Part shown: positions 1-50,933 of the stretch, piece by piece
Numbering within the stretch: the stretch's first letter is position 1
Layout: the number at the start of each line of letters is the position of its first letter
Assembly (NCBI GenBank): GCA_025355505.1
Contig: JANXZM010000001.1
Coordinates: 1-50,933, forward strand
DNA length: 50,933 nucleotides
From: Acidobacteriaceae bacterium
GTDB lineage: Bacteria > Acidobacteriota > Terriglobia > Terriglobales > Acidobacteriaceae
Reading direction: 5' to 3'
Position numbers and translations under genes: made by a program
The notes under the pieces: generated by a model
Databases searched by the model: none
Told to the model about the DNA's origin: nothing
Seen by the model: the letters and a program-made list of their open reading frames with translations, nothing else

Positions 1-154
1 CGCCGAGCGGTTGCAATCAGAACTTGTTCAGACGTTCCCTAAGTTTACCCCTCGACGTTCGGCGCGTCGGAGAATCGTAGCTTGTGAGCTCGCCGGAAGC
101 GATTGATCTTGTTCGCTTATGCCGGAGCGATGTCCGAAAGATATCCATTGACTG

Positions 155-1297
155 ATGTTGAATGTCATCCCTCGGGATAAAATCGTAGTCATGGCTACTC
201 AGCCAATTCAGTCTGACGTCTTCCGACTTGATGGTCTCTTCCGGTCGGACAATCTTCCGACGCTGCGGCTGTTTCTTGAGATGTGGCCCGATTTGAAGCA
301 TCTTATCGAGCTCCGCACGCTTCAAATCCGCGCAATCGTCGATGCGAACGTGGTTCAAGGAGAGCTGAGGTGGAGACTTGGAAGCAGGGAGAATTCTCAG
401 GCTCGATCAGGTTTGGAAGAGGCGATCGACGCCGGCGTGCTTGTCCTTATCGCTCCCAACTTCCTGAGGGTCGAAATCGAGAAGTACCTTCCGGCAATAG
501 CTGATTCAACCGGCGCGGCCTTATTGGAAGTTGAACGGGAGTGGCAGCTTTTCCAGGCCAAGCTGCATTTTTATCAACCTTCTTCTCAGGTGGCTAACGG
601 TTTGGTCGCTGATCCGAAGGACTTACCCTACAAGCACGCGAGTGATGAGCTCTCGTTGCCCGTCTACACGCGCGACGCGCACCTGAAGAAGATGGGCGCA
701 CCCGTGGTGTGGGTCTGCATTGATGCAACGTGCCGTGACCATGCACGGGCAATGAGTGTCACGCTAGGCTTCACTGTTGGATCCACCTACACGGTGACGA
801 TCGGAGTCGAAGCGCTTCGGGCAGCAGTTCGAGGGGTTAAGAGTCTCTTCGACGGATTCCGCCGACAACCCGCCTGGCTCCAGCTTGCGATCTCTGGAAC
901 TCTGGCCGCGGTCGTGATCCACCCGAAGTCGCGCGCCAAGCTTTTGCAGGTGTGGAACTCCGCCTGTGTCACAGCAAGTCAAGTCAAGGGGCCTGTGTTA
1001 GAAGGGTTCGTGATCTTGATGCAACAAGTCGCGGCTGCGCAGTCTGACTCCGTAAAGACGCATCGGCAAATTCAGGCTGTACTCCCGCCGGCTCAGAAGG
1101 CGACCGCGATTGTCCATGCGAGAAGAATCTGTGTAGTCAGCGCGGCCCCAGTTCCCATTAAGGAGATTGTGCGGAGGATGCGGAATGAGGGTTACGTATC
1201 GCGAGCCAAAGATCCTGAAATGTACCTTCGGCGCGTGTTGCGAAAGAGCGGTCAATTTGTGGAACTGTCGCCTCGCATGTTCGCGCTGCGCGCCTAG
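155..1297 (+). CDS. PIN-domain protein with C-terminal winged helix
   Basis: The N-terminal half reads as a PIN-type ribonuclease domain. Four acidic positions fit the usual layout: D63 in IVDANV, E107 in RVEIEKYL, D156 in the ADPKDLPY stretch, and D174 in YTRDAHL, which is the typical late motif of the fold. A hydrophobic segment at about 241-256 could be a buried helix or a weak membrane contact. Residues about 318-379 look like a small winged-helix domain (PIKEIVRRMRNEGY followed by a LRRVLRKSGQF-like wing). PIN domains normally cleave RNA and often act as toxins, but this protein is much longer than a VapC toxin (about 130 aa) and no small antitoxin gene sits beside it. An ATG at 191 (MATQP) is an alternative start. 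It stands alone at the left of the integrase-bearing island. The fold assignment comes from motifs only; the function is unknown. Confidence 0.7.
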   Translation: MLNVIPRDKIVVMATQPIQSDVFRLDGLFRSDNLPTLRLFLEMWPDLKHLIELRTLQIRAIVDANVVQGELRWRLGSRENSQARSGLEEAIDAGVLVLIAPNFLRVEIEKYLPAIADSTGAALLEVEREWQLFQAKLHFYQPSSQVANGLVADPKDLPYKHASDELSLPVYTRDAHLKKMGAPVVWVCIDATCRDHARAMSVTLGFTVGSTYTVTIGVEALRAAVRGVKSLFDGFRRQPAWLQLAISGTLAAVVIHPKSRAKLLQVWNSACVTASQVKGPVLEGFVILMQQVAAAQSDSVKTHRQIQAVLPPAQKATAIVHARRICVVSAAPVPIKEIVRRMRNEGYVSRAKDPEMYLRRVLRKSGQFVELSPRMFALRA

Positions 1298-1609
1298 ATG
1301 GAACGCTCAAACTACGAATTTCGTGGTGCACCTCTGACACACGCCCGATCTAGTCAACAAGCTTAGTGCCGATTGCACCCGCCCCAGAATCACTAGTACA
1401 TCCTCTCCCAAGCCGGTTTCTATGCCATAAAGCCCGAGAACCCCGGACTGGAGCGGGTTTCAGATGCAAGCCATTCAAACTTTTTCTTAGCCTTCAAGAA
1501 ACTTTATAGAGCTGGCCGGGTTCTAAGATCATAACCACTCGTCGCTTCACGTAAATATGACAGGTCGAAATTCCTGGTATCACCGAACTCTTGGGCGGGG
1601 GTTGGAGCA
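1298..1609. other. Intergenic stretch, no gene seen
   Basis: About 310 bases between the PIN-domain gene and the LysR gene. I see no convincing reading frame, tRNA, strong terminator or repeat here. It should hold the promoter of the downstream regulator, but no clear -35/-10 pair stands out. Confidence 0.5.
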
Positions 1610-2602
1610 GTGTTTCCCAACGTTGAAGTACGCCACTTGCACGCAGTCATCGCCCTGGGCGAAGAGCTGAACTTCACCAAGGCTGCCCTGAGATTGCACC
1701 TCACCCAATCTGCGCTCAGCAGACAGATCACAGAGATCGAAAAACAGAATAGATTTCGCCTGTTCACTCGCGATAATCGACGGGTTGTCCGGGTAGAGCT
1801 TACCGACGCAGGACGAGTCTTCGTCGAAGAGGCTCGCTCTTCTCTGTTGCACATGGAACGGGCGGTTTATTTTGCCCGCACCGCCCATGACGGAGTAGAC
1901 AATATTTTGACCATTGGACACTCGCTTGATGCCGATCAATCCTGGATTTCGGCCATTCTTGCAGTTCGTCTGCCCCTGTACCCCACCCTTGGTATTCGAC
2001 TGATTAGTGAGTTCTCGACCGAGTTGGTTCGAAGTGTAATGTCAGGCGAACTGAATCTGGCGCTGGTGACGGCACCCTCGGAAGACCCTCAGATCACGGC
2101 CGTGCCATTTGCTTTGACGCCGCTGTATGCGGCTCTTCCAGAGACCCATGCGGCTGCCCAAAGGGAGCAAGTAGCGCTCCAGGATCTGGCGAAAGATGAA
2201 TGGATTCTCTTTGCACGGCGAGTTCAACCTGTCGTTCACGACGCGATCATAGACGCGGCTCAACGTGAGGGAATCACTCCCAAACACGCACACGACACCA
2301 TCACGTCTGAAGAAGCAATTCACTTGGTTTCTGAGCACGTTGGTGTAGCCATCGTAACCAAACCTATAGGCCTTGGCTTTCGCGTTGAGGGTGTGGTGCT
2401 AAAGCAGCTTTCTGACGCCTCATTATGCTTCCAAACGTGTGTAGTCATGAGATCAGACGACGATTCTCGATTGGCGAATGAATTCGTCCGGTCATTCCTC
2501 CGCAGATATTCTTACCAGCGCCGCCCACCGAGACCGATTGAATTGCCGCTGTCCTCGCGAGTCGTCAGCATGAAAAAAGCAAACCCTGCGCCGCGCCGTT
2601 GA
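1610..2602 (+). CDS. LysR-family transcriptional regulator
   Basis: The first 65 residues are a classic LysR helix-turn-helix: LHAVIALGEELNFTKAA, then LTQSALSRQI and a LFTRDNRR-type wing. Residues about 90-300 form the periplasmic-binding-protein-like effector domain (two-lobed; LALVTAPSEDP region). The length of 330 aa is only slightly above the family norm of about 300. The start is a GTG; a GGAG lies very close upstream, so the exact start is not firm. LysR proteins usually regulate a divergently transcribed neighbour, but here the upstream PIN-domain gene runs in the same direction. The target is therefore unclear and may lie outside the window or be the nuclease genes downstream, which end towards this gene. 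Confidence 0.93.
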   Translation: MFPNVEVRHLHAVIALGEELNFTKAALRLHLTQSALSRQITEIEKQNRFRLFTRDNRRVVRVELTDAGRVFVEEARSSLLHMERAVYFARTAHDGVDNILTIGHSLDADQSWISAILAVRLPLYPTLGIRLISEFSTELVRSVMSGELNLALVTAPSEDPQITAVPFALTPLYAALPETHAAAQREQVALQDLAKDEWILFARRVQPVVHDAIIDAAQREGITPKHAHDTITSEEAIHLVSEHVGVAIVTKPIGLGFRVEGVVLKQLSDASLCFQTCVVMRSDDDSRLANEFVRSFLRRYSYQRRPPRPIELPLSSRVVSMKKANPAPRR

Positions 2603-2750
2603 CAGACGACTCTTAGCGACGGTGAACATGTGTCCGAGCCCTGCAATCTGTCAAAGTTGGCGGACACCAGCAAGCCTGCCGACAACCTCCAACTTCCCAG
2701 AGGCCAACTTGTCAGGACCAATCTTGCCTCCGAGGTTTCCTTGAACACGG

Positions 2751-4022
2751 TTACTCTTCATCTTTCTCAGGAATCCGTATCCACTTTCCCTTCGTGCGCC
2801 TGACAAAGCGGCTAAACTGAACGATTGCGGCCTCGTCCATAGCGACGGACGTCTCTGGAGCAAGCGGGAAAGCATTTGCCTCAAAGTCATCAAGCGCTTT
2901 GATTATCTCCTTGGGATTGCTACCGGCAGGCGGCACATAGACGGTCTTGCCTTCGTATTTTGGCTTTCGTTGTTCTGAACCGTCGGGCGGCTTCATGTGC
3001 TTTTTCCAGAGCTGCGTCACGAGATACGAATCGTCATTGGGCGGGTACGCCGCAAAGCTGAACACTCCTTTTTTCTTTTCCTCCTCCGGCAACGCGTCGT
3101 AATACTGATCTAGCTGCTTCAAATCGGCCTTGAGATCATCCCCATGAACAAAACTTTGGTCCGCGCGAAGAAAAAGCGGGGCTGAGCGGACTTGCAGATC
3201 GTCGCGTGACGTGAAGACCATGCAGAACGGCAAATAGTAGAGATATGCGATGTCAGCTTTATTGCTTTTACGGTCACTGCCTATCTGGCTTGCAGCCATC
3301 CCCAGATAGAAAAATAGGTCCACGGTCAAGACATGCGTGACATACGGGGCATAGTCCCTTATTCTTGGCCGTCCTAACGTATTCCAGCGACCGATGATCT
3401 GTTCTCCCCAGTCGCCATATCCGATCGTTAGTTCCAACGCCATCCGAAGGACGGCCTCCTGATCGGGACCGTCAACAATGGCCTCAGCGAGTGCCTTGAT
3501 ATCCGCGAGTTCCTGCGGCTTTCCCGCTCTCTCATGTATACCCTTGAAACTGGCGGCCATTGCCTTAAGATCAATCGATTCCAATTCTCGACGCCATCTC
3601 TTAGCCATGCCTCGCTCTAGTTCAAGAAATTCGCCGTTTTGCCAGCGGTTGAAGGCTTCCTCTTCAGGAGACTGTTTGTAGATAATGCCGGTGGCTCCTC
3701 CTAGCGTCACGGGTTGGCCGCCACCCAAAATGGGGAATCCAATCATCTCGATCTTGCCTTTGCCCATCAGTTCGCCCCATATAAGTGTGAGGTGATGGAC
3801 ATTCGGATAAGCCTGCATATCGGGGCTCTTGTAAGCAATTTCACCGACTACCTGCTCGGACGTCTTACCCGCCCTTACCTCTTTCTCAAGGTCCGCCAAT
3901 GTTTCGATGTAAAACAGCGGAGTGATGTTGGACATGAAGAAATTGTCCATCCAGTGCGCCTGATCGGGATTGAGAGCCTGAAGGGTCGATTTGTCGAAAA
4001 TCAGGATTGGGCCTTGCGCCAT
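2751..4022 (-). CDS. Large PIN-like conserved hypothetical protein
   Basis: I do not recognise a named family. The start (PILIFDKSTLQAL, D10) matches the first strand and catalytic Asp of a PIN-like fold, and E40 follows in FYIETLADLEKE. Near residues 254-275 the pattern NKADIAYLYYLPF...FTSRDDL resembles the last PIN motifs, in which one Asp precedes a long helix and a final Asp follows a strand. About 210 residues, partly helical, are inserted between the two halves, including a VTLGGA-like stretch. The C-terminal 140 residues have no motif I can name. No signal peptide or membrane segment is visible. The gene lies 125 bp downstream of the PD-(D/E)XK-like gene on the same strand, so the two may be co-transcribed. 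A metal-dependent nuclease role is an inference from motif spacing. Confidence 0.6.
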   Translation of the reverse strand: MAQGPILIFDKSTLQALNPDQAHWMDNFFMSNITPLFYIETLADLEKEVRAGKTSEQVVGEIAYKSPDMQAYPNVHHLTLIWGELMGKGKIEMIGFPILGGGQPVTLGGATGIIYKQSPEEEAFNRWQNGEFLELERGMAKRWRRELESIDLKAMAASFKGIHERAGKPQELADIKALAEAIVDGPDQEAVLRMALELTIGYGDWGEQIIGRWNTLGRPRIRDYAPYVTHVLTVDLFFYLGMAASQIGSDRKSNKADIAYLYYLPFCMVFTSRDDLQVRSAPLFLRADQSFVHGDDLKADLKQLDQYYDALPEEEKKKGVFSFAAYPPNDDSYLVTQLWKKHMKPPDGSEQRKPKYEGKTVYVPPAGSNPKEIIKALDDFEANAFPLAPETSVAMDEAAIVQFSRFVRRTKGKWIRIPEKDEE

Positions 4023-4147
4023 TGACTCCGCCTCCCATCACCGTTTGTGCGGATGGGGACCAACTCACAAGTAGTGTCGCACTCGGTGTCGGCAAATTCC
4101 GCACGAAATGACGCCGGCAATAGGGAGGAAAGCAAAAAGCAAGGATG

Positions 4148-4804
4148 TTATGAGATCAATTGCTGCGGCTTGGAGAACAGTCCGGCCACCCATTTGGTCA
4201 GGTCCTGGCTCTGTAGTGCTGGAGTAGAGAGACGACGAAGATTGAGTCCGTGAGTTCCGACAGTGAACGGGGCGTAATCCATTGGCTGCGTGAAATCCAA
4301 CGTTCCCAACCCGACCCTCGCATCCAAGGGATGGGTTGAGATTGCCGAAGCCACCAGGCTCCTCAGTTCGGATGACAAGCCTGCGTAGGTGTTCTTTCCA
4401 GAGTTCTGCTCCCGCGCATCTACGACCACGACCACATAAGCGTAGACCTGCCAGAATCCCATCTGAGCGAGAAGATTCGCCTGCTGCGCGACTTTCTTAT
4501 ATTCCTGCAATTTGCTTGGGGTCCGATTGCGGAGTTGGTTGATGCCGAATTTTATTCTCTTCACCTGATAGGCGACCGCCTGCTCGGGACGACTACGGTC
4601 ACAGAGGAGGGCATCGATGTCACCCTTGAAGTTGCCTGGAGCTGTGTTCAGGAGCACCCGCTGTCTGTTTGCCATCCCTCGCGGCATACCCGCGAATTCG
4701 AAGAACTCGGTGCCCCAAAGCGGATCGGAGAGCAGCCGTTCCACGAGTTGGTCTTCGGGAATGTCCGCAATCGAATCGTGAGCTAGTCCAGTAGAACTCA
4801 TCAA
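4148..4804 (-). CDS. PD-(D/E)XK-like putative nuclease
   Basis: This 218-aa protein is not a recognised family, but residues 61-84 carry a pattern typical of the restriction-endonuclease-like fold: GDIDALL (D62/D64), about 15 residues, then AYQVKRIK with Q80-x-K82 in place of the usual E-x-K. An earlier Glu (E33 in GTEFFEF) sits where the first helix of the core often provides an acid. A strongly hydrophobic strand (YVVVVVDAR, about 123-131) follows a helix, again consistent with the fold. There is no membrane segment. It is the promoter-proximal member of a two-gene minus-strand unit with the PIN-like gene downstream, inside an integrase-bearing island. A DNA-cleaving defence role is inferred; a different Q-x-K protein is possible. 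Confidence 0.5.
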   Translation of the reverse strand: MMSSTGLAHDSIADIPEDQLVERLLSDPLWGTEFFEFAGMPRGMANRQRVLLNTAPGNFKGDIDALLCDRSRPEQAVAYQVKRIKFGINQLRNRTPSKLQEYKKVAQQANLLAQMGFWQVYAYVVVVVDAREQNSGKNTYAGLSSELRSLVASAISTHPLDARVGLGTLDFTQPMDYAPFTVGTHGLNLRRLSTPALQSQDLTKWVAGLFSKPQQLIS

Positions 4805-4907
4805 CTCAGTTTAGAGTTTCGCGATCCTCACTACAAGCTCCGCGCCTTGGGGAGCCCTCCGCTCTTGAGCCTGACTTCAGATAAACAACGGTCCGAGGTT
4901 CAGCCAG

Positions 4908-4926
4908 CTATTCCTGTTGGGAATAG
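4908..4926. promoter_or_regulatory. Short palindrome between divergent island genes
   Basis: CTATTCC and GGAATAG form a perfect 7-bp inverted repeat around a 5-base centre. It lies in the 202-bp gap between the minus-strand nuclease-like pair and the plus-strand HTH gene, so it is placed to act as an operator for both. It has no T-run and is unlikely to be a terminator. That it binds a regulator is inference. Confidence 0.3.
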
Positions 4927-5006
4927 GTGTCGCCCGAGAATTCATTGGACAATCAAAGCGCCTGGAATCAAGTTGGTTAACATCCAGCTGCGGTTGAGGT
5001 CATGCT

Positions 5007-5297
5007 ATGTCTGAATTCGCTCGAAAACCAGCAGAGTCGTCCCACGCCTTCCACGCGATTTCCGGTCCTTCGACTGCGTCGTCGATTGATCTAGCCAGCG
5101 AGAAGCACTATTCGGTAATCGAGATCGCCAATCTCTGGGCGCTCAGCGAAAAGACCGTTCGCAAAATCTTCGAACGTGAACCAGGCGTGATTCACTGGTG
5201 TACAGAAGAAAAGTTGCACAAACGCGGATACCGGACGCTGCGGGTGCCTGAGACTGTTCTTTACCGCGTCCATCGAAAGTTACGCAGAGCTAGCTAA
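5007..5297 (+). CDS. Small HTH protein, excisionase-like
   Basis: The core YSVIEIANLWALSEKTVRKI is a MerR/Xis-type helix-turn-helix, followed by FEREPGVI and RGYRTLRVPETVLYRV, the usual wing of the small DNA-binding proteins that accompany integrases. At 96 aa it is the right size for an excisionase or recombination directionality factor. The first 30 residues are Ser/Ala-rich and look disordered. The gene runs towards the integrase gene; the two stop codons are only about 45 bp apart, so transcription of each converges on the other. No clear terminator separates them. The role in excision is inferred from the family resemblance and position; a plain regulator is possible. Confidence 0.72.
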   Translation: MSEFARKPAESSHAFHAISGPSTASSIDLASEKHYSVIEIANLWALSEKTVRKIFEREPGVIHWCTEEKLHKRGYRTLRVPETVLYRVHRKLRRAS

Positions 5298-5341
5298 GGT
5301 CAACCACCTGGCGAAAGGACAAGAGCTAGAGAGCCAGCTCA

Positions 5342-6556
5342 TCAGGCGCTTTTCACACGCTTCGGTGATTTGCGTTTTGCCGTTTTGTTACCCGTGTCGA
5401 GCACATTCCAGGCTTTGCGAACGTTGGCGGCGAGCTGTTCCTGACGTGCCTTGACCCACGGAGCATAGTGCTTCTCGGTAATCTTAACGCTCTTATGCCC
5501 GAGCAGCATAGAGACCTGTTCCAGCGGCAGGCCGGCCAGCAGCATCTCAACCGCGAATGTGTCCCGAAACATGTGTGGATGACTTCTCTTCGACGACCCA
5601 TCTTCGCCTCGCAAGTCTGCTATTTTGAACAATCGGCGAAAACTGCGCTGCCAGTTACCGACCACGGATTTCGGCGAGCCGTTGCCAGACCAAAAGAAGT
5701 ACCGCGGATTCGGAGTTGGGCCTGGGGGAATTTCTCGCAGTGCCTCCGCCACATTAGGAGGCAGTGGAACGTAAACGGGGCTACCGGTTTTTGCGCGGTA
5801 CAGGAACAACTCCCCATTCTCGTTCAGCCGACGCCTTTCTAGAGTCACCGCATCTCTGATTGCGAGTCCGCTCCAGCGCATCAGTAACGTGAGAATGCGG
5901 AGGCGTGTCGCTTGGTTTCGGCATTCCACCCACCCTCTGGGCTGATAGATGTAGGTTGCGTCGATGATTTTGTCGAACTCGGACGCAGGAAAGTAATCCG
6001 TAGGAGGACCATCGGCTCTTATTCGCCCCAGCAGAACAGCGGGATTGGACTTGATCGAGCCGAGGCGCAAGCAGTGGTAGAAGAATCCAATCAACCGTTC
6101 TTGTTTCTTTTTCTTCGCAAGAGGGCCATCGGTCCAATTATCGCGAAAGCCTTCCAGATCGGCAGTCGTGATCTCAGTGATGTGTGTGAACCCGCAGGAA
6201 GTGGCCCAAGCCAAGAACTGCTTCTCGAAAATGGTGGTCAGCTTATCGAGAGTCGAGTCGGCCAGATTCTCGTTGCGCTTGCTGTTTAGAAATCGTGCCA
6301 CCGCCTCTTTGACAGTAACAAGAGTCGGCTCGGGTCGAGAGGGCTCTTTTAGTCCTTTCTCCTTCGCCTCATATTCCTCTTCCAACTTGTGTTTGAAGTC
6401 TTCGGCTTTTTCCCAACTGCGGGTTCTGGCGCTGCGACGGATGAATGGACCATCAGACCCGAGTACACCGTTTATCCACTTGGGGCAGCGGCAGCGCTTG
6501 TAGTTGAGGTCGCTGGATGGGCAGGGAGGATAGTGACGGGAATAAACAGACAGCAT
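5342..6556 (-). CDS. Tyrosine site-specific integrase
   Basis: A full tyrosine recombinase. The catalytic set is visible: R234 (LAIRDAV), K256 (RAKTGSP, the beta-hairpin lysine), H328-x-x-R331 (HMFRDT), H354 (LLGHKS) and the nucleophile Y364 (KHYAPW). Residues about 80-170 form the SAM-like core-binding domain. The N-terminus (H8, C12, C22, C24; CPSSDLNYKRCRCPKW) looks like a small zinc-binding arm domain. Its start is about 90 bp from the 3' end of ssrA and it reads away from it, the standard layout for an element inserted in a tmRNA gene. All catalytic residues are intact, so the element may still be mobile. Two TACAAT-like -10 boxes overlap a direct repeat just upstream. Confidence 0.95.
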   Translation of the reverse strand: MLSVYSRHYPPCPSSDLNYKRCRCPKWINGVLGSDGPFIRRSARTRSWEKAEDFKHKLEEEYEAKEKGLKEPSRPEPTLVTVKEAVARFLNSKRNENLADSTLDKLTTIFEKQFLAWATSCGFTHITEITTADLEGFRDNWTDGPLAKKKKQERLIGFFYHCLRLGSIKSNPAVLLGRIRADGPPTDYFPASEFDKIIDATYIYQPRGWVECRNQATRLRILTLLMRWSGLAIRDAVTLERRRLNENGELFLYRAKTGSPVYVPLPPNVAEALREIPPGPTPNPRYFFWSGNGSPKSVVGNWQRSFRRLFKIADLRGEDGSSKRSHPHMFRDTFAVEMLLAGLPLEQVSMLLGHKSVKITEKHYAPWVKARQEQLAANVRKAWNVLDTGNKTAKRKSPKRVKSA

Positions 6557-6580
6557 GGAATCGGCCTCGTTGCCGAATCC

Positions 6581-6599
6581 ATTGTACGTTTATTGTACG
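6581..6599 (-). promoter_or_regulatory. Integrase promoter/operator with 11-bp-spaced repeat
   Basis: ATTGTACG occurs twice (6581-6588 and 6592-6599), one helical turn apart. On the minus strand each copy contains TACAAT, a good -10 hexamer for the integrase, with weak TTAAAA-like or TAGAAA-like -35 regions 17 bp upstream. A repeat that covers the promoter is a natural autorepression site or an integrase arm-type site. The repeat is seen; the role is inferred. Confidence 0.4.
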
Positions 6600-6645
6600 A
6601 TTTTTTCTATCACTTTTTAAGTTGTTTAATATCAGTAGTTTATAT

Positions 6646-7013
6646 TGGTGGAGGCGGCGGGAGTCGAACCCGCGTCCGAAAATGTTACTGGTCAAGAGAC
6701 TACATGCTTATTCCAGTTCATGCCCTGGGCATTACCCCAGGACGTTCGCGACGGCTGCTCAGAACGGACAAGAAACAGTCGGCGCTAGCCTGAAATCTTA
6801 GCTCCCCTGCCCAGACGTAGCAGAGAAGAGCAGCCCGCTGTGTGACGTTCGCTCGCAGCCCACGGGCAAAGCTGCGGAGAACGGCGGCCTAACTAATTAG
6901 GCTGCGTATGCCATCTGTTGATTGGCAATTATCATTTTGCACGCGATTACGGGTGTATGCACCCCGGCATGCCTCTTGGCCGCAAGCATCTCCGTCGAAG
7001 CCGTGACGCCCCC
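6646..7013 (-). ncRNA. ssrA: Transfer-messenger RNA (tmRNA)
   Basis: One-piece tmRNA of 368 nt on the minus strand. The 5' end reads GGGGGCGTCACGGCTTCGACGG and the 3' end carries the T-arm GGTTCGACTCCCGC and terminal CCA. The ends pair in a 7-bp acceptor stem with a G3:U wobble, the alanine identity element. The tag reading frame is at 6897-6926 on the minus strand and gives ANQQMAYAA followed by TAA; the final Ala-Ala is the usual protease signal. tmRNA rescues ribosomes stalled on broken messages by adding this tag. The 3' end is the probable attachment site of the adjoining island, which leaves the RNA intact. Confidence 0.96.
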
Positions 7014-7046
7014 ACTGGTGGGATTAGCCTTTAAAGAACTGCTTCT

Positions 7047-7075
7047 ATTGTGGGCGGGAAGCGGCGGGAAGTCAA
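7047..7075 (-). promoter_or_regulatory. Probable ssrA promoter
   Basis: On the minus strand TTGACT (7070-7075) and CACAAT (7047-7052) are separated by exactly 17 bp, a good sigma-70-type pair. The -10 lies about 33 bases upstream of the mature tmRNA 5' end, which fits a precursor trimmed by RNase P. Confidence 0.55.
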
Positions 7076-7185
7076 ATACCGATGGAGTGGGCTCGCGGTT
7101 ACCGCCCGTCAGCTTTCAGTTCCCGGAAAGGCATTCTTGTTCTGGACGGTTAGATCTGTGTCTTTCAGTTGCTCCGGGATTCCCG

Positions 7186-7581
7186 TTACTGGATGGTGAT
7201 CGTGGCCGAGATGAACTTGGTGCTATCGGTTACTGAGGTTGCGGTTACGGTCACGGTATTGCCTTGGGGCACCACCGGAGGGGCTTGGTAAGTGGTTGGA
7301 ACATTACTGGCTATGGAGGTTGGTGTGAAGGTGCCACATCCACCGGCGGGGAGGCAGGTGAAGGTCACACCCGCGTTGGAGGAGTCGTTAGTAACGACGG
7401 CAGCAATGCCGGCGGTGGCGTTCGTGGCAAGCGCTGTGGGAGGCGGGAAAGAAGTGCTGAATGCCACCACAATCGCTGGCGGTGTCTGTTTGTGATCTCC
7501 GCAGCCGACCAGTGCGAACATCATGGCTGTACTAAGCAGGCCCCTTGAAATCCAGCGGAGAGTCGATTGGCGAAAGGTCAT
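7186..7581 (-). CDS. Small Ig-like lipoprotein
   Basis: The first 27 residues are a lipoprotein signal peptide: positively charged start, hydrophobic core LLSTAMMFALV and lipobox LVGC, with C27 as the lipidated residue. The rest (about 100 aa) is Thr/Val/Ala-rich with the spacing of a bacterial Ig-like beta-sandwich: AGIAAVVTNDSSNAGVTFTC early and NTVTVTATSVTD plus ATITI at the end. Two cysteines (LPAGGCG and TFTC) could form a disulphide. It should sit anchored in a membrane on the outer or periplasmic face. It has no obvious operon partner, being between ssrA and the kinase gene. Function unknown; such small Ig-like lipoproteins are common in this kind of genome. Confidence 0.7.
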   Translation of the reverse strand: MTFRQSTLRWISRGLLSTAMMFALVGCGDHKQTPPAIVVAFSTSFPPPTALATNATAGIAAVVTNDSSNAGVTFTCLPAGGCGTFTPTSIASNVPTTYQAPPVVPQGNTVTVTATSVTDSTKFISATITIQ

Positions 7582-7699
7582 GGGATGATTCGATGCGTGT
7601 GGAACGGAAAAAGTCTAGCATGGGCGGCGCGTCCTCGCGCTTGGGATCCCAATGTCATAGAGCGAACTCGGCGGTAGAAGGTTTGGTAACGCCTTTCTT

Positions 7700-8881
7700 T
7701 TGACTTCTCTGGAGAACGGTTCTACCATTGCCGCTCGACGGGCGGGGGGCCCTCTTCCACTGATCAATCACACCATCTCGCACTATCGCATCATCGAGAA
7801 ACTGGGCGGCGGCGGGATGGGCGTGGTATACAAGGCGGAAGACACGCGCCTGCGCCGCTTCGTTGCCTTAAAATTCCTTCCTGAAGACGTCGCCAAAGAC
7901 CCACAATCGTTGAGCCGATTCGAGCGGGAAGCGCAGGCTGCTTCCGCCCTCAACCATCCCAACATCTGCACGATCCACGACATTGGCGAGCACGAGGGGC
8001 GGGCATTCATTGCCATGGAATACCTGGATGGGGTGACGCTGAAGCACCTCATTGCCGGGCGTCCGCTGGAGACCGAGCAGTTATTGTCGTTGGGTATCGA
8101 GATTGCCGATGCGCTGGATGCGGCGCACGCGGAAGGCATCGTGCACCGCGACATCAAACCGGCGAATATCTTTGTGACCAAGCGCGGGCACGCGAAGGTT
8201 CTCGACTTCGGGCTGGCGAAGGTCTCGGGGCAGCCGACACGGGCCGAGAAAGAGGGGGCCACTATGGCTACCCTCGACGAGCAACATCTGACCAGTCCGG
8301 GGACGGCGCTGGGCACGGTGGCTTATATGTCGCCGGAGCAGGCCAAGGGAAAAGAACTCGACCCGCGCAGCGATCTGTTCTCGTTTGGAGCGGTGTTGTA
8401 TGAGATGGCGACGGGGACGCTGCCGTTCCGGGGAGACACGTCGGCGGTAATTTTTCACGCGATCCTGGAGCGGGCGCCGACGGCTCCGATTCGATTGAAT
8501 CCGGATGTTCCGCCGGAGCTGGAACGGATTATCAACCGGGCGCTGGAGAAGGACCGGGAACTGCGATACCAGCATGCGTCGGAGATGCGGGCCGAGCTGC
8601 AGCGGCTGAAGCGGGATTCGGAGTCGGGGAAGAGGATTGTGGCGCAGGATGCGCCGGAGGCTGAGGGCCAGGGTTCTTCGCAACCATCGAGTCAACCATC
8701 GAGTCCGCCGTCAAGCCAACGATCGAGCGGCAAGGCTGAAGCCGTGCCCTCGTCGGTGTCGACGTCGCGGGCGGGGGCGCCCGCGCCACACGAGCCTGCC
8801 GAGTTGCGCTCGACTGTCCCTACGGGGGCTTTGGTGGCGGCCGGACTTCTTCTGGTGGCGATGATTGCCGGCGGGTTTTAG
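7700..8881 (+). CDS. Ser/Thr protein kinase, PknB type (N-terminal part of split gene)
   Basis: Residues about 28-300 are a complete Hanks-type kinase: glycine loop [19 protein letters not shown] with the ATP lysine, HRDIKPANI catalytic loop, DFGLAKV, and the [10 protein letters not shown] activation segment end. A Ser/Pro/Gln-rich linker follows, encoded by four 12-bp near-repeats (8681-8728), then a membrane segment ([15 protein letters not shown]) that ends at a TAG at 8879-8881. The normal C-terminal half of this protein type lies directly downstream in another frame, so this is probably the front of a broken gene. The kinase itself is intact and membrane-bound and could still work. The start is a TTG; no ATG is available before the kinase domain. 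Confidence 0.88.
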
Positions 8882-10668
8882 CGGATTTCGTCAACACTAC
8901 GGGCGATCCGGTATTCGACGGGACACTGAAGCAGGCGCTGGCAGTGCAGCTTGAGCAATCGCCGTATCTGAACATCGTGCCCGATCAGACGATCCGCAAG
9001 GCGCTGCAGTTCATGGGGCGCTCAGCAGACGAGCGGGTCACAGGCAGCGTGGCGCGGGAGGTTTGCGAGCGGGAGAACATCAAGGCGATGCTGAGCGGCT
9101 CGATTGCTGCACTCGGCAGCCAGTACGTCGTGGCGCTCGACGCCACCAACTGCGCCACCGGCGATTCACTCGCCCGCGAGCAGGTGACGGCGGCGACCAA
9201 AGAGGCCGTGCTCCCGGCGGTGGGTAAGGCGGCGTCAAGCTTGCGGGCAAAGCTGGGCGAGTCGTTGGCTTCGATTCAGAAGTTCGACACGCCGGTGACC
9301 GAGGCGACAACCTCGTCGCTGGAAGCGTTGAAGGCTTACGCGGCGGCCGACGAGATGCGCAATGGCGGAGGCGAAACCGAATCCATTCCTCTGTTTCAGC
9401 ACGCCGTCGAGTTGGACCCGAATTTTGCCTTGGCCTATGCGCGCCTGGCGGCCATTTACAGCAATGTTGGGGAAGAGGATCGAGAGTTGGAAGCTGCGAA
9501 GAAGGCCTTTGACCTGCGGGAGCGGGTGAGCGAACGCGAGAGGTACTACATCGCCGTGCACTACTACTTTGCGACGGGAGACATAGAGAAAGTAAAGGAA
9601 ACCCTGGAACTGGCCACCAAGGCGTATCCGAATGACTCGACCGCCTTCGGCAACCTAGCACTGGTTTACAACCTTTTTTACGGCCAGTTTGAGAAGGCGA
9701 TACCAATGGCGAACGAATCTTCCCGCCTGGAGCCCGTGTCGCCGTATGGCTACCTGCACACTGCACTAGCGTACATGGCGCTGAACCGGCTGGAGGAAGC
9801 ACGGTCCATCCTGCAACGGGCAGTCGATGCCAAAGCGGATAACCTGTTCATCCACCAGTTGCTGTACGATCTGGCTCTCTTGAATGGCGATGCCGGCGGA
9901 ATGCAACGACAACTGAAGTGGTCAGAGGGGAAACCCAGCGAATACTTATTGCTTAACGAAGCAACCAGTGCGGCTGCGGCGCACGGGCAAATGCAGAAGG
10001 CTGGGGAATTGATGGAGCGGTCGGTGCAAGTGAGCGAGCGCTTGGGTTTCAAGGGAACGACAGCGGCTACCCAAGCAAACTGGGCGGTGACGCAGGTGGA
10101 AGTGGGGAATGCTTCGAAGGCGCGAGAGCTGGCAGCGTCAAGCTCCGCCTTAGCGCATGGCCGGGGCAACCTGGGGTCGGTGGCCGTGGCGTTGGCGATG
10201 ACCGGAGATGTGGGTCGCGCCCAGGCCATTGCGGACGACCTGGGTCACCGCTTTCCAGACGACACGATCTTGCACCAGGTAAGCATTCCCGGAGTGCGAG
10301 CGTTAATCGAGTTGAATCGGAAGTCTCCAGATGCGGCCATCCAGGCACTGCAGCCAGCTACGCCCTACGAATTGGGCACCGCCCAGGGATTTTTTCCCAT
10401 TTACGTTCGCGGCCAGGCATACCTGCAGGCGAAGCGTGGGACGGAGGCGGCTGCGGAGTTTCAGAAGATCGTGGACCATCGCGGCATCGCTCCGACGGCG
10501 CTCGAACGTTCGCTGGCCAAGCTTGGCCTGGGGCGGGCGTATGTGCTGACCGGAGATGCGGCAAAAGCCAGAGCTGCGTATCAGGATTTCTTTGCGATGT
10601 GGAAGGATGCCGACCCGGACGTGCCCGTTCTTAAAGAAGCGAAGGCGGAGTACGAGCATCTGCGTTAG
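8878..10668 (+). pseudogene. TPR sensor half of the split Ser/Thr kinase
   Basis: From 8878 the frame encodes [17 protein letters not shown], the juxtamembrane start of the extracytoplasmic domain of kinase-TPR proteins, with no stop codon between it and the kinase stop, which overlaps it. Next comes an alpha/beta region (about 25-120), then a long run of TPR-like helices from about residue 150 to the end (LFQHAVELDPNFALAYARLAAIY, KAYPNDSTAFGNLALVY and others). The only start inside is a GTG at 8944, which would lack the first 22 codons and has no clear ribosome site, so independent translation is doubtful. The rest of the frame is undamaged over 570 codons, which points to a recent break or a sequence error at 8876-8881. 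Confidence 0.75.
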
Positions 10669-10856
10669 GCGCGAACGCTTGGTAATTTGGCCGCTGCCAG
10701 CCGAAATCTGTTGCCCCCATCATGGATTTAGAATCGGTCATACGAGATTGCGCGTTCCTATCCGAAGCCATGACCGACATCGCCCGCCGATTTCAAACAT
10801 CTTCAGAAGGTTTTCCCTGACAGAATTTCCCGGTAGAAATCAGGCCATCTGACCAT

Positions 10857-10907
10857 CGGGTCATCTAAACTGAAAACCAGATCGCCCGATGACCCGTTTG
10901 TTTTTTT
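10857..10907 (+). terminator. Rho-independent-type terminator
   Basis: CGGGTCATC (10857-10865) pairs with GATGACCCG (10888-10896) in a perfect 9-bp stem, followed at once by TTTGTTTTTTT. The 22-base loop is long for a terminator but can fold internally (ATCG.CCCGAT). It fits the end of the kinase/TPR transcript. Confidence 0.6.
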
Positions 10908-10933
10908 GTCACTAAATTGTCAAATTCATGTCA
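10907..10933 (+). promoter_or_regulatory. Pho-box-like triple repeat before response regulator
   Basis: TGTCA starts at 10907, 10918 and 10929, three copies at exact 11-bp spacing. The bases between are AT-rich. This is the architecture of sites bound by PhoB/OmpR-family dimers, whose box is built from 11-bp units with a TGTCA core. It lies 54-80 bp upstream of the ATG of an OmpR-family regulator, so autoregulation is the simple reading. Confidence 0.6.
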
Positions 10934-10986
10934 CTTTCTATCCCGAAATACGCCGTTAAGCTGATATCAGGCTAGAGTTCAGGGGT

Positions 10987-11763
10987 ATGATTCATGCCAA
11001 TTGCGGTGCGGGGGTGATTGTGAATAGGAACCTATCTTCAGCGGTAGCAATCACGGCGGCAACGATGGAAGCGGTTCCGGCGGGCGCGGAGCGGATTCTG
11101 GTGATCGAGGACGATCGTGCCGTGCAAAAAGCTCTGAAGCGATTGTTTGAAGGCGAAGGCTTCACGGTGGATATTGCGGGGAACGGCGCGGCGGGTCTGG
11201 AGATGTTTCGGGCGGCGGCGCCGGCCGTGCTGGTGCTGGACTTGAGCTTGCCGGGGACGCCGGGGCAGGATGTGTGCCGGGAAATTAGCCAGGCAGCGCC
11301 TTCGTTGCCGATCATCATTCTCAGTGCGCGGACGGAAGTGATGGACAAGGTGCTGCTGTTGGAGTTGGGTGCGCATGACTACGTGACGAAGCCCTTCAGT
11401 CCGCGAGAACTTCTGGCGCGGGTGCGCACGGCGATGCGACGCTCGACACGGACTCCGCTGACCGATACTTTCAAGTTTGGCGACGTGAAGGTTGATTTCA
11501 CAAAGATGGAATTGTGGCGCGAAGGGAACCTGGTGCAACTGACTTCGCAGGAATTCAAGGTGCTGAAGTTCATGATTCAGAACGCGGAGCGAGTGCTCTC
11601 GCGGGAGGAGCTGCTGAACTTCGTTTGGGGGTACCGGAATTATCCGAGCACGCGCACGGTGGATAATCACATCCTGCGGCTGCGGCAGAAGTTGGAGAAA
11701 GATCCCGCGAACCCGCTGCACTTCCGCACCGTCCACAGTGCGGGTTACAAGTTTGTGCCGTAG
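10987..11763 (+). CDS. OmpR/PhoB-family response regulator
   Basis: A receiver domain spans about 36-150: acidic pair ED-D (41-43), phospho-acceptor D85 in VLVLDLSLPG, S113 in ILSA and K135 in YVTKPF. A winged-helix effector domain follows (about 160-258), with the OmpR hallmarks LTSQEFKVLKFM, TVDNHILRLRQKLE and FRTVHSAGYKF. An ATG at 11065 (MEAVPAGAERIL) would remove a 26-residue extension without homology and gives the normal family length of about 230; either start is possible, and the AGGGG at 10981 is rather close to the first. The cognate kinase follows 110 bp downstream on the same strand. The upstream TGTCA repeats suggest a PhoB-like binding mode. Confidence 0.95.
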   Translation: MIHANCGAGVIVNRNLSSAVAITAATMEAVPAGAERILVIEDDRAVQKALKRLFEGEGFTVDIAGNGAAGLEMFRAAAPAVLVLDLSLPGTPGQDVCREISQAAPSLPIIILSARTEVMDKVLLLELGAHDYVTKPFSPRELLARVRTAMRRSTRTPLTDTFKFGDVKVDFTKMELWREGNLVQLTSQEFKVLKFMIQNAERVLSREELLNFVWGYRNYPSTRTVDNHILRLRQKLEKDPANPLHFRTVHSAGYKFVP

Positions 11764-11775
11764 TGGGGGAGGCAC

Positions 11776-11831
11776 AGCCCCTGAAGGGGCTTCTGTATTG
11801 AGGGCGCGTGCGGCATCGCTGAAGCGATGCC
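11776..11831. repeat. Two TGAA-loop hairpins
   Basis: Two perfect hairpins sit in the gap between regulator and kinase: AGCCCC-TGAA-GGGGCT (11776-11791) and GGCATCGC-TGAA-GCGATGCC (11812-11831). Both use the same TGAA loop, which suggests members of one intergenic repeat family rather than chance. Neither has a T-run. They could lower kinase expression relative to the regulator or stabilise mRNA ends. Confidence 0.6.
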
Positions 11832-11873
11832 ATGATACGAACCCGATTCGCAGGCAGAGATCGAGGGGAGACC

Positions 11874-13640
11874 ATGAGCGGAATTCGGCTGCGGACCAAG
11901 TTCCTGCTTTCCATGGTGGTGGTATCGGCGGCGTTGACGCTCACAACCCTGCTGGTGGTGCGGCACACCGTGCAGCAGGAGGTGCGCCTTGGGATCCAGC
12001 GCGACCTGCAGAATTCTGTTTCGGCATTCCACAACTTTCAGAAGCAGAGGGAAATCACGCTCGAGCGCTCGGCTGCCCTGCTGGCCGATCTGCCGAATGT
12101 GCGGGCGCTGATGACCACGCACGACACCGCAACCATTCAGGATGCGTCGCGGGATTTATGGCACCTGGCGGGCAGCGACTTGCTCCTGCTGGCCGATTCT
12201 TCCGGTAAGGTGATGGCGCTGCAGGCCGCTCCGCCGGAGATTACGGTTCGTCAAGGGCAGGACTTCTTTCCGCAGGTGGTACTGCGCGACGAGACGCGGC
12301 ACTGGTGGTACGTCGAAGGACACCTCTACGAAGTTTTCCTGCAGGATATTTATTTTGGTCCAGCGAGCGGGCGCCAGGTTCTGGGATACCTGCTGCTGGG
12401 TTACGAAATTGACGACCGTGTTGCCAGGGACCTGAGCCGTGTGGCCGCAAGCGAAGTGGCGTTTCGTTATGGAGATGTAATTGTGCGGAGCACTCTGAAG
12501 CCAGCCCAGGAATCGGAGTTGCTGCGCGTGGCGCCGAGAGCGGCCGCTGGAGGCCCGCCCCAGGGGGATCAGATCCGGCTGGGCGAGGAGCGATTTTTGG
12601 CGACGTCGGTGGATCTGCCTACGCCGGGTACACCAGCGCTGAATCTGTGGGTGTTGAAATCGTTCGATCGGGCAACCGCATTCTTGAGCAGCTTGAATGA
12701 GTTGCTGCTGGCGCTGGGTCTGGCGGCGGTGTTGGCGGGGAGCCTGCTGGTTTTTCTGATCTCGCATACCTTCACGCGACCGCTGGAAAGTTTGGTGGCG
12801 GGGGTGCGCGCTCTCGATCTGGGAGATTACGAGTATCCGCTGCATGCGCGCGGCGGTGACGAAGTCGCAGAGGTGACCGGAACGTTCGATCGGATGAGAA
12901 AGAATCTGCAGAAAACACAAAGACAGTTGCTGGATGCGGAACGGCTGGCGACGATCGGGCGGATGGCGAGTTCGATCTCGCACGATCTGCGGCATTCGCT
13001 GGCGGCGGTGATGGCGAATGCGGAATTCCTTTGTGAGAGCAACCTGACGCCGGGTCAGCGCGAAGATCTTTACGCCGAGATACGGATTGCGGTCAACCAA
13101 ATGACGGACTTGATCGAGTCGCTGCTGGAATTCTCGCGTACACGAGAGTCGTTGCATCCCTCCTACGGCGACGTTCGCTCGGCGGTGGATCGAGCGGTGC
13201 AGGGGGTGAAGGCGCACCCGGAGTTCCAACGTATACGGATTCGGATTTCCGGGGATGGATCGACGGAGGGCTGGTTCGACTTCAAGAAACTGGAGCGTGT
13301 TTTCTTGAACTTGCTGCTGAACGCGTGCGAGGTGGTGCCGGCGGAATCCGGGAAAATCAATATCGGGCTGAGACGCAAGGGCGAGAGTCTGGAAATTCGC
13401 ATCGAGGACAATGGTCCCGGAATTGCGGACGCGGTGCGTGACCGGCTGTTCGAGCCGTTTGTAAGCCACGGCAAGGAAAATGGCACCGGGATGGGATTGA
13501 CAGTGGTGCAAAAAATTCTGCAGGATCACGGGGGCGAGGTCGCGGTGGAGCGGACGTCGCCTTCGGGAACGACGTTCCGCGTAAATATCCCGCTGAATCC
13601 CTCGGCGGAAAATATTTTGACGGCCCGGCATGCTATGTAA
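11874..13640 (+). CDS. Membrane sensor histidine kinase
   Basis: Start chosen at 11874 because GAGGGGAG lies just upstream and the product begins with a proper membrane anchor; an in-frame ATG at 11832 falls in the repeat. Order of parts: membrane helix about 8-28, extracytoplasmic sensor about 30-275 (Cache-like alpha/beta layout, unassigned ligand), membrane helix about 277-297, HAMP about 298-350, then HisKA with H370 (SSISHDLRHSL) and an HATPase domain with N483 (LLLNACE), DNGPGI (512-517) and GTGMGL. It should phosphorylate the regulator encoded just upstream. It lacks the PAS domain usual in PhoR, so the signal may be something other than phosphate. No hybrid receiver is present. Confidence 0.93.
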   Translation: MSGIRLRTKFLLSMVVVSAALTLTTLLVVRHTVQQEVRLGIQRDLQNSVSAFHNFQKQREITLERSAALLADLPNVRALMTTHDTATIQDASRDLWHLAGSDLLLLADSSGKVMALQAAPPEITVRQGQDFFPQVVLRDETRHWWYVEGHLYEVFLQDIYFGPASGRQVLGYLLLGYEIDDRVARDLSRVAASEVAFRYGDVIVRSTLKPAQESELLRVAPRAAAGGPPQGDQIRLGEERFLATSVDLPTPGTPALNLWVLKSFDRATAFLSSLNELLLALGLAAVLAGSLLVFLISHTFTRPLESLVAGVRALDLGDYEYPLHARGGDEVAEVTGTFDRMRKNLQKTQRQLLDAERLATIGRMASSISHDLRHSLAAVMANAEFLCESNLTPGQREDLYAEIRIAVNQMTDLIESLLEFSRTRESLHPSYGDVRSAVDRAVQGVKAHPEFQRIRIRISGDGSTEGWFDFKKLERVFLNLLLNACEVVPAESGKINIGLRRKGESLEIRIEDNGPGIADAVRDRLFEPFVSHGKENGTGMGLTVVQKILQDHGGEVAVERTSPSGTTFRVNIPLNPSAENILTARHAM

Positions 13641-13720
13641 ACCGCATGATTTCTGCTGGGAAACTCCAGGACTGCAGATGCGAAATGCGGACTCGAAATC
13701 CAGGTAGTGTCGTATTTAAC

Positions 13721-13806
13721 CACGAAGGACACGAAGGGAATGCGAAGTGCCGCGAAGGAAACCCTCGTGGGGATTCACATTTTGGTGTGACTTCGTGTCC
13801 TTCGTG
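13721..13806. repeat. Fold-back intergenic repeat
   Basis: CACGAAGGACACGAAG (13721-13736) is repeated as its exact reverse complement at 13791-13806, 54 bases on. It would form a 16-bp stem. Similar fold-back elements built of short A/G-rich units lie at 24102-24218 and 31836-31909. No gene is encoded. It separates the histidine kinase from the barrel gene. Confidence 0.7.
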
Positions 13807-13872
13807 ATAATGAATTCGGGACGCTATCGAAATCCAAGACTTAAGTAAGCAGGGACAGGGGCAGGAGGCGAT

Positions 13873-15489
13873 ATGAAGATGACGCGCTGGTACGAATGGT
13901 TGCGCTGTGGGTTGCTGATGGGTGCGATGGCATGGACCGCATCTGGCGTCGCGCAGGAAGCTGCGAAACCGGCAGAGGCAACTTCTCCGCGGGCATCGAG
14001 TGACTCGGTTCGCGAGTTGCGCGAGCAGGTGCGCGAATTGCAGGCGGCGGTTGCCGCGATGCGTTCCGACTGCCAGCGAGCCCGCGTGGAAACGGCCGAA
14101 CTGCGCCGGAAGATCGACGAAGTTCGCGCCGGAACAGGGCTGCGTGAGGCGGTGTTGAGGAACGCGGTGGCAAAGTCAGAGACGACCACCTCCAAGGTAG
14201 CTGCGGAAAGCTTGCAGAACGGGGCGCCAGAATTTCAGGAACAACGAGAAGATCGGGAAAAGGGAGAGCGCTCGGCCAGCCTGGAAGAGGAATACCAACT
14301 GCTGAGTGGAAAAGTGGACGATCAGTATCAGACGAAAGTGGAAAGCGCGTCGAAGTACCGGTTGCGGCTTTCGGGCATCGTGTTGATGAATCTGGTGAGC
14401 AATCAAGGCGTGGTGGATAGCATCGATCTTCCGACACTTGCGTATGCGCGGCCAGCGGGGGGGTCTGGGGGCAGTTTCGGGGCGACGTTGCGACAGTCGG
14501 AGATTGGGTTCGAGGCTTTCGGGCCAAGTGTGGCGGGTGCGAAGACGAGGGCGGACCTGCAACTGGATCTGGCTGGCGGGTTTGCGACGGTTCCCAACGG
14601 GACCAACTCCGGACTGCTGCGGTTGCGGACGGGCACGGTGCGGATGGATTGGAAAAACACCTCGGTTGTGGCCGGGCAGGATGGGATTTTCTTTTCACCC
14701 AACTCCCCGACATCGTTTGCCTCGCTGGCAGTTCCGGCACTCTCCTATGCGGGAAACTTGTGGAGTTGGGTGCCGCAGATACGGGTGGAACACAGAGTGG
14801 TGTTGGGGGATGAGTCTACCCTGACGTTTCAGGGAGGGATTCTGGATCCGTTGAGCGGGGAAGTGCCACTCACAGGTTTTTACCGGCAGGCGGGGTCCGG
14901 GGAGTCGTCGCGTCAACCAGCGTACGGCACACGCATCGCATGGACGCGGAATGTTTTCGGACAGTCGTTGCGGGTTGGTGTGGGAGGATTCTACAGTCGG
15001 CAGGATTATGGTTTCAGCCGGAAGGTCGCTGGCTGGGCCGGAATGACGGACATCGAATTGCCGATCAACCACCACTTTTCATTGAGCGGAAAACTGTATC
15101 GCGGAAAGGGCCTTGGCGGATTATACGGCGGAATCGGACGCAGCGCGTTGTTCAGCGGCGATCCGGCATTGGCCAGCACGGAGGTACGAGGGTTGAACGC
15201 GGTCGGCGGCTGGGCGCAGTTGAAATACCGGCCCGCGAATAAAGTAGAGTTCAATGCTGCGTTTGGGATGGATAATCCTTATGCCTACGACCTGAAGTAT
15301 TTTCGGTACTCGCAGGCGTACGGAAATCCAACGCTGGCGAGAAATCAGGGAAGCTTTGTAAACGTGATCTACCGTCCACGGTCGGACCTGCTATTTTCCG
15401 CTGAGTATCGACACCTGACGACGTATACGATTACCAATGGCGGGAACAGCGCGGGCCACCTCAATCTGATGATGGGCGTTCTTTTTTAG
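13873..15489 (+). CDS. Outer-membrane beta-barrel (porin-like) protein
   Basis: A Sec signal peptide covers about 1-27 (LLMGAMAWTASGVAQ). Residues about 40-80 form a coiled coil of the kind found at the N-terminus of trimeric porins (SVRELREQVRELQAAVAAM). From about 155 to the end the chain alternates aromatic and polar residues with many Gly turns, as in amphipathic barrel strands, and it ends in LMMGVLF, a C-terminal Phe typical of outer-membrane barrels. The length (538 aa) fits a 16-18-strand barrel plus coiled coil. AGGAGG lies a few bases before the ATG. It follows the two-component genes after a repeat-bearing gap and may be their target. The substrate cannot be told from sequence. Confidence 0.78.
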   Translation: MKMTRWYEWLRCGLLMGAMAWTASGVAQEAAKPAEATSPRASSDSVRELREQVRELQAAVAAMRSDCQRARVETAELRRKIDEVRAGTGLREAVLRNAVAKSETTTSKVAAESLQNGAPEFQEQREDREKGERSASLEEEYQLLSGKVDDQYQTKVESASKYRLRLSGIVLMNLVSNQGVVDSIDLPTLAYARPAGGSGGSFGATLRQSEIGFEAFGPSVAGAKTRADLQLDLAGGFATVPNGTNSGLLRLRTGTVRMDWKNTSVVAGQDGIFFSPNSPTSFASLAVPALSYAGNLWSWVPQIRVEHRVVLGDESTLTFQGGILDPLSGEVPLTGFYRQAGSGESSRQPAYGTRIAWTRNVFGQSLRVGVGGFYSRQDYGFSRKVAGWAGMTDIELPINHHFSLSGKLYRGKGLGGLYGGIGRSALFSGDPALASTEVRGLNAVGGWAQLKYRPANKVEFNAAFGMDNPYAYDLKYFRYSQAYGNPTLARNQGSFVNVIYRPRSDLLFSAEYRHLTTYTITNGGNSAGHLNLMMGVLF

Positions 15490-15533
15490 CTAGGTTGATG
15501 GGAGTGGCACGGCAAGAAGCCTCGTTAGAAGTT

Positions 15534-15561
15534 ACGATGAGCCATCAACGATGAGCCATAA
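15534..15561 (+). repeat. 14-bp tandem duplication over a start codon
   Basis: ACGATGAGCCAT is duplicated in tandem with a 14-bp period (15534-15547, 15548-15561), so the start codon of the cupredoxin gene exists twice. The upstream ATG (15537) opens a five-codon frame, MSHQR, whose TGA overlaps the real ATG at 15551 as ATGA. Confidence 0.75.
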
Positions 15562-16321
15562 AATAATTCTGATCTGGGTCGCGATGTTGTCAGCTGGTGT
15601 GGCCGGATTGCACGCACAGGCCTGGACGCAGGTAACCACAACGACGGTGCGCGGGCACGTCGAGGTCATCGGCTCAAGGGGTGCGGGGACGCGGCATGGG
15701 GCGATTCCTGGCACGGTAGTGTGGCTGACGCCGATGACGGGAGCGGGAATCGAAACAACTACGGCAGCGGCCAGTCCGCAGGGAAGTTTGCCGGCAAACC
15801 CGCGGCTGGTACAGAAAAATAAAAGTTTCGATCCGCACATCCTGGTGGTTCCGGCGGGGTCGATGGTGGAGTTTCCCAATCGCGATCCATTTTTCCATAA
15901 CGTTTTTTCACTTTTTGAAGGCAAGCGGTTTGATCTTGGTCTGTACGAGGCTGGTACCTCGCGCATGGTGCGATTCGACCGGCCCGGGATCAGCTACATT
16001 TTCTGCAATATTCATCCCGAGATGAGCGCGGTTGTCATTACTCTGGCGACGCCACTGTATGCCATTTCAAATGTGGACGGGCAACTTAGCATGGCGGGCG
16101 TTGCCTACGGTCGTTACATGTTGCACGTCTGGAGTGAGGGTATGGGGCAGGAAAATGCGCAGCCGCTTACTCGAGAGATCACTATCGGGGAGAACGCTTC
16201 GTCTTTGGGGGTGATTATAGTTCCGAAAGCGAACGGACAGCGCATGGCGCACAAGAATAAGTATGGCCGCGAGTACGATGAACCGACGCCGAACAACTCT
16301 ATTTATAAGCAGCAACCATAG
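15551..16321 (+). CDS. Periplasmic cupredoxin (type-1 copper) protein
   Basis: A signal peptide spans about 1-23 (IILIWVAMLSAGVAGLHAQ). The middle is a plastocyanin/azurin-like domain: the first copper ligand is the His in FPNRDPFFHNVFS, and the others are in YIFCNIHPEMSAVV (Cys, His and Met), the canonical C-x2-H-x2-M loop. The N-terminal part before it (GHVEVIGSRGAG...GTVVWLTP) and the C-terminal part (ISNVDGQLSMAGVAYGRYMLHVW) look like carboxypeptidase-regulatory beta-sandwich strands. It should carry electrons or bind copper in the periplasm. It lies 61 bp after the barrel gene and 23 bp before PPK2, so the three are probably co-transcribed. Its redox partner is not evident. Confidence 0.87.
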   Translation: MSHKIILIWVAMLSAGVAGLHAQAWTQVTTTTVRGHVEVIGSRGAGTRHGAIPGTVVWLTPMTGAGIETTTAAASPQGSLPANPRLVQKNKSFDPHILVVPAGSMVEFPNRDPFFHNVFSLFEGKRFDLGLYEAGTSRMVRFDRPGISYIFCNIHPEMSAVVITLATPLYAISNVDGQLSMAGVAYGRYMLHVWSEGMGQENAQPLTREITIGENASSLGVIIVPKANGQRMAHKNKYGREYDEPTPNNSIYKQQP

Positions 16322-16344
16322 GCAAGGACACACAAAGTCACGCT

Positions 16345-17226
16345 ATGAAAATCGACAAACTGCTCCAGCGCTACCGCATCGAACACGGGAAACATTTCAG
16401 CCTCAAGGATCACGATCCCGCGGACACGCACGGGCTGGGGTCGGAGCTGAAGCCCCAGGCGAAAGAACTGCTGGCGGACGGCGTCAAAGAACTGAGTCGC
16501 CTGCAGGACGTTCTTGCGGCGCAGGACCGTTGGGGCCTGCTGCTGATTTTTCAGGCCATGGACGCGGCCGGGAAAGACGGGACCATCAAGCACGTCATGT
16601 CGGGCGTGAATCCGCAGGGCGTGGACGTGGCGTCGTTCAAGGGGCCGTCGGCGGAAGAATTGCACCACGGCTATCTGTGGCGCTGCATGAAATACGTGCC
16701 GGGGCGAGGTCGGATCGGCATCTTCAACCGTTCGTATTACGAGGAGGTGCTGGTGGTGCGCATCCACCCCGAGATTTTGGAAAACCAGAAACTGCCGAAG
16801 CCGCTGGTTACAAAGCATATCTGGCAGGAACGCTTTGAAGATATCGATAACTTCGAGCGCTACCTTACACGGAACGGCATTGCGGTGATTAAGTTTTTTC
16901 TGCATGTTTCAAAGAAAGAGCAGAAGCGCCGGTTCCTGGAACGGCTCGACACGCCGGACAAGAACTGGAAGTATTCCGCGTCCGACGTAAAGGAACGCCA
17001 ATACTGGGACGCATATCAGGAAGCGTACGAGGATATGATCCAGCACACCGCAAAAAAGCACGCGCCCTGGTACGTTGTGCCGGCGGATAACAAGTGGTTC
17101 ACGCGACTGGTGGTCGCGCAGGCTGTGGTGGATGCGTTGGAGGGGATGAATCTGAAGTATCCGAAGGTGAACGGCGGCGAGAAGGCGGCACTGGCCGAAG
17201 CGCGTCAACAACTCGAGAATGAGTGA
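16345..17226 (+). CDS. ppk2: Polyphosphate kinase 2 family protein (PPK2)
   Basis: The chain carries the PPK2 fold throughout: Walker A AMDAAGKDGT (about residues 71-80), the adjacent IKHVMSGVNPQGV stretch, Walker B-like GIFNRSYYEEVLVVRIHP, and the lid region FLHVSKKEQKRRF with several arginines for polyphosphate contact. The length of 293 aa fits a single-domain enzyme of the class that moves phosphate between polyphosphate and nucleoside mono- or diphosphates. It is cytosolic with no signal. The conserved end WYVVPADNKWFTRLVVAQ is present. Which nucleotide is used cannot be read from sequence. Its position after a two-component system with a Pho-box-like operator would suit phosphate storage control. 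Confidence 0.93.
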   Translation: MKIDKLLQRYRIEHGKHFSLKDHDPADTHGLGSELKPQAKELLADGVKELSRLQDVLAAQDRWGLLLIFQAMDAAGKDGTIKHVMSGVNPQGVDVASFKGPSAEELHHGYLWRCMKYVPGRGRIGIFNRSYYEEVLVVRIHPEILENQKLPKPLVTKHIWQERFEDIDNFERYLTRNGIAVIKFFLHVSKKEQKRRFLERLDTPDKNWKYSASDVKERQYWDAYQEAYEDMIQHTAKKHAPWYVVPADNKWFTRLVVAQAVVDALEGMNLKYPKVNGGEKAALAEARQQLENE

Positions 17227-17282
17227 GGCGTTGAGCTAGTGCTCGCTGGGGGAAAGCCGGGCGTCCCCGCCTGGCCACACTG

Positions 17283-17301
17283 GACGGGCGAGACGCCCGT
17301 C
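17283..17301. repeat. GACGGGCG palindromic repeat between convergent genes
   Basis: GACGGGCG-AGA-CGCCCGTC is a perfect 8-bp hairpin in the gap between the converging ppk2 and the minus-strand gene at 17313. It belongs to a dispersed family also seen at 23295, 27942, 29361 and 38158. Its place suits a bidirectional terminator, though no T-run follows. Confidence 0.65.
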
Positions 17302-17312
17302 ACTCCATGGCG

Positions 17313-17894
17313 TCATTTCAATACCACAGGCAGCACCCGATCATAGGGCTGAATGGTGACGGTCAGGGCTTTGCGCTGATCGAATGCCTCTTTCGTGACC
17401 TTGAAACTGACAATCATGGTTCCTTTCTTTTCGGTTCCGGCTGGCAGCTTGGTTTCGGGCGAAAGCGGCGGCTCGGAACTTTCTTTCAAACTCGGAAACG
17501 CCTGGAAATAGCGGTCGAGATCCACGGCAGAAGCGGCTTCATCGTCGAAGGTTTTGTCGTCGGCGGTGGTGAGCTGCGCTTTGACGGTGTGAATCCACAG
17601 CGGTTTGTCGGCTGTATTCCGCAGCGTGAAAGTGACAGCGGCCAGGATCATGTTCTGGCCGGGCACTTCGGCCGCAGTGACGAAATTGACGGAGCCCGCG
17701 CCCTGCGGTTTCTGCCGCTCCTTGAAAGCAAAGATTCCCACAATCACAGCGACAGCAGCAATGCAGATCAGGACAATGCCCGCGGGCGGAAGATTGCGCT
17801 TGGCGGTTCCGAATTCGTCGCCGATGTGAAACTCGGTGATCGGCTGGGGTGGGGGCGGAGGCTGCGGCGGAAGAGGCGCGGGCTGATCGGACAT
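17313..17894 (-). CDS. Single-pass membrane protein, hypothetical
   Basis: The N-terminus is a Pro-rich cytoplasmic tail (QPAPLPPQPPPPPQPI), followed by one membrane helix at about 38-56 (AGIVLICIAAVAVIVGIFAF). The remaining 135 residues are predicted to face the periplasm and form a beta-sandwich: AVTFTLRNTADKPLWIHTVKAQL is the pattern of DUF4352-like immunoglobulin folds, ending with ALTVTIQPYDRVLPVVLK. No catalytic motif is visible. It is transcribed opposite to its neighbours and has its own short upstream region, so it looks monocistronic. I cannot assign a function; a scaffold or adhesion role would be a guess. Confidence 0.7.
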   Translation of the reverse strand: MSDQPAPLPPQPPPPPQPITEFHIGDEFGTAKRNLPPAGIVLICIAAVAVIVGIFAFKERQKPQGAGSVNFVTAAEVPGQNMILAAVTFTLRNTADKPLWIHTVKAQLTTADDKTFDDEAASAVDLDRYFQAFPSLKESSEPPLSPETKLPAGTEKKGTMIVSFKVTKEAFDQRKALTVTIQPYDRVLPVVLK

Positions 17895-18023
17895 GGAGAG
17901 ATTGTAGATGACCTCTGACTTTTGGTATCCCAGTTCTGCCGCACTTCCGCAATGTGGCTCCGACTATGTGTACGCGAGGGGGCAGAGCCTTACGTCCGCG
18001 CAGTACAGTGACTTTGGTTACCT

Positions 18024-18037
18024 TGTCACGTGTGACA
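18024..18037. promoter_or_regulatory. TGTCAC/GTGACA inverted repeat
   Basis: TGTCAC-GT-GTGACA, a 6-bp perfect inverted repeat with a 2-bp centre, ends 45 bp upstream of the lipoprotein start at 18083. It is a plausible operator. Nothing in the sequence says for which regulator. Confidence 0.3.
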
Positions 18038-18082
18038 GAGGCTGCGACGATGCGGGAGATTCTTTTTGGGAGGTACTTGGCG

Positions 18083-18619
18083 GTGAATCGTAAAAATCTC
18101 ATTACCGCGTTGGCTTGCGGACTGCTGATCTTCAGCATGCTGGGCTGCGGAATATCCAACCACTTGCAGTCCATTACGCTATCGGTTGCGAATACAGGCC
18201 CGAACGCGGGTACTGGTTTCACTATGTACCCTGGAGCGCCGGTACAAATGTATACGTGGGGGATCTACAGTAGCGGGAAGGAAAAGCTGCTTTCCGGTAC
18301 TGGCCTTAAATATCAGATATTGAGTACCCCGTTTGGTTTTGCTGAAACCGGTACATTCGGCGACCCGAACGCCACCCCGCCGCAGACCGTTCAGTTAAGC
18401 GCGGACGGACAGCTCACGCCCATCACGCCCCCTGCTTGCTCCTTTGTGGATGTCGCAACGACCGGAACGACCCCGGCCTTTCAAACGACAGGTTGGTATA
18501 TTGTTACGGCTACCTATGGTGGACAAACTACTCCGCCCGGCGCTGTCTATATGTCTACTGAGGGTCTTTCCGCTACCACGACGAACCCGACCGGAGAATG
18601 TGGCCCGCAGCCGAAGTAG
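18083..18619 (+). CDS. Secreted lipoprotein, hypothetical
   Basis: The start is set at a GTG (18083) because TGGGAGG lies 9 bases upstream and the product then begins with a clean lipoprotein signal: VNRKNLITALACGLLIF followed by lipobox SMLGC. A longer frame from 17954 has a non-coding-like beginning. The mature 150 residues are Thr/Gly/Pro-rich with Ig-like strand spacing (SITLSVANTGPNAG, TVQLSADGQLTPI, GWYIVTATYGG). Two cysteines (PACSF and TGECG) may pair. It resembles in design the small lipoprotein at 7186-7581 but is not a close copy. A membrane-anchored surface protein of unknown role. A strong hairpin closes the gene 24 bp downstream. Confidence 0.7.
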   Translation: MNRKNLITALACGLLIFSMLGCGISNHLQSITLSVANTGPNAGTGFTMYPGAPVQMYTWGIYSSGKEKLLSGTGLKYQILSTPFGFAETGTFGDPNATPPQTVQLSADGQLTPITPPACSFVDVATTGTTPAFQTTGWYIVTATYGGQTTPPGAVYMSTEGLSATTTNPTGECGPQPK

Positions 18620-18642
18620 TCCGGCATTTGATTCTTCATCCG

Positions 18643-18671
18643 CGGGGACGGCTGCATGAATGCCGTCCCCG
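18643..18671 (+). terminator. Strong GC hairpin after lipoprotein gene
   Basis: CGGGGACGGC and GCCGTCCCCG form a perfect 10-bp stem with a 9-base loop, 24 bp after the stop codon. It is followed by TCTCCATTT rather than a pure T-run, so termination is likely but not certain. Confidence 0.5.
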
Positions 18672-18725
18672 TCTCCATTTAGAGCTGTTGCGCTCTGCCC
18701 GAACCGACCATTGTCAGCACTCCGT

Positions 18726-18755
18726 TTGAGCGTCCCGCCCGCGACCTTATATAAT
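18726..18755 (+). promoter_or_regulatory. Sigma-70-type promoter of PP2C gene
   Basis: TTGAGC (18726-18731) and a perfect TATAAT (18750-18755) are 18 bp apart, 68 bp before the ATG of the phosphatase gene. It is the clearest promoter match I found in the window. Confidence 0.6.
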
Positions 18756-18822
18756 TCAAAGTTCGTCTATGAATGCAATCGTCGCCTATGCTTTTCATTT
18801 CCATAATTGAAGTCGTGCCCGG

Positions 18823-19605
18823 ATGAAGGTTCGCACCGGGATTGAGGTATCGAGCCAATCCGACATTGGCTGCCTACGCACCAACAACGAAGATTCTTTT
18901 GGCTATTGGGAGCCGGAGGACGACGACCAGTTTCTGCGTAAGGGACGGCTGGCGGTTGTTGCGGACGGTATGGGTGGCTACGAAGGCGGTCAGGAAGCCA
19001 GCCGGCTGGCTGTGGAAACACTGATGGCGGTCTATCGCGACTATGGCGGCGACGACCCGCAGGCAGCGCTGGTCGAGGCTTTGCAGGCGGCTCACGAGCA
19101 GATCCGGCAATACAGCTTTGCGCATCCGGAACTGCGGGGGATGGGAACAACCTGCACGGCGGCGGCGATCGTCAGGGTTGTGGACGGGAGTGCGCAGTAT
19201 GACGCGCTCTATTACGTGCATGTCGGGGACACGCGGCTCTACCTGATCCGCAACGGCCAGATTACCAGGGTAACGCGCGACCACTCCTATGTGGGACGGT
19301 TGGTGGAGGCGGGAATGATTAGCGCGGAACAGGCGGAAACTCATCCGCAACGAAACATTCTGACTGCGGCTTTAGGCACCAACCCCGATCTCGTGATGGA
19401 CTCGCCCGGACGACCGGAGCCTCTGCGCCCGGAAGACGTGCTCCTGATCTGTAGCGACGGATTGTGGGGGCAGATGCGCGACTCGGAGATTCTTGACGCT
19501 GTGGAAAACAAAAGCGCGGAGCAAGCGGGCCGCAAGCTGATCGATCTGGCTCGAGAACGCGGCGGGCCGGATAATATCACGGTCGAGATTTTGCGCTTGC
19601 GCTGA
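18823..19605 (+). CDS. PP2C-type Ser/Thr protein phosphatase
   Basis: Soluble 260-aa metal-dependent phosphatase of the PrpC/Stp class. The metal-binding and signature motifs occur in order: SDIGCLRTNNEDSFG (first Asp of the metal site), VVADGMGGYEGG, MGTTCTAAAIV, YVHVGDTRLYLI, LLICSDGLWG and GGPDNITVEIL. The length matches bacterial stand-alone family members. It removes phosphate from Ser/Thr in proteins and normally opposes PknB-like kinases; the nearest such kinase in the window is the split one at 7700. The gene has a good promoter of its own and no obvious operon partner, since the M28 peptidase gene starts 56 bp later and may be read through. Confidence 0.94.
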   Translation: MKVRTGIEVSSQSDIGCLRTNNEDSFGYWEPEDDDQFLRKGRLAVVADGMGGYEGGQEASRLAVETLMAVYRDYGGDDPQAALVEALQAAHEQIRQYSFAHPELRGMGTTCTAAAIVRVVDGSAQYDALYYVHVGDTRLYLIRNGQITRVTRDHSYVGRLVEAGMISAEQAETHPQRNILTAALGTNPDLVMDSPGRPEPLRPEDVLLICSDGLWGQMRDSEILDAVENKSAEQAGRKLIDLARERGGPDNITVEILRLR

Positions 19606-19661
19606 CGTGGTTGCGACTTGCCTCTTTCGCTTTCCTTGAAATTCGTTTCTAATACTCCGCT

Positions 19662-21161
19662 ATGATCCGCAGACTCTTGTGGTTGGGGTCCAGTCTCTTT
19701 TTCCTTACAGCTTTTCTCCTGCTGGCTTTCGCGGCCGATCGTAATTCGGATCGAGAAATCGCAGATCGTCTGATTGCTGAAGCCCTCAAGCCTTCGTCGC
19801 TGGAAACGAATCTTCGCCGATTGAGCGATGAGATTGGCGGACGTGTACCCGGCACTCCGGCCTTCCGGCGCGCGGCGGACTGGGGCGTGGCGGCGTTTAA
19901 AGATGCTGGCGCCGACAGCGTGCACACCGAAGAGTTCACCATCCAGCATTCGTGGGCGGAGGGCGCGACCGAGATGACGGCGTCGCTCTATTCTGGAACT
20001 ACTTTTCCCGTCCACGCAGTATCGGTTGCGTGGGCGCCGGCGCTGGCTGCTGCGAAGCATGTGCCGATTGTGGATGTGGGAGAAGGTTCTGCCGCCGAGT
20101 TTGCCAAGGTGGGGGATGTTGCGGGAAGAATCGTGCTGGTGCACACCAAATTGCTGGCGACCTGGGACGATCTTTTCGGCGAATACGAACGGGCGCCCGC
20201 GATAATTGCGCTAGCGGTGAAAGGGAAGGCCGCGGTGATCGCCTTCATGTCCACACGCGAGCACCAGATTCTTTATCGTCACACGAATTCCGTAGCCGGC
20301 GAGATTGATGCGCTGCCGCAATTAATAGTGGCGCGCCAGGATGGGGAGCGGATCGCCCGCTTGCTGGCGTCGGCAAACCCGGTGTGGGCCAATCTTTCGA
20401 TTCCCAACAAAGTTGGCGGTGCGATCAAGACCTGGAACGTGGTGGCGGAAATTCGCGGCAGCGAGAAGCCCGACGAGTTTGTCGTGCTCGGCGCGCACCT
20501 GGATTCCTGGGAACTGGGAACAGGTGCACTCGATAACGGGTGCAACGCCGCGTTGGTGATCGATGCCCTGCGAGCGACCAAGGCATCGGGTCTGAAGCCA
20601 CGGCGGTCCATACGCTTCATCCTGTTTTCTGGCGAGGAGGAAGGATTGATCGGGTCGCGGGCCTACGCGACGGCGCATCGCAGCGAGCTCGACAAGGCGG
20701 CTGGAGTAGTCATCTTTGATTCTGGTACCGGAAAAACGACCGCGTTTTCAACCGGAGGGCGCAAAGACGTTATTCCGGCGGTGGAGTCGATATTGGTGTC
20801 GCTGGAGCAATTCGGCGTCACGAAAGCGGTTCCGACTGCCGAGTCAGGCACGGATCACTTCGACTTCATGCTCGAAGGCGTGCCTACGTTTGTCGCCGAC
20901 CAGGTGGAGGCGAATTATCTGGAGAATTACCACGCGACTACTGACACGTTCGACAAAGTGGATTTCGTGCAGCTCAAAAAGCACGTGGCCGAAGCGGCGG
21001 AACTCAGCTTTGCCCTGGCGAACGCCGCCGGTCGCATCGGCCCGCGCCTGAACCGCGCCCAGATCGAGCAGACCTTGCATGAAACCCATCTCGACCAGGA
21101 GTTGAAGGGCATGGGCATGTGGGACGAGTGGGCCAATGGAAAGCGAGGCAGAGAGCAGTAG
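19662..21161 (+). CDS. M28-family zinc aminopeptidase, exported
   Basis: A signal peptide spans about 1-25 (LLWLGSSLFFLTAFLLLAFA). Residues about 120-235 resemble a PA insert (VGDVAGRIVLVHTK). The M28 catalytic core carries H279 and D281 (GAHLDSW), D291 (GALDNG), the catalytic E325-E326 (FSGEEEGLIGS), D353 (VIFDSGTG) and H424 (NYHATTDT), which together bind two zinc ions and activate water. The length of 499 aa is normal for PA-containing members. It should cleave amino-terminal residues from peptides in the periplasm or outside. It follows the phosphatase gene closely; the next gene begins just after its stop. Confidence 0.93.
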   Translation: MIRRLLWLGSSLFFLTAFLLLAFAADRNSDREIADRLIAEALKPSSLETNLRRLSDEIGGRVPGTPAFRRAADWGVAAFKDAGADSVHTEEFTIQHSWAEGATEMTASLYSGTTFPVHAVSVAWAPALAAAKHVPIVDVGEGSAAEFAKVGDVAGRIVLVHTKLLATWDDLFGEYERAPAIIALAVKGKAAVIAFMSTREHQILYRHTNSVAGEIDALPQLIVARQDGERIARLLASANPVWANLSIPNKVGGAIKTWNVVAEIRGSEKPDEFVVLGAHLDSWELGTGALDNGCNAALVIDALRATKASGLKPRRSIRFILFSGEEEGLIGSRAYATAHRSELDKAAGVVIFDSGTGKTTAFSTGGRKDVIPAVESILVSLEQFGVTKAVPTAESGTDHFDFMLEGVPTFVADQVEANYLENYHATTDTFDKVDFVQLKKHVAEAAELSFALANAAGRIGPRLNRAQIEQTLHETHLDQELKGMGMWDEWANGKRGREQ

Positions 21162-21187
21162 ATGCGACGGTTGTCGTAAGATTCCCT

Positions 21188-22099
21188 GTGCTCGTCTTCT
21201 GGATTCTTTTTAACCTGTTCGTGGTGGCGATGCTGGCGCTCGATCTGGGCGTACTGAGTCGTCCGTCCCACCGCGTCAGCTTTCGCGAAGCGCTTGCCTG
21301 GTCGGGAGCCTGGATTGCGCTGGCGGCCGCGTTTGCGGTGCTGGTGTTCTTCTGGCACGGGCGGGCTGAGGCGCTCCAGTTCGCAACTGCCTATGTAATT
21401 GAACTGTCGCTCAGCGTCGACAACCTGTTTGTGTTTCTGGTCATATTCCGCTATTTCAAAGTGCCCGACCAGTATCAGCACAAAGTGCTGTTCTGGGGAA
21501 TTCTCGGGGCGCTGCTTATGCGGGGTCTGTTTATCGTGGTGGGCGTGGGCCTGATCCACCGCTTCAGTTGGATCACCTACGTATTCGGCGCCTTGCTGGT
21601 TTATTCGGGACTCAAGCTGCTGCGCCAGGGCGAAACGGAAATCCATCCCGAGAAGAACCCTGTTCTTCGCCTCTTCCGCCGGGCCTTTCCGGTGACGAAA
21701 GAATATGTGGGCGGGCAGTTCTTCACGCGAAGGAACGGACTTTACGCCACTCCTCTGTTTGTGGTCCTACTGGTGGTCGAGACCAGCGACGTTCTTTTCG
21801 CGGTGGATTCGATTCCCGCGGTGCTCGCTATCACGCTGAACGCTTTCATTGTCTATACCTCGAATGTGTTCGCCATTCTCGGCCTGCGCTCGATGTTCTT
21901 TGCGTTGGCGGGAATAATGGACCTGTTTCACTACCTGCATTACGGACTGTCAGTAGTGCTGATTTTTATCGGGCTCAAAATGTTAGGGTCGCATTATGTA
22001 AACATTCCTACCGGATGGGCGCTGACGATTGTGCTTTTTGTTTTGGGAGCTTCCGTCCTCGCCTCGCTACTGAATCCGCAAAAGAAACTGGCCGAGTAG
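21188..22099 (+). CDS. TerC/Alx-family membrane protein
   Basis: An integral membrane protein with about eight or nine helices and the TerC hallmarks: acidic residues in the early helices (DLGVLSRPSH; ELSLSVDNLFVF) and in the later repeat (VVETSDVLFAVDSIPAVLAIT). These intramembrane Asp/Glu residues are thought to bind metal; relatives export Mn2+ to metallate exported proteins or confer tellurite resistance. A GTG at 21188 is chosen as start because it opens the first helix (LVFWILFNLF) and avoids overlap with the M28 gene; a frame from 21119 overlaps it by 43 bp. The end (LLNPQKKLAE) is typical. No manganese riboswitch is visible upstream. Confidence 0.9.
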   Translation: MLVFWILFNLFVVAMLALDLGVLSRPSHRVSFREALAWSGAWIALAAAFAVLVFFWHGRAEALQFATAYVIELSLSVDNLFVFLVIFRYFKVPDQYQHKVLFWGILGALLMRGLFIVVGVGLIHRFSWITYVFGALLVYSGLKLLRQGETEIHPEKNPVLRLFRRAFPVTKEYVGGQFFTRRNGLYATPLFVVLLVVETSDVLFAVDSIPAVLAITLNAFIVYTSNVFAILGLRSMFFALAGIMDLFHYLHYGLSVVLIFIGLKMLGSHYVNIPTGWALTIVLFVLGASVLASLLNPQKKLAE

Positions 22100-22177
22100 C
22101 CCGCAACCGCCACTCGCAGCTCGCAGCGTGACGCCCATCAAGCACACGGTACGCACTGTGCCTATACGCTATGATAA

Positions 22178-23278
22178 ATGTTCATGATCAGCATTCCAGT
22201 CGCCACGCCGTCGCGATCCTATGAAGTGCTCCTCGGAAGCGGCCTGCTTGCCCGTGCCGGAGAATGTCTCGGCAAGATTCTTGAAAACCGCCGCGCGTTT
22301 GTTATCACTGTTTCTCCGGTGCGGCGGCGCTGGGCGAAAGTCCTGCTGAAGTCGCTGTCGGCCTCGGGAATCGAAACCGAGCTACTGGAAATGCCCGACG
22401 GCGAGCGCTGGAAACGTCTTACGACATTGGAGAAACTGGCGGAGAAGCTTGTAAAGCAGGGCGCAGATCGCGGCGTAACGCTGATTGCGCTCGGCGGCGG
22501 CGTAGTTTGCGATGTGACCGGGTTCCTGGCCTCGATCTATATGCGAGGCGTGGATGTCATCCAGGTACCGACAACTGTTTTGGCGCAGGTGGATGCGGCG
22601 ATCGGCGGGAAAACGGGCGTCAACCTGGTGTCGGGAAAGAATCTGCTTGGGACCTTCCACCAGCCGCGCGCCGTGCTTGTCGACCCCGCCGTTCTGGAGA
22701 CGCTGCCTTCGCGTGAATACTGCGCCGGCCTGTACGAGGCGCTGAAGTGCGGCATCATTGGCGATCCGGGACTGTTCCGGCTTTTTGAAGACCGGCGCCG
22801 TGAGATTCTGGATCGCGACCCGGTGGTGGTTGAGAAAGTGATTGCCGATTCGGTGCGCTTGAAGGCGTCGGTGGTGAGTGCCGACGAACGCGAAGGCGGT
22901 TTGCGGCAAGTGCTCAACCTCGGCCACACCATCGGACACGCGCTTGAGGCTGAGACCCGCTATACGCCGTTGCTCCACGGTGAGGCGGTAGCGTGGGGCA
23001 TGATCGCGGCTACGCACATCGCACTCTCCACCGGCAAACTGGATAGTGTGACAGCGGGACGCATTACAAACTCGGTTCTTGGTTTTGGCAGGCTGCCGCG
23101 CATGACGTGGCAGACCGCGAGCATCCTGAAGCGGTTGCGTTCCGACAAGAAGACGCGGCAGGGAGTGGTGCACTTTATTCTGCCGCGGGAGATCGGCAAG
23201 GTCGAGATCACGAGCGACGTGCCGGAAGCAATCGTACGCTCAGCCGTCGATGAGATTCGGAAACTGGCGCGAGATTAG
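22178..23278 (+). CDS. aroB: 3-dehydroquinate synthase
   Basis: Second step of the shikimate pathway: cyclises DAHP to 3-dehydroquinate with NAD+ and a divalent metal. Seen here: NAD-binding LIALGGGVVCDVTGFLAS, YMRGVDVIQVPTTVLAQVDAAIGGKTG with the substrate lysine, GKNLLGTFHQP, the metal ligand Glu in GLYEALKCGI and the two His regions NLGHTIGHALE and LHGEAVAWGM. The length of 366 aa is standard. Two in-frame ATGs (22178 and 22184) are both possible starts, with no clear ribosome site. It stands alone rather than in a full aro operon and is followed by a repeat and menG. Confidence 0.97.
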   Translation: MFMISIPVATPSRSYEVLLGSGLLARAGECLGKILENRRAFVITVSPVRRRWAKVLLKSLSASGIETELLEMPDGERWKRLTTLEKLAEKLVKQGADRGVTLIALGGGVVCDVTGFLASIYMRGVDVIQVPTTVLAQVDAAIGGKTGVNLVSGKNLLGTFHQPRAVLVDPAVLETLPSREYCAGLYEALKCGIIGDPGLFRLFEDRRREILDRDPVVVEKVIADSVRLKASVVSADEREGGLRQVLNLGHTIGHALEAETRYTPLLHGEAVAWGMIAATHIALSTGKLDSVTAGRITNSVLGFGRLPRMTWQTASILKRLRSDKKTRQGVVHFILPREIGKVEITSDVPEAIVRSAVDEIRKLARD

Positions 23279-23294
23279 TACCGCGACATCCGGT

Positions 23295-23327
23295 GGCGGG
23301 ACGGGCGTCTCGCCCGGCTCTCCACTA
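23295..23327. repeat. GACGGGCG palindromic repeat
   Basis: Contains CGGGCG-TCT-CGCCCG (23302-23316) within a longer unit that ends in GGCTCTCCACTA, the same tail as the copy near 38161. It lies between aroB and menG. Confidence 0.65.
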
Positions 23328-23338
23328 GCAACAATCAT

Positions 23339-24103
23339 ATGAATCAAGAGATAAATGAGCGGATCGTGGGCGCGGCTCCCGCAGGCGCGCAAGACCGCGA
23401 GTCGGCGGCGGCGGCCGTCCGGGAGATGTTTACCTCGATTGCGCCGCGCTACGACCTGCTGAATCACGTTCTTTCGTTCAATATTGACCGCTTGTGGTGG
23501 TGGCGCACGGCGCGCAAGTTCGATGCGATCTTGAAGCGCCCCAACGCTCGCGTGCTGGATATTTGTTGCGGCACCGGAGACATGACTTTCGCTTTAAGGC
23601 GGCGAGCCGGTTCAGGAACTCCGCAGATTCTGGGTGCGGATTTTTCTCACGCCATGCTGCAGCGCGCCGCGGCGAAGGGGAAAGGCACCACGCTGCGCTG
23701 GATCGAAGCGGACGCGCTTCGGCTGCCGTTTCCCGATGGCCATTTCAATCTGGTGACGTCGGCATTCGGCTTTCGAAACCTGGCCGACTACGATGCAGGC
23801 TTGCGCGAGATTAAGCGAGTGCTTGTTCCAGGCGGGGAGTGCGGCATCCTGGATTTCGGAGAGCCCGGTGGCTTGATCGGACACGGCTACCGCGTCTACT
23901 TCAAAAAAGTTCTGCCCGTGATCGGGACGATGCTTTCGGGAGTACAAGGTCCGTACGCGTATTTGCCGGCTTCGGTCGAACGCTTTCCGGCGCCGGATGA
24001 AATGCTCGGGCGTATGCGTCAGGCTGGGTTTCGCGAGGCTTCATGGACGCCGTACACGTTTGGCGTGGCGGGGCTGTACCGGGGAGTGAAAGAGAGCGTT
24101 TAA
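23339..24103 (+). CDS. menG: Demethylmenaquinone methyltransferase (UbiE/MenG)
   Basis: An SAM-dependent C-methyltransferase of quinone biosynthesis. The SAM motif I is VLDICCGTGDMTFAL; the acidic motif II ends in GADFSHAML and the post-motif is EADALRLPFPDGHFNLVTSAFGFRNLADY, which is characteristic of UbiE. RYDLLNHVLSFNIDRLWW at the N-terminus and GYRVYFKKVLPVIGTMLSG later are also family signatures. Length 254 aa, standard. It methylates demethylmenaquinone to menaquinone (or the ubiquinone precursor); the isolated gene cannot say which quinone is used. Its stop codon falls at the edge of a fold-back repeat. Confidence 0.95.
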   Translation: MNQEINERIVGAAPAGAQDRESAAAAVREMFTSIAPRYDLLNHVLSFNIDRLWWWRTARKFDAILKRPNARVLDICCGTGDMTFALRRRAGSGTPQILGADFSHAMLQRAAAKGKGTTLRWIEADALRLPFPDGHFNLVTSAFGFRNLADYDAGLREIKRVLVPGGECGILDFGEPGGLIGHGYRVYFKKVLPVIGTMLSGVQGPYAYLPASVERFPAPDEMLGRMRQAGFREASWTPYTFGVAGLYRGVKESV

Positions 24104-24218
24104 CCGCAGAGACGCAGAGAAGATCAAAAGCTTGAACCCTAAGGGGCACAAAGGTACACGAAGGATTCAGGCATTGTTTCTCGAAATTCTCGGCGTACTT
24201 TGGGTCTCGGCGGTGAAA
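24102..24218. repeat. Fold-back intergenic repeat
   Basis: AACCGCAGAGACGCAGAG at the left edge and GGGTCTCGGCGGTGAAAC at the right edge are imperfect reverse complements, about 80 bases apart. The left arm overlaps the menG stop codon and the right arm ends close to the stop of the converging epimerase gene. It is similar in design to the elements at 13721 and 31836. Confidence 0.6.
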
Positions 24219-24224
24219 CGGATT

Positions 24225-25280
24225 TTAGCTTCTTTGGAACGAATCGGCGAATGCATCGAGATTGGTTTTCTCAATCACCCGTTCGTAGTCGTCGCCGAGA
24301 AATTTCTTCAGCCGGTCAGTGTTCATGATGTACTGGCCGGTCATGTAAGGGACAGCATCCGGTGGAATGGCCGAGATGTTCCAATTCCACAAGAACTGCA
24401 GAACCCGGCGCATGCCCCACAATCCGGGGACTCGCAGCAATTTGGCGTGCGCCATTTCGATACACTGCGCGAAGGTCAAAGGGTCGCCGCGTCCGGCAAC
24501 GTTCAGGATGGTCAGTCGCTGCGCTTCCGGTTCCCGCCTTAGTATCCATGCGATCAGGCGCGCCATGTCATCGACGTGGACGAACTGGATTTTGTTGTCC
24601 AGATACTTCTGGCCGAAGGGCAGCATGCAGGGCAGGCGTTTTGCCGACTGGCGCATGCGGGCGGCGCGCGGACCCTTCCCGTTGGGCGTTCCGCGGAAAG
24701 ATCCCATCAGATAATTTTCGACGGTGGCTCCCGCAAAAATGTGGGGACGCAGAATAAAAACGCCGCATCCGCGCAGGGAAGGCGCGCGCTGCTGCACGAC
24801 GAGATCGCTTTCTTTCTTATGGATCGCGTAAGGCAGCGTGTGAGCGGCGAGTGGCGAGTCTTCCGCGACGGGTGCGGGCAGGTCGGAGCCATACGCCGAA
24901 ACGCTGCTGGGAAAGATGAATTGCCGAACGGTGCTTCTGGTATTACGGTTGGCTTCAGCGATGGCTTCCATCACGCGGGCTGTGCCGGCCACGTTGATCC
25001 GCCACATGCGATCAACGTCCAGAACTCCTGAGCGCTGGGGATCGATAACAAACGCCAAGTGCACAACGGACACAGGCTGCACCTCGCGCAGCAGCAGGAG
25101 CAACTCGCGGGTGGCTTCTTCTTTTCCCAGGTCGAGCGGCACAAAGCGGTCAACCGGGGAATGAGTTGGGGGCGTGACATCGATGCCCACCACCGTCCAG
25201 TCCGACAGTTGCTGCACGAGCCGCTGGCCAAGATTGCCCGAAACGCCGGTGACAATGATGGTTGGCTTTCCCGTATCCAT
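24225..25280 (-). CDS. NAD-dependent epimerase/dehydratase (extended SDR)
   Basis: The N-terminus TIIVTGVSGNLGQRLVQQL is the Rossmann glycine motif of extended short-chain dehydrogenases, and D34-type acidic specificity for NAD is suggested by VVGIDV. The catalytic Tyr-Lys pair is in YAIHKKESD, with the Ser in FPSSVSAYG ahead of it. The length of 351 aa fits sugar-nucleotide epimerases and related reductases. The substrate region (residues about 200-330) shows no diagnostic motif. It directly follows the parvulin gene: the parvulin stop codon and this ATG are adjacent bases, so the two are translated from one message. Confidence 0.88.
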   Translation of the reverse strand: MDTGKPTIIVTGVSGNLGQRLVQQLSDWTVVGIDVTPPTHSPVDRFVPLDLGKEEATRELLLLLREVQPVSVVHLAFVIDPQRSGVLDVDRMWRINVAGTARVMEAIAEANRNTRSTVRQFIFPSSVSAYGSDLPAPVAEDSPLAAHTLPYAIHKKESDLVVQQRAPSLRGCGVFILRPHIFAGATVENYLMGSFRGTPNGKGPRAARMRQSAKRLPCMLPFGQKYLDNKIQFVHVDDMARLIAWILRREPEAQRLTILNVAGRGDPLTFAQCIEMAHAKLLRVPGLWGMRRVLQFLWNWNISAIPPDAVPYMTGQYIMNTDRLKKFLGDDYERVIEKTNLDAFADSFQRS

Positions 25281-26381
25281 TTAGTCGGGGTCGTCTTCGC
25301 CCGCTTGGGCAGGCGGCTTTGCTCCCCTTGGAAATGGCGGCATGGCAGGATTTCGGGTGGGGCCGAAGTAGGCATCGTTCAGGTCAACATTGCCCTGAAA
25401 ACCCTGCATGCTGTCGCGATTGCGTTGGCTGGAAATCAGGTTACGAATCTCCGGTTTCACCGTATCCAGCGCTAATGTCTCCTTGCTGATCAGCTTGTAG
25501 ATGTAGTGGCCGCTGTTGGGCTCGGAGATCAATTCAGACACTTCACCAGGCTTTAAATCCATGACCGCCTGCTGGTCTTTCTGCAGCGTGGCGCGGCGCA
25601 CCTTCTCCATCTTTGTGCTAGGCGTATTTCCCGGAAGTCCAGCGGCGGCGTAGGCTTCCTTTTGCAGCTTGTCAGGGTCTTCCCCTTTCACGGCACGGGC
25701 GTGGAGATCGGCAGCGACCTTCTTCATGGCTGCTTCCGCAGCTTTTTGTTGCGCCTCGGTCGGCGGCTGGGTCGGGATGGCCTTGGGCTTTACCCCTTTC
25801 GCATTGGGCCTGGGCTTTACGGCTGAAGGCACAATTTGTTTTGCGCGGGGAATGAAAATCCGCGCAAAGGTGGCTTGCTCGTAGGACGGTTCGTTTTTCT
25901 TGTAATAGTCCTCGATATCACCGTCGGTAACCTTGCCGGCATCTTCCTGCAGCGCGCGGCTCAGTTCCTGGGAAAGAATTTGCATGCGCGCAAAGTACAT
26001 CATTTCGTCGAATTTGGGCTGTTTGTCGAGGCCGCGTTTCTCCGCCGCGGTGGACATCCTTAGCATGCGCGCATAGGCGGTTGCGAGTTGGCGACGAATG
26101 GCTGGCGACATTCCCGGCTGCAGCGCTTCGGCAAGCTTCTCAAATTGCGCGCGGCTGATCACGGTTTTGCAGGCGTCGCCCTGTTGGGCTGCATCGGCGC
26201 AGAAACTTTTCAGCGTGATTACCGTATCGTCGGGCCCAACTTTTACTTCGGGGGCCTTATCGGTCGTGGCGGAAGCGCTTTGTTCCGCCTTCGCTCCGGC
26301 GGCGGAAGGTGTAGCCGGTTGCGCTGCTTGTCCGTAGGCCAAGCCAGCTAGCAGGAGACACACGAGGCACTGGAAACGCAT
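25281..26381 (-). CDS. Periplasmic parvulin-type peptidyl-prolyl isomerase
   Basis: A signal peptide covers about 1-19 (CLVCLLLAGLAYGQA). An N-terminal helical chaperone region as in SurA/PrsA (about 60-170: ISRAQFEKLAEAL, ARMLRMSTAAEKRGLDKQP, DIEDYYKKNEPSYEQATFARIFIP) leads into the parvulin domain, whose late motifs are MDLKPGEVSELISEPNSGHYIYKLISKE. A Lys/Ala/Pro-rich stretch (about 190-235) is inserted inside the domain. It should assist folding of exported proteins. A basic, likely disordered tail closes it. First gene of a two-gene unit with the SDR gene. It is divergent from the CDF transporter, and the 110-bp gap between must hold both promoters. Confidence 0.85.
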   Translation of the reverse strand: MRFQCLVCLLLAGLAYGQAAQPATPSAAGAKAEQSASATTDKAPEVKVGPDDTVITLKSFCADAAQQGDACKTVISRAQFEKLAEALQPGMSPAIRRQLATAYARMLRMSTAAEKRGLDKQPKFDEMMYFARMQILSQELSRALQEDAGKVTDGDIEDYYKKNEPSYEQATFARIFIPRAKQIVPSAVKPRPNAKGVKPKAIPTQPPTEAQQKAAEAAMKKVAADLHARAVKGEDPDKLQKEAYAAAGLPGNTPSTKMEKVRRATLQKDQQAVMDLKPGEVSELISEPNSGHYIYKLISKETLALDTVKPEIRNLISSQRNRDSMQGFQGNVDLNDAYFGPTRNPAMPPFPRGAKPPAQAGEDDPD

Positions 26382-26491
26382 GAATCTGGATCCTCCAGGA
26401 AGAAATTGCGACGAACGTCATCGTAGCATGTCCCGCCGGAGACCGGGCACGGGGAGGCAAGGGGTTGGCGGCGGGCGAATCCAAAGCGATA

Positions 26492-27931
26492 ATGGAGCTT
26501 ATGCCGGAAATTCAGGCCACCTTCAGTTCCGGGTCGATGCGCCGCGAAAAACGAGACGTTGCCGGGAATTCGGTCCTGGCGGCTCTGGTGATTACCGGTC
26601 TGAAAGTTGTTGTGGGGATCACGACGGGCTCGCTGGGAATTTTGTCGGAGGCTGCACACTCCGGATTGGATCTGGTTGCGGCCCTTCTGACGTTTTTTTC
26701 GGTGCAAGTTTCCGACAAGCCGGCGGACGCCGATCACCAGTACGGACACGGCAAGGTTGAGAATATTTCGGCCTTCATAGAAACCGGTCTGCTCCTGATG
26801 ACCTGCGTCTGGATCATCTATGAATCGACCAAGCGGCTGTTCTTTCACAGCGTGGAAATTGAGCCGAGCTGGGCTGCGTTCGCGGTCATGATGCTGTCGA
26901 TCGTAGTCGATGCCTGGCGCTCCCGCGCACTGGGACGCATTGCAACGAAGTACGACAGTCAGGCACTGGAAGCCGACGCGCTGCATTTTTCAACGGACAT
27001 CTGGTCAAGTGGGGTAGTTATCCTGGGCCTCGCGCTGGTTTGGGCGGGGCGACACTATCACGTGGGGTGGCTGCGTCAGGCCGATCCGATTTCCGCACTT
27101 TTTGTGGCGGGCGTGGTGGTTTCCGTGAGTTGGCGGTTGGCACGGAGAACGGTGGATGCGCTGCTCGATGCGGCGCCGGCCGGCGTGCGCAGTCAGATAC
27201 TGGACCGGATCAGGACCGTCGAAGGCGTGCTCGAAGTGGAGCGGGTCCGGTTTCGGAAAGCTGGGAATAGGTACTTCGCGGATGTTTCTGTGGGACTGGA
27301 ACGCAACTTCACGTTCCAGCGCTCGGAGCAAGTGTCCGTTGCGGTGAAGTCGCGGGTGCGCGAGGTTTTACCCGATGCCGACGTGGTGGTGCACACGGTT
27401 CCGTGGGCGCGGCGGACGGAAAATATTTTTGACCGCATCCGCGCCGTGGCCACTCGCCACAACTTCAACGTGCACGACGTAAGCGTGCAGGACCTGAACG
27501 GCCAGTTGCACGTAGAGCAGCATCTGGAGCTCGACGAGCAACTCAGCATGAAGCAGGCGCACGACGAAGTTACCCGGCTGGAGACGGAGATGCGCACCGA
27601 GATCCCGGAGATTGCGACCATCCTCACCCATATTGAAAGCGAGCCGGCGACGATTGAAAGGGGAGAGGAGATCGTGCTCGAGCCGGAGTTGGAACAGCGG
27701 CTCAAGGATATTGTGAAGGAGTTTCCCGAGGTAATGGACGTGCACGACTTCCAGTTCAAGAAAGTACGCGCGCGGCTTTATGTTTCCTGTCACTGCACGT
27801 TGCCCGATGACATGCCGCTGTCGCGCGTGCACGACGTCCAGACCTCGCTAGAGATCCGCTTCAAACATGACGCACCAGAACTGTTCCGCGTCCTGATTCA
27901 TCCCGAGCCGATGACGGATAACCGGAGGTAG
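26492..27931 (+). CDS. CDF-family metal efflux transporter with long tail
   Basis: The first 210 residues are a cation diffusion facilitator membrane domain: LGILSEAAHSGLDL in helix 2, DADHQYGHGKVENISAF (metal-site Asp/His) and ALEADALHFSTDIWSS in helix 5 with the D/H pair of site A. The start at 26492 is chosen over a TTG at 26465, which lacks a ribosome site; an ATG at 26501 is also possible. The C-terminal part is about 270 residues instead of the usual 90 and contains three successive units resembling ZT dimerisation domains (about 205-290, 300-375 and 395-470). The third carries SCHC. It should export Zn2+, Fe2+ or a similar ion in exchange for protons. Confidence 0.9.
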   Translation: MELMPEIQATFSSGSMRREKRDVAGNSVLAALVITGLKVVVGITTGSLGILSEAAHSGLDLVAALLTFFSVQVSDKPADADHQYGHGKVENISAFIETGLLLMTCVWIIYESTKRLFFHSVEIEPSWAAFAVMMLSIVVDAWRSRALGRIATKYDSQALEADALHFSTDIWSSGVVILGLALVWAGRHYHVGWLRQADPISALFVAGVVVSVSWRLARRTVDALLDAAPAGVRSQILDRIRTVEGVLEVERVRFRKAGNRYFADVSVGLERNFTFQRSEQVSVAVKSRVREVLPDADVVVHTVPWARRTENIFDRIRAVATRHNFNVHDVSVQDLNGQLHVEQHLELDEQLSMKQAHDEVTRLETEMRTEIPEIATILTHIESEPATIERGEEIVLEPELEQRLKDIVKEFPEVMDVHDFQFKKVRARLYVSCHCTLPDDMPLSRVHDVQTSLEIRFKHDAPELFRVLIHPEPMTDNRR

Positions 27932-27941
27932 CCTAGCTGGT

Positions 27942-27974
27942 GGAGCGCCGGACGTGCTCGCCCGTCTCTCCATT
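27942..27974. repeat. Degenerate GACGGGCG-family repeat
   Basis: GGAGCGCCGGACGTGCTCGC then CCGTCTCTCCATT aligns with the better-preserved copies at 23295 and 38158, including the CTCTCCA tail. The stem is decayed. It lies between the CDF gene and the OsmC gene. Confidence 0.45.
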
Positions 27975-27998
27975 GTGTGTTAGACGAAGAGAGGCCCA

Positions 27999-28400
27999 AT
28001 GATTGAAGCTTCAGTAAATTGGACGGACAAAGACCGATACGTAGGGTCGGCAACTTCACGGCACTCGATCGTGATGGATACCGCAACCGAGAAGACCGCC
28101 AACACTCCGATGGAGTTAGTGTTGCTCGGTTTGTGCGGTTGCACGGCATCGGACGTGGTGGGAATTCTCCGCAAGAAACGCGAGACATTCACCGGGATCG
28201 AGGTGCGGGCAGAGGCCGAAAGAGCGGACGGCTACCCCGCCGTCTATATATCGATTCACCTGACTTATCTTGTTCGTGGACAGGTGACGCAAAAGGCTAT
28301 GGAAGACGCGGTGCGGCTTTCGAAAGAGAAGTACTGCTCGGTTTCCGCCATGCTGGAGAAGACTGCAAAGATCACCTACACCATTGAGCACGTTTCGTGA
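27999..28400 (+). CDS. OsmC/Ohr-family protein
   Basis: A small cytosolic protein of the OsmC fold. The two redox cysteines expected for thiol peroxidase activity are present: C48 in LCGCTASDVV at the start of the long central helix, and C113 in EKYCSVSAML. Residues 1-35 give the N-terminal beta-hairpin (ASVNWTDKDRYVG) and 86-95 the swapped strands (IHLTYLVRGQVT). Relatives reduce organic hydroperoxides using lipoylated or low-molecular thiols. The extra C46 is unusual. The stop overlaps the GTG of the EamA gene by 4 bp (GTGA), so the two are translationally coupled. Confidence 0.9.
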   Translation: MIEASVNWTDKDRYVGSATSRHSIVMDTATEKTANTPMELVLLGLCGCTASDVVGILRKKRETFTGIEVRAEAERADGYPAVYISIHLTYLVRGQVTQKAMEDAVRLSKEKYCSVSAMLEKTAKITYTIEHVS

Positions 28401-29356
28401 AGACTGGCCCTCATCCGCTGCGGGGGTATTTCTATATTGCGAGTGCAGCCCTTCTGTGGGGTGTCTCGGCGACGCTCGGTCGCGCGGCATTTACTGGGCG
28501 TTTGCTGCACGGCGGGGCATCGCTCAGTGCGATCGATCCCTTAATCCTGTCGCAGAGCCGCGCAACCTTGTCGCTGGCGGTGTTACTACCCGTCCTGCTA
28601 GTGCGGCGAGGAGCGTCCGCGCTGCGCGTTCCCGGGCGCGACCTGGTGCGCTTTTTCCTGCTTGGAGTTCTGGGAGTCGCGGCCTCGAACTATCTCTACT
28701 ACCTCGCGATTCAACGGACGAACGTGGCGACGGCCATTATCCTGCAATACACGGCGCCGGTTTGGGTGCTGCTCTATACAGTGGCTCGCGGAGCGCAGCG
28801 GCCCTCCGTGCGCAGAAGTGGAGCTGTGTGTCTGGCCGTGGCGGGTTGCGCGCTGGCGGTCGGCTTTGTCGGTTCGGGCGGTTTCCGTATGGATGCGGTC
28901 GGTGTCACGGCTGCACTGCTGGCCGCATTTTCCTTTGCGTTTTATAACGTCAGCGGACACAGTGTGCTGGCGCGCTACGACCGCTGGAAAGTTCTGCTGT
29001 GGGTGTTGGTGGGTACTTCATCATTCTGGATATTTGTGAATCCCCCGTGGAAAATTATTTCCGCTCACTATGGCCGGCAGTCGTGGGGATTCATGCTGGT
29101 GTTTTCGCTGGTATCCGTGCTCGGTCCATTTTCCTGCTACTTCGCGGGTTTGCAGCATCTGGAGCCGACCCGCGCCATTGTAGTTAGTTGCCTGGAGCCG
29201 GTGTTCAGCATCGTGATTGCCGCGCTTGTACTGGGAGAGTTACTGCGGCCGATGCAGACCGTAGGAATTGTTCTGGTGTTGGTGGCGATTGTGCTGATTC
29301 AGCTGCCGGAGCGTACCAACCGGGGAGAAGAACTGGTGGTCGAACCAATTGAGTGA
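28397..29356 (+). CDS. EamA/DMT-superfamily transporter
   Basis: About ten membrane helices in two EamA repeats of five each (residues about 10-150 and 165-300). Seen: GYFYIASAALLWGVSATLGRAAF in helix 1, FLLGVLGVAASNYLYYLAIQRTNVATAIILQYTAPVW, a typical EamA stretch, and the second-repeat equivalent CYFAGLQHLEPTRAIVVSCLEPVFSIVIAAL. The length of 319 aa is normal. These carriers export or import metabolites such as amino acids or nucleosides; the substrate is not predictable. The start is a GTG that overlaps the OsmC stop codon. Transcription ends at a repeat region facing the MFS gene. Confidence 0.92.
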   Translation: MKTGPHPLRGYFYIASAALLWGVSATLGRAAFTGRLLHGGASLSAIDPLILSQSRATLSLAVLLPVLLVRRGASALRVPGRDLVRFFLLGVLGVAASNYLYYLAIQRTNVATAIILQYTAPVWVLLYTVARGAQRPSVRRSGAVCLAVAGCALAVGFVGSGGFRMDAVGVTAALLAAFSFAFYNVSGHSVLARYDRWKVLLWVLVGTSSFWIFVNPPWKIISAHYGRQSWGFMLVFSLVSVLGPFSCYFAGLQHLEPTRAIVVSCLEPVFSIVIAALVLGELLRPMQTVGIVLVLVAIVLIQLPERTNRGEELVVEPIE

Positions 29357-29360
29357 GCCT

Positions 29361-29421
29361 GGCGGAGGGACGGGCGTCTAGCCCGTGCTTTGCTTGTGTA
29401 GAGCGGACACTCCTGTCCGCT
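29361..29421. repeat. Paired hairpins between convergent genes
   Basis: A GACGGGCG-family copy with stem ACGGGC/GCCCGT (29370-29386) is followed by a second perfect hairpin, AGCGGACA-CTCC-TGTCCGCT (29402-29421). They sit between the converging EamA and MFS genes and could end transcription from the EamA side. Confidence 0.6.
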
Positions 29422-29538
29422 GACTTTGACTTTGCCTATTCTCATCACTAAATCGCCGTATTCGCCTGCAATCGATGCCGGACGGGGACAAAGCTCATGC
29501 AACGGTCTCGGCCCACTGACCCTCCCCCAGTGAACGCG

Positions 29539-30840
29539 TCACGCTAACTTCTTGCCCTTCGTCTCTGGCAACTGCGTCGCCATCAAGCAAGCCAAAAAAA
29601 ACCCAGCCCCGCACAAATAGAAAGCCCAGCTCAACCCTTTCGCCTGGCCCACGCGCCCGATCACATAGGGCCCAACTGAACTGAGCGTCCGCGCCCCGTT
29701 ATAAGTGAAGCCTAGAGCCCGCGCTCGCAGCCCTGTCGGGAAAATCTCGCTGGCGATGATCCCGGAACCGGAGAACATTCCTGTGCCGAAGAAAGCAACC
29801 ATCGTCCCCAGTGCGAGCAATGCGACTGGCGACCGCGCCATGGCATACAGCGGCACCAGCACAGCCGCCATGAATGTATACAGCATGAACGACCGACGGC
29901 GGCCTATGTGATCTGCGACCCACCCGAAGCTGAGATATCCGGGGAACATGCCGAACAGGTTGAGGACAACCAGCAGCGTCGTAGTTCCCATGATGCCGAA
30001 GCCGCGCCCACCTTGTTCGACCGGAAGTGACAAGTAGGGTGGAAGCCAGGTAAACAGTCCCCACCATCCAAACATGCCGAAGAAGTTGAGCAGGAGAAGG
30101 ACGACTGTGCTCTTGCGGTAAGGCGTCCGAAAGATAGCAAAGAAAGATTCATTCCCCGGTGTTCGGAGCTTGCCCTGAGCGAAGTCGAAGGGTGCCCCCT
30201 GTGGTTCAAGCTTTTGACCTTGCCCTGCCAGCCGCCGATGCTCCTTCCACATCTCCGATTCGGGCACGCGATTCTGAATCCAGAGCGTGATCAGCGCCGG
30301 CAGGATCCCCACGAAAAACACATACCGCCAGCTAGCGTATCGCAAGACGACTCCGGACACGAGCGCCGCCAGCGCGAAGCCAATCGCCCAGGAACTCTGC
30401 ACCACTGAAATCGCCTTGGCCCGCAATTCATCGGGCCACGTTTCTGCAACCAGGGTTGCACCTGTGTTCCACTCGCCTCCCATCCCCAGTCCGAGGATAA
30501 AGCGAAACACCGCCAGCATGAGCACGGTGGTGGACAAGCCGGAAGCGAACGAGCAGATCGAGTAAGTCAAGATGCTGAGCATCAGGGCGCGCTTGCGTCC
30601 GATACGGTCGGCGAGAAAGCCGAAAAACACGCCGCCGATGCCGGAAGCCAGCAGCGTGAGCGTATAGAGAAGGCCGGACGTAGCCTTCGACATGCCCAGA
30701 TCGCGCATGACGTGCGTCAGGACCAGCGCGTAAAGCATGGCGTCAAAGGCGTCCAGCATCCAGCCGAGAGCGGCCGCCAGTAAGGTGCGGCGCTGTGCGG
30801 GGCTGGCTTGCTTCAGGAGTTGGATCGGGCCGATGGCCAT
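29539..30840 (-). CDS. MFS transporter (organic-acid/sialate-type)
   Basis: Twelve-helix major facilitator. The first half has GWMLDAFDAMLYALVL (helix 1) and the signature FGFLADRIGRKRALML between helices 2 and 3; the second half has FGWVADHIGRRRSFML at the matching place. RFILGLGMGGEWNTG is typical of the metabolite:H+ and aromatic acid/sialate symporters. The central loop (about 190-235) contains the odd segment GAPFDFAQGKLRTPG, encoded by a dispersed DNA repeat inserted in frame. Because the loop is cytoplasmic and flexible, the carrier may still work. The start ATG lies 46 bp from the ribF stop; both genes are on the minus strand, so it may be read with them. Confidence 0.92.
   Translation of the reverse strand: MAIGPIQLLKQASPAQRRTLLAAALGWMLDAFDAMLYALVLTHVMRDLGMSKATSGLLYTLTLLASGIGGVFFGFLADRIGRKRALMLSILTYSICSFASGLSTTVLMLAVFRFILGLGMGGEWNTGATLVAETWPDELRAKAISVVQSSWAIGFALAALVSGVVLRYASWRYVFFVGILPALITLWIQNRVPESEMWKEHRRLAGQGQKLEPQGAPFDFAQGKLRTPGNESFFAIFRTPYRKSTVVLLLLNFFGMFGWWGLFTWLPPYLSLPVEQGGRGFGIMGTTTLLVVLNLFGMFPGYLSFGWVADHIGRRRSFMLYTFMAAVLVPLYAMARSPVALLALGTMVAFFGTGMFSGSGIIASEIFPTGLRARALGFTYNGARTLSSVGPYVIGRVGQAKGLSWAFYLCGAGFFLACLMATQLPETKGKKLA
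30151..30201 (-). repeat. In-frame dispersed repeat inside MFS gene
   Basis: On the minus strand this stretch reads CCCTTCGACTTCGCTCAGGG then CAAGCTCCG, translated as PFDFAQGKLR. I recall this DNA motif as a widely scattered repeat in several bacterial phyla. It falls in the loop between helices 6 and 7, keeps the frame and interrupts no helix. The presence of the segment is seen; its being a repeat is from memory. Confidence 0.55.
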
Positions 30841-30886
30841 TCGGAGTGCGATTGTATCAGCCGGCGGCCGGAAGAATCAGGAAAAC

Positions 30887-31822
30887 CTATCGCAGGAGAC
30901 GGAAGTAACGCTTGGCCTTTGCCACGTCCCGTCCGATCTGTTCTTTCAGCGTTTCGATGGAAGGGAACTTGATCTCGTCGCGCAGGCGATCGAGGAAGTG
31001 GAGTTCGACTTCGGTTTCCGCTGAAACTTCAATTGGATGGAAATTCAGCAAGTGGGACTCGATTGCAAACGAATCGCTCCCAAAAGTCGGGCGGTTCCCG
31101 ATGTTGGTGACCGAGTCGAAACACTCGTTCCCGACGCGAGTGCGCGTGACATAGACGCCATCTTTGGGAACGAGTTCTTCGTAGCGCGCGAGATTGATAG
31201 TGGGTACGGTGTACTTCGAACCATAGCCGCGTCCGCGGCCAGCAGTGGAGAGAATGCTGAACGGACGCGCCAGTAAGTGGCGTGCCCGGCTCACTTGGCC
31301 TTCGGAAAGCAACTTCCGGATGTGACTGCTCGAAACATTTTCTCCCCGTAGCCGCATCTCCGGATAATCGTGCACTTCAAATCCCATTTTCCGGCCTAGA
31401 TCGCGCAGCAGTTCAATGTTTCCCGCGGCCTTGTGTCCAAAGTGGAAGTTGTAGCCTTCGTGAACTTCGCGGGCATGCAAGCGCTTCTTCAGAATCTCAT
31501 GAGCAAACTGGTGCGGTGTCATCAGCGAAAGATCGCGCGAGAAGGGAAGCAACAGAACCGCAGCGATGCCGGTCGCTTCCAGCAGGCGCAGTTTTTCCGG
31601 AAGCGGAGTGAGCAGTTTCAGGTTGTGATCGGGGCGAAGAATGCGGGCAGGGTGGGGGTCGAAAGTGACAACCACCGACTGCGCATTTTCGGTTTTCGCC
31701 CGCCGCACGATCTCGCCGATGACATGATGGTGAGCGCGATGCACGCCGTCGAAGTTACCGACGCTGAGCAGCGCTGGGCCGAAGTCGTGGGGAAGGTCGT
31801 CGAGTTTGTAAAAAGTCTTCAT
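30887..31822 (-). CDS. ribF: Riboflavin kinase / FAD synthetase
   Basis: A bifunctional enzyme making FMN and FAD from riboflavin. The N-terminal nucleotidyltransferase half begins SVGNFDGVHRAHHHVI, the HxGH-like motif with A in place of the common G, and includes FDPHPARILRPD and SSSHIRKLLSEGQ. The C-terminal riboflavin kinase half (from about 180) has RGRGYGSKYTVPTINL, GVYVTRT and TNIGNRPTFG, the phosphate- and flavin-binding segments. Length 311 aa, standard. No FMN riboswitch is seen upstream; the 90-bp gap to the previous gene is filled by a fold-back repeat. Downstream comes the MFS gene on the same strand. Confidence 0.96.
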   Translation of the reverse strand: MKTFYKLDDLPHDFGPALLSVGNFDGVHRAHHHVIGEIVRRAKTENAQSVVVTFDPHPARILRPDHNLKLLTPLPEKLRLLEATGIAAVLLLPFSRDLSLMTPHQFAHEILKKRLHAREVHEGYNFHFGHKAAGNIELLRDLGRKMGFEVHDYPEMRLRGENVSSSHIRKLLSEGQVSRARHLLARPFSILSTAGRGRGYGSKYTVPTINLARYEELVPKDGVYVTRTRVGNECFDSVTNIGNRPTFGSDSFAIESHLLNFHPIEVSAETEVELHFLDRLRDEIKFPSIETLKEQIGRDVAKAKRYFRLLR

Positions 31823-31835
31823 CCAAAAATCTCTT

Positions 31836-31909
31836 CACCGCCAAGACGCCGAGGACGTCGAAAATTTCTTGAACAGGATTCTCTTGGCGCTCTTGGCGTC
31901 TCAGCGGTG
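31836..31909. repeat. Fold-back intergenic repeat
   Basis: CACCGCCAAGACGCCGAGG at the left and GGCGTCTCAGCGGTG at the right are near-exact reverse complements, with an inner TCTTGGCGC unit. It fills the whole gap between the PhnP-like gene and ribF, both on the minus strand, so it will be present in their shared transcript as an extended stem. Confidence 0.7.
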
Positions 31910-31912
31910 CAT

Positions 31913-32686
31913 CTAAATCTCAAACTCCAGCTTCATCCCATCAAACGCCAGCCGCACGCCGGGCGGCAACGTGCCATTCGTCGCCTCGTGCGGCAGGTCG
32001 TGGCAGATGTGCGTGAAAAACGCGCGCTTCGGTTTCACTTCTTCCACGATTTTCAGCGACTGCCCAACCGTCGAATGCGTGGGATGCGGCTTGTAGCGCA
32101 GCGCGTCCAGAAACAGGATGTCAAGATCGTGCAATTTCTCCCGCGTTTCGGCTGGGACCTCGCTGTGATCGGTCAGGTAGGCGGCCGATCCGAAACGGAA
32201 ACCAAGGATTGGCACTTCGCCGTGGATCACGGTCAACGGCTCGAAGCGCGCCCCGAAGAGTTCGACAGCGCCCTCGATCGGCTGCAGGTCAACCTGCGGC
32301 AGTCCGCCAAACTTATACTCGGCTTCAAAAATGTAGCGAAACATGTTGCGAAGAAATTCGCAGCCTCGCGGCGTGGCATAAAGGGGCAGCTTGCCCGGCT
32401 TGTGGTGATAAGTCAGGGGCCGCAGATCGTCGATTCCGAGGATGTGATCGGCGTGCGTGTGGGTGTAGAGCACGGCATCGAGCTGTGTGATCTTTTCGCG
32501 CAGCGCCTGCTCACGAAAATCAGGCGTGCTGTCGATCATCACGTGGCGGCCGTTGTAGCTGACCATCACGGAGGGGCGAGTGCGGCGGTCGCGCGGGTCT
32601 GGCGAACGGCAGACGGCGCAATCGCAGCCGATCGTCGGTACTCCCATCGACGTGCCGCTGCCTAATACCGTCAGAGTCGCGTGCAT
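31913..32686 (-). CDS. PhnP-like metallo-beta-lactamase-fold phosphodiesterase
   Basis: The metal-binding motif HTHADHILGID, with further ligands in the DHSEVP and LDALRYKPHPTHS regions, marks the beta-lactamase hydrolase fold. The beginning LGSGTSMGVPTIGCDCAVCRS carries cysteines as in PhnP, where they hold a structural zinc. Length 257 aa, as PhnP. E. coli PhnP opens cyclic phosphates in phosphonate breakdown, but there is no phn gene cluster here, so the real substrate may be another cyclic or oligonucleotide phosphodiester. Its ATG overlaps the stop of the DUF1844 gene by one base, a sign of translational coupling. Confidence 0.9.
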   Translation of the reverse strand: MHATLTVLGSGTSMGVPTIGCDCAVCRSPDPRDRRTRPSVMVSYNGRHVMIDSTPDFREQALREKITQLDAVLYTHTHADHILGIDDLRPLTYHHKPGKLPLYATPRGCEFLRNMFRYIFEAEYKFGGLPQVDLQPIEGAVELFGARFEPLTVIHGEVPILGFRFGSAAYLTDHSEVPAETREKLHDLDILFLDALRYKPHPTHSTVGQSLKIVEEVKPKRAFFTHICHDLPHEATNGTLPPGVRLAFDGMKLEFEI

Positions 32687-33300
32687 CAGCCGTTTGTGCC
32701 TGTAATTGGGCCGGGTGCCTGCGGAGGACGCGCCAGAGCATTCGTCACTTCGACGTAAGCCATGCGCAGTTCATAGAGACAGTTCTGCAGAAATCCCTGT
32801 TCCTTCGGAGTGAGGTTGCCCTTCGTTTTCTCGGCGATCATGCCCAGCGTGTCGATGGTTTGCCGCGCGCTGATCAAGTCAACTCCGGGTTGGCCGTCCT
32901 GTTCGTGCATCAGGCCGAGCTGCATCATGGCGGTCATGTAGAGCGAAGCCATGAAGCGCTCAAAACTCATCTCGAGTTCTTTCGCCGAGTGTCCGTTCCG
33001 TTCGACTCGCGCATCCAGATCGCGCGACGACTGCTGGTAGGCATCGTGCTGCGCCTGCTGCTCGGAAGCGCTGGGAGGCTCCGGGATATTAAATTCGGCA
33101 GCGCGTGCGGCAGAGGGCATGGTTTCTGGGATCGTCGAAGCGGGCGTTAAAACAGTCGTCGGGACCGCTGTTGTCGCAGTCGTCGCTGCGACTGGCTGTG
33201 GTGCTTGTTCTTCGGAGGGATCGCGAAGTTCTCCTTCGGAGGTGAACAAGCGCTTGTCGCTTACTTTGAATTCGGTTTCTTCTCTTCTCTTTTGAGCCAT
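32686..33300 (-). CDS. DUF1844 family protein
   Basis: The C-terminal 90 residues match the DUF1844 pattern: FERFMASLYMTAMMQLGL, then DLISARQTIDTLGMIAEKTKGNLTPKEQGFLQNCLYELRMAYVE-like helices. The first 110 residues are Thr/Ala/Pro-rich and likely disordered, starting with a short conserved EFKVSDKRLFTSEGEL. No enzyme motif or membrane helix is visible. The family has no known function; it recurs as a neighbour of small metabolic genes in Acidobacteriota-like and delta-type genomes as far as I remember. It is cotranslated with the PhnP-like gene and lies 37 bp after ygfZ on the same strand. Confidence 0.82.
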   Translation of the reverse strand: MAQKRREETEFKVSDKRLFTSEGELRDPSEEQAPQPVAATTATTAVPTTVLTPASTIPETMPSAARAAEFNIPEPPSASEQQAQHDAYQQSSRDLDARVERNGHSAKELEMSFERFMASLYMTAMMQLGLMHEQDGQPGVDLISARQTIDTLGMIAEKTKGNLTPKEQGFLQNCLYELRMAYVEVTNALARPPQAPGPITGTNG

Positions 33301-33337
33301 ATGGTTTACCTGGTTTCCTGAAACTCTTCTTGAAAGT

Positions 33338-34366
33338 TTAGGCGATCGGGAGCGATGCCGGCTTCAGCTTCGCCATTCCCGCGCGCAAATCTTTACCAGC
33401 AGCTTCGCGCCGCAGATAACCCAATGCGGCCGGGCGATCTCCGCCGGGCAGAAGCAAAATCGCGCTGCTCGTGATCTCGCCGGCTTCTTTTTCATCGGCC
33501 AGAATCTTCGCGCCCGGTTCGGGCAGCGTGCCCTCAACCGCGAACGCTGTGAACTGCCGGTGCACGGCGCCACGCGAACGGATGCGCTCCACGATCTCCT
33601 GACCGAGATAGCACCCTTTGGTGAAATTCAGCGCACGTGTTTGCCCGGTTTCCTGCGGCAGATCGCGCTCGCGGATGTCCTCGCCAAATTGCGGGATGCC
33701 GCGCGAGATGCGGAAACAATTCAGCGCAGCCGTTCCGATCGGCCGCGCACCCGCCTTGAGCAGTGCTTCCCAAAGTTCGCCGGCGTGCTCGGGACCAATC
33801 CAGATTTGCCAGGACTCGCGCACTTCCTCGCCCGAACGTAGGAGCGTGACGGTCTTCTGCTGCCAGGCAACGTCCGCGAACTGCAGGTGTGCGAGATCGG
33901 GAACGGCGATACCGGCGCGTTCGAGAACATGGCGCGATTCGGGTCCGGTCAGGCCGAGCGCAGTGAGTTTGTCGCTGATGTCGTTGATCTCAACATCGTC
34001 GGCGATGATGTAGCGATCGAACAACTCCAACATTTTATTTCGCTGCCCGCGTTCCGTATCCACCAACAGCGACTCGGTACGCTGGAAAGCGTAGAGGTCG
34101 GCCTGAATGCGGCCCTGCGCGTTCAACAGGAAGGCGTAGACGCCGTGGCCGGGGGCGAGGTCGCGAACATTATTCGTGGTCATGCCGTTCAGCCAGCGGA
34201 CGCGGTCGCTGCCGGTCACCGCGATCTTGGCGCGCCAGCTCAGGTCATAGAGGCCGCAACCTGAGAGCAAGGCATGGAACTCGGCGCGAGCATCGCCGAA
34301 GTCGGCTGCGGTGGTCGCGCCGCCGCGCTCAGTCGGGTTCGCCCCAGGAAGTGTCGTCGAAGTCAT
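33338..34366 (-). CDS. ygfZ: YgfZ/GcvT-like folate-binding protein
   Basis: The chain follows the GcvT fold: GLYDLSWRAKIAVTGSDRVRWLNGMTTNNV in the first part and the folate-binding LNAQGRIQADL...F region. The diagnostic YgfZ motif KGCYLGQEIVERIRSRG is present (about residues 238-254), with the conserved Cys that distinguishes it from glycine cleavage T protein. Length 342 aa, as E. coli YgfZ. It helps assembly or repair of certain iron-sulphur enzymes in a tetrahydrofolate-dependent way. It is the first gene of the minus-strand run and divergent from the LeuB-like gene, sharing a 163-bp upstream region. Confidence 0.92.
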   Translation of the reverse strand: MTSTTLPGANPTERGGATTAADFGDARAEFHALLSGCGLYDLSWRAKIAVTGSDRVRWLNGMTTNNVRDLAPGHGVYAFLLNAQGRIQADLYAFQRTESLLVDTERGQRNKMLELFDRYIIADDVEINDISDKLTALGLTGPESRHVLERAGIAVPDLAHLQFADVAWQQKTVTLLRSGEEVRESWQIWIGPEHAGELWEALLKAGARPIGTAALNCFRISRGIPQFGEDIRERDLPQETGQTRALNFTKGCYLGQEIVERIRSRGAVHRQFTAFAVEGTLPEPGAKILADEKEAGEITSSAILLLPGGDRPAALGYLRREAAGKDLRAGMAKLKPASLPIA

Positions 34367-34529
34367 AGGTTCAATCTTTGATTATAACGAACGGGCGCAA
34401 TCCGACCGGCGCGCGGCCTCTCATCATGAACTCTCATACTGAGCAGATGATTCCCACCCGCAAAACGTCGCAACGCATGACGGCGGATTGAGAACGGGTC
34501 TTGAATTACCTGAAGTAACTGGTTTATGA

Positions 34530-35630
34530 ATGATGGAAGCCTGTGCTACCGTTGCCAGCGTGAGCGCGACGAAGCGTATTGCCGTGATTGCCGGTGACGG
34601 AATCGGGAAAGAAGTCATCCCGCAAGCTGTAAAAGCCATGGAGGCCGCCGGAGCTGCGGTTGAATTGACGTCGTTCGACTGGGGAGCCGACCGCTATCTT
34701 GCCGGCAAAGTTACGGTCCCGTCGGGCGCTTTCGCTGCATTGGCCAGGGATTTTGACGCCATTTTGGTCGGCGCCTTTGGCGATCCGCGCGTGCCCTCCA
34801 ACATTCATGCGAAGGAAATTTTGCTGGGCATGCGCTGCCAGATGGACCTGTTCGCCAATGTCCGGCCGGTGCGATTGATGGATGCGTCGCTTTGTCCGCT
34901 CAAAGGCATCGAACCGAAAGATCTCGATTTCGTCGTGATTCGCGAGAACACCGAGGGTGTTTACGGCGACATCGGAGGAATCTTCAAGCAGGGAACGCCG
35001 GACGAAGTTGCGATCCAGGAAGACGTCAACACGCGCAAGGGGGTCGAGCGCATTATTCGCTACGCGTTTGAGTACTGTGCGACCAACCGGAAGATTGAAG
35101 GGTCGGCTCGGCGAAGCGTGCTGATGTCCGACAAATCGAACGCCATGACGCACGCCGGCGGCTTGTGGCAGCGCGTGTTCAAGGAAGTCGCGGCAGAGTA
35201 TCCCCAGATCGAGACGCAGCACATGTACGTGGATGCGCTGTGTATGCAGATGGTGCGGGACCCGCGCGGGTTTGATGTCATCGTCACCAATAACATGTTT
35301 GGCGACATCATCACCGATCTCGCTGCGGGATTGCAGGGCGGGCTGGGGATGGCCGCGAGCGGAAACTTGCGTCCGGAGAAAACTTCGATGTTCGAGCCCG
35401 TGCATGGTTCCGCGCCGCCGATTGCGGGAAAAAATATTGCCAATCCTTTCGGGGCGATTCTGACGGCGGCGATGATGCTGGGGCATCTGGGAATGGCCGG
35501 CGAGGCGCAAAAAATCGAAACGGCCGTGCTCGAAGCCGTCCGGCAGAAGAAAACGACGGCCGACATTGGCGGAAAGCTGGGGACGCGCGAGGCGGGCGAG
35601 TGGGTGGCCGAGAGGGTCTCCAGTTCCTAA
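34530..35630 (+). CDS. LeuB-like beta-decarboxylating dehydrogenase
   Basis: Isocitrate/isopropylmalate dehydrogenase family. Motifs in order: IAVIAGDGIGKEV, VGAFGDPRVPS, the substrate loop VIRENTEGVYGDIGG, RIIRYAFEYC, SDKSNAM, the metal-binding FDVIVTNNMFGDIITDLAA, and EPVHGSAPPIAGKNIANPFGAIL. The loop ENTEGVY is closer to homoisocitrate and tartrate/malate enzymes than to the standard LeuB sequence, so 3-isopropylmalate, homoisocitrate and D-malate/tartrate are all possible substrates. It oxidises a 2-hydroxy acid with NAD(P)+ and decarboxylates it. No leuCD genes are beside it. A GTG at 34560 is an alternative start. Confidence 0.88.
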   Translation: MMEACATVASVSATKRIAVIAGDGIGKEVIPQAVKAMEAAGAAVELTSFDWGADRYLAGKVTVPSGAFAALARDFDAILVGAFGDPRVPSNIHAKEILLGMRCQMDLFANVRPVRLMDASLCPLKGIEPKDLDFVVIRENTEGVYGDIGGIFKQGTPDEVAIQEDVNTRKGVERIIRYAFEYCATNRKIEGSARRSVLMSDKSNAMTHAGGLWQRVFKEVAAEYPQIETQHMYVDALCMQMVRDPRGFDVIVTNNMFGDIITDLAAGLQGGLGMAASGNLRPEKTSMFEPVHGSAPPIAGKNIANPFGAILTAAMMLGHLGMAGEAQKIETAVLEAVRQKKTTADIGGKLGTREAGEWVAERVSSS

Positions 35631-35688
35631 CAACCGCGCGATTTCCGATCATTACTTTCAAGACACAGGCTTTCAAGTCAGAGGGAAC

Positions 35689-37215
35689 ATGAAGTTGGCG
35701 AAGTCCGCCGTAGTTGTCCTGCTATTCGCTTTGCTGGTTTGCGGAGCGTGGCCGCAAAACCAGCCGCCACCTCCAGCAAACAACAACCTCGATAAGCTTG
35801 GACTCCAGGTTCAGGACCAGTCGCAGCCCAGCCCAGCCCAGACTGCCGCGAACGAGGGCGCCCGCTCCACGCAAGAAACCATTGTCTCGCCGAAGGAAGC
35901 GAAGGAACTGTTTCGCTCGGTGGACGAGATCCTGAAATTTGCGAGCGACGACACGAGCCTGCCGATCAAGCACGGTGTGAAGCGCAGGCTCACCAAGCGC
36001 GACGAGGTGCAATCCTACATCCGGAAGAACATGAAAGAGGACAAGGACGCGAAGCGCTTGGAGAGGTCGTCGGCGGTGCTGAAAAAATTCGGGTTGCTGC
36101 CGCGAAACTTCGACCTGCCCAACTTTCTGGTCGCAATGCTGCGGGAGCAGGTGGCGGGATACTACGATGTCAAAACGAAAACGGTGAATCTACTGAACTG
36201 GCTGGACGTAGAGCAGCAGAAGCCGGTGCTGGCGCACGAACTGACGCACGCCCTCCAGGACCAGTCGTTCGGCATCGAGAAGTGGATGAAGGGATCGAAG
36301 GAAGACATTGATAACAAAAGAAATGATCCGAGTCCTGGCGACATCGAAACTGACGAAGAAAGCGCTGCGCGTCAGGCTGTGGTTGAGGGGCAGGCGATGG
36401 CCGTGCTGCTGGACTATTCGCTGGCACAGCAAGGGAAGACGATGCTCGACTCGCCGCAGATTGTCGAATCGCTGAAGCAGGGCATGATAACGGGGACGGC
36501 GGATTCTCCGTCGTTTCGCGACGCTCCGATCTTTTTGAAGGAGGAGCTGACATTCCCGTATCGCTACGGACTCGACTTTACCGCCGCGCTGCTGCGGGCG
36601 GGCGGGAAGGAACTGGCTTATGCGGGCGCGTTCAAGGATCCGCCGAAGACGACGCGCGAAATCATGGAGCCCCAGACGTACCTCGCGCACGAAAAGCTGG
36701 AGCCGATGAAGATGATCGACATGCAGAAGGACTTCAAAGGCTACGATGCCTTCGATATCGGCGCGATGGGCGAGTTTGACGTTGACATTTTAGTTGAGCA
36801 GTATGCGGGGCGGGATGAGGCCAGGGCGATCTATCCGGAATGGCGCGGCGGGTACTACTTCGCCGGGAGGCCGAAGGGAGATAAATCGGCGTCGATCGGG
36901 TTGCTGTACGTTTCCCGCTGGTCGAGTGCGGCGAAAGCGGCGGAGTTCGCGGCGGTGTATGCGAAATCGCTGGCGCAGCGGTATCAGAAGCGGCAAGGGC
37001 TGGGAGCGGACGGCAAAGTTGCGGAAGACGCACCGCCGGTAGATTCCTGGCGAACGTTGCGCGGACGGCATGCCTGGCTGACGGAAGAGGGAGTGGTAGT
37101 GATTGAAGTCCGGGGCGACGAGACACTCATCGCCGAAAGTTTGGATGATGAGACGACGAAGCAGGTGGAGGCGGATTTCTGGCCGGAAGAAAAAGCTGCG
37201 CCCGTCAAGCCATGA
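35689..37215 (+). CDS. Exported HExxH metallopeptidase, unassigned family
   Basis: Start at 35689 because GAGGGA precedes it and the product opens with a signal peptide (KLAKSAVVVLLFALLVCGAW, about 1-24); a longer frame from 35566 runs through the previous gene. The zinc motif HELTH (in VLAHELTHALQDQSF, about residues 183-187 of the mature frame) is followed some 45 residues later by VEGQAM, placed as the third zinc ligand of gluzincin proteases. A Gln/Pro-rich linker follows the signal. The C-terminal third (GGYYFAGRPKGDKSASIGLLYVSRW) has no motif I recognise. A secreted zinc protease is the best reading; the substrate is unknown. It sits between the LeuB-like gene and mtnP. Confidence 0.75.
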   Translation: MKLAKSAVVVLLFALLVCGAWPQNQPPPPANNNLDKLGLQVQDQSQPSPAQTAANEGARSTQETIVSPKEAKELFRSVDEILKFASDDTSLPIKHGVKRRLTKRDEVQSYIRKNMKEDKDAKRLERSSAVLKKFGLLPRNFDLPNFLVAMLREQVAGYYDVKTKTVNLLNWLDVEQQKPVLAHELTHALQDQSFGIEKWMKGSKEDIDNKRNDPSPGDIETDEESAARQAVVEGQAMAVLLDYSLAQQGKTMLDSPQIVESLKQGMITGTADSPSFRDAPIFLKEELTFPYRYGLDFTAALLRAGGKELAYAGAFKDPPKTTREIMEPQTYLAHEKLEPMKMIDMQKDFKGYDAFDIGAMGEFDVDILVEQYAGRDEARAIYPEWRGGYYFAGRPKGDKSASIGLLYVSRWSSAAKAAEFAAVYAKSLAQRYQKRQGLGADGKVAEDAPPVDSWRTLRGRHAWLTEEGVVVIEVRGDETLIAESLDDETTKQVEADFWPEEKAAPVKP

Positions 37216-37281
37216 GTTTCTCTCTTGTATAATCAGCAGTTCCGCAGTCATTCGTCATTTCCGACCCAATCAGGAGCGCAC

Positions 37282-38145
37282 TTGCAGCAAGCAGAGATTG
37301 GCATTATCGGCGGCAGCGGTCTGTACCAGATGCCCGGTTTGAGCGACGCACACGAAGTGCGGCAGCAGACTCCATTTGGAGATCCCTCGGATGTTTACGT
37401 TCTTGGCAGCCTTGACGGGCGCAAGGTGGCGTTCCTCGCCCGCCACGCCCGCGGGCATAAACTTCTGCCGAGCGAACTGAATTTCCGGGCCAACATATAC
37501 GGCTTTAAGCAGTTGGGAGCGGAGCGCATTGTTTCGGTTTCAGCCGTGGGGTCTCTGAAGGAAGAGCACAAGCCGCTCGATTTTGTGATCCCAAACCAAT
37601 TCATCGACCGTACCCGGCACCGCGTGGACACTTTCTTCGGCGACGGGGTCGTGGCCCACGTTGGATTTGGCGATCCGGTGTGCGATGAAATGATGAAGGT
37701 AGTCCGCGGCGCCTGCAAGGTTGCAGATGTATCCGCGAAACTGGGCGGCACATACGTCTGCATGGAGGGTCCGCAGTTTTCTACCAAGGCCGAGTCGAAC
37801 CTGTATCGCAGTTGGGGCGCGGATGTGATCGGCATGACCAACTTGCAGGAAGCAAAGCTCGCGCGCGAAGCGGAGATTTGCTACGTCACGATCGCCATGG
37901 TCACCGATTACGACTGCTGGCATCCGCATCACGATTCGGTGACGGTGGAGCAGATCGTTTCCGTGCTGGTAAAGAACGCGGAGAACGCCGCAAAAGTCGT
38001 GAAGGCCACGGTCTCCGCGATGCCGAAGGCGCGCTCCTGCAAGTGCGGACGGGCGCTGGCGAATGCCATTCTGACCGACCCGGCCACAATTCCCGCGGCG
38101 ACGAAAGAGAAGCTGCGGTTAATACTGGGAAAATATTTAAAATAG
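37282..38145 (+). CDS. mtnP: S-methyl-5'-thioadenosine phosphorylase
   Basis: Phosphorolysis of methylthioadenosine to adenine and methylthioribose-1-phosphate, in methionine salvage. The phosphate loop is [10 protein letters not shown]; also seen are [40 protein letters not shown], the purine/ribose region [32 protein letters not shown], and [15 protein letters not shown], which is typical of MTAP and not of PNP. The TTG at 37282 is preferred because AGGAG lies 6 bases upstream and the protein then begins just before the first strand; an ATG at 37225 adds 19 unlikely residues. Followed by a repeat and the PfkB gene on the same strand. Confidence 0.93.
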
Positions 38146-38157
38146 TCGTCGCTGAAG

Positions 38158-38190
38158 GGACGGGCGCGGACGCCCGGCTCTCCACTAACC
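38158..38190. repeat. GACGGGCG palindromic repeat
   Basis: GGGACGGGCG with CGGGCG-CGGA-CGCCCG (38161-38176) and the tail GGCTCTCCACTA. One of the best preserved copies of the family; it lies between mtnP and the PfkB gene. Confidence 0.65.
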
Positions 38191-38208
38191 ATTGGCCTAC
38201 GGAGACTC

Positions 38209-39132
38209 ATGAGCATTCTGGTAGTTGGTTCAGTTGCCTTTGATACGATCGCCACGCCCTCGGGCCAAGTGAAAGATATTCTCGGAGGCGCTGCCACTTA
38301 TTTCGCGCTGGCCGCCAGTTACTTCACCGAGGTGCGAATGGTGGCGGTGGTGGGCGAAGACTTTACGCCCGAACACGAGGCAGTGCTGAAAAAGCGCGGT
38401 GTGGACACGCGCGGCATCGAGCGCACCCAGGGGAAAACCTTCCGCTGGGGCGGACAATATCTCGACAACTTGAACGAGGCCAAGACCGACTTTACGGAAC
38501 TGAACGTGTTTGAGAAGTTTCAGCCGCGCATTCCAAAAGAATATTCGGACACGCAGTTTCTGTTTCTCGCGAACATCCACCCCACGCTGCAAGCCGCGGT
38601 TCGCCTGGAGATGGATGGCGTGCGGCTGACGGGCGGCGACACCATGAATTTCTGGATCCAGGGCACGCCAAAGGAATTGGCGGAAACGTTGAAGCTGGTG
38701 AACATTCTCCTGATCAACGACACCGAGACCAAGATGCTGGCTGACGAAACAAATCTTCCGCGCGCGGCGAGAAAAGTGCTAGCCATGGGGCCGAGCGCGC
38801 TGGTGGTGAAGCACGGCGAGTATGGAGCGACCATCTTTTTCCGCGAGGGAGCCTTCGGCATCGGAGCGCATCCGTTTCGCGCGCCCGCTTTGCCGATTGA
38901 CGAGGTAAAAGATCCGACCGGTGCCGGCGATTCCTTTGCCGGCGGATTCATGGGGTACATCGCATCGCAGGGCGAAATTAATCGCGAGGTGCTGAAGCGC
39001 GCCTTGTTTTACGGTGGCGTGATGGGATCGTTTGCCGTGGAACGTTTCGGGACTGAGCGCCTGCAGAACCTAACCCGCGGGGAAATTGACGCGCGCTTTC
39101 AGATGTTCCGCGAACTCACGCACTTGGAATAA
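38209..39132 (+). CDS. PfkB-family sugar/nucleoside kinase
   Basis: Ribokinase fold. The N-terminus SILVVGSVAFDTIATPSG and GGAATYFALAASYF are the usual first signature (with GGAA in place of GGAP). The catalytic signature is DPTGAGDSFAGGFMGY, with the base Asp, near residue 235. Length 307 aa, standard. The neighbour mtnP hints at a substrate from nucleoside or methylthioribose metabolism, for example adenosine or methylthioribose, but the sequence alone does not decide. The ATG has GGAG upstream. It probably ends a two-gene unit, as the next gene codes for an unrelated membrane protein. Confidence 0.92.
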   Translation: MSILVVGSVAFDTIATPSGQVKDILGGAATYFALAASYFTEVRMVAVVGEDFTPEHEAVLKKRGVDTRGIERTQGKTFRWGGQYLDNLNEAKTDFTELNVFEKFQPRIPKEYSDTQFLFLANIHPTLQAAVRLEMDGVRLTGGDTMNFWIQGTPKELAETLKLVNILLINDTETKMLADETNLPRAARKVLAMGPSALVVKHGEYGATIFFREGAFGIGAHPFRAPALPIDEVKDPTGAGDSFAGGFMGYIASQGEINREVLKRALFYGGVMGSFAVERFGTERLQNLTRGEIDARFQMFRELTHLE

Positions 39133-39144
39133 GATCGTTGCGGT

Positions 39145-40890
39145 TTGTCCTCAAGCCATGACAGAGCGCGCAGTGAGCCCAGAGTGACCGTGAAGACAGA
39201 TGCCGTCCCCGACCGCAGCGCGGCCCGCGTGGCCGGAGTCGCTGTCCTTGTGTCTCTGTTTTCTTTTCTCTACTATTTTCAACGCAGCGATCTCCTGTTG
39301 TATGGCGACGCGGTTGCGCACATTAATATTGCGCGGTGCGTGTTCGATTCGCAGACTCCCGGCCTGTTGCAATTGGGGACGGTGTGGCTGCCCCTGCCTC
39401 ATCTGCTGATGATCCCATGCCTTTGGTCAGACGCGATGTGGCAGAACGGAACGGGCGGCTCCATTCCTTCGATGATTGCTTACGTGCTCGGGGTCATGGG
39501 AATATTTCGCCTGGTGCGCGGCCTGCTGGAAGCCGATCTCCGCACGAAACCCGCGGCCGTCGTGGGCGCATGGGCCGCGGCTTTCGCTTATGGATCCAAT
39601 CCGAACCTGATCTACATGCAGGCAACGGCCATGACGGAGTCCCTCTATCTTGCGCTGTTTGTCTGGGCCGTAGTGTATTTCGCGGAATTTATTCGGAGTC
39701 TGCGGAAGCACGAGCTGCCAAAAAATGCCTTGCGAAAAAATGAAGATGCAGACGCACGACAGACCCAAGAGGCGCGCAATCCACTGGTCGGCTGCGCTTG
39801 CTGTCTGGCGGGTGCGGAACTCACGCGCTACGACGGATGGTTTCTGGCCGGCGTGATCGGATCGGCGGTCGTTGTCATCGTGCTGTGGCGATGGCAGAAT
39901 CGCACCTTCGAGAATCGCGCCCTGCGGCGAGTTGCGGCGAAGTTTCTGTTGGGCATTGCCGTGGTTCCGGTCCTGTGGCTGGCGTACAACGGCGTGGTGT
40001 ATGGCAACGCGCTGGAGTTCGCCAACGGTCCATATTCGGCGAAGGCGATTGAGCAGCGCGTGAATGCGCCGAATCCGGCGCTCCACAATGCCGGGGTCGC
40101 CGCCATTTATTTCTTGAAATCGGCACAGTTGAATATGGCGGATGGGAACTGGGGCCGGTTCTGGCTGGCGGCCGCCGTTCTGGCGATGGCAGTCGGAGCC
40201 TGGAAACTGCGGGCGCAATCGGCATCGATACTGCTGCTGTGGGTTCCGCTGCCGTTCTATGCGCTTTCCATTGCGTACGGCTCGGTGCCGCTCCATGTCC
40301 ACACGTGGTGGCCATTTGCTACGTTCAACCAGCGCTACGGATTGCAGTTGCTACCGATGTTCGCGGTTTCTGCCGGAGTGCTGACTGCTTTCGTCTTTCT
40401 CTTAGGCGCGGGCAGGCGGCGAGGGGGGAAACTGGTGGCTGTGATACTGGCGCTGGCGGTGGTCAGTTATGCGTCGGTGTGGAAGGCGGAACCTCAATGC
40501 CTGAAGGAAGCCCGGAGGAACTGGGAAATTCGGCACACTTTGAATTCGGCGGTGCAGGCTGTGGTTGCTCGATTGCCACGGAACTCGCGGTTCCTGATGG
40601 ACCTCGGGGAACATGTGGGCATCATGGAGCAATCTGGCATTCCTCTGCGCCAGGTGGTGAATAACGAAAATCACCGCCCCTGGAAGCGGCCGGCAGACAC
40701 GGAAGGCCTGTGGGAGCGTGCGCTGGCCGATCCGCCACGCTACGTGGATTTTGTGATTGCCTTCGATGGCGATGTGGTGGACCAAGGCGCGAATCGGACC
40801 AATCTCATCGTCCTGGCGGAAATTCACGTGACCGGACAGCCGCATGCGCGCATCTATGCGGCGCGGAGTGCCCCGAATCAATCGCGTTAA
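39145..40890 (+). CDS. GT-C-type membrane glycosyltransferase, putative
   Basis: Membrane protein with about 10-12 predicted helices. The first loop after helix 1 has DLLLYGDAVAHINIARCVFD, an acidic motif typical of the GT-C fold (lipid-linked sugar donors), followed by TVWLPLPHLLM. The C-terminal 150 residues form a soluble domain (RFLMDLGEHVGIMEQSGIPLRQV...). The predicted start is a TTG and the first 30 residues are basic; GTGs at 39184 and 39190 are alternatives. It would transfer a sugar from a polyprenyl phosphate carrier to an envelope acceptor. Substrates are unknown and no glycan operon is adjacent. Confidence 0.72.
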   Translation: MSSSHDRARSEPRVTVKTDAVPDRSAARVAGVAVLVSLFSFLYYFQRSDLLLYGDAVAHINIARCVFDSQTPGLLQLGTVWLPLPHLLMIPCLWSDAMWQNGTGGSIPSMIAYVLGVMGIFRLVRGLLEADLRTKPAAVVGAWAAAFAYGSNPNLIYMQATAMTESLYLALFVWAVVYFAEFIRSLRKHELPKNALRKNEDADARQTQEARNPLVGCACCLAGAELTRYDGWFLAGVIGSAVVVIVLWRWQNRTFENRALRRVAAKFLLGIAVVPVLWLAYNGVVYGNALEFANGPYSAKAIEQRVNAPNPALHNAGVAAIYFLKSAQLNMADGNWGRFWLAAAVLAMAVGAWKLRAQSASILLLWVPLPFYALSIAYGSVPLHVHTWWPFATFNQRYGLQLLPMFAVSAGVLTAFVFLLGAGRRRGGKLVAVILALAVVSYASVWKAEPQCLKEARRNWEIRHTLNSAVQAVVARLPRNSRFLMDLGEHVGIMEQSGIPLRQVVNNENHRPWKRPADTEGLWERALADPPRYVDFVIAFDGDVVDQGANRTNLIVLAEIHVTGQPHARIYAARSAPNQSR

Positions 40891-40961
40891 CCCTTGGCGG
40901 TAAGCGGCGCAAAAAGCGCCGGATGGCGGTGATAGAATCCGCTCGAAGCCGAGGCGCTCTC

Positions 40962-41666
40962 ATGAACTCAATCCATTCAATTATCGAACTGTTGCGCAAT
41001 GAGCTGGGCGTGGTGCTGAGTTCGACGCTGGCGCGGTTGCTGCTGGCGACGACGCTCGGCGGCATGATCGGTCTGGAACGGCAACTGCGGCACAAACCGG
41101 CGGGGCTGCGCACGAACATTTTTATCTGTTTCGGCGCGGCGATGTTCACGGTCCTGTCACGGCAACTGGCGGGCACGGAGTCGGACAGCACGCGGATTGC
41201 GGCGCAGATCATCCCGGGCATCGGCTTCATTGGCGCGGGCTCGATTCTGCACGCACGAGCCTCGGTGACGGGCCTGACGACGGCAGCGACTCTGTTTGTA
41301 GTGGCGTCGGTGGGGATGGCAGCGGGTGGTGGCCTGTATCTGACAGCATGCTTCGCCACAGTCATCATTTTGATTGCGCTGGTGCTGCTGGGGCGGATGG
41401 AGGCCGCGTTTTCGCTGAAGCCGTTTATCACCACCTACGAAGTGACTGGCCGCAACGTGGATGGGATGTTGCGGGAAGTGAACCGCCTTTTGGACGTCGA
41501 GAAGCTCACCATACAGAGCGTGCACATCGCGTCTGGCGATCCGGAATCCCGCATAGTGTTCGCGGTGGATTGCGAGCGCGAACAGGAGAGCGTGTTTTCT
41601 ATTCGGCTGCACGAATCGAGCCTGTTTGGCAGTGTGAAGTCACTCGGGGTTACGGAACACGAATGA
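40962..41666 (+). CDS. MgtC/SapB-family membrane protein
   Basis: Start at 40962 (MNSIHSIIELL) with AGG 8 bases upstream; a longer frame from 40710 overlaps the previous gene and adds no homology. The first 150 residues carry four to five helices with the MgtC signature: ARLLLATTLGGMIGLERQLRHKPAGLRTNIFICFGAAMF and IAAQIIPGIGFIGAGSI, then TGLTTAATLFVVASVGMAAG. The soluble tail (about 150-235) resembles the ACT-like domain of MgtC. Relatives respond to magnesium limitation or inhibit ATP synthase or aid survival in hosts. The stop overlaps the dapF start as ATGA. Confidence 0.9.
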   Translation: MNSIHSIIELLRNELGVVLSSTLARLLLATTLGGMIGLERQLRHKPAGLRTNIFICFGAAMFTVLSRQLAGTESDSTRIAAQIIPGIGFIGAGSILHARASVTGLTTAATLFVVASVGMAAGGGLYLTACFATVIILIALVLLGRMEAAFSLKPFITTYEVTGRNVDGMLREVNRLLDVEKLTIQSVHIASGDPESRIVFAVDCEREQESVFSIRLHESSLFGSVKSLGVTEHE

Positions 41667-42475
41667 GCCCGCCGCAGAATGAACACCAGCCGAACACGAG
41701 GATCCCGTTTACGAAGGCGTCGGCTTGCGGTAACGATTTCCTTCTGGTGGACGGCGCGTACGCTTTAGCTGACCTGCCTGCGTTCAGCCGGAGGTTGTGC
41801 GATCGCCATCGCGGAGTGGGTGCCGACGGCGTGGAATGGCTGTTCCCGGATGCGCAAGCTGACGTGAAGGCTCGCCTGATCAACGCGGATGGTTCGGAGG
41901 CGGAAATTTCCGGCAACGGCACGCGCTGTGTGGCGGCGGAGATTTGTTCGCGAGAGGGCAAAACGGAAGTTGTGGTTCGCACGGGTGCCGGACTGAAGAC
42001 CTGCCGCCTGGCGGGCAGGCAAGGCCCCACGTTTGAGTTTGAAGTGGATATGGGCCAGCCGCAGGTCGGCGGCCAGTTATCGATTGAGACGATGTGGGTG
42101 CGCGCGGTGGGGACGAAGGTTTCGATGGGAAATCCGCACTTCGTAATTTTTGTGGATAACTTCCAGGATGGATGGCAGCGGCAGGCGGCACTGATCGGGA
42201 CGCAGCCGCAGTTTCCAAAGGGTACAAACGTGGAGTATGTGGCGGTGCTCGGTACCAATCAAATCGAGATCCGTCTATTCGAACGGGGTGTGGGAGAGAC
42301 GCAGTCTTCGGGCACGGGATCGTGCGCGTCCGCCGTAGCTGCGATTGCGAGCGGGCGAGTTGCTTCGCCGGTAACCGTGATTGCGCCCGGAGGTTCGCAG
42401 ACGGTGCGCTGGGAGAATCAAGTTTATCTGCGGGGTTCGGCGACTCTCATCTGCCGGGGAGAGTTCTTCGTTTAA
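41663..42475 (+). CDS. dapF: Diaminopimelate epimerase
   Basis: Converts LL- to meso-diaminopimelate, the branch point to lysine and peptidoglycan. Both catalytic cysteines are visible: GNGTRC (about residue 93) and SSGTGSCAS (about 213), with KASACGNDFLLVD at the start and VSMGNPHFVIF in the middle. Length 270 aa from the ATG at 41663, which overlaps the mgtC-like stop by 4 bp; a longer frame to 41348 is not homologous. Its neighbours ldcA and mpl also act on DAP-containing wall peptides. A homologue in one operon with them suits wall-precursor supply. Confidence 0.96.
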   Translation: MSPPQNEHQPNTRIPFTKASACGNDFLLVDGAYALADLPAFSRRLCDRHRGVGADGVEWLFPDAQADVKARLINADGSEAEISGNGTRCVAAEICSREGKTEVVVRTGAGLKTCRLAGRQGPTFEFEVDMGQPQVGGQLSIETMWVRAVGTKVSMGNPHFVIFVDNFQDGWQRQAALIGTQPQFPKGTNVEYVAVLGTNQIEIRLFERGVGETQSSGTGSCASAVAAIASGRVASPVTVIAPGGSQTVRWENQVYLRGSATLICRGEFFV

Positions 42476-42502
42476 GATCGAGTCCAGATAAGATCGTGCC
42501 AC

Positions 42503-43453
42503 ATGGTTTCCGCTTCCCAGAATTTGCGAATAAAGCCGCGCGCGCTCCGTCCGGGCGACAAGGTGGGAATCGTTGCGCCTGCGTCGAACGTTAACCGCGA
42601 ACTGCTGGAGGCGGGCTGCGACGGCCTTCGCCGTGCCGGATATGAGCCGTTTTATTTCCAATCGATCCTGGAACGCGATCTCTACTTTGCCGGGTCGGCG
42701 GAGCGCCGGGCGCTGGAACTGGAAGACATGTTCGCGCGCGACGATGTCCACGCGATTGTTTGTGCGCGAGGAGGATACGGGTCCAACTATCTGCCGCTGG
42801 CGCTTGATCCGGCGAAAATTGTTTTGCATCCCAAAATCCTGGTGGGCTACAGCGATATTACGACCCTGGTGTGCTGCCTGGCGGACTCGGCGAACTTCGT
42901 GACCTTCCATGGCCCGATGGTGGCCAAGGATTTCGCCCTCGCCGACGGCGTGGATCTGGAGTCGTGGCAGAACGCGCTGGGCGGAGCGGAGGAGTGGAGC
43001 ATCGCGGAAGGCTCGGGAGCAAGGCCGCTGTTGGCGGGACAGGGAGAGGGAATCCTCTATGGCGGGTGCCTCTCGATGCTGGTGGCGTCTCTGGGCACAC
43101 CGCACGAGATTCGAACCGCGGGTACAATTCTTTTCCTCGAAGACGTTGCGACCAAGCCTTACCAGATCGATCGCATGCTGATGCAACTGAAACTGGCGGG
43201 TAAGTTGAGAGATGTGCGCGGTATTGTCTTCGGCGAAATGATGGATTGCAGGCAGAGTCCGGATCAGGATTACACGTTAGAGGAAGTTGTGCTGCGAGTG
43301 GTTGGCGATCTGCGGGTTCCGGTGGCGTTTGGGCTGCGGTCGGGGCATGTCTCGCGCGCGAACATCACGCTGCCGATTGGGGTGAAAGCAAGACTGATCG
43401 TGGAGAACACGGTGGAACTGCGGATTCTGGAAGCGGCGACGGTCAAAGAATAA
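42503..43453 (+). CDS. ldcA: LD-carboxypeptidase (peptidase S66)
   Basis: Removes the terminal D-alanine from murein tetrapeptides in the cytosol, an essential step in wall recycling. The S66 layout is clear: PRALRPGDKVGIVAPASN at the start, the nucleophile Ser in CARGGYGSNYL, the partner VGYSDIT, the Glu in ILFLEDV and the His in LRSGHVSRANITLP. Length 316 aa, standard. No signal peptide, so cytosolic. It follows dapF by 27 bp and precedes mpl, the enzyme that reuses the resulting tripeptide. That order makes it a functional pair. Confidence 0.95.
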   Translation: MVSASQNLRIKPRALRPGDKVGIVAPASNVNRELLEAGCDGLRRAGYEPFYFQSILERDLYFAGSAERRALELEDMFARDDVHAIVCARGGYGSNYLPLALDPAKIVLHPKILVGYSDITTLVCCLADSANFVTFHGPMVAKDFALADGVDLESWQNALGGAEEWSIAEGSGARPLLAGQGEGILYGGCLSMLVASLGTPHEIRTAGTILFLEDVATKPYQIDRMLMQLKLAGKLRDVRGIVFGEMMDCRQSPDQDYTLEEVVLRVVGDLRVPVAFGLRSGHVSRANITLPIGVKARLIVENTVELRILEAATVKE

Positions 43454-43531
43454 CCACAGGAGGAGCGGAGGACTTTCGGCTAAAAGTTAAAAGCCGGGCG
43501 AAGATGCCTGTCGCTCCGTCATGTACACGCA

Positions 43532-44980
43532 ATGAAAGATAAACCCAAACACATTCACCTCATCGGCATTTGCGGGACGGCGATGGGTTCGCTGGCTGGC
43601 ATGCTGCAAGAGCGGGGCTTTCGCGTCACGGGCTCGGATGCTGCGTCGTATCCGCCGATGTCGACGTTTCTCGAATCGTTTGGCATCCAGGTCGCGCAGC
43701 CGTTTGCCGAGGCGAATCTGAATCCGCGGCCCGATCTGGTGGTCGTGGGGAACGCGCTTTCTCGCGGGAACGTGGAACTGGAGCGCGTGCTCGACGAGCG
43801 CATTCCGTTCTGCTCACTGCCGCAGATTCTGCACGATGAGTTTCTGGTGGGGAAAGACGTTCTGGTGGTTGCCGGAACGCACGGCAAGACCACCACGACG
43901 TCAATGCTGGCGTGGATCTTCGAGACTGCTGGCCTTCATCCTTCCTTCCTGATCGGTGGTATAGCGGAAAATTTCGGGCGCAGTTTTGGGCTTGGCCAAG
44001 GCAAGCACTTTATTCTGGAAGGCGACGAGTATGACACGGCGTTCTTCGACAAAGGTCCGAAGTTTCTGCACTACTTTCCAGATGCCGTGATTCTCACCTC
44101 GGTGGAGTTCGACCACGCCGATATCTACAGGGATCTGGACGCAGTGGAGACGGCATTCAAGCGGCTGGTGAATTTGGTTCCGCGACGCGGGCGGATCGTC
44201 GGTTTTGACTCGGGTGAGATAGTGGGTGAAAGCCTGGACCGCTGTTTGCAGAAAGCATTTTGCCCCGTCGAACGTTACGGCGCTTCGGATCGCGCGGGCT
44301 GGAAAGTCGCAAATCTAAAGCTGGGCGAGGAACGAACTTTCTGGTCGGTGCTGCGCGATGGGCAAGCGTGGGCGGATTTCGACTTTCCGCTGGGCGGCGA
44401 ATACAACGTCTGGAATGCCACGGCAGCGGCGGCGTTGGCGACGAATTATCAAATTTCGAAAGACGTGATTGCAAAGGCTCTCCAAACATTTCGCAGCGTT
44501 AAGCGTCGCCTCGAGGTGAAGGCGCAGGTCAACGGGATTACGATCATCGACGACTTTGCGCATCATCCGACGGCCATCGAGCAGACGATTCGGGCGTTGC
44601 GCGCTCGGTATCCGCAATCGCGGCTGTGGGTGGTGCTGGAGCCGCGTTCGAACACGATGCGCCGCAACGTGCTGCAGGATGCGCTTGTCCGCAGCCTGGC
44701 GCTCGCGGACGAGGTGGTGATCGCGGCCATCTTTAAGTCGGAAGCGATTCCCGTGGCCGAGCGACTTGATCTGAATCGCGTGATCGCCGAAATCAAAAAT
44801 TGCGGCAAACAAGCGCGCATTCTCGCCGACGCCGATGCCATCGTGAATGCGATCGCTCCAGAGCTGCGGGAGCGCGACGTGGTTGCCATTCTCTCCAATG
44901 GCGGATTTGGCGGCATCTATGAAAAGCTGCCGCAACGATTGCGCGTGCTCGGAGTGAAAACGCTCGGGGTGAAGACGTAA
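43532..44980 (+). CDS. mpl: Murein peptide ligase (Mpl)
   Basis: Joins L-Ala-gamma-D-Glu-meso-DAP recovered from old wall to UDP-MurNAc, with ATP. The Mur ligase family signatures are KHIHLIGICGTAMGSLAGML (nucleotide fold), the P-loop VVAGTHGKTTTTSML, ILEGDEYDTAFFD and SVEFDHADIY, then DDFAHHPTAIEQTI and EPRSNTMRRNV in the C-terminal domain. GDEYDTAFFDKGPKFLHY separates Mpl from MurC. Length 482 aa, within range. The last residues repeat VLGVKTLGVKT because of a 15-bp tandem duplication before the stop. The plsC start codon follows the stop immediately. Confidence 0.94.
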   Translation: MKDKPKHIHLIGICGTAMGSLAGMLQERGFRVTGSDAASYPPMSTFLESFGIQVAQPFAEANLNPRPDLVVVGNALSRGNVELERVLDERIPFCSLPQILHDEFLVGKDVLVVAGTHGKTTTTSMLAWIFETAGLHPSFLIGGIAENFGRSFGLGQGKHFILEGDEYDTAFFDKGPKFLHYFPDAVILTSVEFDHADIYRDLDAVETAFKRLVNLVPRRGRIVGFDSGEIVGESLDRCLQKAFCPVERYGASDRAGWKVANLKLGEERTFWSVLRDGQAWADFDFPLGGEYNVWNATAAAALATNYQISKDVIAKALQTFRSVKRRLEVKAQVNGITIIDDFAHHPTAIEQTIRALRARYPQSRLWVVLEPRSNTMRRNVLQDALVRSLALADEVVIAAIFKSEAIPVAERLDLNRVIAEIKNCGKQARILADADAIVNAIAPELRERDVVAILSNGGFGGIYEKLPQRLRVLGVKTLGVKT

Positions 44981-45688
44981 GTGTTTCGCACCATTCTTAT
45001 GCTGGCGTTTTGGGCGGTTTCGCTGCCGGTCGCGGCGCTTCTCGGGTTCCCTTGGACCTATCTGACCAAAGACATCAATTTTTTGTACAACACTTGCATG
45101 TCCGCAATGTGGATGGGTGTGCGCATCGCGGGAGTGAAGGTGAGGACGATTGGACTCGAAAGAATCGATCCGGCGCGGAACTACATCTTCATGTCGAATC
45201 ACATCTCCAATCTCGATCCGCCGATCACGCTGCCGCTGCTTCCGCGGCGCAGTTCGGTGATGGTGAAGAAAGAATTGTTCAAGGTTCCAATTCTTGGACG
45301 CATCATGCTGATCGGATCGCTCGTTCCGGTCGACCGCAAAAATCGGGATGCCGGTATCACGGCGGTACGCGACGCGGTCAAGGCCATCGAGAAGGGACTG
45401 AACATGACTATCTACGTGGAAGGGAAGCGCTCGTTCGATGGCAAGCTGCTGCCGTTCAAGAAAGGGCCGTTCTATCTCGCCGAGGAGTGCAACGTACCGG
45501 TCGTGCCCATCACGATTTCCGGTACCGAAGCAGTCATGCCGAAGGCGCGGTTTGCGATTCGTCCGGGGATGGTGACGGTGCAGTTTCACGATCCCATCGA
45601 GCCCGCCGATTTCGGAGAGCGCGATTGCCTGATGGCCAAAGTGCGAGCGGCGATCAACAGCGGGCTTCCTTCGGAGTTGCGAGAGTAG
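44981..45688 (+). CDS. plsC: 1-acylglycerol-3-phosphate acyltransferase (PlsC-like)
   Basis: Adds the second fatty acid in phosphatidic acid synthesis. Acyltransferase motifs: MSNHISNLDPP (NHxxxxD), MVKKELFKVPILG, MTIYVEGKRSFDG (usually EGTRS) and NVPVVPITISGT. One N-terminal membrane helix (about 1-25) anchors it. Length 235 aa, standard. The GTG start follows directly after the mpl stop codon, which ties it to the wall-recycling transcript. It ends the co-directional run, before the long repeat-bearing gap upstream of dnaE. Confidence 0.92.
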   Translation: MFRTILMLAFWAVSLPVAALLGFPWTYLTKDINFLYNTCMSAMWMGVRIAGVKVRTIGLERIDPARNYIFMSNHISNLDPPITLPLLPRRSSVMVKKELFKVPILGRIMLIGSLVPVDRKNRDAGITAVRDAVKAIEKGLNMTIYVEGKRSFDGKLLPFKKGPFYLAEECNVPVVPITISGTEAVMPKARFAIRPGMVTVQFHDPIEPADFGERDCLMAKVRAAINSGLPSELRE

Positions 45689-45767
45689 CCGGCAAGGTTG
45701 TCCGCTTGGAGGTACCCCCCCTTTTTCTCGCTATATTGGAATCATAGGGCTAGCGGGAAATTCTCGT

Positions 45768-45825
45768 AAAGTATTCAAGAATACGGACTTATATGGAAAG
45801 TATTCAGGAAGAAGGAGTTAGCTCG
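45768..45825. repeat. Two 29-bp tandem direct repeats
   Basis: Unit 1 (45768-45796) begins AAAGTATTCAAGAATACGGA; unit 2 (45797-45825) begins AAAGTATTCAGGAAGAAGGA. They are about three-quarters identical and contiguous. A weaker, shifted relative may precede them. They are too few and too divergent for CRISPR. Confidence 0.6.
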
Positions 45826-45839
45826 TTTTTTGCTTTACT

Positions 45840-45865
45840 GGGGGTCTCGGCGGATGCTGACCCCC
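45840..45865. repeat. GC hairpin downstream of plsC
   Basis: GGGGGTC (45840-45846) and GACCCCC (45859-45865) form a 7-bp stem with a 12-base loop. A T-rich stretch (TTTTTTGCTTT) precedes it on the plus strand, so as a terminator it would work for minus-strand transcription; its role is unclear. Confidence 0.4.
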
Positions 45866-46414
45866 GCTGATTAACCCAAATTGGTGTTTTCAAAGAGCGC
45901 CGACAAATGGGGCTGGGCAGCTTCGGGGGCCGTCTTGGGAGACAGACACACCTCGGCCCTGACACACAGGTCGATTACTATTGTCGCCGACGGGCGGTTA
46001 GTTGTCTGTGATGGGTGGCCCCTGTGTTTGTGATGAATAAGGGTAGAAGTTAGATTGCGGGAGATGGAGATTCCCTCCGATCTCAAATGATTGCGGTTGG
46101 CCGGGGAGGGGTTTGAGGAAATCTGGGAGCGTGGTTACGGACATATCGGCGGGGGCTCGGGTTTGCTCCCTCGAGGGGCTAAAGCGGGATCAAAGCGGGG
46201 GAGTTACCGCAGGGCCTAAGCGCTGCGCCACCCAAAGACGAGCACTTTCGCACGCACACACTCAACAGGTTTGCTTTTTTGCTAAAGGAGTTACCAGACA
46301 ATTGCACCATTTTCTGTCATTGCGCGATTTACTCCAACCAGTAGAATGAGTCGGCTCCAGTTTTCCGAAAAGCGAAGACTAAGAGCGAACTGCGAACTGC
46401 CAAGTGCTGCCTTC

Positions 46415-49400
46415 ATGAGCCAAAACGAATTCGTCCATCTCCATCTGCATAGCGATTACTCTCTGCTCGACGGCGCTTGCGACGTCGAGAAACTCGTCGA
46501 TAGGGTTCATGAACTCGGGATGCCGGCGGTGGCCATGACCGACCACGGCAATATTTTTGGCGCGGTGCATTTTGTGAATGCCGCGCACAAGGCTGGCGTG
46601 AAACCGATTGTGGGATGCGAACTCTACATCTGCAAGAAAGACGATCACCGCATCGCGCGTACTCCGCCTGACGGCGACACTTATAACCATCTGCTGGTGC
46701 TGGCCGAAAACGAAGAAGGCTACCGGAATCTGGTGAAGATAACGTCGGAAGCGTCGCTGCACGGCTTCTACTACAAGCCGAGGGTGAGCAAGAAATTTCT
46801 GGCGGAACATTCGAAGGGTTTGATCGGGCTTTCCGGATGTCTGAAGGGTGAAGTGGCTGAACGGCTAACGGAAGGAAACTACGAGGCGGCGCGCTCGGCG
46901 GCCGGTTTCTACCGCGATCTTTTTGGCAAAGAGAATTTCTTCCTGGAGATTCAGGACCAGGGTTTGGAGATGGAGCACCGCATCCATTCCGGCTTGTTCC
47001 AACTGGAGAAGGACATTGGGCTGCCGCTGGTGGCGACCAACGACAGCCACTACCTTTGCGAAGACGACGCGCACGCACAGGATGTGATGTTGTGCATTCA
47101 AACGGGGAAGTCCATCCAGGAAACCAACCGGATGAAGTTCGAGGGCACGCAGTTCTACGTGAAGGACGGCGACGAAATGTTGCGGGTGTTCAAGGACGCG
47201 CCCCAGGTGCTTTCGCGCACGCTCGATATAGCGGAACGCTGCAACCTTCGACTGGAGAAAGTTCCCAGCCCGTTTCCACACTTCGACGTTCCGGACGGAT
47301 TTACGCTTGACAGTTATTTTGAGGACATCACGCGGCAAGGATTTGCGCGGCGGATGGAGAGCCTGAGAACTTTGTCGGCGAACGGCCGGCTCAAGCATTC
47401 GCTTGCGGACTACGAACAGAGACTGGCGCGGGAGATCGGCATCATCCAGCAGATGAAGTTCTCGGGATATTTTCTGATTGTTTGGGACTTCATCCGCTAC
47501 GCCCGGGAACGGGGCATTCCGGTGGGCCCGGGGCGCGGATCGGCGGCGGGGGCGGTGGTGGCGTATTCGCTGGGGATTACTAACATCGATCCGCTGCAGC
47601 ATGAACTTCTGTTCGAACGCTTTCTGAACCCGGAACGGATTTCAATGCCCGATATCGATATCGACTTTTGCATGAACCGGCGGGGCGAAGTGATCGAATA
47701 CGTGACCCACAAATACGGGCGGGAAAATGTTGCGCAGATCATCACGTTCGGCACGATGGCAGCCAAAGCCGCGATCAAGGACGTTGGCCGCGCGATGGAT
47801 ATTCCGTACAGCGACGTGGACCGCATCGCAAAGATGGTGCCGACCACGCTGAATATCAAGCTCGACGATGCGCTCAGGGAGTCGGTGGCGCTGCAGGAGG
47901 CGTACCAGAAAGATCCTCAGGTGCGGCAGTTGCTGGACACGGCACTTAAGCTGGAAGGTCTGGTGCGGAATTCCGGCGTGCACGCGGCGGGCGTGGTGAT
48001 TTCGCCCAGGCCGCTGATAGAGTTGGTGCCGCTGCACAAAACCAAGAACGGCGAAATCGTGACCGCGTTCGACATGGTGGCGATCGAAAAGATGGGCCTG
48101 CTGAAAATGGATTTCCTCGGGCTCACGACGCTCACCATTCTCGACGATACCTTGAAGCTGATCGCGCAGAAGGGAACGACTCTCAATCTCGATGATGTTC
48201 CGCTCGAAGATCCCGTGACGTACGAGAAGGTCTTTCACAAGGGGCTGACCTCGGGCGTCTTCCAGTTTGAATCATCGGGCATGCGCGATGTCTTGCGTCG
48301 CTATCAACCCAACTCGATTGAAGATTTAACCGCGCTCAATGCGCTCTACCGTCCTGGCCCGATTCAGGGAGGAATGATTGACGACTTTATCGAGCGAAAG
48401 CACGGGCGCCGCAAGATTGAATACGAACTGCCGCAGCTGAAAGAAATCCTTGCGGAAACGCTCGGCGTTTTTGTCTACCAGGAACAGGTGATGCAGGCCG
48501 CCAACAAACTTGCCGGCTATTCGCTCGGTGAAGCCGATCTGTTGCGCCGTGCCATGGGCAAAAAGAATGCCGATGAAATGGCGAAGCAGCGCGAACGTTT
48601 TGTGCAAGGCGCGACCAAAAATGGCTTCCCCCCAAAGAAAATTGAGAAGATTTTCGACCTGATGGCGCAATTTGCCGGGTACGGCTTCAATAAGTCTCAC
48701 TCCGCCGCATACGCGCTACTGGCCTACCATACCGCGTTTTTAAAAACACATCATCCTGTCGACTTCATGGCCGCGCTCCTAACCTCGGTCACCGGAAGCA
48801 CCGACGACGTCGTGAAGTACATTAACGAATGCCGCGAGATGGGAATTGCTGTCGAGCCTCCCGACATCAACGTGAGCGACGCAAACTTTACACCGCACGG
48901 TACCGCGATTCGCTTCGGCTTGGCGGCCGTGAAAAACGTCGGCGGCAACGCCATCGAATCCATAGTGGCGGCCCGCAAAAAGCTGGATCGCAATTTCAAA
49001 TCGTTCTACGAATTCTGTGAGGTGGTTGACCTGCGCCTCCTCAACAAACGTGTGCTTGAGTCTTTAATCAAAAGCGGCGCGATGGATGGCTTTGGGCGGC
49101 GCGCGCAACTGATGCAAGCCCTCGATACGGCAATTGAGCACGCGCAGAAAACACAACGCGACGCCGAGTCTGGCCAACACGGCTTATTTGGCGTGTTCGC
49201 CGACGAGACCGCCGAGCAGGCCAACGAATCGCTGCCCAACGTTCCCGATTGGGATGAGCACGTGCGTCTTTCCGCCGAAAAAGAAATACTCGGCTTCTTC
49301 ATTACCGGCCATCCGATGGAAAAATACAAAGAGAAGCTCACCGACCTGAATGCGATCTCAACGCAGGATATTTGCGCCATGAAACGGTCGACTGCGAAAG

Positions 49401-49903
49401 ATGAGAACATCACGACGGCGGGCTTGATATGCGGCGTGCGCGTAGCGAAGTCAAGAAAGGGCGACCTCTGGGCCCAAGCGGCTCTTGAAGATATGTCGGG
49501 CACCGTCGAGTTGCTGGTTTTTCCAGAAGCCTATCGAAAGCTTGCAGAGAAGATGAAGTTAGAAGTTCCGGTTTTGATTCGTGGCGGAGTGCGCATCGAA
49601 GAGGGCGCCAATCCAAAACTCACCGCCCATGAAATTATCCCGCTCGATGAGGTCAACGTTCCTCTCCCCCGGGCGCTGCGCATCCGCATTCCTTCTGGAA
49701 GCGCAACCGATAGCACCGTCGATGCCCTCCATAACTTGTTCAACGAGCGCAAGGGTGAAGCCAAAGTGCTCTTCGATGTGGAGCGCGAGGGCGATTTCAT
49801 GGTCGTCATGGAGGCCCAAGGCTATAATGTGATGCCAGACCGTAATTTCCTCGGCCGCGTCGAGGAGCTTTGTGGACGAGGCAGCGTCCGGGTGATCCTG
49901 TAA
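46415..49903 (+). CDS. dnaE: DNA polymerase III alpha subunit
   Basis: Replicative polymerase, 1162 aa from the ATG at 46415 (MSQNEFVHLHLHS); an upstream ATG at 46346 adds 23 unlikely residues. Parts in order: PHP domain (about 1-270) with HLHLHSDYSLLDG and AVAMTDHGNI; the polymerase palm with the catalytic aspartates in MPDIDIDFCMNRRGEVIEYV and GPGRGSAAGAVVAYSL; the fingers with AQFAGYGFNKSHSAAYALLAYHTAF; and a C-terminal OB-fold (about 1000-1090, TTAGLICGVRVAKSRKGDLWA). The PHP His/Asp residues look intact, unlike E. coli, so metal-dependent proofreading is possible. It precedes accA, an order known from other bacteria. Confidence 0.97.
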   Translation: MSQNEFVHLHLHSDYSLLDGACDVEKLVDRVHELGMPAVAMTDHGNIFGAVHFVNAAHKAGVKPIVGCELYICKKDDHRIARTPPDGDTYNHLLVLAENEEGYRNLVKITSEASLHGFYYKPRVSKKFLAEHSKGLIGLSGCLKGEVAERLTEGNYEAARSAAGFYRDLFGKENFFLEIQDQGLEMEHRIHSGLFQLEKDIGLPLVATNDSHYLCEDDAHAQDVMLCIQTGKSIQETNRMKFEGTQFYVKDGDEMLRVFKDAPQVLSRTLDIAERCNLRLEKVPSPFPHFDVPDGFTLDSYFEDITRQGFARRMESLRTLSANGRLKHSLADYEQRLAREIGIIQQMKFSGYFLIVWDFIRYARERGIPVGPGRGSAAGAVVAYSLGITNIDPLQHELLFERFLNPERISMPDIDIDFCMNRRGEVIEYVTHKYGRENVAQIITFGTMAAKAAIKDVGRAMDIPYSDVDRIAKMVPTTLNIKLDDALRESVALQEAYQKDPQVRQLLDTALKLEGLVRNSGVHAAGVVISPRPLIELVPLHKTKNGEIVTAFDMVAIEKMGLLKMDFLGLTTLTILDDTLKLIAQKGTTLNLDDVPLEDPVTYEKVFHKGLTSGVFQFESSGMRDVLRRYQPNSIEDLTALNALYRPGPIQGGMIDDFIERKHGRRKIEYELPQLKEILAETLGVFVYQEQVMQAANKLAGYSLGEADLLRRAMGKKNADEMAKQRERFVQGATKNGFPPKKIEKIFDLMAQFAGYGFNKSHSAAYALLAYHTAFLKTHHPVDFMAALLTSVTGSTDDVVKYINECREMGIAVEPPDINVSDANFTPHGTAIRFGLAAVKNVGGNAIESIVAARKKLDRNFKSFYEFCEVVDLRLLNKRVLESLIKSGAMDGFGRRAQLMQALDTAIEHAQKTQRDAESGQHGLFGVFADETAEQANESLPNVPDWDEHVRLSAEKEILGFFITGHPMEKYKEKLTDLNAISTQDICAMKRSTAKDENITTAGLICGVRVAKSRKGDLWAQAALEDMSGTVELLVFPEAYRKLAEKMKLEVPVLIRGGVRIEEGANPKLTAHEIIPLDEVNVPLPRALRIRIPSGSATDSTVDALHNLFNERKGEAKVLFDVEREGDFMVVMEAQGYNVMPDRNFLGRVEELCGRGSVRVIL

Positions 49904-50028
49904 CCAAATGATTTCGTAAAGCTAAGGTAAAAGCTAACTTGAGACGATCAAAAGATAAATCTCCCGATCAGGTCAGCGAAGCAATCGAGCAGCCAGAGCA
50001 TGTCTCGGCCCTTGCCGGAGCGGATCTT

Positions 50029-50933
50029 ATGTTGTCGATGATGGAAGAGCATCACCCCAAAAAAAACGGCAACAAGAGGACGGGGAATTCGGGATTAAAA
50101 GCTCAGCAGGAACTTGTCAGAATCGAAGCTCAGATTACACGCCTGCAGTCCATGCAAGGGCAGAGCGGAGACACCCCGCAGCAGATCGAGCGATTGAACC
50201 AGCGCGTAAATGATCTGCGCCGCGAAGTCGCCTCCCAACTGAACGCCTGGGAACGAACGGAATTGGCGCGTCACCCGCAGCGCCCTTACACCCTCGACTA
50301 TGTCGAACGCATCTTCACCGATTGGAGCGAGATTCACGGCGACCGCGGCTTTCGAGACGACCCCGCTATCGTCTGCGGAATGGCCCGCTTCCACGGCGAA
50401 GAAGTAATCATCGTAGGGCAACAGAAAGCGCGCGACGCCAAGCAACGTATTTACCGCAACTTTGGTATGCCGCATCCAGAGGGCTATCGCAAAGCTTTAC
50501 GCGTGATGAAGATTGCCGAAAAGTTCAAGCGGCCGATCTTTACATTCGTGGATACCGATGGCGCCTACCCGGGCCTGCACGCCGAAGAGCGCGGCCAGGG
50601 AGAAGCCATCGCGCGTAATTTGCTGGAAATGGCACGGCTCGAAGTTCCGATTGTCACCACCGTAATCGGCGTAGGCGGTAGCGGCGGAGCGCTCGCCATC
50701 GCGGTTGCCGATCGCGTGCTCATGATGGAGAACGCCGTCTACTCGGTCATTTCTCCGGAAGGCTGCGCTTCGATTATGTGGCGCGATCCCACCAAAAAAG
50801 ATCTAGCCGCGGAAGCGATGAAGATCACCGCCAAAGATCTTAGCGCGCTCGGTTGCATCGACGGCATCGTCCCCGAACCTCCCGGAGGAGCACACACCGA
50901 TCACGCCCAGGCGGCGGAGTTGCTCAATACAGC
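50029..50933 (+). CDS. accA: Acetyl-CoA carboxylase carboxyltransferase alpha (partial)
   Basis: Cut by the window end. The frame continues without a stop to base 50933. Family signatures: LDYVERIFTDWSEIHGDRGFRDD, VIIVGQQKARDAKQR, NFGMPHPEGYRKALRVMKI, FTFVDTDGAYPGLHAEERGQ, VIGVGGSGGALAIAV and SVISPEGCASIMWRD, all of the crotonase-like carboxyltransferase. It moves carboxyl from biotin to acetyl-CoA in the first step of fatty acid synthesis; the beta subunit is not in the window. The ATG at 50029 has GGAG 8 bases upstream; a TTG at 49939 would extend it by 30 residues. About 300 of the usual 320 residues are present. Confidence 0.94.
   Translation, partial: MLSMMEEHHPKKNGNKRTGNSGLKAQQELVRIEAQITRLQSMQGQSGDTPQQIERLNQRVNDLRREVASQLNAWERTELARHPQRPYTLDYVERIFTDWSEIHGDRGFRDDPAIVCGMARFHGEEVIIVGQQKARDAKQRIYRNFGMPHPEGYRKALRVMKIAEKFKRPIFTFVDTDGAYPGLHAEERGQGEAIARNLLEMARLEVPIVTTVIGVGGSGGALAIAVADRVLMMENAVYSVISPEGCASIMWRDPTKKDLAAEAMKITAKDLSALGCIDGIVPEPPGGAHTDHAQAAELLNT

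Follow-up and report, generated by a model that had tools for sequence, protein, structure and literature searches.

Among described systems, the one nearest to the protein reported here is DS-3 (DefensePredictor, PMC13092281). It consists of one protein with a split PIN domain, defends E. coli against phage only with its catalytic residues intact, has no antitoxin and was proposed to be auto-inhibited. P423, a predicted protein of 423 aa encoded on a genomic island of an Acidobacteriaceae bacterium, is like DS-3 a single protein whose PIN domain appears to be split between N- and C-terminal parts, a likeness of architecture, and the P423 DNA gave no blastn match to 20,395 E. coli records. VapC toxins share the PIN core with P423 (Z 6.6 for 3zvk, with 125 residues covered, and Z 7.6 for 5h4h, with 138), but they are about 130 aa long against 423 aa, and the insert of about 180 residues in the PIN core and the lack of a shared partner gene set P423 apart. 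The best structural matches were to the PIN domain of SMG6/EST1A (2hwx, 2hww and 2dok; Z 7.8–8.4), a eukaryotic mRNA-decay factor, at 6–7 % identity, and the fold is also shared with protein-only RNase P (8ssg and 7e8j; Z 5.4–5.7; 11–12 % identity), although there is no sign of a tRNA-processing role for P423. No report of the P423 family was found in the literature searched, and we know of no biochemistry for any of its members. Our working interpretation, to which we would give a probability of roughly 0.6, is that P423 is a self-contained, mobile, metal-dependent split-PIN endoribonuclease for anti-phage defence, and that the product of the adjoining gene, P218, is separate cargo.

The window, by which we mean the whole stretch of 50,933 nt that was analysed, carries the following features at and around the two genes:

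155–1297, plus strand: protein of 380 aa whose residues 61–184 form a second PIN-like domain (PIN_2, E 0.0008; its 20.1 bits fall below the Pfam cut-off of 22.4 bits)
1610–2602, plus strand: LysR-type regulator, convergent neighbour (Pfam, 2.1e-27 and 5.7e-17)
2751–4022, minus strand: P423, predicted split-PIN protein of 423 aa, with PIN core at residues 1–47 and ~226–310, insert at ~48–225 and C-terminal extension at 311–423 (boundaries set by eye, guided by the secondary structure and the ranges of the matches)
4023–4147, no strand: gap of 125 bp between P218 and P423, with no minus-strand terminator-like site
4148–4801, minus strand: P218, putative PD-(D/E)XK protein of 217 aa, with GDID at 60–63 and QVK at 79–81
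5007–5297, plus strand: 96-aa putative helix-turn-helix protein, possibly excisionase-like (phrog_2655 excisionase, E 0.038, and weak HTH matches)
5342–6556, minus strand: tyrosine recombinase (integrase) of the island (Pfam Phage_integrase, E 7.3e-18)
6646–7013, minus strand: tmRNA (ssrA) gene, the 3' end of which is the right edge of the island (ARAGORN)

An earlier, sequence-only reading had located the two genes on a mobile island, and the tyrosine recombinase that lies next to the 3' end of the tmRNA gene, the arrangement of an ssrA-integrated island, bears this out. The left edge of the island lies outside our view, base 1 of the window being also base 1 of its contig (C44). A search for the far edge with the tmRNA 3'-end repeat turned up nothing better than a partial and doubtful match where contig C110 begins. 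Bases 1–45 of that contig (G000; L053) resemble the tmRNA 3' end (20 bases compared, 2 of them mismatched); a long ORF follows, primase/helicase-like on visual inspection, and the stretch may belong to another element or mark an island end. The island may also carry two PIN proteins, namely P423 and the 380-aa protein at 155–1297. The coordinates and strand first assigned to the two ORFs proved correct, as did their placement on the same strand with 125 bp between them, and both ORFs are real. Neither appears to be a chance frame: comparison of P423 with its nearest relative (82 % identical) gave dN of ~0.10 and dS of ~1.5–1.9, values that also place the gene under purifying selection, and P218 has a 51.7 % identical relative in another genome, with identity lower at third codon positions (0.59, 0.68 and 0.34 at the first, second and third). 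The P218 ORF spans 4148–4804 when read from TTG (218 aa), but as this TTG directly precedes an ATG at 4801, the latter (217 aa) is the likelier start; the motifs quoted in the earlier reading are present, and in ATG numbering its P218 residues become D61, D63, Q79 and K81. The two genes may share one transcript, a search of the 4023–4147 gap having found no minus-strand terminator-like site.

The proposal that P423 is PIN-like, made originally from D10, D257 and a long insert, is upheld by a structural model, a run of PIN matches and the conservation of acidic residues. The model was built with AlphaFold from an alignment (A1) of P423 with 17 of 18 loci found among genome contigs, which omits the broken locus L030 and takes in no relatives from whole-genome searches, and it had a mean pLDDT of 86.4 and a pTM of 0.86. 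When the 999 top-ranked Foldseek chains were structurally re-aligned with it, the first 32 of the best 50 rows were PIN proteins, with Z running from 8.4 down to 5.2 (a VapC) and model ranges from about 1 to 344. These rows include human SMG6, VapC toxins, FitB and protein-only RNase P, as well as pre-ribosome/ribosome-assembly, exosome, Nmd4 and some archaeal rows that we take to be PIN proteins. The top match, to SMG6 (rmsd 3.3, 135 residues aligned), had a Z of 8.4, which is close to the 7–8 that the tool calls typical of models without a clear match, and the first row after the 32, an unrelated enzyme, had a Z of 3.7. Because plain Foldseek searches with the model gave nothing significant against either the PDB (best PIN row, E 1.3) or viral models, we base the PIN call on the unbroken series of PIN rows in combination with the acidic residues. 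All 18 sequences have D10, E40, D44, D257 and D274, the first three lying within residues 1–47 of the split core and the last two within ~226–310, some 180 aa further on. A canonical PIN pattern consists of three to four conserved acidic residues, and P423 shows it in D10, E40, D257 and D274. Six residues of the insert (W127, F132, E136, W143, R144 and W213) are likewise invariant (18/18). Judged by the model, P423 is a PIN-fold protein. No Pfam, NCBIfam, PHROGs or PADLOC model matched P423 at E 1, a PDB sequence search with A1 found no match, and the 18 aligned members gave only weak matches in Pfam, none of them to a PIN model; P423 would represent a PIN family absent from these four collections.

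Relatives of P423 were found at 29 places besides the window, counting overlapping records once and omitting a weak 77-residue match in one genome (G036). At least 18 loci lie among genome contigs, a number to be read as a lower bound since they were found through exact short peptides, and the bins concerned are assigned to Acidobacteriota, Parcubacteria-type and other groups, with one record titled Lokiarchaeota. In a further record, titled Cyanobacteria, the copy lies in three pieces and the label or the bin is doubtful (L030). Within the phylum, 9 of 396 genomes matched P423, its own included, and six of these nine matches were shortened or interrupted, which fits the turnover of an accessory gene but also fits a weak benefit; within the genus the figure was 3 of 24, again counting its own. 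Three viral contigs carry relatives that were detected with the A1 alignment as query, P423 alone giving no match to viral contigs. On one of them (L056) phage terminase and portal genes lie ~1.3 kb upstream of the relative; on another (L055) it is ~4 kb from a Zot-like phage gene, and on the third (L054) it adjoins a gene for a tail-sheath-like protein. The stretch 1911–7230 of L056, where the relative follows the terminase and portal genes, is a likely cargo position. A search of plasmids gave one broken copy, a fragment on a Granulicella tundricola plasmid, and a search of phage genomes with one P423 relative as query gave no match. In a tree of 25 rows, from which broken copies other than the shortened L028 and L029 were excluded and in which the L042 row has an extended start and L029 and L056 form long branches, the three congeneric copies fell on three different supported branches, and one of them grouped with a viral contig (100/100); L018, L019 and L020 are near copies that were counted separately. 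This branching order points to horizontal spread of P423, which is patchy and widespread and appears to travel on its own.

At one locus (L013), direct repeats at 7858–7943 and 9292–9378 flank the P423 relative, which lies between a gene for a 373-aa protein and an AbiEii-like gene. One pair of repeats is 68 nt long and 90 % alike, the other 24 nt long and 88 % alike; together they span ~86 nt and are a sign of cassette-like insertion or recombination; as they differ by ~10 %, import by recombination from a related locus would fit better than a fresh target-site duplication. Such repeats, and the very varied neighbours of P423, are what would be expected if P423 were a selfish enzyme of a mobile element, or one that processes RNA, and took no part in defence. 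We regard this explanation as unlikely, since flanking direct repeats were absent from the stretches searched around the copies in the window, L014 and L016, the patchy distribution (3 of 24 congeners) speaks against a housekeeping function, and defence genes recur near P423, as discussed below.

PIN toxins are common on islands, and the structures that match the P423 fold best include VapC toxins, which together favour the view that P423 is the toxin of a VapBC-type toxin–antitoxin pair, with P218 or another neighbour as antitoxin. A toxin of this type should have a partner. Around 30 copies of P423, the window included, we compared every ORF of 25 aa or longer lying no more than 1 kb away, 832 in all; shared neighbours (E 1e-3) were seen only between the near-identical loci L018, L019 and L020, with the reservation that for five copies one flank is shorter than 1 kb and that very diverged antitoxins could escape such a comparison. 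A conserved antitoxin adjoining P423 was looked for among these ORFs and none was found. The absence of a shared neighbour outside the near-identical loci, a length about three times that of the matched VapC chains and the lack of any antitoxin-like match for P218 make a VapBC-type pair quite improbable.

The same comparisons bear on the possibility that P218 and P423 work together. The sequence-only reading had proposed a two-gene unit representing a possible new nuclease system, and had staked this in advance on conservation of the gene pair elsewhere; the pair was found nowhere else in the DNA searched, and the proposal is therefore not supported. Searches of the flanking DNA of the 29 other P423 places with P218 (tblastn), covering from well under 1 kb to ~10 kb per side, gave no match, nor did a search of 19 whole P423-bearing genomes with the P218 alignment (E 0.05), a search run without a positive control although the same alignment finds the window copy and one relative (in G1039) elsewhere. 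Conversely, P423 was found in neither of the two genomes that carry P218 relatives (G1039 and G528). Co-occurrence across genomes, which had been suggested as a check by profile search, thus stands at 0 of 29 places, 0 of 19 P423 genomes and 0 of 2 P218-relative genomes. It could still be argued that within this particular island the two proteins form a working two-nuclease defence module in which, for example, P218 senses or nicks foreign DNA and P423 cuts RNA. The genes lie on the same strand, 125 bp apart and with no terminator-like site between them, and three other copies of P423 are directly downstream of a same-strand nuclease-type gene: by Pfam, Mrr at L016 (146 bp) and type IIG at L028 (142 bp), and at L013 (65 bp) the gene for the 373-aa protein, in which a PD-(D/E)XK-looking motif was recognized by eye and which has no Pfam match. 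However, with P218 beside none of the 29 other copies and in none of the 19 genomes, with P423 missing from both genomes that have a P218 relative, and with the upstream genes of different loci dissimilar at E 1e-3 (the near-identical three apart), we consider such a module rather unlikely. P423 appears to be autonomous, P218 is not needed by the P423 family, and P218, a rare neighbour of P423, is probably cargo in its own right on the ssrA-integrated island that both share.

P218 itself probably belongs to the PD-(D/E)XK nucleases or is restriction-like. The pattern D ... (D/E/Q)xK is the motif of the PD-(D/E)XK family, within which Q in place of E is known from enzymes such as the Mrr type. 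P218 and its two relatives share E16, G60, D61, D63 and K81-R-I-K, with a GD(I/V)D motif; position 79 is Q in two of them and E in the third. The order of the likely helices and strands in P218 fits a PD-(D/E)XK core by eye. P218 is thus like Mrr and other PD-(D/E)XK nucleases in its GD(I/V)D ... (Q/E)xK motif, but it gave no profile or structural match to them: family libraries contained no confirming profile, a PDB sequence search found nothing relevant and a single-sequence model reached a pLDDT of only 35. Accordingly, of the claim that P218 is PD-(D/E)XK-like, the motif, seen in all three sequences, stands, whereas library searches, PDB sequences and modelling have added nothing to it, and for this reason we hold membership of the PD-(D/E)XK family to be likely and go no further.

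The only P218 relatives accepted were those of G1039 (51.7 % identity) and G528 (~27 %). A search of 396 genomes returned only its own copy, 399 genomes returned its own copy and that of G1039, and among 300 genomes of the family 55 had a match at E 1, of which, besides the window, only that of G528 (1.8e-6) was accepted; two short weak matches among 297 genomes from elsewhere were not accepted. No relative was found in plasmids, also with the G528 relative as query, in phages, for which the G528 relative was the sole query, or in viral contigs. In G1039, judged by eye, the relative adjoins a methyltransferase-like fragment, with core-metabolism-like genes at least 1 kb further away. In G528 a neighbouring gene product matches Nmad3, a nucleotide-modification-associated domain; here the relative lies between the Nmad3 gene and a gene for a 439-aa protein without a Pfam match (L041, 4776–7817), possibly a cluster related to modified DNA.

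A defence gene was recognized within ~3.5 kb of P423, by Pfam and PADLOC, at 6 of 20 loci examined: type IIG at L028, a type I HsdR-like gene at L026, Mrr at L016, a CBASS-type cyclase at L013, AbiEii at L024 and a QatD-like gene at L019. No defence gene was named at the other 14. The scan covered 79 of 108 listed proteins from these loci, short or doubtful ORFs having been omitted by eye, and its PADLOC matches were taken from the best 25 of 169 families. Its ORFs came from a simple longest-ORF script and not from a gene finder, and a 949-aa ORF at L016 is absent from the list, apparently owing to masked bases. As a loose control we scanned all 60 proteins from 14 regions (of 15 drawn) of three genomes, and these matched 14 PADLOC families at 1e-5, among them mad2, mad3, mad8, PDC-S01, pVip, a type II nicking endonuclease (1e-13) and a single, weaker QatD match (1.2e-23). 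Because the control also gave QatD, L019 is the weakest of the six cases. Restriction, CBASS or Abi genes are near P423 at 5 or more of the 20 loci. Because the control itself yielded 14 families, we treat the association with defence genes as a suggestive trend and not as a test. The nuclease-type genes upstream of some copies could be accommodated in another way, with P423 as a mobile, autoinhibited split-PIN effector that is plugged in downstream of varied DNA-targeting nucleases or Abi genes and provides an RNA-cutting fallback once DNA-level defence is engaged or failing; P218 in the window, Mrr at L016, type IIG at L028 and, at L013, the 373-aa gene that precedes AbiEii would be examples. 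We think it very doubtful that this arrangement applies.

Returning to the reading that we prefer, in which P423 acts alone, its role is probably anti-phage, by analogy. Beyond the fold of P423, every step of the mechanism outlined here is one that we infer. The two half-domains (residues 1–47 and ~226–310) would fold into one active site comprising D10, E40, D257 and D274, with D44 nearby, assembled around the mostly helical insert of ~180 residues, and the protein would then cut RNA. The insert and the C-terminal extension may hold the enzyme inactive until it is triggered, for instance by phage infection, and the benefit to the island would be anti-phage defence through the cutting of tRNA or mRNA.

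What stays of interest is therefore P423 itself, an uncatalogued and widely spread split-PIN family. If it is defensive, the recently described type of system with a single split-PIN protein would occur far beyond E. coli, and the invariant residues of its insert would offer a handle on how a nuclease may be restrained without an antitoxin.
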